NCBI RefSeq assembly: GCF_037126175.1
Contig: NZ_CP146986.1
Span: 5,704,501 to 5,768,500, forward strand
Source of the DNA: Pseudomonas sp. RSB 5.4
GTDB lineage: Bacteria; Pseudomonadota; Gammaproteobacteria; Pseudomonadales; Pseudomonadaceae
Direction of reading: 5' to 3'
DNA: 64,000 nucleotides
This document shows positions 1 to 64,000 of this stretch, piece by piece. The notes beneath the pieces were generated by a model. It did not search any database. It worked only from the letters and a program-made list of their open reading frames with translations, and was not told the origin of the DNA. Made by a program: the position numbers and the translations under genes. Position 1 is the first letter of the stretch, and every line of letters starts with the position of its first letter.

Positions 1-12
1 TGCATGGTGCAT
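1..12 (-). CDS. algG: Start of algG (alginate C5-mannuronan epimerase), cut by window edge
   Basis: Only four codons are inside the window. An ATG on the minus strand at 12-10 follows an AAGGGAG ribosome-binding site at 27-21 with 8 nt spacing, 26 nt after the algE stop. In the conserved alginate operon the gene after algE is algG, the periplasmic mannuronan C5-epimerase. The identity is therefore inferred from order and the start signal, not from protein sequence. Confidence 0.45.
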
Positions 13-38
13 GTCGGGCACTCCCTTGGCGGTTTGCA

Positions 39-1520
39 TCAGAAGCGCCAGATCACGTCGATGAACGCGCGGTGCATGTACGAATCGACCTGGCTGCCAT
101 AGGCATCACCGGGCTTGAACACGCCGCCACGGAAACGCACCAGCGCCGAAGGCTCGTCGATCGACTGGCTCAACGCCGCCGGCAACAGGCCCTGCTTGAA
201 GTATTTGGTCACCACCAGGTCCATTTCCTGACCCAGGTCCTTGTTGCCATCCTGCAGCGGCAGCGAGGTACTGGAGAGGATCGCGCCGGTGACGTCGTCG
301 GTGTTGTTTTCCACGGCGTTGATGCCGTTGCTGCCCACCGGCTTGTTGCCGTCCACGCGCCAGAACTTGTGGTAGATCAGGCTGGCGTCGTACTGGTCGT
401 TGAGCATCCACGAACCGAACAGGGTCGCGGTCTGCATGTTGTTCATTTCGCCACGGAACGCTTCGCCGAAACGGTGCACCCGCGAGCGGGTACCGGTGTA
501 GTTGGAGCGGTTGCTTTCCAGACCGTTCTGTTGGTAATCGGCGCTGGCGCGGGCGTAGGCCGCACCGACCTGCCACTGCGGATCGAGGCGCAGACGCACG
601 CCAAGGTCGGTGGCCCAGCCGTTGATGTCATCACTGCGCTTGGCTTGCGCCGGACGGCTGCCATCGGCGTTCAGCGGGTTGACCGAATCGAGGTCGCCGC
701 TCATGCCGGTGATGCTGCCCCAGTAGTTGACGGTGTTGGTGTTGCGCCAGTTGTAGGCGTCGCTGTCGGCGGTCAGGCCGAGCCAGCTGATGTCGCCGTT
801 CTGGGTTTTGTCGAGGGTGTCGCGGGGTACGCCCGGTTCGGCGTAATCGAGCTTGCCGTCATCGTGGGTGTGGTGGCCGCGAATGCCGACCCAGTTGCCC
901 GGGGTCCACTGGTAGGCGGCATCGGCGTAGGCGTGCAGGCGATCCTTGTCTTTTGGCGCCAGCTCTTTGAGGTCGGTGCGGTATTCGCTGAAGCGTTCGG
1001 CGACACCGACGTTGGCGCGCAACAGGGTGGTGTCGAAGGTCCAGTTCACCGCTTCGATGTTGGTGTCACGCCATTGGCCGTCGTCATTGCGCAGGCGCTG
1101 GCGACCGAGCTTGAGCATCTCGCCGGGGTACGGCGTCAGTCCGCTGTAGCCGACCCAGAATTCGCGCATCGCCAGGTAGTTCTTCTTGGTCTTGCGATCA
1201 CTGTTGTCGGTGGTTTCGGCACCGTCGGCTTGCTGCAGGGTGTCGGTTTCGATGATGTCGGTCGAGGTCACGGCCTGACCCATGGCGTAGGCGCTCCACG
1301 CGCCGCTTTCGCCGTAGATCCATGGACGCAGGTCCAGGCCCACACCGTTGACGTCGCCACCGGGTGCGGTGCCGAGGTCGCGGTCGTCTTCGGACTGACC
1401 GGTGATTTTCACTTCCAGGCCGAAGTTCTTGGTTTCAGTGATCGCCGCCAGTGTCGGGCAAGACCAGATCAGCGCGAACGTGAGGCCAATGCCGGCCTTC
1501 ACAAAGGGATTCAACTTCAT
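39..1520 (-). CDS. algE: AlgE, outer-membrane alginate export porin
   Basis: This 493-residue protein matches the AlgE family in length. It has an N-terminal signal peptide ([19 protein letters not shown], cleavage probably near residue 26) and then a beta-barrel sequence rich in alternating aromatic and polar residues. It ends in the aromatic residue F (WRF), typical of outer-membrane barrels. AlgE is the electropositive channel through which the finished polymer leaves the cell, working with the lipoprotein AlgK. Its ATG overlaps the algK stop by 4 nt (ATGA), indicating translational coupling. It is the fifth gene of the algD operon and is followed by the probable algG start. Confidence 0.95.
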
Positions 1521-3028
1521 AGGGCTTCCTCGCCGTCTTCTTCTTGCAGGGCGTGCAGTTGCAGCGTGTTCTGGTTCAGGGCACCACGGCTGGCCTGTTC
1601 CTGTTGCAGCAGGCGCTGGGCTTCGGCCAGACGCTCGGGCGGCAATTGCGCTGCGAGGGTGGTCGCCAGTTCATCGGCTTGCGGGGTGTTCTGCGCCTTG
1701 GCCAATTGGCTGAAGACATAGGCGTTGAGCGGGTCGGGTTTGGTGCCTTTGCCTTGGGAAAACAGTTGGGCGATGGCGAAATCGGCGCTGTTCTGGCCGT
1801 TGCGCGCCGCGGTCAGCAGGTGGTCGAGAGCCTTCTGCGGATAGACCTTGCCCAGGTAACCACGGCGATAGATCTGGCCGAGGTAGTAGTCGGCGGCGAC
1901 TTCGCGGCCGACGGCTTTCTGGAAGTGTTCTTCGGCGACTTTCGCGTCGGCCGGCACCAGTTTGCCTTCATAGTAGAGCTTGCCAAGCAACAGTTCGGCG
2001 CGCGGCTGATCGGCGGCGCGGCCGTTGTCGAGGTACTGCATCATCTGATCGACATCGCCCAGTTCCGGGAAGTCGTAGAGCAGCTGCGCGAGGGTCACCC
2101 ACGATGCCGGGTAGCCTGGTGCGATTGGCTCAAGCAGCGACTGCGCGGTCTTCTCGTCGGTCTTGCCGAGGGTCGAATCCGCCAGCACGCGGGCCACCGA
2201 ATCGACGCGCTGCGCGCTGACGCTGCCACGGCGGTAACCGGCCTGCATCTGTTTGATCAGCTCAGCCTGTTGCTCCGGTTGGGCACGTTTCTGATAAACC
2301 GTGGCCAGTTCGACGTAGCAGATGTCGGTGGTGTTGAGCGCGGCTTTGCAGATCTTTTCTACGTCATCCAGGTGCTGGTCGTAAGTGCCCTGGGTGCGAT
2401 ACAGCAGCACCTGCGCCAGACCCGCTTCCGGGTAACCGGATTTGCGCCACTGATCGATCTGCTGCTGCGCGTTGATATTTGGGAAGCTGTGCGGGTATTG
2501 CAGGTAGAGCATCGCCAGCGGGATCAACGTATTGCCTTCGCCATTGGCACCTGCTTTTTTCAGCAGGCTTTCGGCTTCGTGGTGCTCGGCTTCGGTGGAG
2601 CCCGGTTTGGCCACCAGCAGGCGACCGAGACGGGCCTGGGCCCGTGGCGACACGTCGGCGGCGGCACGATAGGTCGCCTCGGCCTGCTTGATCTGCTCGG
2701 GGTCGCGGCTGTCGACCTGGATATCGGCGAGGCCGACTTGCGCCTCGCTGTAACCCAGATCTGCCAGTGCGCGGTAGTTCTGCGCGGCAGTGGCGGTGTC
2801 GCCACGCTTGAGCGCTTCGTTGGCCAGACGCTGGTCGGGCAGGCCGGCGCAACCGGCCAGACTGACGGCCAATGCAACTGCGCACAGTGGCCCCATGTGG
2901 GAGCGGGCTTGCTCGCGAAGGCGGTGTGTCAGCCCACACTGATTTTGAATGTTGAACCGCATTCGCGAGCAAGCCCGCTCCCACATGGGCTGCGGCGTTT
3001 TCAAAAGAGTAGGAATCGTCACAGGCAT
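1517..3028 (-). CDS. algK: AlgK, TPR/Sel1-repeat alginate export lipoprotein, with a REPIN inserted in its 5' end
   Basis: From the sequence [12 protein letters not shown] onward the protein matches AlgK: a lipidated periplasmic solenoid of TPR-like/Sel1 repeats that helps assemble the AlgE export pore. The lipobox is LAGC, with the cysteine at residue 60 if translation starts at 3028. That is unusually far in, because residues 15-44 are encoded by a REP doublet (see the repeat entry at 2893-2989). Removing those 30 codons gives a normal signal peptide, [14 protein letters not shown] followed by [16 protein letters not shown]. The insertion is exactly 90 bp with no stop, so the frame is kept. 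Alternative starts are the Met codons at residue 23 and residue 45; the latter lacks a basic n-region. The gene overlaps algE by 4 nt and lies 9 nt after alg44. Confidence 0.93.
2893..2989. repeat. REPIN inside the algK coding sequence
   Basis: Two inverted REP copies (arms 2893-2920 and 2962-2989, each containing the GCGGGCTTGCTCGC core or its complement and extended by CCCATG/CATGGG) enclose about 41 bp. The element encodes 30 codons of algK in frame, beginning [10 protein letters not shown] and ending QARSHM. The same arms occur in intergenic copies elsewhere in the window. The transcript here could fold into a long hairpin over the early algK codons. Confidence 0.92.
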
Positions 3029-3037
3029 GTCCTCGAC

Positions 3038-4207
3038 TTAAAGACCGGCAGCCATGGCTTTGTCGATCAGCCAGTTCAGGTTCGGGCCACGGTCGCTGTT
3101 CACTTCCACCGGGCGGCCGGCGAAGCTGCTGTCCAGCGGTTCGTCCGGCTGGATCTGCACGCGGATGTCGGAGGACAGGTCGGCGCTTTTCAGGCTGGTG
3201 CTGCTGACGATCTTGCCGGTGCGGGTCTGGTCTTCGCCGGCGATCTGGAAGCTCACAGGCGTACCCGGGCGCACGTCGCCGAACTGGCGATAGGAGAAGC
3301 GTGCATCGACGGTGGCCTGGGTGTTGCGCGGCACCAGGGTGAAGATCACATCGCCCTTGCTCGCGTACTGACCGTCCGCCACCAGTTGCTGGGCCACGGT
3401 GCAATCGCACGGCGAAGTCAGGGTGCCGGTCATCTGCTTGCCGAACAGTTCTTCAACTTTGGCCGGTTGCAACTGGTCTTCGTCCAGATGGCCCTTGAGC
3501 ACGTCGAGCATGCTGGTGCTGAAGGTCGCCAGCGGGGCGCCTTTGGCGGCGACGCCGTCGGACTTGACCAGGCTCTGCACGGTGCCGTCACGCGGCATGG
3601 TGATGTTCATTCCCGGCACGCTGACCAGACCTGCTTGCGCGTGGCTGACGAAGTACATGCCGTACACCGACTTGAAGACGAAACCGAACGCCACCAGGCC
3701 GATGGCGAAGATGCCGGCGCTGAAGGTCACGGCTTTCAGACGCCCGAACGGGGTCATGCCGCTGCCGCCGTCCTTGACCTTGCGCGCCTTGGTGAAGTTG
3801 TCGCGCTGCAGGGTCGCCAGCACTTCACCCATGCTGACGATGTCGCCGGCCAGGTGCGAAGTGATCAGGTGGCGCAGAGTGGAAATGTCCTGCGGCTCAA
3901 GGTTCTGGAACTGGCAACCGGCGCGACCGGTCTGGCGGTCGTAGGAGCGGATCTGCAGCTCGACGTCCATGGCCAGGCCGAGGTTGTCGATGACGAATTG
4001 CAGGCGTGCCTTATGCACCTCACCGACGGTCAGCGGCATCTGCCCGGCGTTGAACGCCAGGCCACCGGCGGACAGGTCGAGGACCCGCGCTTCGAGCGGC
4101 GTCCGGTCGTGGCCGAAAAAGCGCAGTTTGGCCGGGATTTTTACGCGGGCGTGCTGACGCTGGGCTTCGGATTCATGCACTACGTTGGCGTTGACGGCGG
4201 TATTCAT
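3038..4207 (-). CDS. alg44: Alg44, c-di-GMP-binding alginate polymerase co-factor
   Basis: This 389-residue protein has an N-terminal PilZ domain with both c-di-GMP motifs, RQHAR at residues 17-21 and DLSAGG at 44-49. A single membrane helix follows near residues 160-180 (SAGIFAIGLVAFGFVFKSVY). The C-terminal part is a periplasmic HlyD/membrane-fusion-like domain. Alg44 binds c-di-GMP and is required, together with the glycosyltransferase Alg8, for alginate polymerisation. It lies 36 nt downstream of alg8 and 9 nt upstream of algK in the same operon. Both PilZ motifs are intact, so post-translational control by c-di-GMP is expected. Confidence 0.95.
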   Translation of the reverse strand: MNTAVNANVVHESEAQRQHARVKIPAKLRFFGHDRTPLEARVLDLSAGGLAFNAGQMPLTVGEVHKARLQFVIDNLGLAMDVELQIRSYDRQTGRAGCQFQNLEPQDISTLRHLITSHLAGDIVSMGEVLATLQRDNFTKARKVKDGGSGMTPFGRLKAVTFSAGIFAIGLVAFGFVFKSVYGMYFVSHAQAGLVSVPGMNITMPRDGTVQSLVKSDGVAAKGAPLATFSTSMLDVLKGHLDEDQLQPAKVEELFGKQMTGTLTSPCDCTVAQQLVADGQYASKGDVIFTLVPRNTQATVDARFSYRQFGDVRPGTPVSFQIAGEDQTRTGKIVSSTSLKSADLSSDIRVQIQPDEPLDSSFAGRPVEVNSDRGPNLNWLIDKAMAAGL

Positions 4208-4243
4208 AGGGGCGATTTCCTTGTTAATTCAATAAGGGGGCGG

Positions 4244-5734
4244 TCAGACCATCATCAGCAGCACGGCGACGAAAATGCTGCCGGCGGAGAAGGTCATGGT
4301 CCGAGACGACCAGGTGTTGAACCAACGTTGAAAGCTGGCGAGATCACGGGTCAGGGAAGTGGGTTGGCGCGTCCAGGATTGCTGGTCGAGGCGGAAGAAC
4401 ACGTAGATCTTCACCAGCGCACCGACGATCTGGTTGTAATAGAGAATCGCCGGGTAAGCCGGGCCGATCCGGTGACCGGAGCACGACAGCAACAGAGTCA
4501 GAATCAGCCGGGTGATGCCGATCCACAGCAGGTAGGCGAGGATGAATGCGCCGCCGTACTTGAAGCTGGCAATGATCGCCACGGTCAGGCCCAGCAACGA
4601 CGTCCACATCGATACGCGCTGATCGAACAGCACCACCGAGGTGAAGGCGCCGAGGCGTTTTACACCCAGGCCCAGTGCTCGCGAGTTCTGGCGCAGGTTG
4701 TTGCCGTACCAGCGGAACATCAGTTTGCGGCTGGCCTTGATGAAGCTCTTTTCCGGCGGGTGCTCAACGGTGTTGATCGCGGCGTCCGGCACGTAAAAGG
4801 TGTCGTAACCCAGGCGCATCAGGCTGAACCAGCTCGACTTGTCGTCGCCGGTGAGAAATTTGAAACGGCCCAGGCGCCAGTGTTGCAGCGAGTCGCTTTC
4901 GACGTCGGCGATGAACTCCGGATCGGTGACCACGGTGGCGCGGAACACCGACATGCGCCCGGTCATGGTCAGTACGCGCTTGGACAGGGCCATCGAGCAC
5001 ATGTTGATGTGACGCTGGGCGAAACGCAGCTTGTGCCATTCGCTCATGATGTAGCCGCCACGTACTTCGCAGAATTCGTTGGTGGTCAGGCCACCGACGT
5101 TGCCGAACAGCTGGAACCACGGCACGGTCTTGCGCACGGTGCCTTCGCCGAGCACGGTGTCGCCGTCGATCACCGCCACGACGGCGCGGTCGTCTGGCAG
5201 GTGACGGGAGATCGCGCGGAAACCGTAGGCCAGGCCATCACGTTTGCCGGTGCCGGGGATACGCACGAAGTCGAGCTTCACGCGCTCTGGCGGATTCATC
5301 CGCGCCCACAGCGCTTTCACCAGCAGCTCATCGGACATTTCGACGATCGAGCAGACCACGGTGGTCGGCAGTTCGCAGTCGATGGCTTCGCGGATCACCG
5401 AGCTGTAGACCTGCGCGGTGGTCAGCGCGTCGATACGGAAACTGGTGACCATCAGAAACACATGCGACGGGTCCGCCGCTTTACCCAGCTTGCGCACTTT
5501 GCGGCGCAGGTGCGGGTAAACGATGTAGAGAAAAATCATGCCGCGCACAAAATGCGTTGCACCCATCGAGTAGCGCCAGATACCCACGGCGCCAATCAGG
5601 AAAATGAAGTCCTTCGACTCGGAGTCGAATGTGGACGTGGGCAGCATCAAGGCCAGGCCCAACAACAAACTGAGGTAAAACAGCCAACCGGCGGCCTGAA
5701 GTAGGCCGTGCTTTAGCCTGTGCATAATCTGCAT
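4244..5734 (-). CDS. alg8: Alg8, mannuronan polymerase glycosyltransferase
   Basis: This is a 496-residue inner-membrane family 2 glycosyltransferase that polymerises GDP-mannuronate. It has N-terminal membrane helices (residues about 12-30 and 40-65). The cytosolic GT-A domain carries the nucleotide-binding acidic motifs VIDGDTV and DVESDS and a QHWRLGRF motif comparable to the QxxRW signature of processive beta-glycosyltransferases. Further helices are at the C-terminus. It lies between algD (97-nt gap containing a GC-rich hairpin) and alg44. Length and order match the family. Confidence 0.95.
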
Positions 5735-5793
5735 CCGTCTCTATCTCGGGCGAGCCTGTCGGGTGGCCCGATGGGGTTAAGGCAGGCGAAGAA

Positions 5794-5822
5794 CCGGCCG
5801 GAGGTTCAAATCCCCCGGCCGG
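5794..5822. other. GC-rich hairpin in the algD-alg8 intergenic gap
   Basis: The octamer CCGGCCGG occurs at 5794-5801 and 5815-5822. It pairs with itself across a 13-nt loop in the algD-alg8 transcript. No T-run follows on the operon strand, so it does not look like an intrinsic terminator. It could stabilise or set the relative level of the upstream algD message; this is inference. Confidence 0.55.
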
Positions 5823-5831
5823 AAGGCTGAC

Positions 5832-7148
5832 TTACCAGCAGATACCTTCGGTGCGAGTACCGGCGTTGGTGGCTTTGGCCATGAAGCCGACCAGGTCGAT
5901 GACCTGTTTGCCTTGCGGCGCTTCCTGAGCCAGTGCGCGGAATTTCTCGTCGCGGTTGCCGAGGATGATCACGTCGGAGTTGTCGATCACCGAATCGAAG
6001 TCCGAGTTGAGCAGGGACGACACGTGCGGGATCTTCGACTCGATGTAGTCCTTGTTCGCGCCGTGAACACGGGCGTACTCGACGTTGCTGTCGTAGATGC
6101 TCAGGTCGTAGCCCTTGCCGATCAGCATCTCGGCCAGTTCCACCAGCGGACTTTCGCGCAGGTCGTCGGTACCGGCCTTGAAGCTCAGGCCGAGCAGGGC
6201 GACTTTGCGTTTGTCGTGGCTTTCAACGATGTCGAAGGCGTTCTGCACTTGCGATTCGTTGCTGCGCATCAGCGAGTTGAGCAGCGGCGCTTCGACGTCC
6301 AGCGAACCGGCACGGTAGGTCAGGGCGCGCACGTCTTTGGGCAGGCACGAGCCGCCGAAGGCGAAGCCCGGGCGCATGTAGTACTGGGACAGGTTGAGGG
6401 TCTTGTCCTGGCAGACCACGTCCATCACTTCACGACCATCGACGCCAACCGCTTTGGCGATGTTGCCGATCTCGTTGGCGAAGGTGACCTTGGTCGCGTG
6501 CCAGACGTTGCAGGTGTACTTGATCATTTCGGCGACAGCGATGTCCTTGCGGATGATCGGCGCGTCGAGTTCTTCGTACAGCGATTGCAGAACGTCGCCC
6601 GAGGCTTTGTCGAACTCGCCGATGACGGTCATCGGTGGCAGGTCGTAGTCCTTGATCGCGGTGGATTCACGCAGGAACTCCGGGTTGACCGCCACGCCGA
6701 AGTCGACGCCGGCCTTTTTGCCCGAGCAGTCTTCGAGGATCGGGATCACCACGTTGGCGACGGTGCCCGGCAGCACGGTGCTGCGCACCACGATGGTGTG
6801 GCGGGTGGTTTTTTCCCGCAGCACGAAACCGATCTCGCGGCATACCGCTTCGATGTAGTTCAGTTCCAGGTCGCCGTTCTTCTTGCTCGGCGTACCGACG
6901 CAGATCATCGACAGGTCGGTGTCACGAATCGCCTCGGCGAAGTTGGTCGTACCGCGCAGACGACCGGTCTCGATACCTTGCGCCAGCAGTTCGCCCAGAC
7001 CCGGTTCAACAATCGGCGATTTGCCGGCGTTGATCATGTCGATCTTGTCTTTGGCAACATCGACGCCAACCACGTCGTGGCCCCGTGCAGACAGGCAACC
7101 GGCACACACTGCGCCAACGTAACCCAAACCAAATATGCTGATGCGCAT
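5832..7148 (-). CDS. algD: AlgD, GDP-mannose 6-dehydrogenase
   Basis: This is the first and committing gene of the alginate operon. The 438-residue enzyme oxidises GDP-mannose with NAD+ to GDP-mannuronic acid in the cytosol. It has the N-terminal Rossmann motif GLGYVG (residues 7-12) and the catalytic cysteine at residue 268 in GGSCLPKDVRAL, followed by the UDP/GDP-glucose dehydrogenase C-terminal domain. Length equals the family norm. It is preceded by a gene-free region of about 0.8 kb that should hold the AlgU-dependent promoter and distal activator sites. Confidence 0.97.
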   Translation of the reverse strand: MRISIFGLGYVGAVCAGCLSARGHDVVGVDVAKDKIDMINAGKSPIVEPGLGELLAQGIETGRLRGTTNFAEAIRDTDLSMICVGTPSKKNGDLELNYIEAVCREIGFVLREKTTRHTIVVRSTVLPGTVANVVIPILEDCSGKKAGVDFGVAVNPEFLRESTAIKDYDLPPMTVIGEFDKASGDVLQSLYEELDAPIIRKDIAVAEMIKYTCNVWHATKVTFANEIGNIAKAVGVDGREVMDVVCQDKTLNLSQYYMRPGFAFGGSCLPKDVRALTYRAGSLDVEAPLLNSLMRSNESQVQNAFDIVESHDKRKVALLGLSFKAGTDDLRESPLVELAEMLIGKGYDLSIYDSNVEYARVHGANKDYIESKIPHVSSLLNSDFDSVIDNSDVIILGNRDEKFRALAQEAPQGKQVIDLVGFMAKATNAGTRTEGICW

Positions 7149-7621
7149 CGCAATTACCTCTGTGTTTTATCAAGCCATTAGATGGCCGGAGTTAATGGTG
7201 TTCAGCGGTCATAGTGCACTCGAAAGTGCGGCATACAGGCGCCACAATGCCGTGTGCAGGCATACTAAGTTCCGAGTGTCTAAATAAGTGCACTCAAGAT
7301 GTGCGCAACTAGGCCTTAGTTGTTATGACTTGCCCTGTTATGCAGCTGATCTTCTTTTCGGAAGATGCTTGTGCATGTGTCTAGTCCACCTGATGTCGGG
7401 CGTAAGGCCCGTAGATCAAGCGGTTGGGTGCTCAGGCGAGCACGTTTACAGGGGCGCAGCCTTGGCCGTGTAGAGGATGTTTATGGTGCGTTTCACCTAT
7501 CCATCGTTAGTTGATCAGATGAGTGAACCATCTAGGCAAGTTGCTGTGACAACTTGGTTACATGGTTCTCCGCTCTGCGTAAGTTATCTCGTACAAACTC
7601 GGTGAGAATCGTTACCGGTGG

Positions 7622-7648
7622 TATGAGCTATGCATTTGGACATAGTTC
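7622..7648 (-). promoter_or_regulatory. Candidate AlgU (sigma-22) promoter for algD
   Basis: On the minus strand GAACTA (7648-7643) is followed, 16 nt later, by TCATA (7626-7622). This resembles the AlgU/RpoE pattern GAACTT-N16-TCTGA. It would give an mRNA leader of about 465 nt, somewhat longer than the leader known for P. aeruginosa algD. A second GAACTT occurs at 7271-7266 but lacks a convincing -10. This is a motif match only. Confidence 0.35.
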
Positions 7649-7907
7649 CTACCCACTCATCGCGAAATCTGAAATTTTTTGAAATATTGCCAAAGATGGC
7701 ACTGGTCTCAATTTGATAGCACTTTCGATTTGGGCCTTTGTTAATCGGTGCGTAATCGAGCTAGATAGTTTTGTGCCACTACCGTAAAAAAATTTACGTG
7801 CCACTACTGAAAAAAAGAGCGGCTGTCGAGTGAAACTAAAATTAGAATTGGAGGGAACGATTTTATGGCGCCAATAAAACGGCGAAATGTGGCGAGGGAT
7901 TTTTGAC

Positions 7908-7947
7908 GTCGTGCGAGCTGCACGACTCTTTATAGAAAGAGTCGTGC
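7908..7947. terminator. Nested inverted repeats downstream of yaaA
   Basis: A perfect 12-bp stem (GCACGACTCTTT at 7920-7931, complement at 7936-7947) with a 4-nt loop lies 12 nt beyond the yaaA stop. A third copy of the arm, GTCGTGC at 7908-7914, can pair with GCACGAC at 7920-7926 instead. No T-tract follows on the yaaA strand. It probably ends or stabilises the yaaA transcript, but as a terminator it is atypical. Confidence 0.5.
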
Positions 7948-7959
7948 AATGGGCATGCT

Positions 7960-8739
7960 TTATTCCCGAGCGTGGTCGCGCAGAAACACCAGATTGTCCG
8001 GTTTCGACTGCTCGGCGCTGTAGCGATAACCCTGCACATCGAACTGTTTCAGGGCGGCCGGATCGTTGATCTGTTCCTGAATCACGAAACGGCTCATCAG
8101 GCCACGGGCCTTTTTCGCGTAGAAGCTGATGATCTTGTACTGGCCGTTCTTCAGATCCTTGAACTCGGTATTGATGATCCGCGTGTTCAGGGCACTGCGC
8201 TTGACTGCCGAGAAGTACTCGTTGGACGCCAGGTTCAGCAGCACGTTGTCGCCTTGTTCGGCCAGCGCTTCGTTGAGCCATTCGCTGATGCGCGTGCCCC
8301 AGAACGCGTACAGATCCTTGCCACGGGCGTTGGCCAGTTTGGTGCCCATTTCCAGACGATACGGTTGCATCAAATCCAGCGGACGCAACAGGCCATAGAG
8401 GCCGGAGAGCATGCGCAGATGCTTTTGCGCATAGTCGAACTGGGCTTCGCTGAACGATTGCGCATCGAGGCCGGTGTACACGTCACCCTTGAACGCGAGC
8501 AGGGCCTGCTTGGCGTTTTCCGGGGTGAAGGCGGGCGTCCAGCTGCCGAAACGCGCGGCATTCAGGCCGCCGATCTTGTCGGACACGTGCATCAGTTCGC
8601 TGATCTGTGCCGGACTCAGTTCGCGCAGTTGCTGGATCAGCTCCTGGGAGTGGTCGAGGTATTGCGGCTGGGTGAAGCGCTGGGTCGCCGGCGGTGTTTC
8701 GTAATCGAGGGTCTTGGCGGGGGAAATCACCATCAGCAT
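7960..8739 (-). CDS. yaaA: YaaA family peroxide-stress protein (DUF328)
   Basis: This 259-residue cytosolic protein begins [16 protein letters not shown], the signature start of the YaaA/UPF0246 family. It contains the conserved LNLASNEYF and [10 protein letters not shown] segments. In E. coli YaaA lowers intracellular free iron and limits DNA damage during hydrogen peroxide stress. It appears monocistronic, with a REPIN upstream (8835-8932) and a hairpin just downstream. Confidence 0.93.
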
Positions 8740-8834
8740 GAAGTCGTCTCCTTTAATCGTGGGGGCGATTCTAGGGGGTTGGCCGAGTTGACTCCAGCTA
8801 TCAAGCCCATAGGTGATCGACGGCTCGCCACATT

Positions 8835-8932
8835 TCCCTGTGGGAGGGGGCTTGCTCCCGAAGAGGCCGTGTCAGTCGCCATATCTGCTGAATGACACAC
8901 CGCATTCGGGAGCAAGCCCCCTCCCACAGGGA
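8835..8932. repeat. REPIN between yaaA and the deacetylase gene
   Basis: Inverted arms at 8835-8862 and 8904-8932 carry a variant core, GGGAGGGGGCTTGCTCCCG. It is related to, but distinct from, the GCGGGCTTGCTCGC copies. The element lies in the divergent interval between yaaA and the deacetylase gene. Confidence 0.9.
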
Positions 8933-9004
8933 GTCGGAGTGGCTGAGGGGAATCGCGCGGGATCAGCTATAGTGCCGCGCGGGTTTGGTTATGGAGACAC
9001 CCCT

Positions 9005-10129
9005 TTGCGCATTGTTCTTTTATTCACCGCGTGGCTGTTGAGCTTCGGGGCCATGGCGGCACCGGGTGATGTGGCGACGCTGGATCGCAGCACCTGGCCG
9101 GAGCAACTGAGCAGCCCGACGCTGTTCGACGTTGCTTCGCGCGCGGAAATCCTCATGTTCGCCCGTGGCCTGCTCGGCACCGAAGCGCTGGACGAGGCCG
9201 CGCTGGCCCAGCGTCTGGGGCTGCGTACGGTCAATGTCGACGCGATCAGCAGCCTGCGTCAGCGGCTCTGGGAACGTCTGTTGGCCAACTACAACTTCGC
9301 CCAGCAGAGCTGCGATCAGGACGCCTCGTTCTGCTTCCTCGTCGAAGACCTGCCGACCCTGCGCGAGCAGGCCGCCAAGTTTGTGGTCAGCGATGACAGC
9401 TATTACACCAAGTGGGCCGAGCCGAGCCGCTTGTTTCATCTGCAGTACCTGGACGAGCTGATGCGCAAGGCCGCGCTGTCGCCGCAGACCAGCAGCGAAG
9501 TCGATCACTTCGGCGACTACGAGCGCAACGGCGACGAGATGCACGATCGGCTGTTTCTGCTGAGTTTCGACAGCGCCGCCAATCTGCAGCCGGATAACAC
9601 CGACTGGATCGCCGACTACCTGCGCAAATCCAACCTCAGCGGCACGTTCTTCCTGTTGGGTAAGGATGTGCAGGCGCGGCTGGCCGATCGCTCGGTGAGC
9701 AACCTGCAGTCGGAGTTCTCGAAGCAATGCGTCGGTGTTCAGGGCTGGGAGTTCCGCTCCCACAGCCACTGGCAGGACTGGCAGGACTCGGTGCGCCGCA
9801 GCAGCGATCTGGTAAAGAACAAGTTGCCGGAGAATTACGTACCGCTGTTCCGTCCACCGGAAGGTCAGCGCCGCAGTGATGCTGGCAGCTTCTTCCGCAA
9901 TCAGGGCCTGCAAGTGGCGCTGTGGGACATCGATGCCCAGGACGGTGCAGGCAAGCTCAAGGGCGCGCCGAGCGCGCAGCGGGTGCTGACCCTGATGCTG
10001 CTGTGGCGTCACGGGGTGATCAATTTCAACATGAAACAGGATGCGGTTAAGACCGCGTTGCCGTGGCTGATCACGCAAACTGCGCAAAGCGGCATCGGCT
10101 TTGAGGACTGTCAGGACGGGTTTCGCTGA
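9005..10129 (+). CDS. Secreted polysaccharide deacetylase family protein
   Basis: Translation probably starts at a TTG near 9005, preceded by GGAG about 7-9 nt upstream. This gives MRIVLLFTAWLLSFGAMA as a signal peptide and a 374-residue product. The C-terminal half has NodB-type carbohydrate esterase features: LLSFDSA for the first acidic motif, a central SHSHW segment in place of the usual metal-binding histidines, and FRPPEGQRRSDAG for the R-PP motif. The N-terminal half (about residues 20-200) has no domain I can name. The substrate is unknown; a periplasmic glycan is possible. An upstream in-frame extension to 8813 runs through the REPIN and is unlikely to be translated. Confidence 0.8.
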   Translation: MRIVLLFTAWLLSFGAMAAPGDVATLDRSTWPEQLSSPTLFDVASRAEILMFARGLLGTEALDEAALAQRLGLRTVNVDAISSLRQRLWERLLANYNFAQQSCDQDASFCFLVEDLPTLREQAAKFVVSDDSYYTKWAEPSRLFHLQYLDELMRKAALSPQTSSEVDHFGDYERNGDEMHDRLFLLSFDSAANLQPDNTDWIADYLRKSNLSGTFFLLGKDVQARLADRSVSNLQSEFSKQCVGVQGWEFRSHSHWQDWQDSVRRSSDLVKNKLPENYVPLFRPPEGQRRSDAGSFFRNQGLQVALWDIDAQDGAGKLKGAPSAQRVLTLMLLWRHGVINFNMKQDAVKTALPWLITQTAQSGIGFEDCQDGFR

Positions 10130-10466
10130 CAAACGGAAAAAGCCCGGAAACATTGGGCTTGGGGCGATTTTTCTAGAGAATTCGATGCAGGCGGACTTCC
10201 GACTTTAGCGGGGTCTGGACAGTCCGCCAAGGGCTTTTCGTCACTCTGCAAAATAAACTTAAAAAAACCGTCAAAGTGCTTTTTTATGTCATGGGTTTTG
10301 GAGTATTACGAAGACAGACCGCCGAAACCTGCAACACAGGTGGCGTCTTCCAAGACTCCTTTTGTGTGCAGTTCATCCAGGCCCTCGTGGATGAGTTCGG
10401 CAGTCACTTCGAGGCGCAGCACCGCCCAGGTATTGCGTCGAATGGCTCCCACAAAGGTGACCGAGT
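10130..10466. other. Gene-free gap before the PhoH-like gene
   Basis: This 337-bp interval contains a weak hairpin just after the deacetylase stop (AGCCC/GGGCT, 10140-10161) and an AT-rich stretch at 10245-10285 that may contain the promoter of the next gene. Several short overlapping reading frames occur but none has a convincing ribosome-binding site or recognisable product. Confidence 0.5.
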
Positions 10467-11861
10467 ATGGATGATCACGGACGTAGCCCTTCTTCCAACC
10501 AGCCAATCCTTTATGTACTCGATACCAACGTATTGATTCACGATCCAAATGCCCTGCTGAATTTCGAAGAACACCACGTCGCGATCCCGATGACCGTGCT
10601 CGAAGAGCTGGACAAGCTCAAGAGCGGTCATCACAGCGTTGCTGCCGAATGCCGCCAGGCGATCCGGCTGATCGACAAGACCCTGGGCGATGCCTCCCCC
10701 GAGGACGTCGAGCTGGGTGTGCCGATTCAGCGCGGCAAGGGCGGGCCGAAGGGCTTGCTGTCAATTCTGATGAGCAAACAGGCCGAGTCGAACCTGATTC
10801 TGCCGGAGCATCTGAACGACAACAAAATCATCAACCAACTGATCGACCTGCACACCCGTGATCCGAAGAAGGCCGTGGTGCTGGTCACCAAAGACATCAA
10901 CATGCGCCTCAAGGCGCGCGCCTGCGGGATCGCGGCCGAGGACTACAGCACCGACCAACTGGTCGATGACGTGTCCCTGCTGCCCAACGGCTACCACAAC
11001 ATGACCGGCTCCTTCTGGGACCGCGTGAGCAAGGTCGAAACCCGTCAGGATCACGGCCGCACCTGGCATCAGGTACAGCTGATCGACAACCTGCCGGCGG
11101 TGCACATCAACGAGTTCATCATTGACGAACAAGGCTTTGTCGGCTGGATCAAGGAAATCCAGGAAGACAGGCTGCTGATCCTCGACCTGCACCAGGAACC
11201 GCTGCTGCATCAGGAAGCCTGGGGCCTCAAGCCACGTGACATCTACCAGAGCCTGGCGCTGTATGCGTTGCTGGATCCGGACATTCACCTGGTCAACCTG
11301 TCGGGCGCCGCCGGTTCCGGTAAAACCATCCTGGCGCTGGCCGCGGCCATCGAGCAGACCATGGTCAGCAAGCGCTATCGCCGGATCATCGCAACCCGCA
11401 GCGTGCAGGGCCTGGACCAGGAAATCGGCTTCCTGCCGGGCACCGAAGCGGAAAAAATGGAGCCTTGGCTGGGCGCCATCACCGACAACCTCGAAGCCTT
11501 GCACATGGATGACGAAAACACCCATGGCAGCGTCGACTACATCCTCAGCAAAGTGCCGTTGCAGTTCAAATCGCTCAACTACATTCGCGGTCGCAGCTTC
11601 CAGCAGAGCCTGATCCTGATCGACGAATGTCAGAACCTCACGCCGCACCAGATGAAAACCATCATCACCCGGGCCGGCGCCGGTTCCAAAGTGGTGTGCC
11701 TGGGCAACCTGGCACAGATCGACACCCCTTACCTGTCCGCGACCAGCTCCGGGCTGACTTACTTGACCGAACGCTTCAAGGATTTCCCCAACGGTGTGCA
11801 CATCACCCTGCAAGGGGTGCCACGCTCGATTCTGGCCGAATACGCCGAATCGCATTTGTAA
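10467..11861 (+). CDS. PIN-PhoH fusion protein (PhoH2/YlaK-like RNA helicase-nuclease)
   Basis: This 464-residue protein has an N-terminal PIN ribonuclease-like domain (YVLDTNVLIHDP with Asp19; ELDKLK; later conserved acidic residues). Its C-terminal PhoH ATPase domain has Walker A GAAGSGKT (about residues 275-285) and Walker B LIDECQN. The architecture equals PhoH2 proteins, for which RNA unwinding and cleavage have been reported. It lacks the usual antitoxin-type partner gene upstream. A strong terminator follows immediately. Confidence 0.9.
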   Translation: MDDHGRSPSSNQPILYVLDTNVLIHDPNALLNFEEHHVAIPMTVLEELDKLKSGHHSVAAECRQAIRLIDKTLGDASPEDVELGVPIQRGKGGPKGLLSILMSKQAESNLILPEHLNDNKIINQLIDLHTRDPKKAVVLVTKDINMRLKARACGIAAEDYSTDQLVDDVSLLPNGYHNMTGSFWDRVSKVETRQDHGRTWHQVQLIDNLPAVHINEFIIDEQGFVGWIKEIQEDRLLILDLHQEPLLHQEAWGLKPRDIYQSLALYALLDPDIHLVNLSGAAGSGKTILALAAAIEQTMVSKRYRRIIATRSVQGLDQEIGFLPGTEAEKMEPWLGAITDNLEALHMDDENTHGSVDYILSKVPLQFKSLNYIRGRSFQQSLILIDECQNLTPHQMKTIITRAGAGSKVVCLGNLAQIDTPYLSATSSGLTYLTERFKDFPNGVHITLQGVPRSILAEYAESHL

Positions 11862-11872
11862 CCCTCCACCAG

Positions 11873-11904
11873 AAAACGGGCGGCCTGACAGCCGCCCGTT
11901 TTTT
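11873..11904 (+). terminator. Intrinsic terminator of the PIN-PhoH gene
   Basis: AAAACGGGCGGC and its complement GCCGCCCGTTTT enclose CTGACA and run into a T tract, 11 nt after the stop codon. This is a textbook rho-independent terminator. Confidence 0.93.
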
Positions 11905-11925
11905 ATGGATGAACACATCACCCAA

Positions 11926-12014
11926 TGTGGGAGCGGGCTTGCTCGCGAAAGCGGTGTGTCAGCCACCAAATGTGTGCCTGATACACCGCTTTCGCGAGCA
12001 AGCCCGCTCCCACA
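11926..12014. repeat. REPIN between phoH-like gene and moaC
   Basis: Inverted pair of GCGGGCTTGCTCGC-type REPs with about 40 bp between the arms. It lies just after the terminator and upstream of moaC. Confidence 0.92.
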
Positions 12015-12098
12015 GGGGATAGTGGTGGATTCATAATCAGTGATGCGGAAAATTGACCCGCAGGTTTACAATCCCGGCTCCTGATCAGGAGTAATCCC

Positions 12099-12572
12099 GT
12101 GCTGACTCATCTCGATTCCCAAGGTCGCGCCAACATGGTCGACGTCACCGAAAAAGCCGTGACGTTCCGTGAGGCGACCGCCCAGGCGCTGGTGCGCATG
12201 CTCCCTGAAACCCTGCAGATGATCGTCAGCGGCGGCCATCCCAAGGGCGACGTGTTTGCCGTGGCGCGCATTGCCGGCATTCAGGCAGCGAAGAAAACCA
12301 GCGATCTGATCCCGTTGTGCCATCCGCTGATGCTGACCGGGGTCAAGGTCGAACTCAGCGCTGAAGGTGACGACAGCGTGCGCATCGTCGCCCGCTGCAA
12401 ACTGTCCGGGCAGACCGGCGTCGAGATGGAAGCGCTGACCGCTGCCAGCGTCGCCGCGCTGACCATTTACGACATGTGCAAAGCGGTGGACCGCGGCATG
12501 GTCATCGAAAGCGTGCGTCTGCTGGAGAAGGTCGGCGGCAAGAGCGGGCATTTTCAGGCGGAGCAGCCATGA
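12099..12572 (+). CDS. moaC: MoaC, cyclic pyranopterin monophosphate synthase
   Basis: This 157-residue enzyme converts the MoaA product 3',8-cyclo-GTP into cyclic pyranopterin monophosphate in molybdenum cofactor synthesis. Family hallmarks are [15 protein letters not shown] at the N-terminus, [17 protein letters not shown], and [13 protein letters not shown]. The start is ATG or GTG at 12099, after an AGGAG sequence at 12088-12092. Its TGA overlaps the moaD ATG (ATGA), so moaC, moaD and moaE are translationally coupled. Confidence 0.96.
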
Positions 12573-12811
12573 AGCTGACGGTTAAATTCTTTGCCCGTTA
12601 CCGTGAAGCGCTGGGTGTGGACTCGGTCGCGGTCGAAGGCGATTTCGCCACTGTCGACGATGTGCGTGCGCTGCTCGCGCAACGCGAGGGCGCCGAAGTG
12701 TTGAGCGAACAGAACCTGATGTGCGCACGCAACGAAGACCTGTGTCAGCTCGACGAGCCGGTGAGCGACGGTGACGAAGTGGCGTTTTTCCCCACTGTGA
12801 CCGGAGGCTGA
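12569..12811 (+). CDS. moaD: MoaD, molybdopterin synthase sulfur-carrier subunit
   Basis: This 80-residue ubiquitin-like protein starts [16 protein letters not shown] and ends in the essential C-terminal Gly-Gly (TVTGG). MoaD-MPT carries sulfur as a C-terminal thiocarboxylate to MoaE. It overlaps moaC by 4 nt and moaE begins 3 nt after its stop, consistent with stoichiometric expression of the two synthase subunits. Confidence 0.95.
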
Positions 12812-12814
12812 GGC

Positions 12815-13267
12815 ATGGCGATTCGGGTGCAGTCCACGGCGTTCGATCCCGGCGCTGAAGTCAACGCGATGCACGCGGCGAATGTCGGTGTCGGCGCGGT
12901 GGTGAGTTTTGTCGGCTATGTGCGCGACTTCAATGACGGGCTGGATGTGGCCGGGATGTTCCTCGAACACTATCCGGGCATGACCGAAAAAGCCCTTGGC
13001 AAGATCGCCGTCGAGGCCGAACAGCGTTGGCCGCTGCTGAAGCTCGAAGTGCTACACCGCATCGGCGCGCTGGAGCCGGGCGAGCCGATCGTGTTTGTCG
13101 GTGCGGCCAGTGCCCATCGCCAGGCGGCGTTCGACGCCTGTGCCTTTGTCATGGACTACCTGAAAACCCGCGCGCCGTTCTGGAAGAAAGAAACCACCAG
13201 CGATGGCCCGCGCTGGGTGGAAGGGCGTGACAGTGATCATGCCGCTGCGGATCGCTGGAAGAAGTAG
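12815..13267 (+). CDS. moaE: MoaE, molybdopterin synthase catalytic subunit
   Basis: This 150-residue protein inserts two sulfurs into cyclic pyranopterin monophosphate using MoaD thiocarboxylate. Conserved segments are GAVVSFVGYVRDFN, LEHYPGMTEKAL, the IGALEPGEPIVFVGAASAHR region, and KTRAPFWKKE near the C-terminus, which contains the catalytic lysines. It is the last gene of the moaCDE unit. A REP pair begins about 25 bp after the stop. Confidence 0.96.
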   Translation: MAIRVQSTAFDPGAEVNAMHAANVGVGAVVSFVGYVRDFNDGLDVAGMFLEHYPGMTEKALGKIAVEAEQRWPLLKLEVLHRIGALEPGEPIVFVGAASAHRQAAFDACAFVMDYLKTRAPFWKKETTSDGPRWVEGRDSDHAAADRWKK

Positions 13268-13291
13268 TTTTTATAGCGCCTTCAAGTCCGT

Positions 13292-13359
13292 CTTCGCGAG
13301 CAAGCCCGCTCCCACAGGAGAACTCATTTCCAATGTGGGAGCGGGCTTGCTCGCGAAGA
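13292..13359. repeat. Outward-facing REP pair after moaE
   Basis: Two GCGGGCTTGCTCGC-type REPs in inverted order with a short (about 15 bp) centre. They lie between moaE and the binding-protein gene. Confidence 0.88.
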
Positions 13360-13537
13360 GGCCATCAGCATCGCCCCAGACTGAATGACACCGCATCGGA
13401 TAGCGAGGCGGATCAATCTCTGCTGCCTGATTGACGATGTGTACGTTAAAGTCCAGTATGGATTTACAAGTACAAAAAACCGTTTCAGCTTTTTCTTCTG
13501 TCTTGCCAAACCAACAACAACCCGCGAGAAAACGAAC

Positions 13538-14314
13538 ATGAAGAAACTCCCCCTGATCACCGGTCTGGCCCTGAGCCTGTTGGCGTGCACCAGCTCGTTT
13601 GCCGCCGAGAAAACCTTGCGCATCGGTATCGAAGCCGCTTATCCACCGTTCGCCTCGAAGACCGACAAAGGCGAGATCGTCGGTTTCGACTACGACATCG
13701 GCAACGCCCTGTGCGCGCAGATGAAGGTCAAGTGTGTGTGGGTCGAGGGTGAGTTCGATGGTCTGATTCCTTCGCTGAAAGTGAAGAAAATCGATATGGC
13801 GCTATCGTCGATGACCATCAACGATGACCGCAAGAAGTCGGTGGATTTCACCCACAAGTACTACTTCACTTCCTCGCGACTGGTGATGAAGGACGGCGCC
13901 ACGGTCGACGATCAGTACGCCAGCCTCAAGGGCAAGACCGTCGGTGTGCAGCGCGCCACCACCACCGACCGTTATGCCACCGAGGTGTTTGAGCCCAAGG
14001 GCATCAACGTCAAACGCTACGGCAATAACGAAGAAATCTACATGGACCTGGCGGCCGGGCGGCTCGATGCGATTTTCGCCGACACCATTCCGTTGAATGA
14101 TTTCCTGTCGATGCCGCGCGGCAAGGGTTATGCGTTTGTCGGGCCGGAGCTGAAGGATCCGAAGTACGTGGGCGAGGGCGCGGGGATCGCGGTGCGCAAG
14201 GGCAATACCGAGTTGGTCAGCGAGTTGAACACGGCCATCGACGGGATTCGTGCGAGTGGCGAGTATCAGAAGATTTCCCAGAAGTATTTCAAGTCCGACA
14301 TCTACGGCGACTGA
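13538..14314 (+). CDS. Periplasmic amino-acid-binding protein of the dau (D-arginine) locus
   Basis: This 258-residue protein has a signal peptide ([23 protein letters not shown]). It is a family 3 solute-binding protein of the HisJ/ArgT/AotJ group, with the typical [23 protein letters not shown] and GLIPSL(K) segments. No permease or ATPase gene is adjacent, so it must use a transporter encoded elsewhere or act in sensing. In P. aeruginosa a similar binding-protein gene (PA3865) lies next to dauR. The gene is convergent with dauR here, with a REP pair between them. A cationic amino-acid ligand (arginine) is inferred from family and position. Confidence 0.88.
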
Positions 14315-14322
14315 TCTACCGC

Positions 14323-14400
14323 TTTCGCGAGCAAGCTCGCTCCCACATTAGATTTATGGCATTCACAAATCCCTGTGGGAGCGAGCTTGCTCGCGAAGAG
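14323..14400. repeat. REP pair between binding-protein gene and dauR
   Basis: Inverted REPs with the variant core GCGAGCTTGCTCGC, in the convergent 3'-3' interval. The pair may serve as a bidirectional RNA 3' end. Confidence 0.88.
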
Positions 14401-14423
14401 GCCGGAACTACCGATGAAAATCT

Positions 14424-15050
14424 CTAGCCCTTCAATTCCTTCAAATGCTTGTACACCGTCGCCCGCCCCATGTTCAGCACATTGGCCACATAGTTCGAGG
14501 CACTCTTGCCCTTGAACGCGCCCTCGGCGTGCAGGGCCAGCACCAGTTCGCGCTTGTGATCGCGGGTCAGCAGATTCAGGCTCAGTTGCCGCTCGCGCAG
14601 CCAGGCGTGGAGGAAGGTGTTGATGCGTTCCTGCCAGTCATCGCGGAACAGTGAATCCGGCTGCGGGATCAGTTTGCTTGGCGACAGGAACAGGTCCAGC
14701 GCAGCCTTGGCATTTTCGAACAGCGAAATATTCAGATTGATGCACAGCACCGCCAGCGGCCGCTCGTCGCGGTCGCGCAGCACGGTGCTCAGGCTGCGAA
14801 TCTTCTGGCCGTCCCAATTGAGCTTTTCGTACGGGCCGATGTTGCGCTCGCTGACCTCCTCGCTGAGCATGTCTTCAAGCGACGAATCGTCACCGATCTC
14901 GCGCTTGGACAGGTTGTTGGCGATGTAATCGACCTTCTGCGTGCGCAGGTCGTGCAGCACCACTTCGGCGTGGGGAAAGAACAGCGTGGCGATGGCGTCG
15001 GCGATTGCACGGAAGTTATCCAGGGCCGGATCGAATTCGGGGGCGGTCAT
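14424..15050 (-). CDS. dauR: DauR-like transcriptional regulator (YheO PAS plus helix-turn-helix)
   Basis: This 208-residue protein has an N-terminal YheO-type PAS-like domain (residues about 12-125, FRAIADAIATLFFPHAEVVLHDL). A C-terminal helix-turn-helix ends in SNYVANVLNMGRATVYKHLKELKG. The start at 15050 is chosen because the domain begins immediately after and GGAG lies about 10 nt upstream; a longer frame reaches 15131. In P. aeruginosa DauR represses dauBAR and responds to arginine. The position after dauA supports the same role here. Confidence 0.88.
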   Translation of the reverse strand: MTAPEFDPALDNFRAIADAIATLFFPHAEVVLHDLRTQKVDYIANNLSKREIGDDSSLEDMLSEEVSERNIGPYEKLNWDGQKIRSLSTVLRDRDERPLAVLCINLNISLFENAKAALDLFLSPSKLIPQPDSLFRDDWQERINTFLHAWLRERQLSLNLLTRDHKRELVLALHAEGAFKGKSASNYVANVLNMGRATVYKHLKELKG

Positions 15051-15143
15051 GATTGTGGAGCTCCAGGCGGCGTCAGCGCCCCCGTGCACGGGGGGCGCTG
15101 CGAGTGTGCCGCAATCCGTTGGGCGCGTCATCCGCAGGGGCCT

Positions 15144-16410
<1,267 letters not shown>

Positions 16411-16420
16411 ATTTGTGGTG

Positions 16421-17365
16421 TTAGTTGGTCAGGTGATAAACCGCATTGGCCAGCGCAATGTCTTCCAGGCCCAGGCCGATTGAACGGAAAAATACGTGAC
16501 GGTCGTAACCGGGGCGCGGCACTTTCTCGCTGAGCAGGTCGGCGAGGTCGCCGACGATCAAGTCCTTGCTCCAGCCATGTTGTTCACTGGCGATCAACAT
16601 TTCACCGGCCGACCCCGGCGTGGTCAGACGATAGTCGCAGAACACCTGCATGTCGCCCAGGCTCTGCGGCGGCACCTCATGGGCGCGTGGCGCGTTGGTG
16701 CTGATCGAGGTGATCAGCGCCGGTTTGGCCAACGCTGCGGGGTCGATCACTGGGCCGGCGGACGAGGTGCAGAGCATGATCACGTCCGCATCGTCGAGGG
16801 CGGTTTCGCGGCTGTCGGCAATCTTCAGCCCCGGGAAAATTTCTTTCAGCAGTGCCTGGGTGTGCGCATCTTCCGACAGGCTCGGCGAATACACGCTGAT
16901 ACTCTGCCAGTCGCGCAGGCCTTTCACGTAATGCAGATGCGCCTGAGCGACCTTGCCGCTGCCGATGATCGCCAGTCGTGTGGCATTCAGCGGGGCGAGG
17001 GCATCGACCGCCACCGCCGTGGTCGCGGCGGTACGCGCGGTGGTCAGCTCGCCGGCATCGCACAACAGCAACGGCTGGCCGCTGTGCATCGACATCAGCA
17101 GCGTCCACGCCGTCACCAGTGGCCCTTGCTCGCGGACGATGTAGGGCGAGGTCTTGACCCCGTACACGCCGTCCTCGGCCAGCACCCCCAGATAATTGAT
17201 GAAGTCGCCGGCGCCCTGTGGAAACTCCACCAATTGCTGCGCCGGTTGCACGGCGTGGCCGGCGGCGAGGTCGCGGAACAGTTTGCGCAGGATCTGCGGC
17301 ACGTCGATGCGCGCCAGCAGCTCGCGGGCCTGGGTGTGGTCAATCACGTAGGGTGTACTGGACAT
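16421..17365 (-). CDS. dauB: DauB-like NAD(P)H anabolic-arginine-type dehydrogenase, ornithine cyclodeaminase/mu-crystallin family
   Basis: The product is 314 residues from the ATG at 17365, which has GGAG 6 nt upstream; a longer frame to 17404 adds 13 residues without a better signal. It contains the family core: ARTAATTAVAVDAL, a Rossmann motif IIGSGKVAQAHL, LCTSSAGPVIDP, and VFCDYRLTTPGSAGE. In P. aeruginosa DauB is an NAD(P)H-dependent partner of DauA that yields L-arginine from iminoarginine. Gene order dauB-dauA-dauR matches that operon. Confidence 0.87.
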   Translation of the reverse strand: MSSTPYVIDHTQARELLARIDVPQILRKLFRDLAAGHAVQPAQQLVEFPQGAGDFINYLGVLAEDGVYGVKTSPYIVREQGPLVTAWTLLMSMHSGQPLLLCDAGELTTARTAATTAVAVDALAPLNATRLAIIGSGKVAQAHLHYVKGLRDWQSISVYSPSLSEDAHTQALLKEIFPGLKIADSRETALDDADVIMLCTSSAGPVIDPAALAKPALITSISTNAPRAHEVPPQSLGDMQVFCDYRLTTPGSAGEMLIASEQHGWSKDLIVGDLADLLSEKVPRPGYDRHVFFRSIGLGLEDIALANAVYHLTN

Positions 17366-17452
17366 GTCAGGCTCCGCGGTCTGGATATAAACTAATTTGT
17401 CCATTATGGACTTTTAGTTGTCTATCGCAAGCGCCTGTTGAAAACGCCGGAC

Positions 17453-17486
17453 AAAAAAAGCGCAGTCCGTTGCCGGCTGCGCTTTT
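17453..17486 (-). terminator. Intrinsic terminator of rhlB
   Basis: On the minus strand AAAAGCGCAG pairs with CTGCGCTTTTTTT, ending in a seven-T run, 16 nt after the rhlB stop. It separates rhlB from the dau operon promoter. Confidence 0.9.
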
Positions 17487-17501
17487 GGCGTTACAGGTCG
17501 C

Positions 17502-18974
17502 TTACTGCGGCTGCGGGCGCTTGCGCTCAACCGCACGCAACAGGTGCGTCGGCGGTGTTTCGCAGCTGATCTTGCGTCCGAGTTTTTCTTCGATCGACGG
17601 CAACTGGTAGGAGTCGTCTTCGCCGGCGAAGCTGATCGACACGCCGTCAGCGCCCGCGCGACCGGTGCGGCCGATGCGGTGCACGTAGTCGTCCGGGACT
17701 TCCGGCAGGGTGAAGTTGATCACGTGGCTGATGCCGTCGATGTGGATGCCGCGACCGGCGACATCGGTGGCCACCAGCACGCGGATCTTGCCTTCGCGGA
17801 AGCCTTCCAGGGTCTTGATGCGCTTGTGCTGCGGCACGTCGCCGGACAGCTGCGCGGCGTTGATGCCGTCGCGCACCAGACGCTCTTCGATGCGGCGCAC
17901 TTCATCTTTGCGGTTGGCGAAGACGATCACTCGCTCCCAGCCGTTATCGTTGACCAGGTTGTAGAGCAGTTTGTACTTGTCAGCCGCGGCCACCGCATAG
18001 ATGTGCTGCTCGACGTTTTCGTTGGCCACGTTGGTGATTTCGATTTCGACGATTGCCGGATCGGTGGTCCATTGCTTGGCCAGGTTCATCACGTCTTCGG
18101 TGAAGGTCGCGGAGAACAGCAGGGTCTGGCGTTCGCTTTTCGGCGGGGTCTGGCGAATGATCTGCCGCACTTGCGGGATGAAACCCATGTCGAGCATGCG
18201 GTCGGCTTCGTCCAGCACCATCACTTCGACCATGTCCAGGTGCACGTCGCCGCGCTGGTTGAAGTCGAGCAGCCGGCCCGGGGTGGCGACGAGAATGTCG
18301 CAGTGGCGCGCTTCGAGGTGCTTCAGCTGTTTGTCGAAGTCCATGCCGCCAACGAACGTCATGACGTTGAGGCCGGTGTACTTGGTCAGGTCGGCAGCGT
18401 CCTTGGCGATCTGCACTACCAGCTCACGGGTCGGCGCGATGATCAGCGCACGGGGTTCGCCCATGTAGCGTTCTTTCGGCGGTGGCGTCTGCAACAGCTG
18501 AGTGATGATCGAGATCAGGAACGCGGCGGTCTTGCCGGTGCCGGTCTGCGCGCGGCCGATGGCGTCTTTGCCGGCGAGGGTGAAACCCAGCACCTGCGCC
18601 TGGATCGGCGTGCAGTATGGAAAGCCCAGATCCTGGATGGCGTGCATCAGTTCCGGAGCGAGTTTGAAATCGTGGAAGCGGGTCTTGCCTTCCTGGGGTT
18701 CGACGACGAAGTCTTCGAGTTTCCAGGGAATGACCGGTGCCTTGGGCTTCGGTTCGCGGCGCGGTCTGGCCGGTTTCGCTGCTTCGGCGCGGGCCGGTTC
18801 GGCGGCGATGGCGGGTTGCGGCTCGGGCTCGGGTGTCGCTACCGGTGCCGGACGTTCAACCTTGGGCGCATCGCTGCGAGGGCCGGGGGCGTGCGACGGC
18901 GCACTGGGAACTGGCGCGAGCTGCTCAGCCTCGCTTTTACCGAACATTTTCTTGAGTGCTTCGAGCACGGTCAT
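17502..18974 (-). CDS. rhlB: RhlB-type DEAD-box ATP-dependent RNA helicase
   Basis: This 490-residue protein has an N-terminal Pro/Ala/Glu-rich, probably disordered extension of about 90 residues. The RecA-like helicase core follows, with AQTGTGKT (Walker A), [13 protein letters not shown] ([13 protein letters not shown]), SAT, and [10 protein letters not shown]. In gamma-proteobacteria RhlB unwinds RNA in the degradosome, though the pseudomonad protein may differ in partners because of its extension. It is transcribed alone, ends in a strong terminator and starts ATGACC after GATGAGATG-rich sequence. Confidence 0.92.
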
Positions 18975-19070
18975 CTCATCAATTGGTTAAGGAATGTACG
19001 CCGGCCAGTGTAATGCAAGAAACGGGCGCGGCGTAGTGGGATGATCAAAGCGGTCCGGCAAGCGGCCGAA

Positions 19071-20195
<1,125 letters not shown>

Positions 20196-21227
20196 ATGAA
20201 GATGTTGAAATCCACTCTGGCGGTCGTGACTGCGGCAGCAGTACTCGGCGTCAGCGGGTTCGCTCAGGCGGGTGCAACCCTGGATGCCGTGCAGAAGAAA
20301 GGTTTCGTGCAATGTGGCGTGAGCGACGGTCTGCCGGGTTTCTCGGTACCGGACGCTTCGGGCAAGATCCTCGGGATCGACGCTGACGTTTGCCGCGCTG
20401 TGGCCGCTGCGGTATTCGGCGACGCCAACAAGGTCAAGTTCAGCCAGTTGAACGCCAAGGAGCGCTTCACCGCGCTGCAGTCCGGCGAAATCGACCTGCT
20501 CTCGCGCAACACCACCATGACCAGCTCGCGTGACGCCGGCATGGGCCTGAAATTCCCGGGCTTCATCACTTACTACGACGGCGTGGGCTTCCTGGCCAAC
20601 AACAAGCTGGGCGTGAAGAGTGCCAAGGAACTTGACGGTGCAACCATCTGCATCCAGGCCGGTACCACCACCGAACTGAACGTGTCCGACTACTTCCGTG
20701 CCAACGGCCTGAAGTACACCCCGATCACATTCGACACCTCCGATGAAAGCGCCAAGTCGCTGGAATCCGGTCGTTGCGACGTGCTGACCTCCGACAAGTC
20801 GCAGCTGTATGCACAGCGCAGCAAACTGGCTTCGCCAAAAGACTACGTGGTACTGCCGGAAACCATCTCCAAAGAACCGCTGGGCCCGGTCGTGCGTAAT
20901 GGCGACGACGAGTGGCTGGCGATCGTTCGCTGGGTTGGCTACGCGCTGCTGAACGCTGAAGAAGCCGGCGTGACGTCGAAAAACGTATTGGAAGAAGCCA
21001 AATCCACCAAGAACCCGGATGTCGCTCGTCTGCTGGGTGCTGACGGTGAATACGGCAAGGACCTGAAACTGCCGAAGGACTGGGTTGTGAAAATCGTTTC
21101 GCAGGTCGGTAACTACGGTGAAATCTTCGAGAAAAACCTCGGCAAGAGCACTCCGCTGGAAATCGACCGTGGCCTGAACGCGCTGTGGACCAACGGCGGC
21201 ATTCAGTACGCACCACCAGTGCGCTAA
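20196..21227 (+). CDS. aapJ: AapJ, periplasmic general L-amino acid-binding protein
   Basis: This 343-residue family 3 binding protein has a signal peptide (KSTLAVVTAAAVLGVSGFAQA). AapJ-specific segments include CGVSDGLPGFSVPDASGKILGID, ERFTALQSGEIDLLSRNTTMT and SDKSQLYAQRSKL. It captures a broad range of L-amino acids for the AapQMP permease. It starts ATGAAG with an excellent GGAGG site and is the first gene of aapJQMP. Confidence 0.95.
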   Translation: MKMLKSTLAVVTAAAVLGVSGFAQAGATLDAVQKKGFVQCGVSDGLPGFSVPDASGKILGIDADVCRAVAAAVFGDANKVKFSQLNAKERFTALQSGEIDLLSRNTTMTSSRDAGMGLKFPGFITYYDGVGFLANNKLGVKSAKELDGATICIQAGTTTELNVSDYFRANGLKYTPITFDTSDESAKSLESGRCDVLTSDKSQLYAQRSKLASPKDYVVLPETISKEPLGPVVRNGDDEWLAIVRWVGYALLNAEEAGVTSKNVLEEAKSTKNPDVARLLGADGEYGKDLKLPKDWVVKIVSQVGNYGEIFEKNLGKSTPLEIDRGLNALWTNGGIQYAPPVR

Positions 21228-21292
21228 TGGTTCTATCACCCGGCGGGCCAACCGCCGGGTGATGTTCTGTTCCATTTCTTCCGGGGCACTTC

Positions 21293-22474
21293 ATGCAAAA
21301 TTCAATCGGCGCACCAAAGCAGAGGTTCAGCCTCAGCGATCCGCGAGTGCGTGCGTGGCTGTTTCAGATCATCACCGTCGTGGCGGTGGTCGCCATGGGC
21401 TGGTATCTGTTCGACAACACCCAGACCAACCTGCAGCACCGGGGCATCACTTCCGGTTTCGGCTTTCTGGAGCGCAGTGCCGGGTTCGGCATCGCTCAAC
21501 ACCTGATTTCCTACACCGAAGCGGACAGCTATGCCCGGGTGTTCGTGATCGGTTTGCTCAACACCCTTCTGGTGACCGTCATCGGCGTGATCCTGGCGAC
21601 CCTGCTGGGCTTCATCATCGGTGTGGCGCGGCTGTCGCCGAACTGGATCATCAGCAAACTGGCGACCGTGTATGTGGAAGTGTTCCGCAACATTCCGCCG
21701 CTGCTGCAGATCCTGTTCTGGTACTTCGCGGTGTTCCTGACCATGCCGGGACCGCGTAACAGCCATAACTTCGGCGACACCTTCTTCGTCAGCAGCCGGG
21801 GCCTGAACATGCCGGCCGCGCAAATGGCTGACGGCTTCTGGGCGTTCGTCATCAGTGTGGTGCTGGCCATCGTCGCCATCGTGCTGATGTGCCGCTGGGC
21901 CAACAAGCGTTTCGAAGACACCGGCGTACCGTTCCACAAATTCTGGACCGGCGTGGCGATCCTGCTGGTGCTCCCGACCCTGTGCGCACTGATCTTCGGC
22001 GCGCCGCTGCATTGGGAAATGCCGCAACTCAAGGGCTTCAACTTCGTCGGTGGCTGGGTGCTGATCCCGGAACTGCTCGCGTTGACCCTGGCGCTGACCG
22101 TGTACACCGCCGCGTTCATCGCGGAAATCGTCCGTTCGGGGATCAAGTCGGTCAGCCATGGCCAGACCGAAGCGGCGCGTTCGCTCGGCCTGCGCAACGG
22201 CCCGACCCTGCGCAAGGTGATCATTCCGCAAGCCCTGCGAGTGATCATTCCGCCGCTGACCAGCCAATACCTGAACCTGGCGAAGAACTCGTCGCTGGCT
22301 GCCGGTATCGGTTATCCGGAAATGGTTTCGCTGTTCGCCGGCACCGTGCTCAACCAGACCGGTCAGGCGATCGAAGTCATTGCCATCACCATGAGCGTGT
22401 ACCTGGCGATCAGTATCAGCATTTCCCTGCTGATGAACTGGTACAACAAGCGCATTGCGCTGATCGAGCGGTGA
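21293..22474 (+). CDS. aapQ: AapQ, inner-membrane permease of the general amino-acid ABC transporter
   Basis: This 393-residue permease of the HisMQ family has several hydrophobic helices. The cytosolic EAA loop (TEAARSLGLRNGPTLRKVIIPQALR) that contacts the ATPase lies about residue 280-305. It is 65 nt after aapJ and 10 nt before aapM. Its large extra segments compared with HisQ are typical of AapQ. Confidence 0.95.
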   Translation: MQNSIGAPKQRFSLSDPRVRAWLFQIITVVAVVAMGWYLFDNTQTNLQHRGITSGFGFLERSAGFGIAQHLISYTEADSYARVFVIGLLNTLLVTVIGVILATLLGFIIGVARLSPNWIISKLATVYVEVFRNIPPLLQILFWYFAVFLTMPGPRNSHNFGDTFFVSSRGLNMPAAQMADGFWAFVISVVLAIVAIVLMCRWANKRFEDTGVPFHKFWTGVAILLVLPTLCALIFGAPLHWEMPQLKGFNFVGGWVLIPELLALTLALTVYTAAFIAEIVRSGIKSVSHGQTEAARSLGLRNGPTLRKVIIPQALRVIIPPLTSQYLNLAKNSSLAAGIGYPEMVSLFAGTVLNQTGQAIEVIAITMSVYLAISISISLLMNWYNKRIALIER

Positions 22475-22484
22475 GGAAACGCGC

Positions 22485-23582
22485 ATGACAACCCATACTT
22501 TCAAACCCGACATGCCACCGCCGGCCAAGGTCTTCGGCCCGATGGCATGGATACGCGCCAATATGTTCTCCAGCTGGCTCAACACCCTGCTGACCCTGTT
22601 CGCGTTCTACCTGATTTACCTGGTGGTCCCTCCGATCCTCAGTTGGGCGATCCTCGATGCCAACTGGGTCGGCACCACCCGCGCCGACTGCACCAAGGAC
22701 GGCGCCTGCTGGGTGTTCATTCAGCAGCGTTTCGGCCAGTTCATGTACGGCTACTACCCGGCGGAACTGCGCTGGCGCGTCGACCTGACCGTGTGGCTGG
22801 CGGTGATCGGCGTGGCACCACTGTTTATCAAACGCGTGGCGCACAAAGCCGTGTACGGCCTGGGCTTCCTGGTGATCTACCCGATCGTCGCGTGGTGCCT
22901 GCTGCATGGCGGCGTGTTCGGCCTCGACGCCGTGGCGACCAGCCAGTGGGGCGGCCTGATGCTGACGCTGGTCATTGCCACCGTGGGTATCGCCGGCGCT
23001 TTGCCGCTGGGGATCATTCTGGCGCTGGGCCGTCGCTCGAACATGCCGGCGATTCGCGTGGTCTGCGTGACCTTCATCGAGTTCTGGCGCGGCGTGCCGT
23101 TGATCACGGTGCTGTTCATGTCCTCGGTAATGCTGCCGCTGTTCCTGCCCGAAGGCATGAACTTCGACAAGCTGCTGCGGGCGCTGATCGGCGTGATTCT
23201 GTTCCAGTCGGCCTACGTTGCCGAAGTGGTGCGCGGCGGTCTGCAAGCGATCCCCAAAGGTCAGTACGAAGCGGCTGCGGCGATGGGCCTCGGTTACTGG
23301 CGCGCGATGGGCCTGGTGATTCTGCCGCAAGCCCTGAAGCTGGTGATTCCGGGCATCGTCAACACGTTTATTGCGCTGTTCAAGGACACCAGCCTGGTGA
23401 TCATCATCGGCCTGTTCGACCTGCTCAATAGCGTCAAGCAAGCCGCTGCCGACCCGAAATGGCTGGGCATGGCCACCGAAGGCTACGTGTTCGCCGCCCT
23501 GGTGTTCTGGATTTTCTGTTTTGGTATGTCGCGCTATTCCATGCATCTGGAACGCAAGCTCGACACTGGCCACAAGCGTTAG
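22485..23582 (+). CDS. aapM: AapM, second permease of the general amino-acid ABC transporter
   Basis: This 365-residue permease has an N-terminal helix cluster and an EAA loop (YEAAAAMGLGYWRAMGLVILPQALK) near residues 260-285. It pairs with AapQ to form the membrane channel. It is tightly packed between aapQ and aapP (10 and 13 nt gaps). Confidence 0.95.
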   Translation: MTTHTFKPDMPPPAKVFGPMAWIRANMFSSWLNTLLTLFAFYLIYLVVPPILSWAILDANWVGTTRADCTKDGACWVFIQQRFGQFMYGYYPAELRWRVDLTVWLAVIGVAPLFIKRVAHKAVYGLGFLVIYPIVAWCLLHGGVFGLDAVATSQWGGLMLTLVIATVGIAGALPLGIILALGRRSNMPAIRVVCVTFIEFWRGVPLITVLFMSSVMLPLFLPEGMNFDKLLRALIGVILFQSAYVAEVVRGGLQAIPKGQYEAAAAMGLGYWRAMGLVILPQALKLVIPGIVNTFIALFKDTSLVIIIGLFDLLNSVKQAAADPKWLGMATEGYVFAALVFWIFCFGMSRYSMHLERKLDTGHKR

Positions 23583-23595
23583 GAGTTCTCGGTAA

Positions 23596-24360
23596 ATGAG
23601 CGAAGCAATCAAAAAGCCTGTGGGCCCTGAAGGCATTATTCAGATGCAGGGCGTGAACAAGTGGTACGGCCAGTTCCACGTGCTGAAAGACATCAACCTC
23701 AACGTCAAACAGGGCGAGCGTATCGTCCTGTGCGGCCCGTCGGGTTCCGGCAAGTCGACCACCATCCGCTGCCTCAACCGTCTGGAAGAGCACCAGCAGG
23801 GGCGCATCGTCGTCGACGGCGTGGAACTGACCAACGACCTCAAGCAGATCGAAGCGATCCGCCGCGAAGTCGGCATGGTGTTCCAGCACTTCAACCTGTT
23901 CCCGCACCTGACCATCCTGCAGAACTGCACGCTGGCGCCGATGTGGGTGCGCAAGATGCCCAAGCGCAAGGCCGAGGAAATCGCCATGCATTATCTGGAG
24001 CGCGTACGCATTCCGGAGCAGGCGCATAAATTCCCGGGGCAACTGTCCGGCGGTCAGCAGCAACGTGTGGCGATTGCTCGCGCACTGTGCATGAAACCGA
24101 AAATCATGCTGTTCGACGAACCGACCTCGGCCCTCGACCCGGAGATGGTCAAAGAGGTGCTGGACACGATGATCGGCCTCGCCGAAGACGGCATGACCAT
24201 GCTCTGCGTGACCCACGAAATGGGCTTCGCCCGCACCGTGGCCAACCGCGTGATCTTCATGGACAAGGGCGAAATCGTCGAGCAAGCAGCGCCTAACGAC
24301 TTCTTCGACAACCCGCAGAATGACCGCACCAAACTGTTCCTGAGCCAGATCCTGCATTGA
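23596..24360 (+). CDS. aapP: AapP, ATPase of the general amino-acid ABC transporter
   Basis: This 254-residue ATPase has Walker [10 protein letters not shown], the Q-loop [10 protein letters not shown], signature [15 protein letters not shown], and Walker [14 protein letters not shown]. All residues needed for ATP hydrolysis are present. It ends the aapJQMP operon and is followed by an intrinsic terminator. Confidence 0.96.
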
Positions 24361-24376
24361 TCTAATTCAGGCAATG

Positions 24377-24409
24377 AAATAAACCCGGACCTGTTCCGGG
24401 TTTATTTTT
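24377..24409 (+). terminator. Intrinsic terminator of aapJQMP
   Basis: AATAAACCCGGA and TCCGGGTTTATT pair across CCTGT and run into further Ts, 16 nt after aapP. Confidence 0.93.
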
Positions 24410-24442
24410 GCCCGCGATTTGCCCCTTGTGCCGATTCGGCTG

Positions 24443-24484
24443 CCTGACTACCATGTCAGGAAATTCATCCTATGATTGGATGAA
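24443..24484. promoter_or_regulatory. Two adjacent palindromes upstream of the GntR gene
   Basis: CCTGAC-TACCAT-GTCAGG (24443-24460) is followed by TTCATCC-TATGATT-GGATGAA (24464-24484), the second ending just before the ribosome-binding site of the regulator. Both are symmetric 6-7-bp half-sites of the kind bound by FadR/GntR dimers, so an autoregulatory operator is inferred. Confidence 0.55.
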
Positions 24485-24496
24485 AGGGCGAATTTC

Positions 24497-25156
24497 ATGA
24501 CAGACATCTCACCTTTGATCAAGCGATCCCTGGTCGATCAGGCCCTGGATCAGCTGCGCCAGCGCATCACCGATGGCGTGTGGCAGGTCGGCGCACGGCT
24601 GCCGACCGAGCCGGAGCTGTGCAGCGAGTTGGGCATCAGCCGCAACACCGTGCGCGAAGCCATGCGCGTGTTGGCGTTTTCCGGGCTGATCGAAATCCGT
24701 CAGGGCGACGGCAGTTATCTGCGCGCAGTGGTCGATCCGATGGACACGCTCAAGGCGTTGTCCCGTTGCTCGCTGGAGCAGGCGCGCGAAACCCGGCACA
24801 TCCTTGAAGTCGAGGCGATTGGCCTGGCCGCGTTGCGCCGCACCGATGAAGATCTGGTGGCGCTGCGCGAAGCGCTCGGCACCAGCGGCAGCCACTACCA
24901 CGGCGATCTCGACACTTACATTTCCTGCGATCTGGTGTTCCACCGCCGTCTGGTGGACGCCGCGCACAACCCCACCCTCAGCGAGTTGTATCGCTATTTC
25001 TCCAGCATCGTCGGCGCGCAATTACGCCAGACGCTGAACATCGTCCCGCGCCGTCAGGAAGTGTTCGACCTGCACATCGAGTTGCTCGATGCCGTCGAAC
25101 AACGCGACCCGGAACGGGCCAAAGCCATATCGAGGCAGTTGATCAATGAACCTTGA
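24497..25156 (+). CDS. GntR-family (FadR-type) transcriptional regulator
   Basis: The product is 219 residues from the ATG at 24497, which has AAAGGG upstream; a TTG at 24476 gives a longer frame. The N-terminal winged helix (SLVDQALDQLRQRITDGVWQVG through NTVREAMRVLAFSGLIE) is followed by an FCD ligand domain. Conserved FCD positions include a DLVFHRRLVDAAHNP segment. Its 3' end overlaps the MFS gene by 11 nt, so the two are coupled and this protein probably controls that transporter. The ligand is unknown. Confidence 0.9.
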   Translation: MTDISPLIKRSLVDQALDQLRQRITDGVWQVGARLPTEPELCSELGISRNTVREAMRVLAFSGLIEIRQGDGSYLRAVVDPMDTLKALSRCSLEQARETRHILEVEAIGLAALRRTDEDLVALREALGTSGSHYHGDLDTYISCDLVFHRRLVDAAHNPTLSELYRYFSSIVGAQLRQTLNIVPRRQEVFDLHIELLDAVEQRDPERAKAISRQLINEP

Positions 25157-26432
25157 AACCGAGAACAACCTCTCAACCCCCAAGCGCACGGCAGAACTCG
25201 AAGAGCTGCTGATCGACGCCGAGGCTGACGACGAACAAGTGCAGCAAAGCCATCCGCTGGTACGCCGCCCGTGGCTGTTGCTGCTGGGGCTGATTCTGGT
25301 GGCGCTGAACCTGCGCCCGGCGCTGTCGAGCATGGCGCCGCTGCTCAGCGAAGTGTCGAAAAGCCTTGGCCTGTCTGCTGCGCAGGCCGGTTTGCTGACC
25401 ACGTTGCCGGTGCTGTGCCTGGGCCTGTTCGCACCGCTGGCGCCGATACTGGCGCGGCGTTTCGGCGCTGAACGGGTGGTGCTGGGGATTCTGCTGACCC
25501 TGGCCGCCGGCATCATTGTACGCAGCAACTTCGGTGAGATCGGCCTGTTCGCCGGCAGCGTCCTCGGTGGCGCAAGCATCGGCATTATCGGCGTGCTGCT
25601 GCCGGGCATCGTCAAACGCGACTTCGCCAGACACGCCGGAACCATGACCGGCGTCTACACCATGGCCCTGTGTCTCGGTGCGGCAATGGCTGCGGGTTCG
25701 ACTGTGCCGTTGAGCGAGCACTTCGACAACAGCTGGGCGCTGGGCCTGGGTTTCTGGGTGATCCCCGCGCTGGTGGCGGCGCTGTTCTGGCTGCCGCAAG
25801 TCGGGCAGAAACACGGCGCGCACCACGTCGCCTATCGGGTGCGTGGGCTGTTGCGCGATCCGCTGGCCTGGCAAGTGACCTTGTACATGGGCCTGCAATC
25901 GTCGCTGGCGTACATCGTGTTCGGCTGGTTGCCTTCGATCCTGATCGGTCGCGGGCTGACCCCGACCCAGGCCGGGCTGGTGCTGTCCGGCTCGGTGATC
26001 ATCCAGCTCGCCAGTTCGCTGGCGGCGCCGTGGCTGGCGACCCGTGGCAAGGATCAGCGGCTGGCGATCGTGGTGGTGATGGCGCTGACCCTCGGTGGTC
26101 TGTTCGGTTGCCTCTATGCGCCGATTGAAGGCCTGTGGGGCTGGGCGATTCTGCTGGGCCTGGGGCAGGGCGGTACGTTCAGCCTGGCGCTGACCTTGAT
26201 CGTGCTGCGCTCACGGGATTCGCACGTCGCGGCGAACCTGTCGAGCATGTCCCAGGGCTTCGGTTATACGCTGGCTTCGATGGGACCGTTCGCGGTCGGC
26301 GTAGTGCATGACTGGACGGGCGGCTGGAATGCGGTGGGCTGGATTTTCGGCATCATCGGCACCGGGGCGATCATTGCCGGGCTGGGTGCCGGCCGCTCGC
26401 TGTACGTGCAAGTGCAAAGCGAAAAAATCTGA
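25146..26432 (+). CDS. CynX/NimT-family MFS transporter
   Basis: This 428-residue protein has about 12 hydrophobic helices beginning near residue 42. An unusually acidic cytosolic N-terminus of about 37 residues precedes them. Sequences such as LVALNLRPALSSMAPLL and LSAAQAGLLTTLPVLCLGLFAPLAP are characteristic of CynX/NimT permeases (cyanate and nitroimidazole/other small substrates). The substrate cannot be assigned. It overlaps the GntR gene and is followed by a REPIN. Confidence 0.9.
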   Translation: MNLETENNLSTPKRTAELEELLIDAEADDEQVQQSHPLVRRPWLLLLGLILVALNLRPALSSMAPLLSEVSKSLGLSAAQAGLLTTLPVLCLGLFAPLAPILARRFGAERVVLGILLTLAAGIIVRSNFGEIGLFAGSVLGGASIGIIGVLLPGIVKRDFARHAGTMTGVYTMALCLGAAMAAGSTVPLSEHFDNSWALGLGFWVIPALVAALFWLPQVGQKHGAHHVAYRVRGLLRDPLAWQVTLYMGLQSSLAYIVFGWLPSILIGRGLTPTQAGLVLSGSVIIQLASSLAAPWLATRGKDQRLAIVVVMALTLGGLFGCLYAPIEGLWGWAILLGLGQGGTFSLALTLIVLRSRDSHVAANLSSMSQGFGYTLASMGPFAVGVVHDWTGGWNAVGWIFGIIGTGAIIAGLGAGRSLYVQVQSEKI

Positions 26433-26447
26433 CACGATTGTTTTAAA

Positions 26448-26535
26448 TGTGGGAGCGGGCTCGCTCGCGAAAGCGTTGTTCAGTCAAGATTGATGGCGAC
26501 TGATTCACCGCTTCGCGAGCAAGCCCGCTCCCACA
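26448..26535. repeat. REPIN after the MFS gene
   Basis: Inverted pair; left arm has GCGGGCTCGCTCGCGA (one change in the core), right arm the standard core. It begins 15 bp after the MFS stop and may define the transcript end. Confidence 0.9.
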
Positions 26536-26648
26536 GGTTTAGGAGTGTTTGGAGATCTTATGTGGTATTCGTTGCACGAATGCCGATAGTGTTTCTGCGA
26601 TTTGCAGCTTATCGTGCTGGCAATCTGTCCATTTCCTGGAGTTTGCCC

Positions 26649-27119
26649 ATGAGCGAAGCCCACGCCGCCCTGATCACCCGCTTCTACCAGGCCTTCCAGC
26701 GCCTCGACGCCGAGGCCATGGCCGCCTGCTACACCGACGATGTGGTGTTCAGCGATCCGGCCTTCGGTGAACTGCGTGGGCGCGATGCCGGCGACATGTG
26801 GCGCATGCTCACCACCCGCGCCAAGGACTTCTCCCTGACTTTCGACAATGTCCGCGCCGATGAACGCAGCGGCGGCGCGCACTGGGTGGCGACTTACCTG
26901 TTCAGCCAGACCGGCAACGTGGTGATCAACGATATACAGGCGCGCTTCGTCTTTCGTGACGGCAAAATCTGCGAGCACCACGACCACTTCGACCTGTGGC
27001 GCTGGTCGCGGCAGGCGTTGGGTTTCAAAGGCTTGCTGCTGGGCTGGACGCCGCTGGTGCGCAACGCCGTCCGTGCGCAGGCGCTGAAAGGGCTGAAGGC
27101 ATTTCAGGCCGGTCGCTGA
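26649..27119 (+). CDS. NTF2-like (SnoaL-type) protein of unknown function
   Basis: This 156-residue protein starts MSEAHAALITRFYQAFQRLDAEAMAACYTDDVVFSDPAFGE, the characteristic SnoaL-like NTF2 fold. It is a ketosteroid-isomerase-shaped pocket protein with several aromatic and charged residues (DHFDLWRW). The catalytic role is unknown. It stands alone between the REPIN and the next gene; the ATG at 26649 is chosen because the domain starts there. Confidence 0.8.
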   Translation: MSEAHAALITRFYQAFQRLDAEAMAACYTDDVVFSDPAFGELRGRDAGDMWRMLTTRAKDFSLTFDNVRADERSGGAHWVATYLFSQTGNVVINDIQARFVFRDGKICEHHDHFDLWRWSRQALGFKGLLLGWTPLVRNAVRAQALKGLKAFQAGR

Positions 27120-27158
27120 TAAGATCGCGGCCTGTTTCCTACACGTCCAGATCCCGAA

Positions 27159-27461
27159 GTGACCAGCCTCAGCGAAAAACCACTTGATGTCGTCGAGCCA
27201 GTGAGCAAGTCCTGGTTCGTCTACCTCGTGCGCGCGGCCAACGGTTCGCTGTATTGCGGGATCAGCGACGACCCGGTGCGCCGCTTCGCCAAGCATCAGA
27301 GCGGCAAGGGCGCGCGCTTCTTCCTGTCCAGCCCGGCGATGGCGCTGGTCTACACCGAACGTTGCCGCGACAAGAGCGATGCGTTGCGTCAGGAACGCTT
27401 GATCAAGAAGCTGCGCAAGAGCGCCAAGGAATGCCTGGTCGCGTCTTATCAATCTGACTGA
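27159..27461 (+). CDS. GIY-YIG nuclease-family protein
   Basis: This 100-residue protein belongs to the UPF0213/YhbQ group of GIY-YIG nucleases. It contains [33 protein letters not shown], including the GIY-YIG-like YLVR...YCGIS core and the conserved Arg. The function in bacteria is uncertain, and DNA or structure-specific cleavage is not shown. Start is a GTG at 27159 with poor ribosome-binding sequence; a later GTG at 27201 is an alternative. Confidence 0.85.
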
Positions 27462-27545
27462 TCGGTTCCCATCAGCCAGATCTGTAGGCTGCTATCCAAA
27501 TGCACGCTAAGCTGCTGACTCACTTTTTGTGCGGCGGAGCCGAGC

Positions 27546-28481
27546 ATGTCCGAGTTGATTCTGCATCATTACCCGACCTCTCCATTTGCCGAGAAGGCTC
27601 GTCTGCTGTTGGGCTTCAAAGGCTTGTCCTGGCGCTCGGTGCACATCTCGCCGGTGATGCCCAAGCCGGATCTGACCGCGCTGACTGGCGGCTACCGCAA
27701 GACCCCGGTGTTGCAGGTCGGCGCCGACATCTATTGCGACACGTCGTTGATCGCCCGTCGTCTGGAGCAGGAAAAAACCCTGCCGGCGTTCTTCCCTGAA
27801 GGTCAGGAAATGACCAGTGCCAGCTTCGCGGCGTGGGCGGATTCGGTGGTGTTCCAGCATGCGGTCAGTCTGGTGTTCCAGCCGGAATCGGTCGCCGTGC
27901 GTTTCGGCAAGTTGCCGCCGGAAGCGATCAAGGCCTTTATCGCTGACCGTGCCGGGCTGTTCAGTGGCGGCAGTGCCACGCGGCTGTCGGCGGAGCAGGC
28001 CAAGCATCAGTGGCCAACGCTCATGGCGCGGCTGGAGCAGCAGTTGCAGCGTGAGCAGGGCGACTTCCTGTTCGGTGAGCCGTCGATTGCCGACTTCGCT
28101 CTGGCGCATCCGCTGTGGTTCCTCAAGGCGACGCACGTTACTGCGCCGTTGGTGGACGAGTATCCGGCCGTCGCTGCGTGGCTGGGGCGCGTGTTGGGCT
28201 TTGGTCATGGTGCGGCGAGTGAAATGACATCCGAGGAAGCGCTGGACGTGGCGCGCAGCTCGACGCCGGCGGCGCTGCCGGATGAGCAGTTTGAAGATCC
28301 GAACGGCTTCAAGGCCGGGCAGCAGGTGGCGATTGCCGCCACAGACTACGGGGTTGATCCGGTGGTGGGCGAGTTGCTGTTTACCGGCCGCGAAGAGCTG
28401 ATCCTGCGCCGCGAAGACCCGCGTGGCGGCGTGGTGCATGTGCACTTCCCGCGCTTTGGTTTCCGCATCGAAGCCAAGTAA
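27546..28481 (+). CDS. Glutathione S-transferase-like protein
   Basis: This 311-residue protein has an N-terminal thioredoxin-fold GST domain (MSELILHHYPTSPFAEKARLLLGFKG, with a KTPVLQ segment for glutathione contact) and an all-helical C-terminal domain. The last 80 residues (from about 230) extend beyond a minimal GST and have no family I recognise. A good GGAG lies 7 nt before ATG. The substrate is unknown. Confidence 0.85.
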   Translation: MSELILHHYPTSPFAEKARLLLGFKGLSWRSVHISPVMPKPDLTALTGGYRKTPVLQVGADIYCDTSLIARRLEQEKTLPAFFPEGQEMTSASFAAWADSVVFQHAVSLVFQPESVAVRFGKLPPEAIKAFIADRAGLFSGGSATRLSAEQAKHQWPTLMARLEQQLQREQGDFLFGEPSIADFALAHPLWFLKATHVTAPLVDEYPAVAAWLGRVLGFGHGAASEMTSEEALDVARSSTPAALPDEQFEDPNGFKAGQQVAIAATDYGVDPVVGELLFTGREELILRREDPRGGVVHVHFPRFGFRIEAK

Positions 28482-28499
28482 CGGTTACACACAACATCC

Positions 28500-28620
28500 T
28501 GTGGCGAGGGAGCTTGCTCCCGCTCGACTGCGCAGCAGTCGCAAAATATGCGAACGCGCGCTCGCCCTGAAAAGCGAGGGCCGCTTCGCAGTCCAGCGGG
28601 AGCAAGCTCCCTCGCCACAG
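28500..28620. repeat. Class-B REP doublet after the GST gene
   Basis: Inverted repeats with a different core, GGCGAGGGAGCTTGCTCCC, starting at 28500 and ending at 28620. They flank about 70 bp. This is a second REP family in the same genome, separate from GCGGGCTTGCTCGC elements. Confidence 0.88.
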
Positions 28621-28627
28621 GTGTGTG

Positions 28628-28978
28628 TTATTTCAGGGCAGCGAGGATCTCGTCCGGGTCGAATCCGCGAATCAACGTGCCATTCACATCAATCAACGGA
28701 ATCCCGCGTCCACCCAGCGCCTCATACGCCTTGCGCGCCTCGGCATCCTTCTCGATGTCGAACTCCTGGAACGCAATCCCTTTGCTGTCGAGAAAACGCT
28801 TGGTCTGCTTGCAGTAGCCGCACCAGTCGGTGGAATACAGCACGACGCTGGCGTTGGCACGAACCTGCTCCGAGACCATTTGCGACGGGTTGAACACCCG
28901 CTCGATCTTGCCCCAGTTCTGATAGACCACGACCACCAGCAGAACCAGTGCGACCTTCTTCAGCACATTACCGAGCAT
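28628..28978 (-). CDS. Membrane-anchored glutaredoxin-family protein
   Basis: This 116-residue protein has an N-terminal membrane helix (KVALVLLVVVVYQNW, residues 8-23). A glutaredoxin domain with the CGYC redox motif at residues 53-56 and the conserved GGRGIPLIDVNG segment (cis-Pro) follows. It is likely tethered to the inner membrane; the side is not determined. Its ATG overlaps the yejK stop by one base, so it is translated as part of the yejK unit. Confidence 0.88.
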   Translation of the reverse strand: MLGNVLKKVALVLLVVVVYQNWGKIERVFNPSQMVSEQVRANASVVLYSTDWCGYCKQTKRFLDSKGIAFQEFDIEKDAEARKAYEALGGRGIPLIDVNGTLIRGFDPDEILAALK

Positions 28979-29982
28979 CAGTTGCGACGCTTGAGCTGAT
29001 CAGTGAGCGAGGTTGGCAGGCCCTTGATGATCAGGGTGCCGGCCTCTTCGTCGTATTCGATCTTCGAACCCAGCAGGTGCGCTTCAAAGCTGATCGACAG
29101 ACCTTCGGCGCGGCCGGTGAAGCGGCGGAACTGGTTGAGCGTGCGTTTGTCCGCCGGAATCTCCGGCGACAGGCCGTAGTCCTTGTTGCGAATGTGGTCG
29201 TAGAAGGCTTTCGGCCGTTCTTCGTCGATTAGCTCCGACAGCTCTTCGAGGCCCATCGGTTCGCCAAGCTTGGCCTGGCTGCTGGCGTAATCGACCAGGG
29301 TCTTGGTTTTCTCGCGGGCGGAGTCTTCCGGCAAGTCTTCGCTCTCGACGAAGTCGCTGAAGGCTTTGAGCAGGGTGCGCGTCTCACCCGGGCCGTCGAC
29401 GCCTTCCTGGCAGCCGATGAAGTCGCGGAAGTATTCCGAAACCTTCTTACCGTTCTTGCCCTTGATGAACGAGATGTACTGCTTGGACTGCTTGTTGTTC
29501 TGCCACTCGGACACGTTGATCCGCGCCGCCAGGTGCAACTGGCCGAGGTCGAGGTGACGCGACGGGGTCACGTCCAGCTCATCGGTCACCGCCACGCCTT
29601 CACTGTGGTGCAGCAGGGCGATCGCCAGGTAGTCGGTCATGCCTTGCTGATAGTGGGCGAACAGCACGTGGCCGCCGACCGACAGGTTCGACTCTTCCAT
29701 CAACTTCTGCAGATGCTCGACCGCGACTTTGCTGAACGCGGCGAAGTCCTTGCCACCGTCCATGTATTCCTTCAGCCAGCCGCTGAACGGGAACGCGCCG
29801 GATTCCGGATGGAACAGGCCCCAGGCTTTGCCCTGTTTGGCGTTGTAGCTCTCGTTGAGGTCGGCGAGCATGTTCTCGATGGCCGCGGACTCAGCCAGTT
29901 CAGAGTCACGGGCGTGCAGAACTGCGGGCGTGCCGTCGGGTTTTTTGTCGATCAGGTGGACGATGCAATGACGGATCGGCAT
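28978..29982 (-). CDS. yejK: YejK/NdpA, nucleoid-associated protein
   Basis: This 334-residue protein starts [17 protein letters not shown] and matches the nucleoid-associated NdpA/YejK family in length and motifs ([25 protein letters not shown]). The start at 29982 is chosen over a longer frame to 30051 because the family begins there. It is co-transcribed with the glutaredoxin-like gene, overlapping by one base. Confidence 0.93.
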
Positions 29983-30377
29983 GGGCTTCTCGGCTGGTGG
30001 AAGGGAGGAGGGCAGGCTCCCCCGAAAAAGCGCCCAGTGTACCGCAACCACTGGTTTTGGCGCGGGGTGAAGGGCAAATCCGGGGCGGGTGGCGGTCCTT
30101 ATGCAGTTTTTTACCGATTTAGAGCAATAAACCTGACCAAATGGGTAGCTAGAGGCGGATATTTCCCCGTCTCTGTGCTAGTTTTGCCCGGTCTTACGCG
30201 AAGTCACTGCGTTAAGCGTGCAATCAGCATTTGTCAGGTCGAACCAAACCCTGATTTCGGCATCTATAACCCGACTCGTCGTGGTTATCGCCGAGGGTGC
30301 CAGATCCAGAAGATCGGGCTCGATGGCTGACACTGCACTCTGCAATCCATATGAATTTGATAGGGAAGGAACACTAC

Positions 30378-30659
30378 ATGGCTCTTACTAAAGACCAACT
30401 GATCGCCGACATCGCTGAAGCTATCGACGCGCCGAAAACCACCGCGCGTAACGCTCTGGACCAACTGGGCCAAATCGTTGCCGATCAGCTGGAAAACGGC
30501 GGCGAAATCACCTTGCCAGGTATCGGCAAGCTGAAAGTGACCGAGCGTCCTGCCCGCACTGGCCGTAACCCTTCGACTGGCGCTGCCATCGAAATCCCTG
30601 CCAAGAAAGTGATCAAGCTGGTTGTGGCCAAAGGCCTGACCGACGCTGTGAACAAGTAA
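30378..30659 (+). CDS. hupN: HU-family DNA-binding protein
   Basis: This 93-residue histone-like protein starts MALTKDQLIADIAEAIDAPKTTARN. It has the DNA-binding arm with ARTGRNPSTGAAIEIPAKKVIKL, including the intercalating Pro region. Pseudomonads have several HU paralogues; its position next to yejK and rlmF-valS fits the one called hupN, but that symbol rests on gene order. AAGGA lies just upstream of the ATG; a strong terminator follows. Confidence 0.93.
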   Translation: MALTKDQLIADIAEAIDAPKTTARNALDQLGQIVADQLENGGEITLPGIGKLKVTERPARTGRNPSTGAAIEIPAKKVIKLVVAKGLTDAVNK

Positions 30660-30670
30660 GACGCAGCGAT

Positions 30671-30711
30671 AAAAAAACCGTGCACCGGAGCGATCCGGGC
30701 ACGGTTTTTTT
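30671..30711 (+). terminator. Intrinsic terminator of the HU gene
   Basis: AAAAAACCGTGC pairs with GCACGGTTTTTT around an internal bulged segment, with a terminal T run. Confidence 0.92.
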
Positions 30712-30743
30712 GTGTCCGTTTTTTACTGACACCATAAATCAAA

Positions 30744-30832
30744 TGTGGGAGCGGGCTTGCTCGCGAAAGCGGAGTGTCAGTCGACATGTTTATTGACTGA
30801 TCCACCGCTTTCGCGAGCAAGCCCGCTCCCAC
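30744..30832. repeat. REPIN between the HU gene and rlmF
   Basis: Inverted standard REP pair in the convergent interval; it ends 14 bp before the rlmF stop. Confidence 0.91.
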
Positions 30833-30845
30833 AAGTAGCTCAGTG

Positions 30846-31865
30846 TCAGCGAACCCAGCGCTCGCGACGCCAGATCTGCTGCTCCGACTTGGTCTGGAAG
30901 GTCCAGGCCACGAAGCGGCTCTGCTTCTGCCCTTGCGACATCTCCACCACCTGGCTTTCCAGCACGCCTGCCTTCTTCAGCGCGGTTTCGATGGCGGGCA
31001 GGTTCGAGGCTTTCGACACCAGCGTGCTGAACCACAGCACCTTGTGCTGGAAGTTCGCGCTCTCGGCGATCAGTTGCGTCACGAAACGCGCTTCACCGCC
31101 CTCACACCACAGCTCGGCAGACTGACCGCCGAAGTTCAGCACTGGCAGCTTGCGTTTCGGATCGGCCTTGCCCAGTGCGCGCCATTTGCGCTCGCTGCCC
31201 TTGGTCGCTTCCTCCATCGAGGCGTGAAACGGCGGGTTGCACATGGTCAGGTCAAAGCGTTCGCCCGGCTCCAGCAAGCCAATCAGGATGTGCTTGCGGT
31301 TTTCCTGCTGGCGCAGCTTGATGACCTTGTTCAGGTCGTTGGACTGGACGATGGCTCGGGCGGCGGCCACGGCCGTCGGGTCGATCTCCGAACCGAGGAA
31401 GTGCCAGCGGTATTCGCTGTTGCCGATCAGCGGATACACGCAGTTGGCGCCCATGCCGATGTCCAGCACGTTGACGATCGCACCGCGCGGGACCTTGCCG
31501 TCGTTCATGCTCGCCAGCAGGTCAGCGAGGAAGTGCACGTAATCGGCACGGCCCGGGACCGGTGGGCAGAGGTAATCCGCCGGAATATCCCAATGCTCGA
31601 TGCCATAGAACGACTTGAGCAGCGCCCGGTTGAACACGCGCACCGCGTCGGGGCTGGCGAAGTCGATGCTTTCCTTGCCGTACGGGTTGGTGATCACGAA
31701 CTTCGCCAGTTCCGGCGTGGTCTTGATCAGCGCCGGGAAGTCATAGCGACCCTGGTGACGATTGCGCGGGTGCAGGCTGGCCTTTTCACGCGACTCAACG
31801 GCTTTGGTCGGGGTCGCGGCATCAGGCTTCTTGCGCGCAGGTTTGGGTGTGCGGGGGGCGTTCAT
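30846..31865 (-). CDS. rlmF: RlmF, 23S rRNA m6A1618 methyltransferase
   Basis: The product is 339 residues from the ATG at 31865, placing the basic N-terminus ([18 protein letters not shown]) at the start; a longer frame to 31928 is unsupported. It carries the N6-adenine methyltransferase motif NPPFH ([13 protein letters not shown]) and the SAM-binding [16 protein letters not shown]. RlmF methylates A1618 of 23S rRNA. Confidence 0.93.
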
Positions 31866-31938
31866 GGGTGTGATCGATTCGGGTATGGCTGAAAGTGGCG
31901 GGTATTGTCCCACATCTAAAGGCAACACCGTTCAAACT

Positions 31939-32028
31939 GTGGGAGCGGGCTTGCTCGCGAAAGCGGTGTGCTCGCCAACACACAGGTTGAATGAGACACC
32001 GCATTCGCGAGCAAGCCCGCTCCCACAG
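31939..32028. repeat. REPIN between rlmF and valS
   Basis: Inverted standard pair located between the rlmF start and the valS terminator. Confidence 0.91.
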
Positions 32029-32051
32029 GGGATTTGTAGCGATTCTTGAAT

Positions 32052-32082
32052 AAAAAAGGGAGGCCGTTGCGGGCCTCCCTTG
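32052..32082 (-). terminator. Intrinsic terminator of valS
   Basis: On the minus strand AAGGGAGGCC and GGCCTCCCTT pair with a 6-nt loop and run into Ts, 18 nt after the valS stop. Confidence 0.92.
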
Positions 32083-32099
32083 TTCATTGCGGCTTGCCC

Positions 32100-34946
32100 T
32101 TACAGGCTGGAAATCCGCGCGTGCTGCTCGGCCAGTTTGCCCAGGGCTTGTTCAGCCTCGGCCAGTTTGGCGCGTTCCTTCTCGATGACTTCGGCCGGGG
32201 CCTTGTCAACGAAACCGGCGTTCGACAGCTTGCCGCCAACCCGCTGGACTTCGCCCTGCAGACGCAGGATTTCCTTGTCCAGACGTGCCAGCTCGGCGCC
32301 CTTGTCGATCAGACCGGCCATCGGCACCAGCACTTCCATCTCGCCAACCAGCGCGGTGGCGGACAGCGGCGCTTCTTCGCCAGCGGCCAGGACGGTGATC
32401 GATTCCAGACGCGCCAGCTTCTTCAGCAGTGCTTCGTTCTCGGTCAGACGACGCTGATCTTCAGCGCTGACGTTCTTCAGGTAGATCGGCAGCGGTTTGC
32501 CCGGGCCGATGTTCATTTCGCCACGGATGTTACGCGTGCCGAGCATGAGGCCTTTGAGCCACTCGATGTCGTCTTCGGCGGCCGGATCGATGCGCTCTTC
32601 GTTGGCCACTGGCCAAGGTTGCAGCATGATCGTCTTGCCCTGAATGCCGGCCAGCGGCGCGATGCGCTGCCAGATTTCTTCAGTGATGAACGGCATGAAC
32701 GGGTGCGCCAGACGCAGCGCCACTTCCAGTACGCGCACCAGCGTGCGACGGGTGCCGCGCTGACGCTCGACCGGGGCGTTTTCGTCCCACAGCACTGGCT
32801 TGGACAACTCCAGATACCAGTCGCAGTACTGGTTCCAGATGAACTCGTACAGCGCTTGCGCGGCGAGGTCAAAACGGAATTGATCCAGTTGACGGGTCAC
32901 TTCGGCTTCAGTGCGTTGCAGCTGCGAGATGATCCAGCGATCCGCCAGCGACAGCTCGTAGGCTTCGCCGTTCTGGCCGCAGTCTTCGCCCTTGTCCAGA
33001 ACATAACGCGCGGCGTTCCAGATCTTGTTGCAGAAGTTGCGATAGCCTTCGACGCGGCCCATGTCGAACTTGATGTCGCGACCGGTGGACGCCAGCGAGC
33101 AGAAAGTGAAGCGCAGGGCGTCGGTGCCGTAGCTGGCGATGCCTTCGGCGAACTCGTCGCGGGTCTGCTTCTCGATCTTCTTCGCCAGTTTCGGCTGCAT
33201 CATGCCTGAGGTGCGTTTCTGCACCAGGGCTTCCAGCTCGATACCGTCGATGATGTCCAGCGGGTCCAGGACGTTGCCCTTGGACTTGGACATCTTCTGG
33301 CCTTGGCCATCACGCACCAGACCGTGCACGTAAACGGTCTTGAACGGCACCTGCGGGGTGCCGTCCTCGTTCTTGATCAGGTGCATCGTCAGCATGATCA
33401 TCCGGGCAACCCAGAAGAAAATGATGTCGAAACCGGTGACCAGCACGTCGGTGGAGTGGAATTTCTTCAGGAATTCGGTCTTTTCCGGCCAGCCCAGGGT
33501 GGAGAACGTCCACAGACCCGAGCTGAACCAGGTGTCGAGCACGTCGTTGTCCTGTTGCAGCGCAACGTCCGGGCCGAGGTTGTGCTTGGCACGCACTTCG
33601 GCTTCGTCGCGACCGACGTAGACCTTGCCCGACTCGTCGTACCAGGCCGGAATCCGGTGGCCCCACCACAGCTGACGGCTGATGCACCAGTCCTGGATGT
33701 CGCGCATCCACGAGAAGTACATGTTTTCGTACTGCTTCGGCACGAACTGGATACGGCCGTCTTCAACGGCAGCAATCGCCGGCTCAGCCAGCGGCTTGGT
33801 GGAAACGTACCACTGGTCGGTCAGCCACGGCTCGATGACGGTGCCGGAGCGGTCGCCTTTCGGCACTTTCAGGTTGTGGTCGTCGACGCTGACCAGCAGG
33901 CCGGCGGCGTCGAACGCCGCGACGATCTGCTTGCGCGCTTCGAAACGCTCGAGGCCGGCGTATTCAGCCGGGATCTTGCCGTCGATGCTGTCGTTCAGCG
34001 TGCCGTCGAGGTTGAACACCTGGGCGGCGGGCAGCACGTTGGCGTTCTTGTCGAAGATGTTCAGCAGCGGCAGGTTGTGGCGCTTGCCGACTTCGTAGTC
34101 GTTGAAGTCGTGGGCCGGGGTGATTTTCACGCAGCCGGTGCCGAATTCTGGATCGCAGTAATCGTCGGCGATGATCGGGATGCGGCGGCCAACCAGTGGC
34201 AGCTCGACAAATTTGCCGATCAGGGCTTTGTAGCGTTCGTCGTTCGGGTTAACCGCGACGGCGGAGTCGCCGAGCATGGTTTCCGGACGGGTGGTCGCGA
34301 CGATCAGGAAATCGTTGCCTTCAGCGGTTTTCGCGCCGTCGGCCAGCGGGTACTTGAGGTTCCACAGGAAACCTTTCTCGTCGTGGTTTTCCACTTCGAG
34401 GTCGGAAATCGCCGTGTGCAGCTTGGTGTCCCAGTTGACCAGACGCTTGCCGCGATAGATCAAACCGTCTTCGTGCAGGCGCACGAAGGCTTCTTTAACC
34501 GCTTCCGAGAGACCGTCGTCCATGGTGAAGCGCTCGCGGCTCCAGTCCACGGACGAGCCGAGGCGGCGAATCTGGCGGCTGATGTTGCCGCCGGACTGAT
34601 CCTTCCACTCCCAGATTTTCTCGAGGAATTTCTCGCGGCCCAGGTCGTGACGGTTCTGGCCGGTGGCTTCCAGTTGACGCTCGACCAGCATCTGCGTGGC
34701 GATACCGGCGTGGTCGGTGCCCGGCTGCCACAGGGTGTTGCGACCCTGCATGCGGCGGAAACGGATCAGGGCGTCCATGATCGCGTTGTTGAAACCGTGA
34801 CCCATGTGCAGGCTGCCGGTGACGTTCGGCGGCGGGATCATGATGGTGTAGGAATCGCCCGCGCCTTGCGGTGCGAAATAGTTCTCGGACTCCCAGGTGT
34901 TGTACCAGGAAGTTTCAATGGCGTGCGGCTGGTAGGTCTTATCCAT
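32100..34946 (-). CDS. valS: ValS, valyl-tRNA synthetase
   Basis: This 948-residue class I synthetase charges tRNA-Val. It has the HIGH-type motif in [14 protein letters not shown] near the N-terminus and [12 protein letters not shown] near residue 555. The CP1 editing domain is between them, and a C-terminal coiled-coil arm (residues about 880-948) contains the typical leucine/charged heptads. It heads the valS-holC-pepA neighbourhood, transcribed after the two small genes at 35.2-36.0 kb. Confidence 0.97.
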
Positions 34947-35060
34947 GCGCGGCGGGACCCTATTGGCATTTATTCAGGAAAAGCCGGGAAGTATAGCGGG
35001 GCATGGGGCCGAGGGCGAGCGGGGCGGGCCGGGTGGAGACCTAAATGTGATCGCGAACTC

Positions 35061-35194
35061 TGTGGCGAGGGAGCTTGCTCCCGCTCGGCTGCGCAGCAGT
35101 CGTAAACACTGCCACGCAGGCTTCGCGGACAAAACACTGTTGAATAGTTTTGGGGGCGCTTCGCACCCCAGCGGGAGCAAGCTCCCTCGCCACA
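35061..35194. repeat. Class-B REP doublet between valS and the downstream gene
   Basis: Inverted GGCGAGGGAGCTTGCTCCC arms at the two ends enclose about 80 bp. Its interior resembles that of the copy at 28500-28620 near the left arm (GCTGCGCAGCAGTCG), so both descend from a common element. Confidence 0.87.
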
Positions 35195-35213
35195 AAAAAT
35201 ACCGGAGGCCGGG

Positions 35214-35609
35214 TTATTCGTATTGGCTCAGCAACCGCTCCATCCGCGCCTCGAGGCGGCGTTTGATTTCGGTTTCGATGTGCGGCGCGAAGTCGTCGAT
35301 CACGTCCTGCATGATCAGTTGCGCAGCGGCGCGCAGTTCGCTGTCCAGGTGCAGCAGGGCGTCCGGGCCTTTATCCACAGGTGCTGCCGGTTTGGCAGCA
35401 GGCGCCGGGGCCGGAGCTTGGGGCGGTTCGATGGCGGGCGGCGCGGTGTCGACGGCCTCGAACAACATCGGAATCTGTTCCTGTTCACCGTCATCGACCG
35501 TGTCGGTCAGCAGTGGCGGTTGCAGGTTGTCATCGCCGAGCAACTGGCGGATCGATTCGAGATCGTCCAGCAGGTGCGCAGGCTTTTGCAGCGGTTTTGG
35601 AGTGTCCAT
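35214..35609 (-). CDS. Conserved hypothetical protein between valS and holC
   Basis: This 131-residue acidic protein has a central Pro/Ala-rich linker (QAPAPAPAAKPAAP, about residues 62-80) and a helical C-terminus ending in KRRLEARMERLLSQYE, possibly a coiled coil. Short unnamed genes occupy this place in other pseudomonads. I recognise no domain. It is 8 nt downstream of holC and presumably co-transcribed with it. Confidence 0.75.
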   Translation of the reverse strand: MDTPKPLQKPAHLLDDLESIRQLLGDDNLQPPLLTDTVDDGEQEQIPMLFEAVDTAPPAIEPPQAPAPAPAAKPAAPVDKGPDALLHLDSELRAAAQLIMQDVIDDFAPHIETEIKRRLEARMERLLSQYE

Positions 35610-35617
35610 CGGCGTAC

Positions 35618-36046
35618 TCAGAGTCGCTGTAAACGGTGATCTTGCAGAGGATAGCCCTGTTCGCGGTAGAAACGGAAACTCTCCCGTGCCGCCGCGCGAA
35701 TCACCGGATCTTCCACCACCACTTCCGCCACGCGGGCGAATTGGCTGGCGAAGGCCGGGACTTTCAGGTCGAGGTTGACCAGCAGGTCCTGATGCGCGCC
35801 GCAGTCAACGCCCACTCCCAGCACGATCAAACCGTCCGGTTCGCTCTCGGCAGGGCCGTGGGGTACGAACGTTTCGCCCTTGAACGCCCACAGGCGCGCA
35901 TCGAGATCGTCACGCTGGGCAGCATCGCTGCAATGCAGGTAGATGCGATGACCCATGCGCCAGGCTTTCTCGGTGAGCTTGCAGGCAAAGTCCAGACGAG
36001 CCGAAGGGTCGGCGCTGGGCAGGATATAGAAGTCGACTTTGGTCAT
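35618..36046 (-). CDS. holC: HolC, DNA polymerase III chi subunit
   Basis: This 142-residue protein starts MTKVDFYILPSADPSARLDFACKLTEKAW, the HolC signature. Chi joins the clamp loader to SSB through the psi subunit. It precedes the small gene at 35.2 kb and follows pepA with a 60-nt gap, an arrangement common in pseudomonads. Confidence 0.94.
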   Translation of the reverse strand: MTKVDFYILPSADPSARLDFACKLTEKAWRMGHRIYLHCSDAAQRDDLDARLWAFKGETFVPHGPAESEPDGLIVLGVGVDCGAHQDLLVNLDLKVPAFASQFARVAEVVVEDPVIRAAARESFRFYREQGYPLQDHRLQRL

Positions 36047-36106
36047 TGCGGTTCCTGAGCCTTGAGCGGCGTCACCGTAAAGTGACGCCGCCCAGGTTCA
36101 TCGGTT

Positions 36107-37905
<1,799 letters not shown>

Positions 37906-39027
37906 TTGATCGTCTTCCGTTATCTGTCCCGTGAAGTGATGTTGACCCTGAGCGCCGTCAGCGCCGTGCTGCTGGTCATCATCATGAGCGGTCGCTTCAT
38001 CAAATACCTTGCCCAGGCCGCTGCGGGCCAACTCGATCCGGGATCGCTGTTCCTGATCATGGGTTACCGTCTGCCGGGTTTCATGCAACTGATCCTGCCA
38101 TTGGGGCTGTTTCTCGGGATCCTGCTGGCTTACGGCCGGTTGTACCTCGAAAGCGAAATGACCGTGCTCTCGGCCACCGGCATGAGTCAGCAGCGTCTGC
38201 TGCGCATGACCCTGTTCCCGGCAACGCTGGTGGCACTGGTGGTCGCGTGGCTGAGCCTGAGCCTGGCCCCGCAGGGCGCCACCCAGTTTCAGCTGTTGCT
38301 GAACAAGCAGGACGCCCTGACCGAGTTCGATACCCTAGAACCTGGCCGTTTTCAGGAGTTGCGTGACGGCACCCGGGTGACCTACACCGAAACGCTGACT
38401 GATGATCGCGTCAACCTCAGCGGCGTGTTCATCTCGCAGAAGAACCTCGGTTCCGATCAGAAAGACCGAGGGATTTCCGTGCTGGTGGCCGAGAAGGGCC
38501 GTCAGGAAATCCGTCCGGACGGCAACCGCTACCTGATCCTGCACAATGGCTATCGCTATGACGGCAGTCCGGGCCAGGCCGATTATCGTGCGATCAAATA
38601 CGACACCTACGGCGTATTGCTGCCCAAACCTGATGCCAGTGACGAAGTCACCGACCGTGATGCGATCCCCACTTCGACCCTGCTGAGCAATGACGACGTG
38701 CGCTCCAAGGCCGAACTGCAATGGCGCCTTTCGCTGCCGTTGCTGGTATTCATCGTGACTCTGATGGCGGTGCCGCTGTCGCGGGTCAATCCGCGTCAGG
38801 GCCGTTTCCTGAAGCTGCTGCCGGCGATTCTTCTTTATATGGCTTACCTGACCATCCTGATTGCCGCCCGCGGCGCCCTCGAAAAAGGCAAGATCCCGTC
38901 GGGCCTCGGCTTGTGGTGGGTGCACGGGATCTTCCTGGTCATCGGTCTCGGCCTGCTGTACTGGGAGCCCATGCGCCTGAAACTGGCCAGCCGTCGCAGC
39001 GCTGCGCTGGAGGTGGCCCGTGGTTAA
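37906..39027 (+). CDS. lptF: LptF, lipopolysaccharide export permease
   Basis: The product is 373 residues from a TTG at 37906, which is preceded by GGAG with 8 nt spacing; a GTG at 37897 overlaps that site and is less likely. It has three N-terminal helices and three C-terminal helices around a periplasmic jellyroll. The start MIVFRYLSREV and segment GRLYLESEMTVLSATGMSQQRLL are LptF/LptG family signatures. LptF works with LptG and LptB2 to extract LPS from the inner membrane. Confidence 0.92.
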   Translation: MIVFRYLSREVMLTLSAVSAVLLVIIMSGRFIKYLAQAAAGQLDPGSLFLIMGYRLPGFMQLILPLGLFLGILLAYGRLYLESEMTVLSATGMSQQRLLRMTLFPATLVALVVAWLSLSLAPQGATQFQLLLNKQDALTEFDTLEPGRFQELRDGTRVTYTETLTDDRVNLSGVFISQKNLGSDQKDRGISVLVAEKGRQEIRPDGNRYLILHNGYRYDGSPGQADYRAIKYDTYGVLLPKPDASDEVTDRDAIPTSTLLSNDDVRSKAELQWRLSLPLLVFIVTLMAVPLSRVNPRQGRFLKLLPAILLYMAYLTILIAARGALEKGKIPSGLGLWWVHGIFLVIGLGLLYWEPMRLKLASRRSAALEVARG

Positions 39028-40081
39028 ACTCGACCGCTACATCGGCAGCAGTGTGTTCATGGCGATCATCGCCGTGCTGGCGATTATTCTGGGTCTGGCG
39101 ACACTGTTCGCTTTCATCGACGAGATGGGCGACGTCAGCGATACCTATACGCTGACCGATGTGCTGAGCTTCGTCATCCTCACCGCGCCACGTCGCTTGT
39201 ATGAAATGCTGCCGATGGCCGCGCTGATCGGCTGCCTGATCGGCCTTGGCAGTCTGGCCAGCAGCAGTGAGCTGACGGTCATGCGTGCGGCGGGTGTGTC
39301 CATCGGGCGCATCGTCTGGGCGGTCATGAAGCCGATGCTGGTGCTGATGCTGGCCGGCGTGCTGATTGGCGAGTACGTGGCCCCGGCCACCGAAAGCATG
39401 GCCCAGGCCAATCGCTCGCTGGCGCAAGGCAGCGGCGACGCGCAAAGCGCCAAGCACGGCATGTGGCACCGTCAGGGTGAGGAGTTCATCCACATCAACG
39501 CCGTGCAACCCAACGGCCTGTTGTATGGCGTGACCCGCTATCACTTCGACAAAGAGCGCCACCTGCTGAGCTCCAGTTTCGCCAAACGTGCGGATTTCGA
39601 CGGCAAGCGCTGGCTGCTCACCGACGTAGCTACCACGGTTTTCCACGAACGCAGTACCGAAGTGGTGAATGCGCCGAGCGAGGAGTGGGACGTGTCGCTG
39701 AGTCCGCAATTGCTCAACACGGTGGTGATGGCGCCTGAAGCACTGTCCATTTCCGGTCTGTGGGGCTATATCCACTATCTGGCGGATCAGGGCCTGAGCA
39801 ACGGTCGTTACTGGCTGGCATTTTGGGTCAAGGTGTTGCAGCCGCTGGTCACCGCCGCACTGGTGCTGATGGCGATTTCCTTCATTTTCGGTCCGTTGCG
39901 CTCGGTAACCCTCGGTCAGCGGGTGTTCACCGGTGTGCTGGTGGGCTTCACCTTCCGCATCGTCCAGGATTTGCTCGGTCCATCGAGCCTGGTGTTCGGT
40001 TTCTCGCCGCTGTTCGCGGTGCTGGTGCCGGCCACGGTCTGTGCGCTGGCAGGCGTCTGGTTGCTGCGACGGGCCGGTTGA
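39020..40081 (+). CDS. lptG: LptG, lipopolysaccharide export permease
   Basis: This 353-residue permease overlaps lptF by 8 nt. It has the LptG pattern of six helices and a periplasmic domain, with ELTVMRAAGVSIGRIVWAVMKP as the coupling segment. A strong terminator follows; together lptF and lptG form a two-gene operon. Confidence 0.94.
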   Translation: MVKLDRYIGSSVFMAIIAVLAIILGLATLFAFIDEMGDVSDTYTLTDVLSFVILTAPRRLYEMLPMAALIGCLIGLGSLASSSELTVMRAAGVSIGRIVWAVMKPMLVLMLAGVLIGEYVAPATESMAQANRSLAQGSGDAQSAKHGMWHRQGEEFIHINAVQPNGLLYGVTRYHFDKERHLLSSSFAKRADFDGKRWLLTDVATTVFHERSTEVVNAPSEEWDVSLSPQLLNTVVMAPEALSISGLWGYIHYLADQGLSNGRYWLAFWVKVLQPLVTAALVLMAISFIFGPLRSVTLGQRVFTGVLVGFTFRIVQDLLGPSSLVFGFSPLFAVLVPATVCALAGVWLLRRAG

Positions 40082-40110
40082 TGGCCGCGTTGTTGCCAAT
40101 GCTTTAATCG

Positions 40111-40146
40111 CGAAAACGCCTCGGTCGACAGATCGGGGCGTTTTCG
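40111..40146 (+). terminator. Intrinsic terminator of lptFG
   Basis: CGAAAACGCC pairs with GGCGTTTTCG across a loop containing GGTCGACAGATC, 29 nt after the lptG stop; the T run is inside the right arm. Confidence 0.85.
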
Positions 40147-40171
40147 TATGCAATCCGGGTGACAGGCGAAC

Positions 40172-40201
40172 GTGACGCTTGCGCCGTGTATCAGGTACAA
40201 T
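40172..40201 (+). promoter_or_regulatory. Candidate sigma-70 promoter of lepA
   Basis: GTGACG (40172-40177) and TACAAT (40196-40201) are separated by 18 nt and lie about 50 nt before the lepA start. The -10 is good and the -35 moderate. Confidence 0.4.
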
Positions 40202-40253
40202 TCCCGGCTATTTTTCGGCGGGCCAAGCCTGCAGCCTTTTTGAGTGTTGATCC

Positions 40254-42050
40254 GTGAGTGATTTGAGTCATATCCGCAATTTCTCCATCATCGCCCACAT
40301 TGACCATGGCAAGTCGACGCTGGCTGACCGTTTCATCCAGATGTGCGGTGGCCTGGCCGAGCGTGAAATGGAAGCCCAGGTACTGGATTCCATGGATCTG
40401 GAGCGCGAACGCGGGATCACCATCAAGGCCCACAGCGTTACTCTCTATTACAAAGCCAAAGATGGCGTCACCTACCAGCTGAACTTCATTGACACCCCGG
40501 GCCACGTCGACTTCACCTACGAAGTCAGCCGTTCCCTGGCGGCGTGTGAAGGTGCGTTGCTGGTGGTCGATGCCGGTCAGGGTGTTGAAGCCCAGTCCGT
40601 GGCCAACTGTTACACCGCGATCGAGCAGGGCCTCGAAGTCATGCCGGTGCTGAACAAGATCGACCTGCCACAGGCCGAGCCGGACCGCGTCAAGGACGAG
40701 ATCGAGAAGATCATCGGCATCGACGCCACCGACGCCGTCACCTGCAGCGCCAAGACTGGCCTGGGTGTCGACGAAGTGCTCGAGCGTCTGGTCGCGACCA
40801 TTCCTGCGCCGACCGGCAACATCGAAGATCCGCTGCAAGCGTTGATCATCGACTCCTGGTTCGACAACTACCTGGGCGTTGTCTCCCTGGTGCGCGTGCG
40901 TCATGGCCGCGTGAAGAAGGGCGACAAGATCCTGGTGAAATCCACCGGCAAGATCCACCTGGTCGACAGCGTCGGCGTGTTCAACCCGAAACACACCGCC
41001 ACCGCTGACCTCAAGGCCGGCGAAGTGGGCTTCATCATCGCCAGCATCAAGGATATTCACGGTGCGCCGGTCGGTGACACCCTGACCCTGAGCTCGACTC
41101 CGGATGTGCCGGTGCTGCCCGGCTTCAAACGCATCCAGCCACAGGTTTACGCCGGTCTGTTCCCGGTCAGCTCCGACGACTTCGAGGACTTCCGCGAAGC
41201 GCTGCAGAAACTGACCCTGAACGACTCGTCGCTGCAGTACACCCCGGAAAGCTCTGATGCACTGGGCTTCGGCTTCCGTTGCGGCTTCCTCGGCATGCTG
41301 CACATGGAGATCATCCAGGAGCGCCTGGAGCGCGAATACGACCTGGACCTGATCACCACCGCGCCAACGGTAATTTTCGAGCTGGTGCTGAAAACCGGTG
41401 AAACGATTTACGTCGACAACCCATCCAAGCTTCCGGATGTGTCGGCGATCGAAGACATGCGCGAGCCAATCGTGCGTGCCAACATCCTGGTTCCGCAGGA
41501 GCACCTGGGTAACGTCATCACCCTGTGCATCGAGAAACGCGGCGTACAGGTCGACATGCTGTTCCTCGGCAATCAGGTGCAGGTCACTTATGACTTGCCG
41601 ATGAACGAAGTGGTCCTGGACTTCTTCGACCGCCTCAAATCCACCAGTCGCGGCTATGCTTCGCTGGATTACCATTTCGATCGTTACCAATCGGCTAATC
41701 TGGTGAAGCTGGACGTGCTGATCAACGGTGACAAGGTCGACGCCCTGGCGTTGATCGTGCACCGTGACAATTCGCACTTCAAAGGTCGCCAGTTGACCGA
41801 GAAGATGAAAGAACTGATTCCTCGTCAGATGTTCGACGTGGCCATCCAGGCTGCCATTGGCGGTCAGATCGTCGCCCGGACCACCGTCAAGGCACTCAGA
41901 AAGAACGTATTGGCCAAATGCTACGGCGGTGACGTAAGCCGTAAGAAAAAGCTGCTTGAAAAGCAAAAGGCCGGTAAGAAACGCATGAAGCAGGTCGGCA
42001 ACGTGGAAATTCCACAAGAAGCCTTCCTTGCCGTGCTCAGGTTGGAATAG
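40254..42050 (+). CDS. lepA: LepA (EF4), ribosome back-translocase
   Basis: This 598-residue GTPase starts at GTG 40254. It has G1 [10 protein letters not shown]2 with RGITIKA, G3 DTPGHVDF, and G4 NKIDLP, followed by EF-G-like domains and the LepA C-terminal domain (residues about 490-598). EF4 helps ribosomes during translation, and the gene is usually co-transcribed with lepB. Here it follows lptG, whereas in P. aeruginosa the algU-mucABCD operon precedes it. Confidence 0.97.
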
Positions 42051-42059
42051 TCAGGTCCT

Positions 42060-42914
42060 ATGTCACTAAATTTCCCGCTGTTGCTGGTCATCGCCGTGTT
42101 CGTCTGCGGCCTGTTGGCGTTGCTCGATCTGCTGTTCCTGGCGCCGCGTCGGCGTGCTGCCATTGCCTCTTATCAAGGCAGTGTCAGCCAGCCCGAGCCC
42201 GTGGTGGTCGAGAAGCTGAACAAAGAGCCGTTGCTGGTCGAATACGGCAAGTCGTTCTTTCCGGTGCTGTTCATCGTGCTGGTGCTGCGTTCGTTTCTGG
42301 TGGAACCGTTCCAGATCCCGTCCGGCTCGATGAAACCGACCCTGGACGTCGGCGACTTCATTCTGGTGAACAAGTTTTCTTACGGGATCCGCCTGCCGGT
42401 GATCGACAAGAAAGTCATCGAAGTCGGTGATCCACAGCGTGGCGATGTGATGGTGTTCCGCTACCCGAGCGACCCGAACGTCAACTACATCAAGCGTGTA
42501 GTCGGCCTGCCGGGCGACACGGTGCGTTACACCGCCGACAAGCGTCTGTTCGTCAACGGCGAGTCGATTGCCGAGCAATTGGTCGGCTCCGAGCCGGGCA
42601 CGCTGGGCAGCGCGGAACTCTACAAGGAAAAACTCGGCGCCGCCGAGCACCTGATCCGCAAGGAAATGAGCCGCTACCGCGCTACGCCGGACCATACCTG
42701 GACCGTGCCGGCCGGGCACTACTTCATGATGGGCGACAACCGCGACAACTCCAACGACAGTCGCTACTGGGATGACCCGAACATTCCCAAGGATCTGCTG
42801 GGCATGGTTCCCGACCAGAATATCGTCGGCAAAGCCTTCGCTGTCTGGATGAGCTGGCCGGAACCGAAACTCAGCCACCTGCCGAATTTCTCGCGGGTTG
42901 GCCTGATCAAGTAA
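42060..42914 (+). CDS. lepB: LepB, signal peptidase I
   Basis: This 284-residue inner-membrane serine protease has two N-terminal hydrophobic helices. The catalytic Ser90 (PSGSMKPT) and Lys145 (NYIKRVVGLPGD) are present. It removes Sec and Tat signal peptides. It is 9 nt after lepA and 183 nt before rnc; that gap has a hairpin and small frames. Confidence 0.96.
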   Translation: MSLNFPLLLVIAVFVCGLLALLDLLFLAPRRRAAIASYQGSVSQPEPVVVEKLNKEPLLVEYGKSFFPVLFIVLVLRSFLVEPFQIPSGSMKPTLDVGDFILVNKFSYGIRLPVIDKKVIEVGDPQRGDVMVFRYPSDPNVNYIKRVVGLPGDTVRYTADKRLFVNGESIAEQLVGSEPGTLGSAELYKEKLGAAEHLIRKEMSRYRATPDHTWTVPAGHYFMMGDNRDNSNDSRYWDDPNIPKDLLGMVPDQNIVGKAFAVWMSWPEPKLSHLPNFSRVGLIK

Positions 42915-42922
42915 TCAAACAC

Positions 42923-42945
42923 GGCGCTGTTGACCACAGCGCCGA
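42923..42945. other. Stem-loop in the rnc 5' leader
   Basis: CGGCGCTGT pairs perfectly with ACAGCGCCG across TGACC, 9 nt after the lepB stop. No T run follows, so it is not a classic terminator. In E. coli RNase III cuts a stem in its own leader to reduce rnc expression; this position fits a comparable role, by inference. Confidence 0.55.
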
Positions 42946-43011
42946 ATGCATTTCTGGAGTCGACACAAATCGGCTCCGGGGCATGAAGCCACGATATTCA
43001 GGATGTAATTT

Positions 43012-43101
43012 TTGAACACAGCGTTAATTGTCCCAGGCCTGCGCCGTACCCCGGCGATGGCGGTGGAATCCAGCCACGAACTCAGCGTGGGTAAACCGTG
43101 A
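43012..43101 (+). CDS. Possible 29-residue leader peptide coupled to rnc
   Basis: A TTG at 43012 with AGGA 8 nt upstream opens a frame of 29 codons ending TGA at 43099-43101. That stop overlaps the GTG of rnc as GTGA. A smaller frame (42983-43015, [10 protein letters not shown]) ends at the TTG. The product has no recognisable domain. Coupled translation is plausible but unproven; codon bias cannot be judged at this length. Confidence 0.25.
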
Positions 43102-43787
43102 GCGTTTCTCTAAGCCGTCTCGAGCGCCAGCTCGGTTACACCTTCAAGGATCAGGAGCTGATGCTGCTGGCCCTCACGCACCGCAGCTTTGCCGGGCGTA
43201 ACAACGAACGCCTGGAATTCCTCGGCGATGCCATCCTCAACTTCGTCGCCGGCGAGGCGCTGTTCGATCGCTTCCCGCTGGCCCGCGAAGGCCAGTTGTC
43301 GCGTTTGCGCGCACGCCTGGTGAAGGGTGAGACACTGGCCGTGCTGGCCCGTGGTTTCGACCTGGGCGATTACCTGCGTCTGGGTTCGGGCGAACTGAAA
43401 AGCGGTGGCTTCCGTCGCGAATCGATTCTGGCCGATGCCCTCGAAGCGCTGATCGGTGCGATCTACCTCGATGCCGGCATGGACGTCGCTCGCGAGCGCG
43501 TACTGGCCTGGCTGGCCGGCGAGTTCGAAGGCCTGACGCTGGTCGACACCAACAAGGATCCCAAGACCCGTCTGCAGGAACACCTGCAATCGCGCGGTTG
43601 CGAACTGCCACGCTACGAAGTGGTGGACATCCAGGGTGAGCCGCACTGCCGTACCTTCTTTGTCGAGTGCGAAGTTGTCTTATTGAATGAAAAAAGCCGA
43701 GGTCAGGGTGTGAGCCGTCGTATCGCCGAACAGGTAGCGGCCGCCGCAGCACTGATTGCCCTGGGCGTGGAGAATGGCAATGACTGA
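43098..43787 (+). CDS. rnc: RNase III
   Basis: This 229-residue double-strand endoribonuclease starts at GTG 43098. The catalytic signature [12 protein letters not shown] is at about residue 37-48, and a C-terminal dsRNA-binding domain ([23 protein letters not shown]) follows. It processes rRNA and controls messages. era overlaps its end by 8 nt, giving the classical rnc-era unit. Confidence 0.96.
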
Positions 43788-44682
43788 TACAAACGCAACT
43801 CGCTGTGGCTACGTTGCCATCGTCGGCCGTCCCAACGTCGGCAAGTCGACGCTGCTGAACCACATCCTCGGCCAGAAGCTGGCGATCACCTCGCGCAAGC
43901 CGCAGACCACCCGCCACAACATGCTCGGGATCAAGACCGAGGGTGACGTGCAGGCGATCTACGTCGACACCCCCGGCATGCACAAGGGTGGCGAAAAGGC
44001 TCTGAACCGTTACATGAACAAAACCGCGTCGGCAGCATTGAAAGACGTCGACGTGGTGATCTTCGTGGTCGATCGCACCAAGTGGACCGAAGAAGACCAG
44101 ATGGTACTGGAGCGCGTGCAGTACGTGACCGGCCCGCTGATCGTCGCGCTGAACAAGACCGACCGCATCGAAGACAAGGCCGAGCTGATGCCGCACCTGT
44201 CGTGGTTGCAGGAACAGCTGCCGAACGCGCAGATCATCCCGATTTCCGCGCAGCACGGGCACAACCTCGACGCGCTGGAAAAGGTCATCGCCGAACATCT
44301 GCCGGAGAACGATCACTTCTTCCCGGAAGACCAGATCACCGACCGCAGCAGCCGTTTCCTCGCCGCCGAACTGGTGCGCGAAAAAATCATGCGCCAGATG
44401 GGTGCCGAGCTGCCGTACCAGATCACCGTCGAGATCGAAGAGTTCAAGCAGCAGGGCAAGACCCTGCACATCCATGCGCTGATCCTCGTCGAACGTGACG
44501 GCCAGAAGAAGATCATCATTGGCGACAAGGGCGAGCGCATCAAACGCATCGGCACCGAAGCGCGCAAGGACATGGAGCTGCTGTTCGACTCCAAGATCAT
44601 GCTCAACCTGTGGGTCAAGGTGAAGGGCGGCTGGTCCGACGACGAGCGTGCACTGCGTTCGCTGGGTTACGGCGACCTGTAA
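43780..44682 (+). CDS. era: Era, ribosome-maturation GTPase
   Basis: This 300-residue GTPase starts at ATG 43780, overlapping rnc. It has G1 [10 protein letters not shown]3 DTPGMH, G4 NKTD, and a C-terminal KH domain ([25 protein letters not shown]). It binds the 3' end of 16S rRNA in 30S assembly. A REPIN separates it from recO. Confidence 0.96.
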
Positions 44683-44713
44683 TAGCGGTTTTCTGATCCA
44701 TCAGAGAACCCCC

Positions 44714-44804
44714 TGTGGGAGCGGGCTTGCTCGCGAATGCGCAGTGTCAGTCGACAGATACTTTGACTGATTCACCGCATTCGCGAGCAAGCCCGCTCCC
44801 ACAG
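44714..44804. repeat. REPIN between era and recO
   Basis: Inverted standard pair, 31 bp after the era stop and within the rnc-era-recO-pdxJ unit. Confidence 0.91.
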
Positions 44805-44850
44805 TAGTTTTGGGTTGTGTGCAAAACCGCGTTTCTTCATCGAGAACTTC

Positions 44851-45540
44851 ATGTCGCAAACCCCGCCTCCCGCCCAACTCGCCTACGTCCTGCATTCGCG
44901 CGCCTACCGCGAAACCAGCGCGCTGGTCGACTTCCTCACGCCGCAAGGTCGGCTGCGGGCGGTGCTGCGCAGTGCGCGGGGCAAGGCCGGGACACTGGCG
45001 CGACCGTTCGTGCCGCTGGAAGTCGAGTTTCGTGGCAAGGGTGAGCTGAAGAATGTCGGGCGCATGGAAAGTGCCGGTAATGCGACCTGGATGGTCGGCG
45101 AGGCGCTGTTCAGCGGCCTCTATCTCAATGAACTGCTGATCCGCCTGCTGCCCGCCGAAGACCCGCACCCGGCGGTGTTCGATCACTATGCTGCCACGCT
45201 GTTGGCGCTGGCCGAAGGTCGCCCGCTGGAGCCGTTGTTGCGCTCCTTCGAATGGCGCCTGCTGGACGATCTCGGTTACGGCTTCTCCCTGAACACCGAT
45301 ATCCACAGCGAACCGGTCGCGCCGGACGGTCTCTATCGTCTGCAAGTGGATGCCGGGCTTGAGCGTGTCTACCTGCTGCAACCGGGCTTGTTCAACGGCG
45401 TTGAATTACTGGCCATGGCTGAAGCCGATTGGTCCGCCCCCGGCGCACTGTCGGCAGCCAAGCGTCTGATGCGTCAGGCATTGGCCGTTCATCTGGGCGG
45501 TCGCCCCCTCGTCAGCCGCGAGCTCTTTCGCAAGCCCTGA
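44851..45540 (+). CDS. recO: RecO, recombination mediator
   Basis: This 229-residue protein starts [31 protein letters not shown]. It has the N-terminal OB fold and the C-terminal helical domain ([12 protein letters not shown]). RecO loads RecA on SSB-coated single strands. Four-cysteine zinc motifs found in some RecO proteins are absent, as in other gamma-proteobacteria. The ATG 44851 is preferred to an upstream TTG frame. Confidence 0.94.
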
Positions 45541-45579
45541 TATGCTGTGCGCCGAATCTTTCCCTTCAGGAGCGCATCC

Positions 45580-46323
45580 GTGACCACCAGCAATCGCATT
45601 CTTCTTGGCGTGAACATCGACCACGTCGCCACCCTGCGTCAGGCCCGTGGCACACGCTACCCGGATCCGGTCAAGGCAGCGCTGGACGCGGAAGAGGCGG
45701 GCGCCGACGGCATCACCGTGCACCTGCGCGAAGACCGCCGGCACATTCAGGAGCGCGACGTGCTGTTGCTCAAAGATATGCTGCAGACCCGCATGAACTT
45801 CGAAATGGGCGTCACCGAAGAAATGATGGCGTTCGCCGAGCGCATCCGTCCGGCGCACATCTGCCTGGTGCCGGAAACCCGTCAGGAACTGACCACTGAA
45901 GGCGGTCTGGATGTAGCGGGGCAGGAGGAACGCATCAAGGCAGCGGTCGAGCGTCTGTCGAAGATCGGCAGCGAAGTGTCGCTGTTCATCGATGCCGATG
46001 AACGCCAGATCGCCGCGTCCAAGCGCGTCGGTGCCCCGGCCATCGAGCTGCACACCGGGCGTTACGCCGATGCCGAAACCCCGACTGAAGTGGCTGAAGA
46101 GTTGAAACGCGTGGCGGACGGCGTGGCGTTTGGTCTGGCGCAAGGCCTGATCGTCAACGCCGGGCATGGCCTGCATTATCACAACGTCGAAGCCGTGGCG
46201 GCGATCAAGGGTATCAACGAACTGAACATCGGCCATGCGCTGGTGGCGCATGCGTTGTTCGTCGGGTTCAAGTCCGCAGTGTCCGAGATGAAGGCGCTGA
46301 TCCTGGCGGCCGCCAAGCACTAA
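45580..46323 (+). CDS. pdxJ: PdxJ, pyridoxine 5'-phosphate synthase
   Basis: The 247-residue product starts at GTG 45580 after CAGGAG. It joins 1-deoxyxylulose 5-phosphate and the PdxA product to form pyridoxine 5'-phosphate. It has the [22 protein letters not shown] start, [14 protein letters not shown] and the [11 protein letters not shown] segments. It ends the rnc-recO-pdxJ cluster. Confidence 0.96.
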
Positions 46324-46342
46324 TCAACAACCCAGAACCCAA

Positions 46343-46432
46343 TGTGGGAGCGGGCTTGCTCGCGAATGCGGTGTATCAGTCAAAGAATATGTCGACTGAT
46401 ACACCGCATTCGCGAGCAAGCCCGCTCCCACA
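46343..46432. repeat. REPIN between pdxJ and mltF
   Basis: Inverted standard pair in the convergent interval; it may provide a 3' end for both genes. Confidence 0.91.
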
Positions 46433-46450
46433 GGGGATTCAGGGGGCTGA

Positions 46451-47977
<1,527 letters not shown>

Positions 47978-48148
47978 TCACAAAACCGCACGAAACCCAG
48001 CAGGAATGGGGCTAAACGGCATTTTGTGACAGAAAAAATAAGCGCTGCCCGCACACCCTCGAAATTTGACTTCAAAGGCAGAAACACAGATTGATATCCG
48101 AGTGCAACCGTGCGTAGCGTTTCGGGTGATGTTGAGGGCGGTTTAGGC

Positions 48149-48154
48149 TAGAAT
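48149..48154 (+). promoter_or_regulatory. Candidate -10 of purL
   Basis: TAGAAT lies 42 nt before the purL ATG in the divergent mltF-purL interval, but the -35 region (GTGATG) is weak. I see no PurR-type box. Confidence 0.3.
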
Positions 48155-48196
48155 GCACGGCCTCAAAGCACACCCCTTCCCGAGGCTGTCCCGAAG

Positions 48197-52093
<3,897 letters not shown>

Positions 52094-52098
52094 GCGTC

Positions 52099-52410
52099 GT
52101 GTACAAGCTCGGGTTTTTTGTTCCCGACAGCCATGTCGAGGTGGTCAAGGACGCTGTATTCGCTGCCGGTGGTGGGCGGATCGGGGACTATGACCACTGT
52201 GCTTGGCAGGTGCTCGGTCTGGGCCAGTTTCGTCCGTTGGATGGCAGTCAGCCGTTTATTGGGCAAGCGGGGCAGGTTGAGCAAGTTGAGGAATGGAAGG
52301 TTGAGCTTGTCGTTTGTGACGCGTTGATTCGTGATGTGGTGGCGGCTTTGAAGTTGAGTCACCCTTACGAGACGCCGGCTTATGAGGTGTGGCGGTTGGA
52401 GGATTTCTGA
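52099..52410 (+). CDS. Stand-alone YqfO/Nif3-insert-like protein
   Basis: This 103-residue protein starts at GTG 52099. It is a CutA/PII-like fold found within Nif3/YqfO proteins (MYKLGFFVPDSHVEVVKDAVFAAGGGRIGDYDHCAWQ, ending LSHPYETPAYEVWRLEDF). The function is unknown. It is 5 nt after purL and ends before an intrinsic terminator, so it is co-expressed with purL. Confidence 0.85.
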   Translation: MYKLGFFVPDSHVEVVKDAVFAAGGGRIGDYDHCAWQVLGLGQFRPLDGSQPFIGQAGQVEQVEEWKVELVVCDALIRDVVAALKLSHPYETPAYEVWRLEDF

Positions 52411-52433
52411 TCTTTTTGCCGCTGGAATGAGAG

Positions 52434-52456
52434 ACCCGCAGATGATCAATTGTCTG
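52434..52456 (+). terminator. Intrinsic terminator after the YqfO-like gene
   Basis: ACCCGCAGA and TCTGCGGGT pair around GATCAATTG-type loop sequence, and six Ts follow. It ends the purL unit. Confidence 0.9.
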
Positions 52457-52500
52457 CGGGTTTTTTGTTGCCTGCGATTTGGTTGGCGACTTCATTCAAC

Positions 52501-52528
52501 TGTGGGAGCGAGCTTGCTCGCGAAAGCG
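52501..52528. repeat. Single REP copy
   Basis: A solitary GCGAGCTTGCTCGC-type REP (TGTGGGAGCGAGC start) without an inverted partner nearby. It marks the beginning of the gene-free repeat region. Confidence 0.75.
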
Positions 52529-52584
52529 TTGGGTCGGGCAATGATGTTCTGGCTGACCGGGTACATATCCATTGCTGCGGTCAC

Positions 52585-52880
52585 GGCTGCTTAGGGTTCC
52601 GCCCTTACAGCGAGTCACTTTTGACAAACGCCTCAAAAGTAACCAAAAAGTCTTGCTCCTGCGTTCGGCCCGCTCGCTGAGGCTCGGGGTCCCTTCGCTC
52701 CGGGATCGATCCGGGCGCAGCGCCTCCGGTTTGCTTCGCTGCACCTCCTCTCGCTGTGTTTGGCTGCGCCAAACGGTCGCTGCGCTCCCACCCCCGGATC
52801 AATCCCTCCACTCAGCCTTCCGACGTCGCCCGTGGATCAAGATCAAGAGCGACAGCCGAGCTTGCGCTCATCCTGGAGTG
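52585..52880. repeat. GC-rich mosaic intergenic sequence
   Basis: About 300 bp with many short palindromes (such as GCTTCGCTGC, GGCTGCGCC) and no convincing gene. It begins GGGTTCCGCCCTTACAG. It looks like a dispersed non-coding repeat known to recur in pseudomonad genomes, but other copies cannot be seen in this window, so that identification is from memory. Confidence 0.45.
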
Positions 52881-52918
52881 GGGCGGCTTCGCCGCATGGG
52901 GTGTGCGCTTGCTAAATT

Positions 52919-53740
52919 GTAGGAGCCAGCCTGCTGGCGATGGTGGCCTGACAGCCGACCAATCTCTACCTGAATACACCGGGTTCAAACTGTGGGAGCG
53001 GGCTTGCTCGCGAAGGCGTCCTGCCAACTGACGGATCCATTGCAGATGTACTCAACCCCTGTGGGAGCCTGGCTTGCCAGCGATGGCGGCCTGACAGCCG
53101 ACCAATCTCTACCTGAATACACCGGGTTGAAATTGTGGGAGAGGGCTTGCTCGCGAAGGCGTCCTGATAGCTCACTGATCCATTGCAGATGTACTCAACC
53201 CCTGTGGGAGCCTGGCTTGCCAGCGATGGCTGCCTGACAGCCGACCAATTTCTATCTGAATAAACCGGGTAGAAATTGTGGGAGCGGGCTTGCTCGCGAA
53301 GGCGTCCTGCCAGCTCACTGATCCATTGCAGATGTACTCAACCCCTGTGGGAGCCTGGCTTGCCAGCGATGGCGGCCTGACAGCCGACCAATCTCTACCT
53401 GAATACACCGGGTTCAAACTGTGGGAGCGGGCTTGCTCGCGAAGGCGTCCTGATAGCTCACTGATCCATTGCAGATGTACTCAACCCCTGTGGGAGCCTG
53501 GCTTGCCAGCGATGGCGGCCTGACAGCCGACCAATCTCTACCTGAATACACCGGGTTGAAATTGTGGGAGCGGGATTGCTCGCGAAGGCGTCCTGCCAGC
53601 TCACTGATCCATTGCAGATGTACTCAACCCCTGTGGGAGCCTAGCTTGCCAGCGATGGCGGCCTGATAGCCGACCAATTTCTATCTGAATAAACCGGGTT
53701 GAAATTGTGGGAGCCAGCCTGCTGGCGATGGGGTTAGTCC
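52919..53740. repeat. Tandem array of 12 direct REP palindromes, 143-bp repeat unit
   Basis: REP starts (TGTGGGAG or TGTAGGAG) lie at 52919, 52991, 53060, 53134, 53203, 53277, 53346, 53420, 53489, 53563, 53632 and 53706. Copies at 52991, 53134, 53277, 53420 and 53563 have the GCGGGCTTGCTCGC core (one GAGGGC, one GCGGGA variant). The others have a second core, GCCTGGCTTGCCAGC, or at the two ends GCCAGCCTGCTGGC. The period is exactly 143 bp (five intervals from 52991 to 53706). All copies are in the same orientation, unlike REPINs. Short translated frames in it shift frame every unit and are not genes. Confidence 0.95.
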
Positions 53741-53911
53741 GGTCACCAAGGAGATTGGTCCTGTTTAAATCTGTGTCAAATAACCAGAACCTTCCCACAA
53801 GGTTTTCAGGTTGTCCCTCGGACGCCCGGTCTCTAGGCTTTGCTTGTCGCTGCCAATTCAGCGACCGGGAGGTGAGATACCCGATTTGGATCCCCAGACA
53901 AGTGCCCCCAT
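53741..53911. other. Non-coding interval with small hairpins before the candidate RNA
   Basis: Possible stems are ACCAA/TTGGT (53745-53759), AACCTT/AAGGTT (53788-53804) and CCCGGT/ACCGGG with TCGCTG/CAGCGA inside (53825-53869). No gene is supported. It may belong to the leader of the next gene. Confidence 0.4.
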
Positions 53912-54059
53912 AATTGCGGTCAGCTTTCGCTGTCAGCAATTCCTTATGGCGGCTATGTACGGGCGGACTTCGGTCCGGCCGGATTTGGGGTCCTTACCGG
54001 TAATCTCACTCCGTACATGGCTGCCACCTCTTCTCCGAGTGAGATCGGGAGCAAGTGGC
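53912..54059 (+). ncRNA. Candidate structured leader RNA with pseudoknot
   Basis: Seen directly: an AATTGC/GCAATT hairpin with inner CAGC/GCTG (53912-53941). Stem P1 follows, GGCGGCTATGTACGG at 53948-53962 with 54011-54025 (15 bp, two of them G-U). Inside it lie CGGAC-TTCG-GTCCG (53964-53977) and CCGG/CCGG (53979/53997). ATCTCACT (54003-54010) inside P1 is exactly complementary to AGTGAGAT (54038-54045) outside P1, forming a pseudoknot. The latter is in the loop of P3 (GCCAC 54023/GTGGC 54055; CTCC 54033/GGAG 54048). The structure ends 12 nt before the ribosome-binding site of the DUF6124-type gene, so a cis-regulatory role is inferred. P1 and P3 share three bases and cannot both be complete. 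Confidence 0.6.
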
Positions 54060-54084
54060 TGCAACACTTAAAAGGACTTGTTCG

Positions 54085-54447
54085 ATGGACAAACTGATCC
54101 CCGACCCACCCCACGAAGCTACAACGCCACCCGTCGACGCCATCCGGGTCGAAGACCTGGCCAAAGACCGTGAAGCCATCAAGCGCGCTGTCGATTTCTA
54201 CTTCACCCCGCAACCCGCCAAACCCCGACAACCCAGCACGATGTTCCTCGTCCACCCCAACGTCGATACCGAAACCCTGCTAGCCCACGCCTACGAATCG
54301 TTGGCCTCCGCCAGTGCCATGGCCAGCAACTTCGCCAACGAACTCAGTGGCCTGCAACGCAGCACCGCTCTGGCGATCCAGCAAATCATCATGCTCGCCG
54401 AACTGGCGGTAAACCGGGCGCTGGACCGAGTCGATCCACAGACCTGA
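54085..54447 (+). CDS. DUF6124/DUF3077-type pseudomonad protein
   Basis: This 120-residue protein starts at ATG 54085 after AAAGGA with 8 nt spacing. The N-terminal half is variable (LIPDPPHEATTPPVDA). The C-terminal half contains the conserved [32 protein letters not shown] and AIQQIIMLAELAVNRALDR, typical of a family largely restricted to Pseudomonas. Function is unknown. Preceded by the candidate pseudoknot RNA and followed by a REPIN. Confidence 0.8.
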   Translation: MDKLIPDPPHEATTPPVDAIRVEDLAKDREAIKRAVDFYFTPQPAKPRQPSTMFLVHPNVDTETLLAHAYESLASASAMASNFANELSGLQRSTALAIQQIIMLAELAVNRALDRVDPQT

Positions 54448-54472
54448 TCTCTCAGGATCACCGCGTTATCGT

Positions 54473-54546
54473 TCTTCGCGAGCAAGCCCGCTCCCACATT
54501 GACCTGTGTACGCCGGTCAAATGTGGGAGCGGGCTTGCTCGCGAAG
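54473..54546. repeat. Outward-facing REP pair after the DUF6124-type gene
   Basis: Two standard REPs in inverted order with about 20 bp between them, in the convergent interval with nagE. Confidence 0.88.
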
Positions 54547-54569
54547 AGGGCCGCCCAGACGTCGGTGAG

Positions 54570-56285
54570 TCAAACCTTGGCGCTGACCTCACTCCGATTA
54601 ACCAACGCCTCAATCGCCCCACTCAAACTCGCCGCTTTCTCGCCAATCAACAAATGCCAGACCCCACCTTCCAACGGGCTGACACCCTGGCAACCCAACT
54701 CTTTCAACTGCGCCTCGGACAGCGCTTTACCATCGGCCAGTTGCAGGCGAATACGGGTCAGGGCGATGCAGTCCAGTTGCAGCACATTCTCGCTACCGCC
54801 CAAGGCAGTCAGCCATTGCTGGGCTTCCGGTGCTGTGACCAATACGGCTTTCGATTCCTCGACCACCACCGCAGGCGCAGCCACCAACGCACGCCCCAGC
54901 GTCGGCATGGCGAGGCGGATTTCGTCGGCGATGCTGTCGGCCAATGGCCCAACCACCACCTGCAAGCTGCCGCCCTTGCCCGGGCGTACCACGGCCATCG
55001 CACCCAGTGCCTTCAAATCAGCATCGGAAGCCTTGTTGCGATCAACCATTTCCAGACGCAACCGGGTAGTGCAGGCACCGACGGTGAGCAGATTCTCCGC
55101 ACCACCGAGTGCCTTGATGTAAGCCGCAGCGCGCTCGTTCTCGGTGAGAACAGCCTTGTCAGCCGCCGCAACATCCTCACGCCCCGGTGTCTTCAAATTG
55201 AAGCGGCGGATACAGAAATCAAACACCGCGTAATACACCACGGCGTACGCCAGCCCGACCGGAATCACCAGCCAGCCATTGGTCGAGCGCCCCCAACCGA
55301 GCACCATGTCGATGAAGCCGCCGGAGAAGGTGAAGCCGAGGTGGATGTTCAGCGCATTGGTGATCGCCATCGACAACCCGGTCAGCAGCGCATGCAGCAG
55401 ATACAGCAGCGGTGCCAAAAACATGAAGGCGAATTCGATTGGCTCGGTCACGCCGGTCAAAAACGAGGTCAGGGCCATCGACAGGAAAATCCCGCCCATC
55501 ACCTTGCGCCGCTCCGGCAGCGCATTGCGGTACATCGCCAGGCACGCGGCGGGCAGGCCGAAGATCATCATCGGGAACATGCCGGTCATGAACTGGCCGC
55601 CCTTTGGATCGCCAGCGAAGTAGCGTGACAGGTCGCCGGTGACCAGTGCGCCGGTAGTCGGGTCGGTGAAGTTGCCGAACACGAACCACGCCATGTTGTT
55701 GAGAATGTGGTGCAGGCCGGTGACGATCAGCAGGCGGTTGAACACGCCGAAGACGAAGGCGCCGAAGCTGCCGCTTTCCATCATCAAGGTGCCGAAGCTG
55801 TTGATGCCGTGCTGGATCGGCGGCCAGATGTAGCCGAACACCACGCCCAGCGCAACGGCGGCGAAACCGGTGACGATCGGTACAAAACGTCGGCCACCGA
55901 AGAACGCCAGGTACTCCGGCAGCTTGATGTCTTTGAAGCGGTTGTACAGCGCGCCGGCCATCAGGCCGCTGACGATCCCGGCGAGCATGCCCATGTTGAT
56001 GCTCGGGTCGAGCACTTTGAGGGTGGAGATCATCACCAGGTAACCGATCACCCCGGCGAGGCCGGCGGTGCCGTTGTTGTCCTTGGCGAACCCGACCGCG
56101 ATGCCGATGGCGAAGATCATGGCCAGGTTGGCGAAGATCACTTGCCCGGCATCGTGAATGATCGCGATGTTCAGCAGGTCGGTGTCACCCAGACGCAGCA
56201 GCAGGCCGGCAATCGGCAGGATCGCGATCGGCAGCATCAGCGCACGGCCGAGGCGTTGCAGGCCTTCGATGAAGAGTTGGTACAT
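54570..56285 (-). CDS. nagE: NagE, GlcNAc-specific PTS permease (EIIC-EIIB-EIIB-like)
   Basis: This 571-residue protein has an N-terminal membrane EIIC domain (residues 1-360). An EIIB domain with the phosphorylated Cys405 (GACTTRLR) follows. A second, EIIB-like domain (about 485-560) has Cys506 displaced relative to its TR motif (DCIALTRIRL, C-x3-T-R instead of C-x-T-R). The protein imports N-acetylglucosamine as GlcNAc-6-phosphate. It is the last gene of the nag operon, 35 nt after the PTS fusion gene. Confidence 0.93.
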   Translation of the reverse strand: MYQLFIEGLQRLGRALMLPIAILPIAGLLLRLGDTDLLNIAIIHDAGQVIFANLAMIFAIGIAVGFAKDNNGTAGLAGVIGYLVMISTLKVLDPSINMGMLAGIVSGLMAGALYNRFKDIKLPEYLAFFGGRRFVPIVTGFAAVALGVVFGYIWPPIQHGINSFGTLMMESGSFGAFVFGVFNRLLIVTGLHHILNNMAWFVFGNFTDPTTGALVTGDLSRYFAGDPKGGQFMTGMFPMMIFGLPAACLAMYRNALPERRKVMGGIFLSMALTSFLTGVTEPIEFAFMFLAPLLYLLHALLTGLSMAITNALNIHLGFTFSGGFIDMVLGWGRSTNGWLVIPVGLAYAVVYYAVFDFCIRRFNLKTPGREDVAAADKAVLTENERAAAYIKALGGAENLLTVGACTTRLRLEMVDRNKASDADLKALGAMAVVRPGKGGSLQVVVGPLADSIADEIRLAMPTLGRALVAAPAVVVEESKAVLVTAPEAQQWLTALGGSENVLQLDCIALTRIRLQLADGKALSEAQLKELGCQGVSPLEGGVWHLLIGEKAASLSGAIEALVNRSEVSAKV

Positions 56286-56320
56286 GGTGGTTCTCCCTGC
56301 TCTTTATAGAGAGCTTGTTG

Positions 56321-58834
56321 TTAGTGCAGAGGCCAATGCTGGTGGCAGGCGTGACGAACCGCAGCAGCGCTGTTCAGTTTCAACAGGTCGAGGCTGAGGC
56401 GTTGGCATTCGGCCTCGTGCAACTGGCGCACGCGATCCTTGATTTCACCGATCTGCACCGGGCTCACCGACAACTCGGTCACGCCGAGGCCGATCAACAC
56501 CGGCGTCGCCAGCGGGTCGGAGGCGAGGGCACCGCAGACGCCGACCCAGCGCTTGTGCACTGCCGCACCTGCACAGGTCATGGCGATCAGTCGCAGCAGC
56601 GCCGGGTGCAGGGCATCGACCCGAGCGGCCAAACCTGCGTGGTCGCGGTCCATCGCCAGGGTGTATTGCGACAGATCGTTGGTGCCGATCGACAGGAAGT
56701 CGGCATGCTCGGCCAGTTGTTCGGCCTGCAATGCGGCGGCGGGGACTTCGATCATCACGCCGATTTCCGGGTGCTGGCTGATACCCAGTTGCAGGCACAG
56801 CGCATCGACCCGCTGGCGGATGTGCAGCAGTTCGTCGACTTCGGTGACCATCGGCAACAGGATCCGGCAACGGCGCAGCGGGCTGACTTGCAGCAATGCG
56901 CGCAGTTGTTGGTCGAGGATTTCCGGACGGGCCTGAGCCAGACGAATGCCGCGCAGGCCGAGCACCGGGTTGGCTTCGGCGGGCAGCGGCAGATAGTCGA
57001 GTTGCTTGTCGCCGCCGACGTCGATGGTACGGATGATCACCGAGTGCTCACCCATGGCATCGAGCACAGCTTGATAGGCGGCGCGCTGCTCTTCGATGTC
57101 CGGCGCGGTCTGCCGGTCGACGAACAGAAACTCGGTGCGCAGCAGGCCGACGCCATCGGCGCCGTTGGCAAAGGCGTCCGCCGCTTCATGGCTGGAGGCC
57201 ACGTTGGCGACCACTTCGATCGCCACGCCATTGCGGGTTTCGGCGGGCAGATGGGCTTTGGCTTGTTGCGCGTCGCGGCGTTGCTGACGCTCGATTTGCG
57301 CTTGCTGAACTTCGGCCAGGCGTTCGGCGTTCGGCGTCAGTTCGAGGCGTCCGCCATCGGCATCCAGCACCACCGACTGACCTTGCGGCTGATCGAGCAG
57401 AGCGGCACCCAACGCCACCAGGCATGGCAGGCCTTTGCCGCGCGCCAGAATCGCGACATGCGACGTCGCGCCACCCTCGGCCATGCACAACCCGGCGACA
57501 CCCTGCGCGCTGAGTTGCAGCAGATCCGACGGCGTCAGTTCATGCGCAGCGACGATGGCGCCGGTCGGCACGTCGTAATGCCAGGCTTCACCGAGCAGGG
57601 CGCGCAGGACGCGCTGCTTGAGATCGCGCAGGTCGTTGGCGCGTTCGGCCAGCAGCGCGCTGCCGGTGTGTTGCAGGACTTCGCACTGCACGTCGATCGA
57701 CTGGCTCCAGGCGTGAGTCGCCGCCGTGCCTTGGTCGATAGCATGCTGCGCAGCATCGAGCAGGGCCGGGTCTTCGAGCAGTGCCAGGTGCGCGGCGAAG
57801 ATCGCTTCTTCGTCGGCATTCTTGTGCCTCTTGGCCTCGGCCAGGGTGCCGTCGATTTCGCTGCGCACTTGATTGAGGGCGGTGTCGAGGCGTTGTCGTT
57901 GTTCGGTTGAATCATGATGCCCGGGATCGACTGGCAGGCTGATCGCGCTCAAGCGAAACAGCGGCCCGCCGACCAGTCCCGGTGCCGCGCACACACCGTG
58001 CAGCACACCGGCTTCGGCCGGACGTTTGCGCGGTGCGGCGCTGACCGGTGCAGCGGCGTGATGGTCGTCGGGCAGGGCAGTCGCCAATGCATTGAGCAAG
58101 GCTTGCAGCGCGGCTTCGGCGTCCGGCCCCTGACAGCTGACTTGCACTTCATCCTGCTCGCCAACCGCCAGTCCCATCAGCCCGATCAGGCTGTTGCACG
58201 GCGCCGACTTACCAGCGAAGTGCAGCTGCGACTGGCTCTTGAAGCCTTGTGCGGTCTGCCTAATCAGTGCGGCCGGGCGTGCATGCAAGCCGCCGCGATG
58301 TGCCACCAGCACATGACCGTGAACCTCGGGTCCGTCCAGCGTTTCAGCATGTGCCACCGAACTGTTGCGCGCAACGATGTGCAGCAACGGATCGCCGACC
58401 TTTACCGGTTTGAGCGTGATCGGGCGCACCTGGAAGTCCTGGCTGTTGGTCAGGATCAGCAGGCTGACCAGGCTTTTGCACTGCTGGCCGACCTTGTCCA
58501 GGTCGTAGCGCAACAATGGTTGGCCCTTGCTGACCCGCGTACCTTCCTTGACCAGCATCGAGAAGCCTTCGCCGTTCAGTTCAACGGTGTCGAGGCCCAG
58601 GTGCAGGAGGATTTCCGCGCCGTTGTCGGCACGCACGGTCAGTGCGTGGCCGGTGCGGGCGACGTGGATGATCACCCCGGCGCAGGGCGAATACAGGGTG
58701 TCGTTCAGCGGATCGATGGCGATGCCGTCGCCCATCGCGCCACTGGCGAACACCGCGTCCGGGACTTTGGCGAGCGTGAGCACCGGGCCGCTGAGCGGGG
58801 CGCTGAGGGTCAGCTCTTTATTGTTGTTGTGCAT
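56321..58834 (-). CDS. nagF: PTS fusion protein EIIA(Glc-type)-HPr-EI for GlcNAc
   Basis: This 837-residue protein fuses EIIA (His78 in EILLHLG), HPr (His184 in HRGGLHARPA) and enzyme I (His459 in GGATSHVAI, PEP-binding C-terminal domain). It therefore carries phosphate from phosphoenolpyruvate to the NagE IIB in one polypeptide. The N-terminal HNNNKELTL start follows a GGAG-like sequence. The name nagF follows usage in other pseudomonads. It lies between nagE and the SIS gene, with gaps of 35 and 34 nt. Confidence 0.93.
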   Translation of the reverse strand: MHNNNKELTLSAPLSGPVLTLAKVPDAVFASGAMGDGIAIDPLNDTLYSPCAGVIIHVARTGHALTVRADNGAEILLHLGLDTVELNGEGFSMLVKEGTRVSKGQPLLRYDLDKVGQQCKSLVSLLILTNSQDFQVRPITLKPVKVGDPLLHIVARNSSVAHAETLDGPEVHGHVLVAHRGGLHARPAALIRQTAQGFKSQSQLHFAGKSAPCNSLIGLMGLAVGEQDEVQVSCQGPDAEAALQALLNALATALPDDHHAAAPVSAAPRKRPAEAGVLHGVCAAPGLVGGPLFRLSAISLPVDPGHHDSTEQRQRLDTALNQVRSEIDGTLAEAKRHKNADEEAIFAAHLALLEDPALLDAAQHAIDQGTAATHAWSQSIDVQCEVLQHTGSALLAERANDLRDLKQRVLRALLGEAWHYDVPTGAIVAAHELTPSDLLQLSAQGVAGLCMAEGGATSHVAILARGKGLPCLVALGAALLDQPQGQSVVLDADGGRLELTPNAERLAEVQQAQIERQQRRDAQQAKAHLPAETRNGVAIEVVANVASSHEAADAFANGADGVGLLRTEFLFVDRQTAPDIEEQRAAYQAVLDAMGEHSVIIRTIDVGGDKQLDYLPLPAEANPVLGLRGIRLAQARPEILDQQLRALLQVSPLRRCRILLPMVTEVDELLHIRQRVDALCLQLGISQHPEIGVMIEVPAAALQAEQLAEHADFLSIGTNDLSQYTLAMDRDHAGLAARVDALHPALLRLIAMTCAGAAVHKRWVGVCGALASDPLATPVLIGLGVTELSVSPVQIGEIKDRVRQLHEAECQRLSLDLLKLNSAAAVRHACHQHWPLH

Positions 58835-58868
58835 GGCTCGGTCTCATCAGGTGTGCAGTCATTCGGAC

Positions 58869-59891
58869 TTAGTGCGTACGCGTCACTTTGCTCAGGTGGC
58901 GCGGCTGATCCGGGTCCATGCCTCGGGCCACGGCCAGGTTGGCGGCCATCACGTAGAAGCTCTGGATCGCCAGAATCGGATCAAGGGCCGGGTGTTCGGC
59001 GCGGCTCAGGGTCAGGTCGCGTTCGAGGATGTCGTCCGGCGCCGCCAGCAGCACACGGGCGCCGCGTTGACGCATCTCTGCCGCAAGGCTGATCAGACCG
59101 GCCTGTTCGGCACCGCGCGGGGCGAACACCAGCAGCGGGTAATGCTCGTCGATCAGTGCCATCGGGCCGTGACGGACTTCGGCGCTGCTGAACGCTTCGG
59201 CCTGGATCGCCGAGGTTTCCTTGAATTTCAGCGCGGCCTCTTGGGCGATGGCAAAACCGGCACCACGGCCGATGACCATCAGGCGCTCACAATCGCGCAG
59301 CGCGTCGATGGCCGCGCTCCAGTCCTGCTGCGCCGCGTCGCGCAGGCCTTCGGGCAGGGCGTTGTGCGCTTCCAGCAGTTCGTTGTCTTCTTTCCAGTGC
59401 GCGATCAGGCGGGCGCTGGCGCTCAGGGTGGCGATAAAACTCTTGGTCGCGGCGACGCTGCTTTCGGTGCCGGCGAGCAGCGGCAGGCTGAATTCACATG
59501 CGGCTTCCAACGGCGAATCGGCAGCGTTGACCATCGACACGCTCAGAGCGCCACGCTTGCGCAGCAGACGCAGGCTGTTGACCAGATCCGGGCTTTGCCC
59601 CGATTGCGAAAAGGCGAACGCCACCTGACCGCTGACCTTCAGCGGCGCCTGTTGCATGGTCACCACCGACATCGGCAACGACGCCACCGGCACACCCAGT
59701 TGCTGCATGGTCAGGTAAGCGAAGTAGCTCGCCGCGTGGTCGGAGCTGCCGCGCGCGACGGTCATCGCCACTTGCGGCGGCTGGCGGCGCAGGCGCCCGG
59801 CGATCTCGATCATTTGCGGGTCGAGCTGTTGCAGTTGGGCTTGCACGGCCTCGAACGAGGACAGCGCCTCTTCAAGCATTTTTGAAGTCAA
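58869..59891 (-). CDS. SIS-domain glucosamine-6-phosphate deaminase (NagB-II type)
   Basis: This 340-residue protein resembles the isomerase half of GlmS, with two SIS domains (TVARGSSDHAASYFAYLT and QSGQSPDLVNSLRLLRKRGA). The absence of the glutaminase domain, and the position between nagA and the PTS gene, point to the SIS-type deaminase that releases ammonia from GlcN-6-P (NagB-II). The enzyme activity is inferred, not shown. Its start overlaps the nagA stop by 20 nt. Confidence 0.85.
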   Translation of the reverse strand: MTSKMLEEALSSFEAVQAQLQQLDPQMIEIAGRLRRQPPQVAMTVARGSSDHAASYFAYLTMQQLGVPVASLPMSVVTMQQAPLKVSGQVAFAFSQSGQSPDLVNSLRLLRKRGALSVSMVNAADSPLEAACEFSLPLLAGTESSVAATKSFIATLSASARLIAHWKEDNELLEAHNALPEGLRDAAQQDWSAAIDALRDCERLMVIGRGAGFAIAQEAALKFKETSAIQAEAFSSAEVRHGPMALIDEHYPLLVFAPRGAEQAGLISLAAEMRQRGARVLLAAPDDILERDLTLSRAEHPALDPILAIQSFYVMAANLAVARGMDPDQPRHLSKVTRTH

Positions 59892-60978
59892 TGTCTTCTC
59901 CTTCGACCATGACGGCGGTCAGTGTGAGTGAGCGATCCAGCCGCACGCAGTCGGCCCAGGCACCCGGTTGCAGGCGCCCGCGTTCAGTGATGCCGAGGTA
60001 GTCGGCGGGAAATTGCGACAGACGCTGCGAGGCCTCGCTGATCGGCAAACCGATCTTCACCAGGTTGCGCAGGGCCTGATCCATGGTCAGGGTGCTGCCG
60101 GCCAACGTGCCATCGGGCAGGCGCACGCCGCCCAGGCATTTGGTCACGGTGTGGCTGCCGAGCTTGTATTCACCGTCGGGCATGCCGGCGGCCGCGGTCG
60201 AATCGGTGACGCAATACAGGCATGGGATCGATCGCAGGGCCACGCGGATCGCGCCGGGGTGCACGTGCAGCAGATCCGGGATCAGCTCGGCGAATTTGGC
60301 GTGGGCCAACGCGGCGCCGACGATGCCCGGTTCGCGGTGATGCAGCGGGCTCATGGCGTTGTACAAGTGAGTGAAACTGGTCGCGCCAGCCTCCAGAGCG
60401 GCGACGCCTTCCTCGTAACTGCCGAGGGTGTGGCCGATCTGCATGCGGATGCCGCGGCTGCTGAGTTCGCGGATCAACCCGTCGTGGCCGGCGATTTCCG
60501 GGGCGATGGTGATCACCCGGATCGGCGCCAGCGCCAGGTATTCCTCGACTTCGGCCATCAACGCGGTGTGGGCGAAGTTCGGTTGCGCGCCGAGTTTGCC
60601 GGGATTGATGTACGGGCCTTCGAGATGCACACCGAGTACCCGGGCGGCGCCTTGCGGACGCTGTTCGCAGAACTCGCCGACCTCTTTCAGCACGCTGGAG
60701 ATCTCGGCGCTCGGCGCGGTCATGGTGGTGGCCAGCAGCGAAGTGGTGCCGAAGCGCACGTGGGTTTTGGTGATGGTCTCGAAGGCGCTGGCGCCTTCCA
60801 TGATGTCTTTGCCGCCACCGCCGTGGACGTGCAGGTCGATGAAACCCGGCAGCAGATACGGCAGGTCATTGTCGGCCGGATCGCAGGGCACGCCTTCGAT
60901 CGACACGACTTTGCCGTGTTCGTGGATCAGCCGGCCGCGAACCCAGCCGTGAGCGGTGAGGATGTTGTCTTCGGACAT
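59872..60978 (-). CDS. nagA: NagA, N-acetylglucosamine-6-phosphate deacetylase
   Basis: The product is 368 residues from ATG 60978. The metal site is formed from the LHVHGGG, HLEGPY(IN), GHTLGSYEEG and H-containing LLHVHPGAI segments; the catalytic Asp is in CVTDSTAAAGMPDG. It deacetylates GlcNAc-6-P. It overlaps the SIS gene by 20 nt, an unusually long overlap that suggests tight coupling. It follows nagR by 32 nt. Confidence 0.94.
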   Translation of the reverse strand: MSEDNILTAHGWVRGRLIHEHGKVVSIEGVPCDPADNDLPYLLPGFIDLHVHGGGGKDIMEGASAFETITKTHVRFGTTSLLATTMTAPSAEISSVLKEVGEFCEQRPQGAARVLGVHLEGPYINPGKLGAQPNFAHTALMAEVEEYLALAPIRVITIAPEIAGHDGLIRELSSRGIRMQIGHTLGSYEEGVAALEAGATSFTHLYNAMSPLHHREPGIVGAALAHAKFAELIPDLLHVHPGAIRVALRSIPCLYCVTDSTAAAGMPDGEYKLGSHTVTKCLGGVRLPDGTLAGSTLTMDQALRNLVKIGLPISEASQRLSQFPADYLGITERGRLQPGAWADCVRLDRSLTLTAVMVEGEDIDFKNA

Positions 60979-61010
60979 TTCGGTTCTCGCTGTTTGACGG
61001 CTTCGCCCGG

Positions 61011-61742
61011 TTAGCGGCGCAGCTCTGCAACAAAGTCGTAGTAGTCGTTGCGGCAATAGGTGTCGGTGACTTCGATCGGCGTGTTGTCTTCCAGATAGCC
61101 GACCCGGGTCATCAGCAGCATGGCGGTACCGGGGGCGATGCCGACCAGCGCGGCAAACTCGTCCGAGGCGTTGATCGCCTGGATGTGCTGCAGGGCGCGG
61201 ACGATCGGTTTGCCGATGCCGTCGAGGTATTCGTAGAGCGAATCGCCGACCAATTGCGGCTTGGGCATGATCGAGGCGGGCAGGGTGCTCATCTCGATGG
61301 CCATCACGGTGTCGTCGGCCTTGCGCAGGCGTTTCATGCGCGCCACCTTGTCGTTCGGCGACAGGCTCAGGCGGATCAGTTCTTCGTGAGTCGGCAGGGT
61401 GATTTCGCGCTCCAGCCACTGCGAGCTGGGCACGAAACCCTTGAGGCGGAGCATTTCGCTGAAGCCCGAGAGGCGCGACAGTGGTTGTTCCAGACGGGGC
61501 GTGATGAAGGTGCCGGAACCTTGCAGGCGGCGGATCAGACCTTGATCAAGCAGCACTTCCAGCGCCTTGCGGGCGGTGACCCGGGAGATACCCAGTTGCT
61601 CGCTGAGATTGCGCTCGGAAGGCATCGCCTGCTCGGCCTTCCACTGCCCGGAATGGATCGCCGACTCCAGATTACGCGCCAGCTGCAGGTACAGCGGTGT
61701 CGGCTGAGAGTCATCTGGGCGTAGGGCCTGGAGGTCGTTCAT
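61011..61742 (-). CDS. nagR: NagR-like GntR/HutC-family repressor of GlcNAc genes
   Basis: The product is 243 residues from ATG 61742 (GGAA 9 nt upstream). The N-terminal winged helix (SERNLSEQLGISRVTARKALEVLLDQGLIRRLQGSGTF) is followed by a UTRA effector domain (residues about 85-240), which in this group binds GlcN-6-P or GlcNAc-6-P. It is the first gene of the nag operon. Half-site AGTGGTATT repeats lie upstream, fitting autorepression. Confidence 0.9.
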   Translation of the reverse strand: MNDLQALRPDDSQPTPLYLQLARNLESAIHSGQWKAEQAMPSERNLSEQLGISRVTARKALEVLLDQGLIRRLQGSGTFITPRLEQPLSRLSGFSEMLRLKGFVPSSQWLEREITLPTHEELIRLSLSPNDKVARMKRLRKADDTVMAIEMSTLPASIMPKPQLVGDSLYEYLDGIGKPIVRALQHIQAINASDEFAALVGIAPGTAMLLMTRVGYLEDNTPIEVTDTYCRNDYYDFVAELRR

Positions 61743-61800
61743 GTAGGTCATTTCCGACGCGAGTGTAGGATTGTTGTTGCTCGCTTGTGGGGCGGAAATT

Positions 61801-61890
61801 AATACCACTTGAATACCATGTCAACGCAGGGAATTGGCCTGTAGGCCAATGAAATGGCGGGTCTCGGGTGTGATGTATTGAAGTGGTATT
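61801..61890. promoter_or_regulatory. Candidate NagR operator cluster upstream of the nag operon
   Basis: On the minus strand TGGTATT (61818-61812) and AGTGGTATT (61809-61801) lie one helical turn apart. AGTGGTATT occurs again on the plus strand at 61882-61890. A further AGTGGTATC lies at 61947-61955. The repeats precede nagR and are absent elsewhere nearby. Binding is inferred from position; the motif is not verified. Confidence 0.45.
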
Positions 61891-61910
61891 AGAGGTGGAA
61901 TGCAGAAAGC

Positions 61911-61990
61911 AAAAGATCGCAGCCTGCGGCAGCTCCTACAGTGGGAAGTGGTATCAACCCTGTAGGCGCTGCCGAAGGCTGCGATCTTTT
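61911..61990. repeat. Class-C REP doublet
   Basis: Inverted arms with the core GATCGCAGCCTGCGGCAGC and its complement (GCTGCCGAAGGCTGCGATC). The centre contains AGTGGTATC. A single member of this family occurs at 62634-62662. Confidence 0.85.
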
Positions 61991-62037
61991 GATTTATTTT
62001 TTAACGCCGACCGACGGTAACGGCTGAATCAGCACTT

Positions 62038-62069
62038 TGTGGCGAGGGAGCAAGCTCTCTCATCACAGG
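62038..62069. repeat. Single degenerate class-B REP
   Basis: TGTGGCGAGGGAG and CTCTCTCATCACA flank CAAG, forming a short imperfect hairpin 12 bp before the ykuD gene's stop. Confidence 0.6.
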
Positions 62070-62081
62070 TTTTCGGTCAGC

Positions 62082-62597
62082 CTAAGGGCGGATTTCGATC
62101 ATCGTGCCGTCCGGCACCAGGCCCCAGACTTCACGCATGTCCATGTTGCGCATGGCGATGCAGCCGTCGGTCCAGTCCAGGGTGTGGAACAGGTCTTCGG
62201 GCGTGTCCTCGGTGTCGGGCGTGCCGTGGATCATGATCATCCCGCCAGGCTCGACGCCTTCGCGGCGGGCGCGGGCCGAATCGCTGATGTTCGGGTAGGA
62301 AATGTGCATCGCCAGGTTGAATTTTTCGCTGACCTTGCGCCAGTCGATCCAGTACAGACCTTCCGGGGTGCGTTTGTCGCCCTCAATCAGTTTCGGACCT
62401 TTCTTCGCGCCTTTGCCCAGGGAAATGCGATAGGTCTTGAGTGGCTTGCCGTCGGAGATCAATTGCAGTTGATGCGCCGATTTGAACACCAGTATTTTGT
62501 CGATCCGGGGGCTATTCGATGGCGTCACGGTGGTCACGAATGACGCTTGGGACACGGTGACGAACGACAGGCAGAGCAGGGCAAGCAACCAGCGCAT
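62082..62597 (-). CDS. L,D-transpeptidase (YkuD family)
   Basis: The product is 171 residues from ATG 62597 (GGGGAA upstream); a longer frame to 62624 is less likely. It has a signal peptide (LLALLCLSFVTVSQA). The YkuD domain has His124 (IHGTPDTED) and catalytic Cys146 (DWTDGCIAMRN). It may cross-link peptidoglycan or attach lipoproteins; the substrate cannot be deduced. Confidence 0.88.
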   Translation of the reverse strand: MRWLLALLCLSFVTVSQASFVTTVTPSNSPRIDKILVFKSAHQLQLISDGKPLKTYRISLGKGAKKGPKLIEGDKRTPEGLYWIDWRKVSEKFNLAMHISYPNISDSARARREGVEPGGMIMIHGTPDTEDTPEDLFHTLDWTDGCIAMRNMDMREVWGLVPDGTMIEIRP

Positions 62598-62633
62598 TGA
62601 AACGATTCCCCAAGAGTGACGCATTGTTAAGTG

Positions 62634-62662
62634 TAGGAGCTGCCGCAGGCTGCGATCTTTTG
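62634..62662. repeat. Single class-C REP
   Basis: GAGCTGCCGCAGGCTGCGA palindrome without a nearby partner, between the ykuD gene and the zinc-NUDIX gene. Confidence 0.7.
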
Positions 62663-62680
62663 ATCTTTGATTTTTTTGAG

Positions 62681-63232
62681 TCAGCTGATGGCAGGCTGGA
62701 CCAACGGTGGAATCGATTCCGAACGAACCGGATACGCCTCGACCCGTCGATCAGCGAAGAAGCATTCTAAGGTACGCCCCACCGTGCGAAAAGCCAGCTC
62801 GTCCCACGGGATGTCGGCTTCGTCGAATAGTTGCACTTCGAGGCTCTCGGGGCCGGCGGCAAAGTCCAGATCGGCCAGTTCGGCACGGAAGAACACGTGC
62901 ACCTGGCTGATGTGTGGCACATCGATCAGCGTATAGATGCTCAGGTTGCGCACCCGGGCGCAGGCTTCCTCGGCGGTTTCGCGGATCGCGGCCTGCTCGA
63001 TGGTCTCGCCGTTTTCCATGAAACCGGCGGGTAGCGTCCAGTAGCCGAGACGGGGCTCGATGGCGCGGCGGCAGAGCAACACTTGGTTGCCCCAGGTCGC
63101 AACGCAACCGGCGACGATATTGGGGTTTTGATAGTGAATGGTCTGACAACTGTCACAGACAAATCGCAGCCGCGAATCGCCTTCGGGAATGCGCTGGGTC
63201 ACCGGGTTGCCGCACTGGCTGCAAAATTTCAT
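62681..63232 (-). CDS. Zinc-ribbon NUDIX hydrolase
   Basis: The product is 183 residues from ATG 63232. It has an N-terminal zinc ribbon (Cys4, Cys7, Cys26, Cys29) and a NUDIX box beginning GFMENGETIEQAAIRETAEEA. The Gly of the consensus REUxEExGU is Cys in this protein. NudC-type proteins hydrolyse NADH or decap NAD-RNA, but the NudC-specific SQPWPFPxS motif is not seen, so activity is unassigned. Confidence 0.87.
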   Translation of the reverse strand: MKFCSQCGNPVTQRIPEGDSRLRFVCDSCQTIHYQNPNIVAGCVATWGNQVLLCRRAIEPRLGYWTLPAGFMENGETIEQAAIRETAEEACARVRNLSIYTLIDVPHISQVHVFFRAELADLDFAAGPESLEVQLFDEADIPWDELAFRTVGRTLECFFADRRVEAYPVRSESIPPLVQPAIS

Positions 63233-63378
63233 GCTGGGGTTCCTGAATGCTGCGCCTATCTTGGCGTGCAGCGGTGCCGGTCGGCAAGTTGTCGTTTCGC
63301 GACATGGCCCGGTCAGGGGCTTGGGCGGCTGCCATGATTGGTGCATGATGCAGGGTAAGGCACAGATCGAGAACACTC

Positions 63379-63978
63379 ATGCTGGACGAGCTACTGCATA
63401 GGGTAAGCAACCACACACCGCGCACGCTGGAGACCGATAAACGTTTCCCCGAGGCCGCTGTTCTGGTGCCGATCACCCGCAGTGACGAGCCCGAGCTGGT
63501 ACTGACCCTGCGCGCCAGCGGCCTTTCGACCCATGGCGGCGAAGTCGCCTTCCCCGGCGGGCGCCGTGACCCGGAAGACCCCGACCTGATTTTTACCGCC
63601 CTGCGCGAAGCCGAGGAAGAAATCGGCCTGCCACCGGGGCTGGTCGAGGTCATAGGCCCGCTCAGCCCGCTGATCTCCCTGCATGGCATCAAGGTCACGC
63701 CGTATGTCGGGGTGATCCCGGACTTTGTCGAATACCAGGCCAATGACGCCGAGATTGCCGCAGTATTCAACGTGCCGCTGGAGTTCTTCCGCAAAGACCC
63801 GCGCGAACACACGCATCGTATCGACTACCAGGGTCGCAGCTGGTACGTGCCGAGTTATCGCTACGGCGAGTTCAAGATCTGGGGGTTGACGGCTATCATG
63901 ATCGTCGAGCTGATCAATCTGCTCTATGACGAACAGATCAGCCTGCATCACCCGCCCAAAAGTTTTATCAATACCTGA
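63379..63978 (+). CDS. NUDIX hydrolase of the CoA pyrophosphatase (NudL) group
   Basis: This 199-residue protein has the CoA-type motif LTLRASGLSTHGGEVAFPGG followed by the NUDIX box GGRRDPEDPDLIFTALREAEEEIGL. Coenzyme A diphosphatases of this group degrade CoA or oxidised CoA. It is divergent from the zinc-NUDIX gene with a 146-bp gap. The gene ends 22 bp before the window edge. Confidence 0.9.
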   Translation: MLDELLHRVSNHTPRTLETDKRFPEAAVLVPITRSDEPELVLTLRASGLSTHGGEVAFPGGRRDPEDPDLIFTALREAEEEIGLPPGLVEVIGPLSPLISLHGIKVTPYVGVIPDFVEYQANDAEIAAVFNVPLEFFRKDPREHTHRIDYQGRSWYVPSYRYGEFKIWGLTAIMIVELINLLYDEQISLHHPPKSFINT

Positions 63979-64000
63979 AGCCATCGCTCGAATGGCCCGT

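Follow-up and report, generated by a model that had tools for sequence, protein, structure and literature searches.

We find that positions 53942-54031 of the window (the whole stretch of DNA analyzed here, 64,000 nucleotides from Pseudomonas sp. RSB 5.4) very probably encode a C4-type antisense RNA that lies in the leader of a DUF6124 gene and controls that gene. C4 is a phage antisense RNA first found in P1, and the best explanation for the sequences compared here is an expansion of phage-type C4 switches on pseudomonad chromosomes, which would have given rise to many largely private self-silencing units. Our computations support a C4 fold with covariation, complementarity to the target, cognate specificity and purifying selection on the protein, and we infer processing, a block of translation and action in trans from P1.

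Results

The initial annotation described a pseudoknotted RNA ahead of this gene, consisting of a 15-bp stem, a cUUCGg hairpin, a second hairpin and a perfect 8-bp long-range pairing, and considered such a density of structure hardly accidental. All of these elements are present. The stem joins 53947-53963 to 54010-54026 and has 17 pair positions rather than 15, the cUUCGg hairpin occupies 53964-53977 (loop 53969-53972), the second hairpin pairs 53978-53982 with 53997-54001, and the pairing of 54003-54010 with 54038-54045 is free of mismatches and can be lengthened to 9 bp (54003-54011 with 54037-54045). The region 53912-54084 folds at -71 kcal/mol (z -4.23), compared to a mean of -53.74 for shuffled sequences, and 0 of 200 shuffles were as low. 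What did not stand was the view that the leader has no name: an Rfam search returned the C4 antisense RNA (RF01695) together with its a1/b1 partner element (RF03163), and a riboswitch or unnamed leader was dropped because Rfam names the RNA. The long-range pairing is real, but instead of forming a pseudoknot it appears to correspond to the a'/a2 contact between antisense RNA and target in P1, which by analogy would be made in trans. That annotation did not include the b'/b2 contact on the Shine-Dalgarno sequence, the a1/b1 sites further upstream or the other 27 C4 of the genome.

Compared to the C4 family (Table 1), the segment scores above the gathering threshold (65.6 versus 45 bits) and has three helices with covariation. 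Its b' is complementary to the downstream ribosome site, with 6 Watson-Crick pairs, or 8 pairs when G-U is included, at -10.2 kcal/mol, and its a' is complementary over 9 bp to an a2 site right after C4. A second target pair, a1/b1, lies upstream; here the c4-a1b1 match only just reaches its threshold at 46.7 bits, b1 is bulged, and the longest unbroken run between the b' loop and the upstream region is 5 bp. Phage P1, which served as a positive control, scored 68.8 bits for C4 and 51 bits for c4-a1b1. A TTAT preceding GG is common to both C4 sequences. Between the Rfam match and the start codon lie 53 nt in the window (start codon at 54085) and, measured in the same way, 47 nt in P1. The icd and ant genes of a P1-type immI region were not found behind the window C4, and a DUF6124 gene stands there instead.

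Table 1. Parts of the C4 unit in the window (positions are those of the 64,000-nucleotide stretch)
Feature	Position	Strand	Basis or remark
Possible promoter TTGTCC-17-TAGGCT, weak	53811..53839	+	By-eye reading
c4-a1b1 element (RF03163), hairpin and C4 target a1	53833..53887	+	46.7 bits, exactly the gathering score
a1, GTGAGAT, complement of a'	53872..53878	+
b1, approximate, pairs with b' only if bulged	~53888..53897	+	Duplex -15.2 kcal/mol
Hairpin directly 5' of C4	53912..53941	+	Minimum-energy fold
C4 antisense RNA, Rfam RF01695	53942..54031	+	65.6 bits, gathering 45
Putative processed C4 RNA, 81 nt	53948..54028	+	Ends by analogy with P1 C4 (77 nt), from the alignment
b' loop	53983..53996	+	GTCCTT at 53990-53995 pairs with the Shine-Dalgarno sequence
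a', ATCTCACTC	54003..54011	+	9 bp with a2, duplex -14.0 kcal/mol
a2 target site	54037..54045	+	Pairs with a'
b2 target site, AAGGAC, on the Shine-Dalgarno sequence	54072..54077	+	Complement of GTCCTT in b'
DUF6124 gene, 120 aa	54085..54447	+	PF19619, 92.4 bits, cut-off 27

A consensus promoter scan at the window C4 unit found none, including at 53811..53839, and spacing like TTGTCC-17-TAGGCT recurs 5' of the a1/b1 hairpin in other C4 units. In the C4 units of G000, G019 and G049, a block CCTACA...CCTTGCG...CCAGAATCCGCCGGCTT precedes the presumed promoter. Of the 125 units, 58 have the CCAGAATCCGCCGGCTT part of this block with up to 3 differences, 24 have a second type and 43 have neither; the block may be part of the promoter or an operator. 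Just 5' of the window unit lies a tandem array (52937-53728; 143-bp unit, 5.5 copies, 93% matches) that contains REP-like GTGGGAGCGGGCTTGCTCGCGAAG stretches, and a search of the window for tRNA and tmRNA returned none.

The initial annotation proposed covariation in the upstream regions of DUF6124 genes as a check, and base pairs in these regions of named genomes do change on both sides in a shuffle test. In an alignment of the 28 C4 copies of the RSB 5.4 genome with that of P1, pairing is retained in 95.4% of cells and both sides have changed in 17 of 27 pairs, with 0 of 500 shuffles (which ignore relatedness) reaching either value. The C4 matches at DUF6124 loci of named genomes (n=79, 72 distinct rows, structure-fitted alignment) have 98.8% of their cells paired. 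Changes on both sides affect 12 of the 27 pairs, a value reached by 2 of 500 shuffles, and 156 cells, a value reached by 0 of 500, the shuffles again ignoring relatedness. The expected association of a covarying RNA structure with the DUF6124 gene was borne out when we started from the protein: a C4 match lies just upstream in 77 of 80 DUF6124 loci on named contigs (the best 80 of 485), while the other 3 have none at E <= 1. C4 also precedes 5 of 5 DUF6124 loci found in viral contigs, three of which are perhaps one sequence because their scores and positions are equal.

In P1, C4 is described as being cut by RNase P and acting on its target mRNA, where b' pairs at the ribosome site (PMC5320573). 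The P1 record AF234172 gives a C4 of 77 nt with a2 immediately after it, b2 just before icd and a1/b1 upstream, and has icd-ant translation repressed. By analogy, the C4 RNA in Pseudomonas would be transcribed within the leader of the gene under its control, with the second site pair a1 and b1 upstream of it, and would be excised from that leader (by RNase P in P1). The freed C4 would then act on transcripts of its own unit, its hairpin loop b' pairing with the Shine-Dalgarno sequence (b2) and its single strand a' with a2, so that DUF6124 would not be translated. Since each transcript would yield a repressor of further transcripts, DUF6124 would stay low unless C4 is missing, and the unit is likely self-limiting.

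An activating step resembling that of IsrK might be added to C4 repression without replacing it, in that a short a1/b1 RNA from the same promoter could serve as a decoy that captures C4 and frees the mRNA. The a1/b1 sites repeat the target sites upstream, isrK (RF01394) matches weakly over 53846-53926 in the a1/b1 region, and Salmonella IsrK is described as activating anrP in trans (PMC4825925). Against this, the 18 bits of the match are far under the gathering threshold of 50, short of family membership, and a scan gave no terminator-like site between a1/b1 and C4 in the window; we consider such a step unlikely. We give very little credence to a purely cis-acting leader, in which C4 stays in the mRNA and folds on its own leader as a pseudoknot or riboswitch gating ribosome access. 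While a'/a2 and b'/b2 are also able to pair inside one transcript, and 53912-54084 has a strong stand-alone fold, the match is to an RNA family described as antisense, the same two sites are repeated upstream as a1/b1, which would be superfluous for such a switch, and the P1 C4, which shares this layout, is described as undergoing processing and acting on target mRNA.

We compared pairing among all C4 of three genomes (28, 42 and 55 copies), using the 122 of 125 that have an ORF start. For b' and its own Shine-Dalgarno region, the longest run averaged 7.18, 7.14 and 6.85 bp, versus 4.11, 3.92 and 3.99 bp with those of other units, and a' paired with its own a2 over 7.11, 7.21 and 7.04 bp, versus 4.17, 4.25 and 4.03 bp for other units; the excess of cognate over non-cognate pairing was matched in 0 of 10,000 permutations in each case (relatedness uncorrected). 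Of 122 cognate pairs, 112, 94 and 78 had both contacts at a length of at least 5, 6 and 7 bp, compared to 291, 17 and 1 of 5,130 non-cognate ordered pairs; all three thresholds are reported, as 6 bp was picked after the pairings were seen. At 6 bp, 28 of 122 units fail the two-site test; as single sites, b' has such a run in 95 of 122 units and a' in 121 of 122, and there are no Ant loci among the 17 non-cognate pairs. The b' segments all differ within a genome (28/28, 42/42 and 52/52), and a' segments recur to some extent between units (20 distinct of 28, 28 of 42 and 39 of 52). When duplex energies, which ignore accessibility, are summed, only 77 of 122 units have their cognate target strictly in first place (18/28, 29/42 and 30/52), and this number is 51 by b' alone and 14 by a' alone. 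Because the cognate target is not always best by energy, some cross-talk is possible. The spacing from C4 to the start codon, 44-57 nt in 121 of 122 units, is partly built in because our start picker favoured an ATG at 44-60 nt, both in the three-genome set and in the set of DUF6124 loci (76 of 77 loci); the RSB 5.4 genome read without this preference has the same layout of C4 and gene. Most C4 units examined appear, by sequence, to pair best with their own gene, with little overlap between units of one genome. A shared regulon, in which the C4 of one unit would control many DUF6124 paralogs and the copies would form a network, could account for the 291 non-cognate pairs that pass both sites at 5 bp, for a' sequences common to several units and for cognate targets that are not best by energy. 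We regard it as highly improbable given that every b' is distinct within each genome and that non-cognate passes fall to 17 and 1 at 6 and 7 bp.

The genome of Pseudomonas sp. RSB 5.4 contains 28 C4 and 28 DUF6124 genes, as well as 26 c4-a1b1 elements at E <= 0.001, 9 of them above the cut-off. By coordinates, DUF6124 follows 22 of the 28 C4. Altogether 26 of the 28 DUF6124 genes sit behind a C4, 4 of them as second genes, and no C4 at E <= 1 is found near the remaining 2. At L012, L014, L018 and L024, a second DUF6124 gene lies behind the first with one C4 each, again by coordinates. In the genus sample, with 61 candidates scored per genome, 54 of 59 genomes contain C4 (above the cut-off in 53), for 1,014 copies and a median of 17, and G049 has the highest copy number, 55. 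C4 is sparser outside the genus: it was found in 20 of 145 genomes of the order sample, RSB 5.4 included, with at most 6 in any other genome, and in at least 24 of 369 genomes of the class sample, RSB 5.4 included, with at least 10 as the most in any other genome, where up to the 11 best C4 candidates per genome were scored. Among the matches listed for the class sample, from up to the 16 best DUF6124 candidates per genome, DUF6124 occurs in 1 of 369 genomes, namely RSB 5.4. Over the 59 genus genomes, the C4 count tracks the sum of DUF6124 and DUF3077 (Spearman 0.93, phylogeny uncorrected), and neither protein family is matched in the 5 genomes that lack a C4 match.

Scanning 113 of the 125 targets of the three genomes, we found 87 DUF6124, 5 DUF3077 and 4 Bro-N proteins, and an NCBIfam scan of these 113 returned no match. 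The Bro-N targets (L100, L127, L144 and L151) are in G019 and G049, and all 4 match phage Ant families. In six C4 units, an ORF of 24-53 aa ends in a stop codon that overlaps by ATGA with the start codon of a DUF3077-like gene, and five of these units coincide with PF11275 matches among those listed. Some units look broken, namely the three C4 without an ORF start and one with a split DUF6124. Four C4 targets in RSB 5.4 (L010, L034, L035 and L036) are small and lack any noteworthy Pfam match. Two of these, L035 and L036, share 68% identity, and both can be aligned with proteins encoded after C4 in other genomes. Outside the genus, b' has a run of at least 6 bp in 21 of 25 C4 loci read (of 27), a count that comes with no non-cognate control, and 4 of 10 downstream proteins scanned (22 listed) match Bro-N or KilA-N, one of them below the cut-off. 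The b' runs and Bro-N or KilA-N targets at these loci suggest that the C4 switch is a general device, of which DUF6124 looks like the pseudomonad cargo.

DUF6124 is a family of thousands of members, of which 3,338 were counted. The predicted structure of the window protein consists of a tail, one helix and a helical hairpin (pLDDT 78.7, pTM 0.48); a fold search against PDB and viral models gave no match at E <= 0.001, a sequence search against PDB gave no match, and neither did PADLOC on 37 DUF6124 members. Kinship with P1 Icd was rejected, with a profile comparison (hhalign) probability of 0.1, and the indications that DUF6124, DUF3077 and a third target group, unnamed, share an origin are weak. 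The dN/dS of DUF6124 is 0.03-0.17 compared with seven relatives, two of which have saturated dS and for which orthology is partly assumed, a range that supports purifying selection on the protein.

Of 30 genomes with nagE, 4 have a C4 no more than 1.5 kb away from it. In RSB 5.4, G019 and G055 this C4 represents one orthologous unit, with 74-77% DNA identity to the window, and in G053 a different unit. In several other genomes, for example at L196, L197 and L199, the flanking genes are close together without a C4. The three orthologous units have three b' codes (GTCCTT, GATCTCT and CCTGCT), each complementary to its own leader, and their stems remain alike; in the named relative L222, b' is identical to that of the window. 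Read from these sequences, the codes change together with their targets. That the units are phage remnants without present function seems most unlikely, for even though four Bro-N targets match phage Ant families, some units look broken and the nagE-side C4 is confined to 4 of 30 genomes, the low dN/dS of DUF6124 and the compensatory change in stems and targets speak against it, and the window protein matches only 1 record among 50,697 from phages and none among 72,556 from plasmids.

Discussion

The C4 RNA family is already known, as are multi-copy chromosomal C4-like RNAs in Acinetobacter baumannii (PMC5320573). Like the immI c4-icd-ant region of P1 and P7, the units described here contain a member of the same Rfam family, follow the order a1/b1, C4, a2 and b2 on the Shine-Dalgarno sequence, and have a small ORF about 50 nt past C4. 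In P1, icd overlaps ant1 by ATGA, as the short ORF does the next gene in six chromosomal units. In contrast to immI, the pseudomonad units carry DUF6124 rather than icd-ant as cargo, and they are chromosomal, multi-copy and have largely private codes. The Salmonella Gifsy-1 isrK-orf45-anrP region is similar in that a prophage RNA precedes a small ORF, which shares an AUGA overlap with an antirepressor-like gene, but IsrK is described as an activator (PMC4825925), and the isrK score of the window is well below threshold.

The C4-like RNAs of A. baumannii appear to be the nearest published parallel. Weiss et al. 2016 (PMC5320573) describe 21 Group 1 sRNAs, chromosomal, C4-like and similar to one another, which vary in their a' loops and whose coverage pattern suggests processing at GGW. 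As reported there, no targets were identified, and the authors suggest phage or bacterial mRNAs; the Pseudomonas C4, on the other hand, have likely targets directly downstream. C4 and c4-a1b1 motifs were predicted in Proteobacteria and phages by Weinberg 2010 and Rfam (PMC2864571), and their description there makes no mention of DUF6124, copy number or private codes. In the open-licence literature, mostly at the level of titles and abstracts, we found no report of a C4 expansion in Pseudomonas, of DUF6124 targets or of private codes, and no paper on DUF6124.

Taken together, the C4 of pseudomonads might constitute a library of up to about 55 self-silencing cassettes, spread over the genome and largely private in their codes, in which selection would keep the codes distinct and fast-changing and the targets matching, as in phage heteroimmunity or plasmid incompatibility. 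The small DUF6124 and DUF3077 proteins would then be made only after a cassette has entered a cell without its code, or upon a failure of C4 or of host RNA processing, for instance under phage attack, and the library would act as an RNA-coded self/non-self or infection-sensing repertoire. We offer this joint reading as a tentative one that is rather doubtful as a whole. The antisense reading itself provides DUF6124 with a first regulatory logic that is open to direct test. For most C4 examined, the likely target would be in plain sight, at the ribosome site of the next gene downstream. The units would also offer dozens of natural pairs of RNA repressor and target on one scaffold, well suited to studying how RNA specificity diverges.
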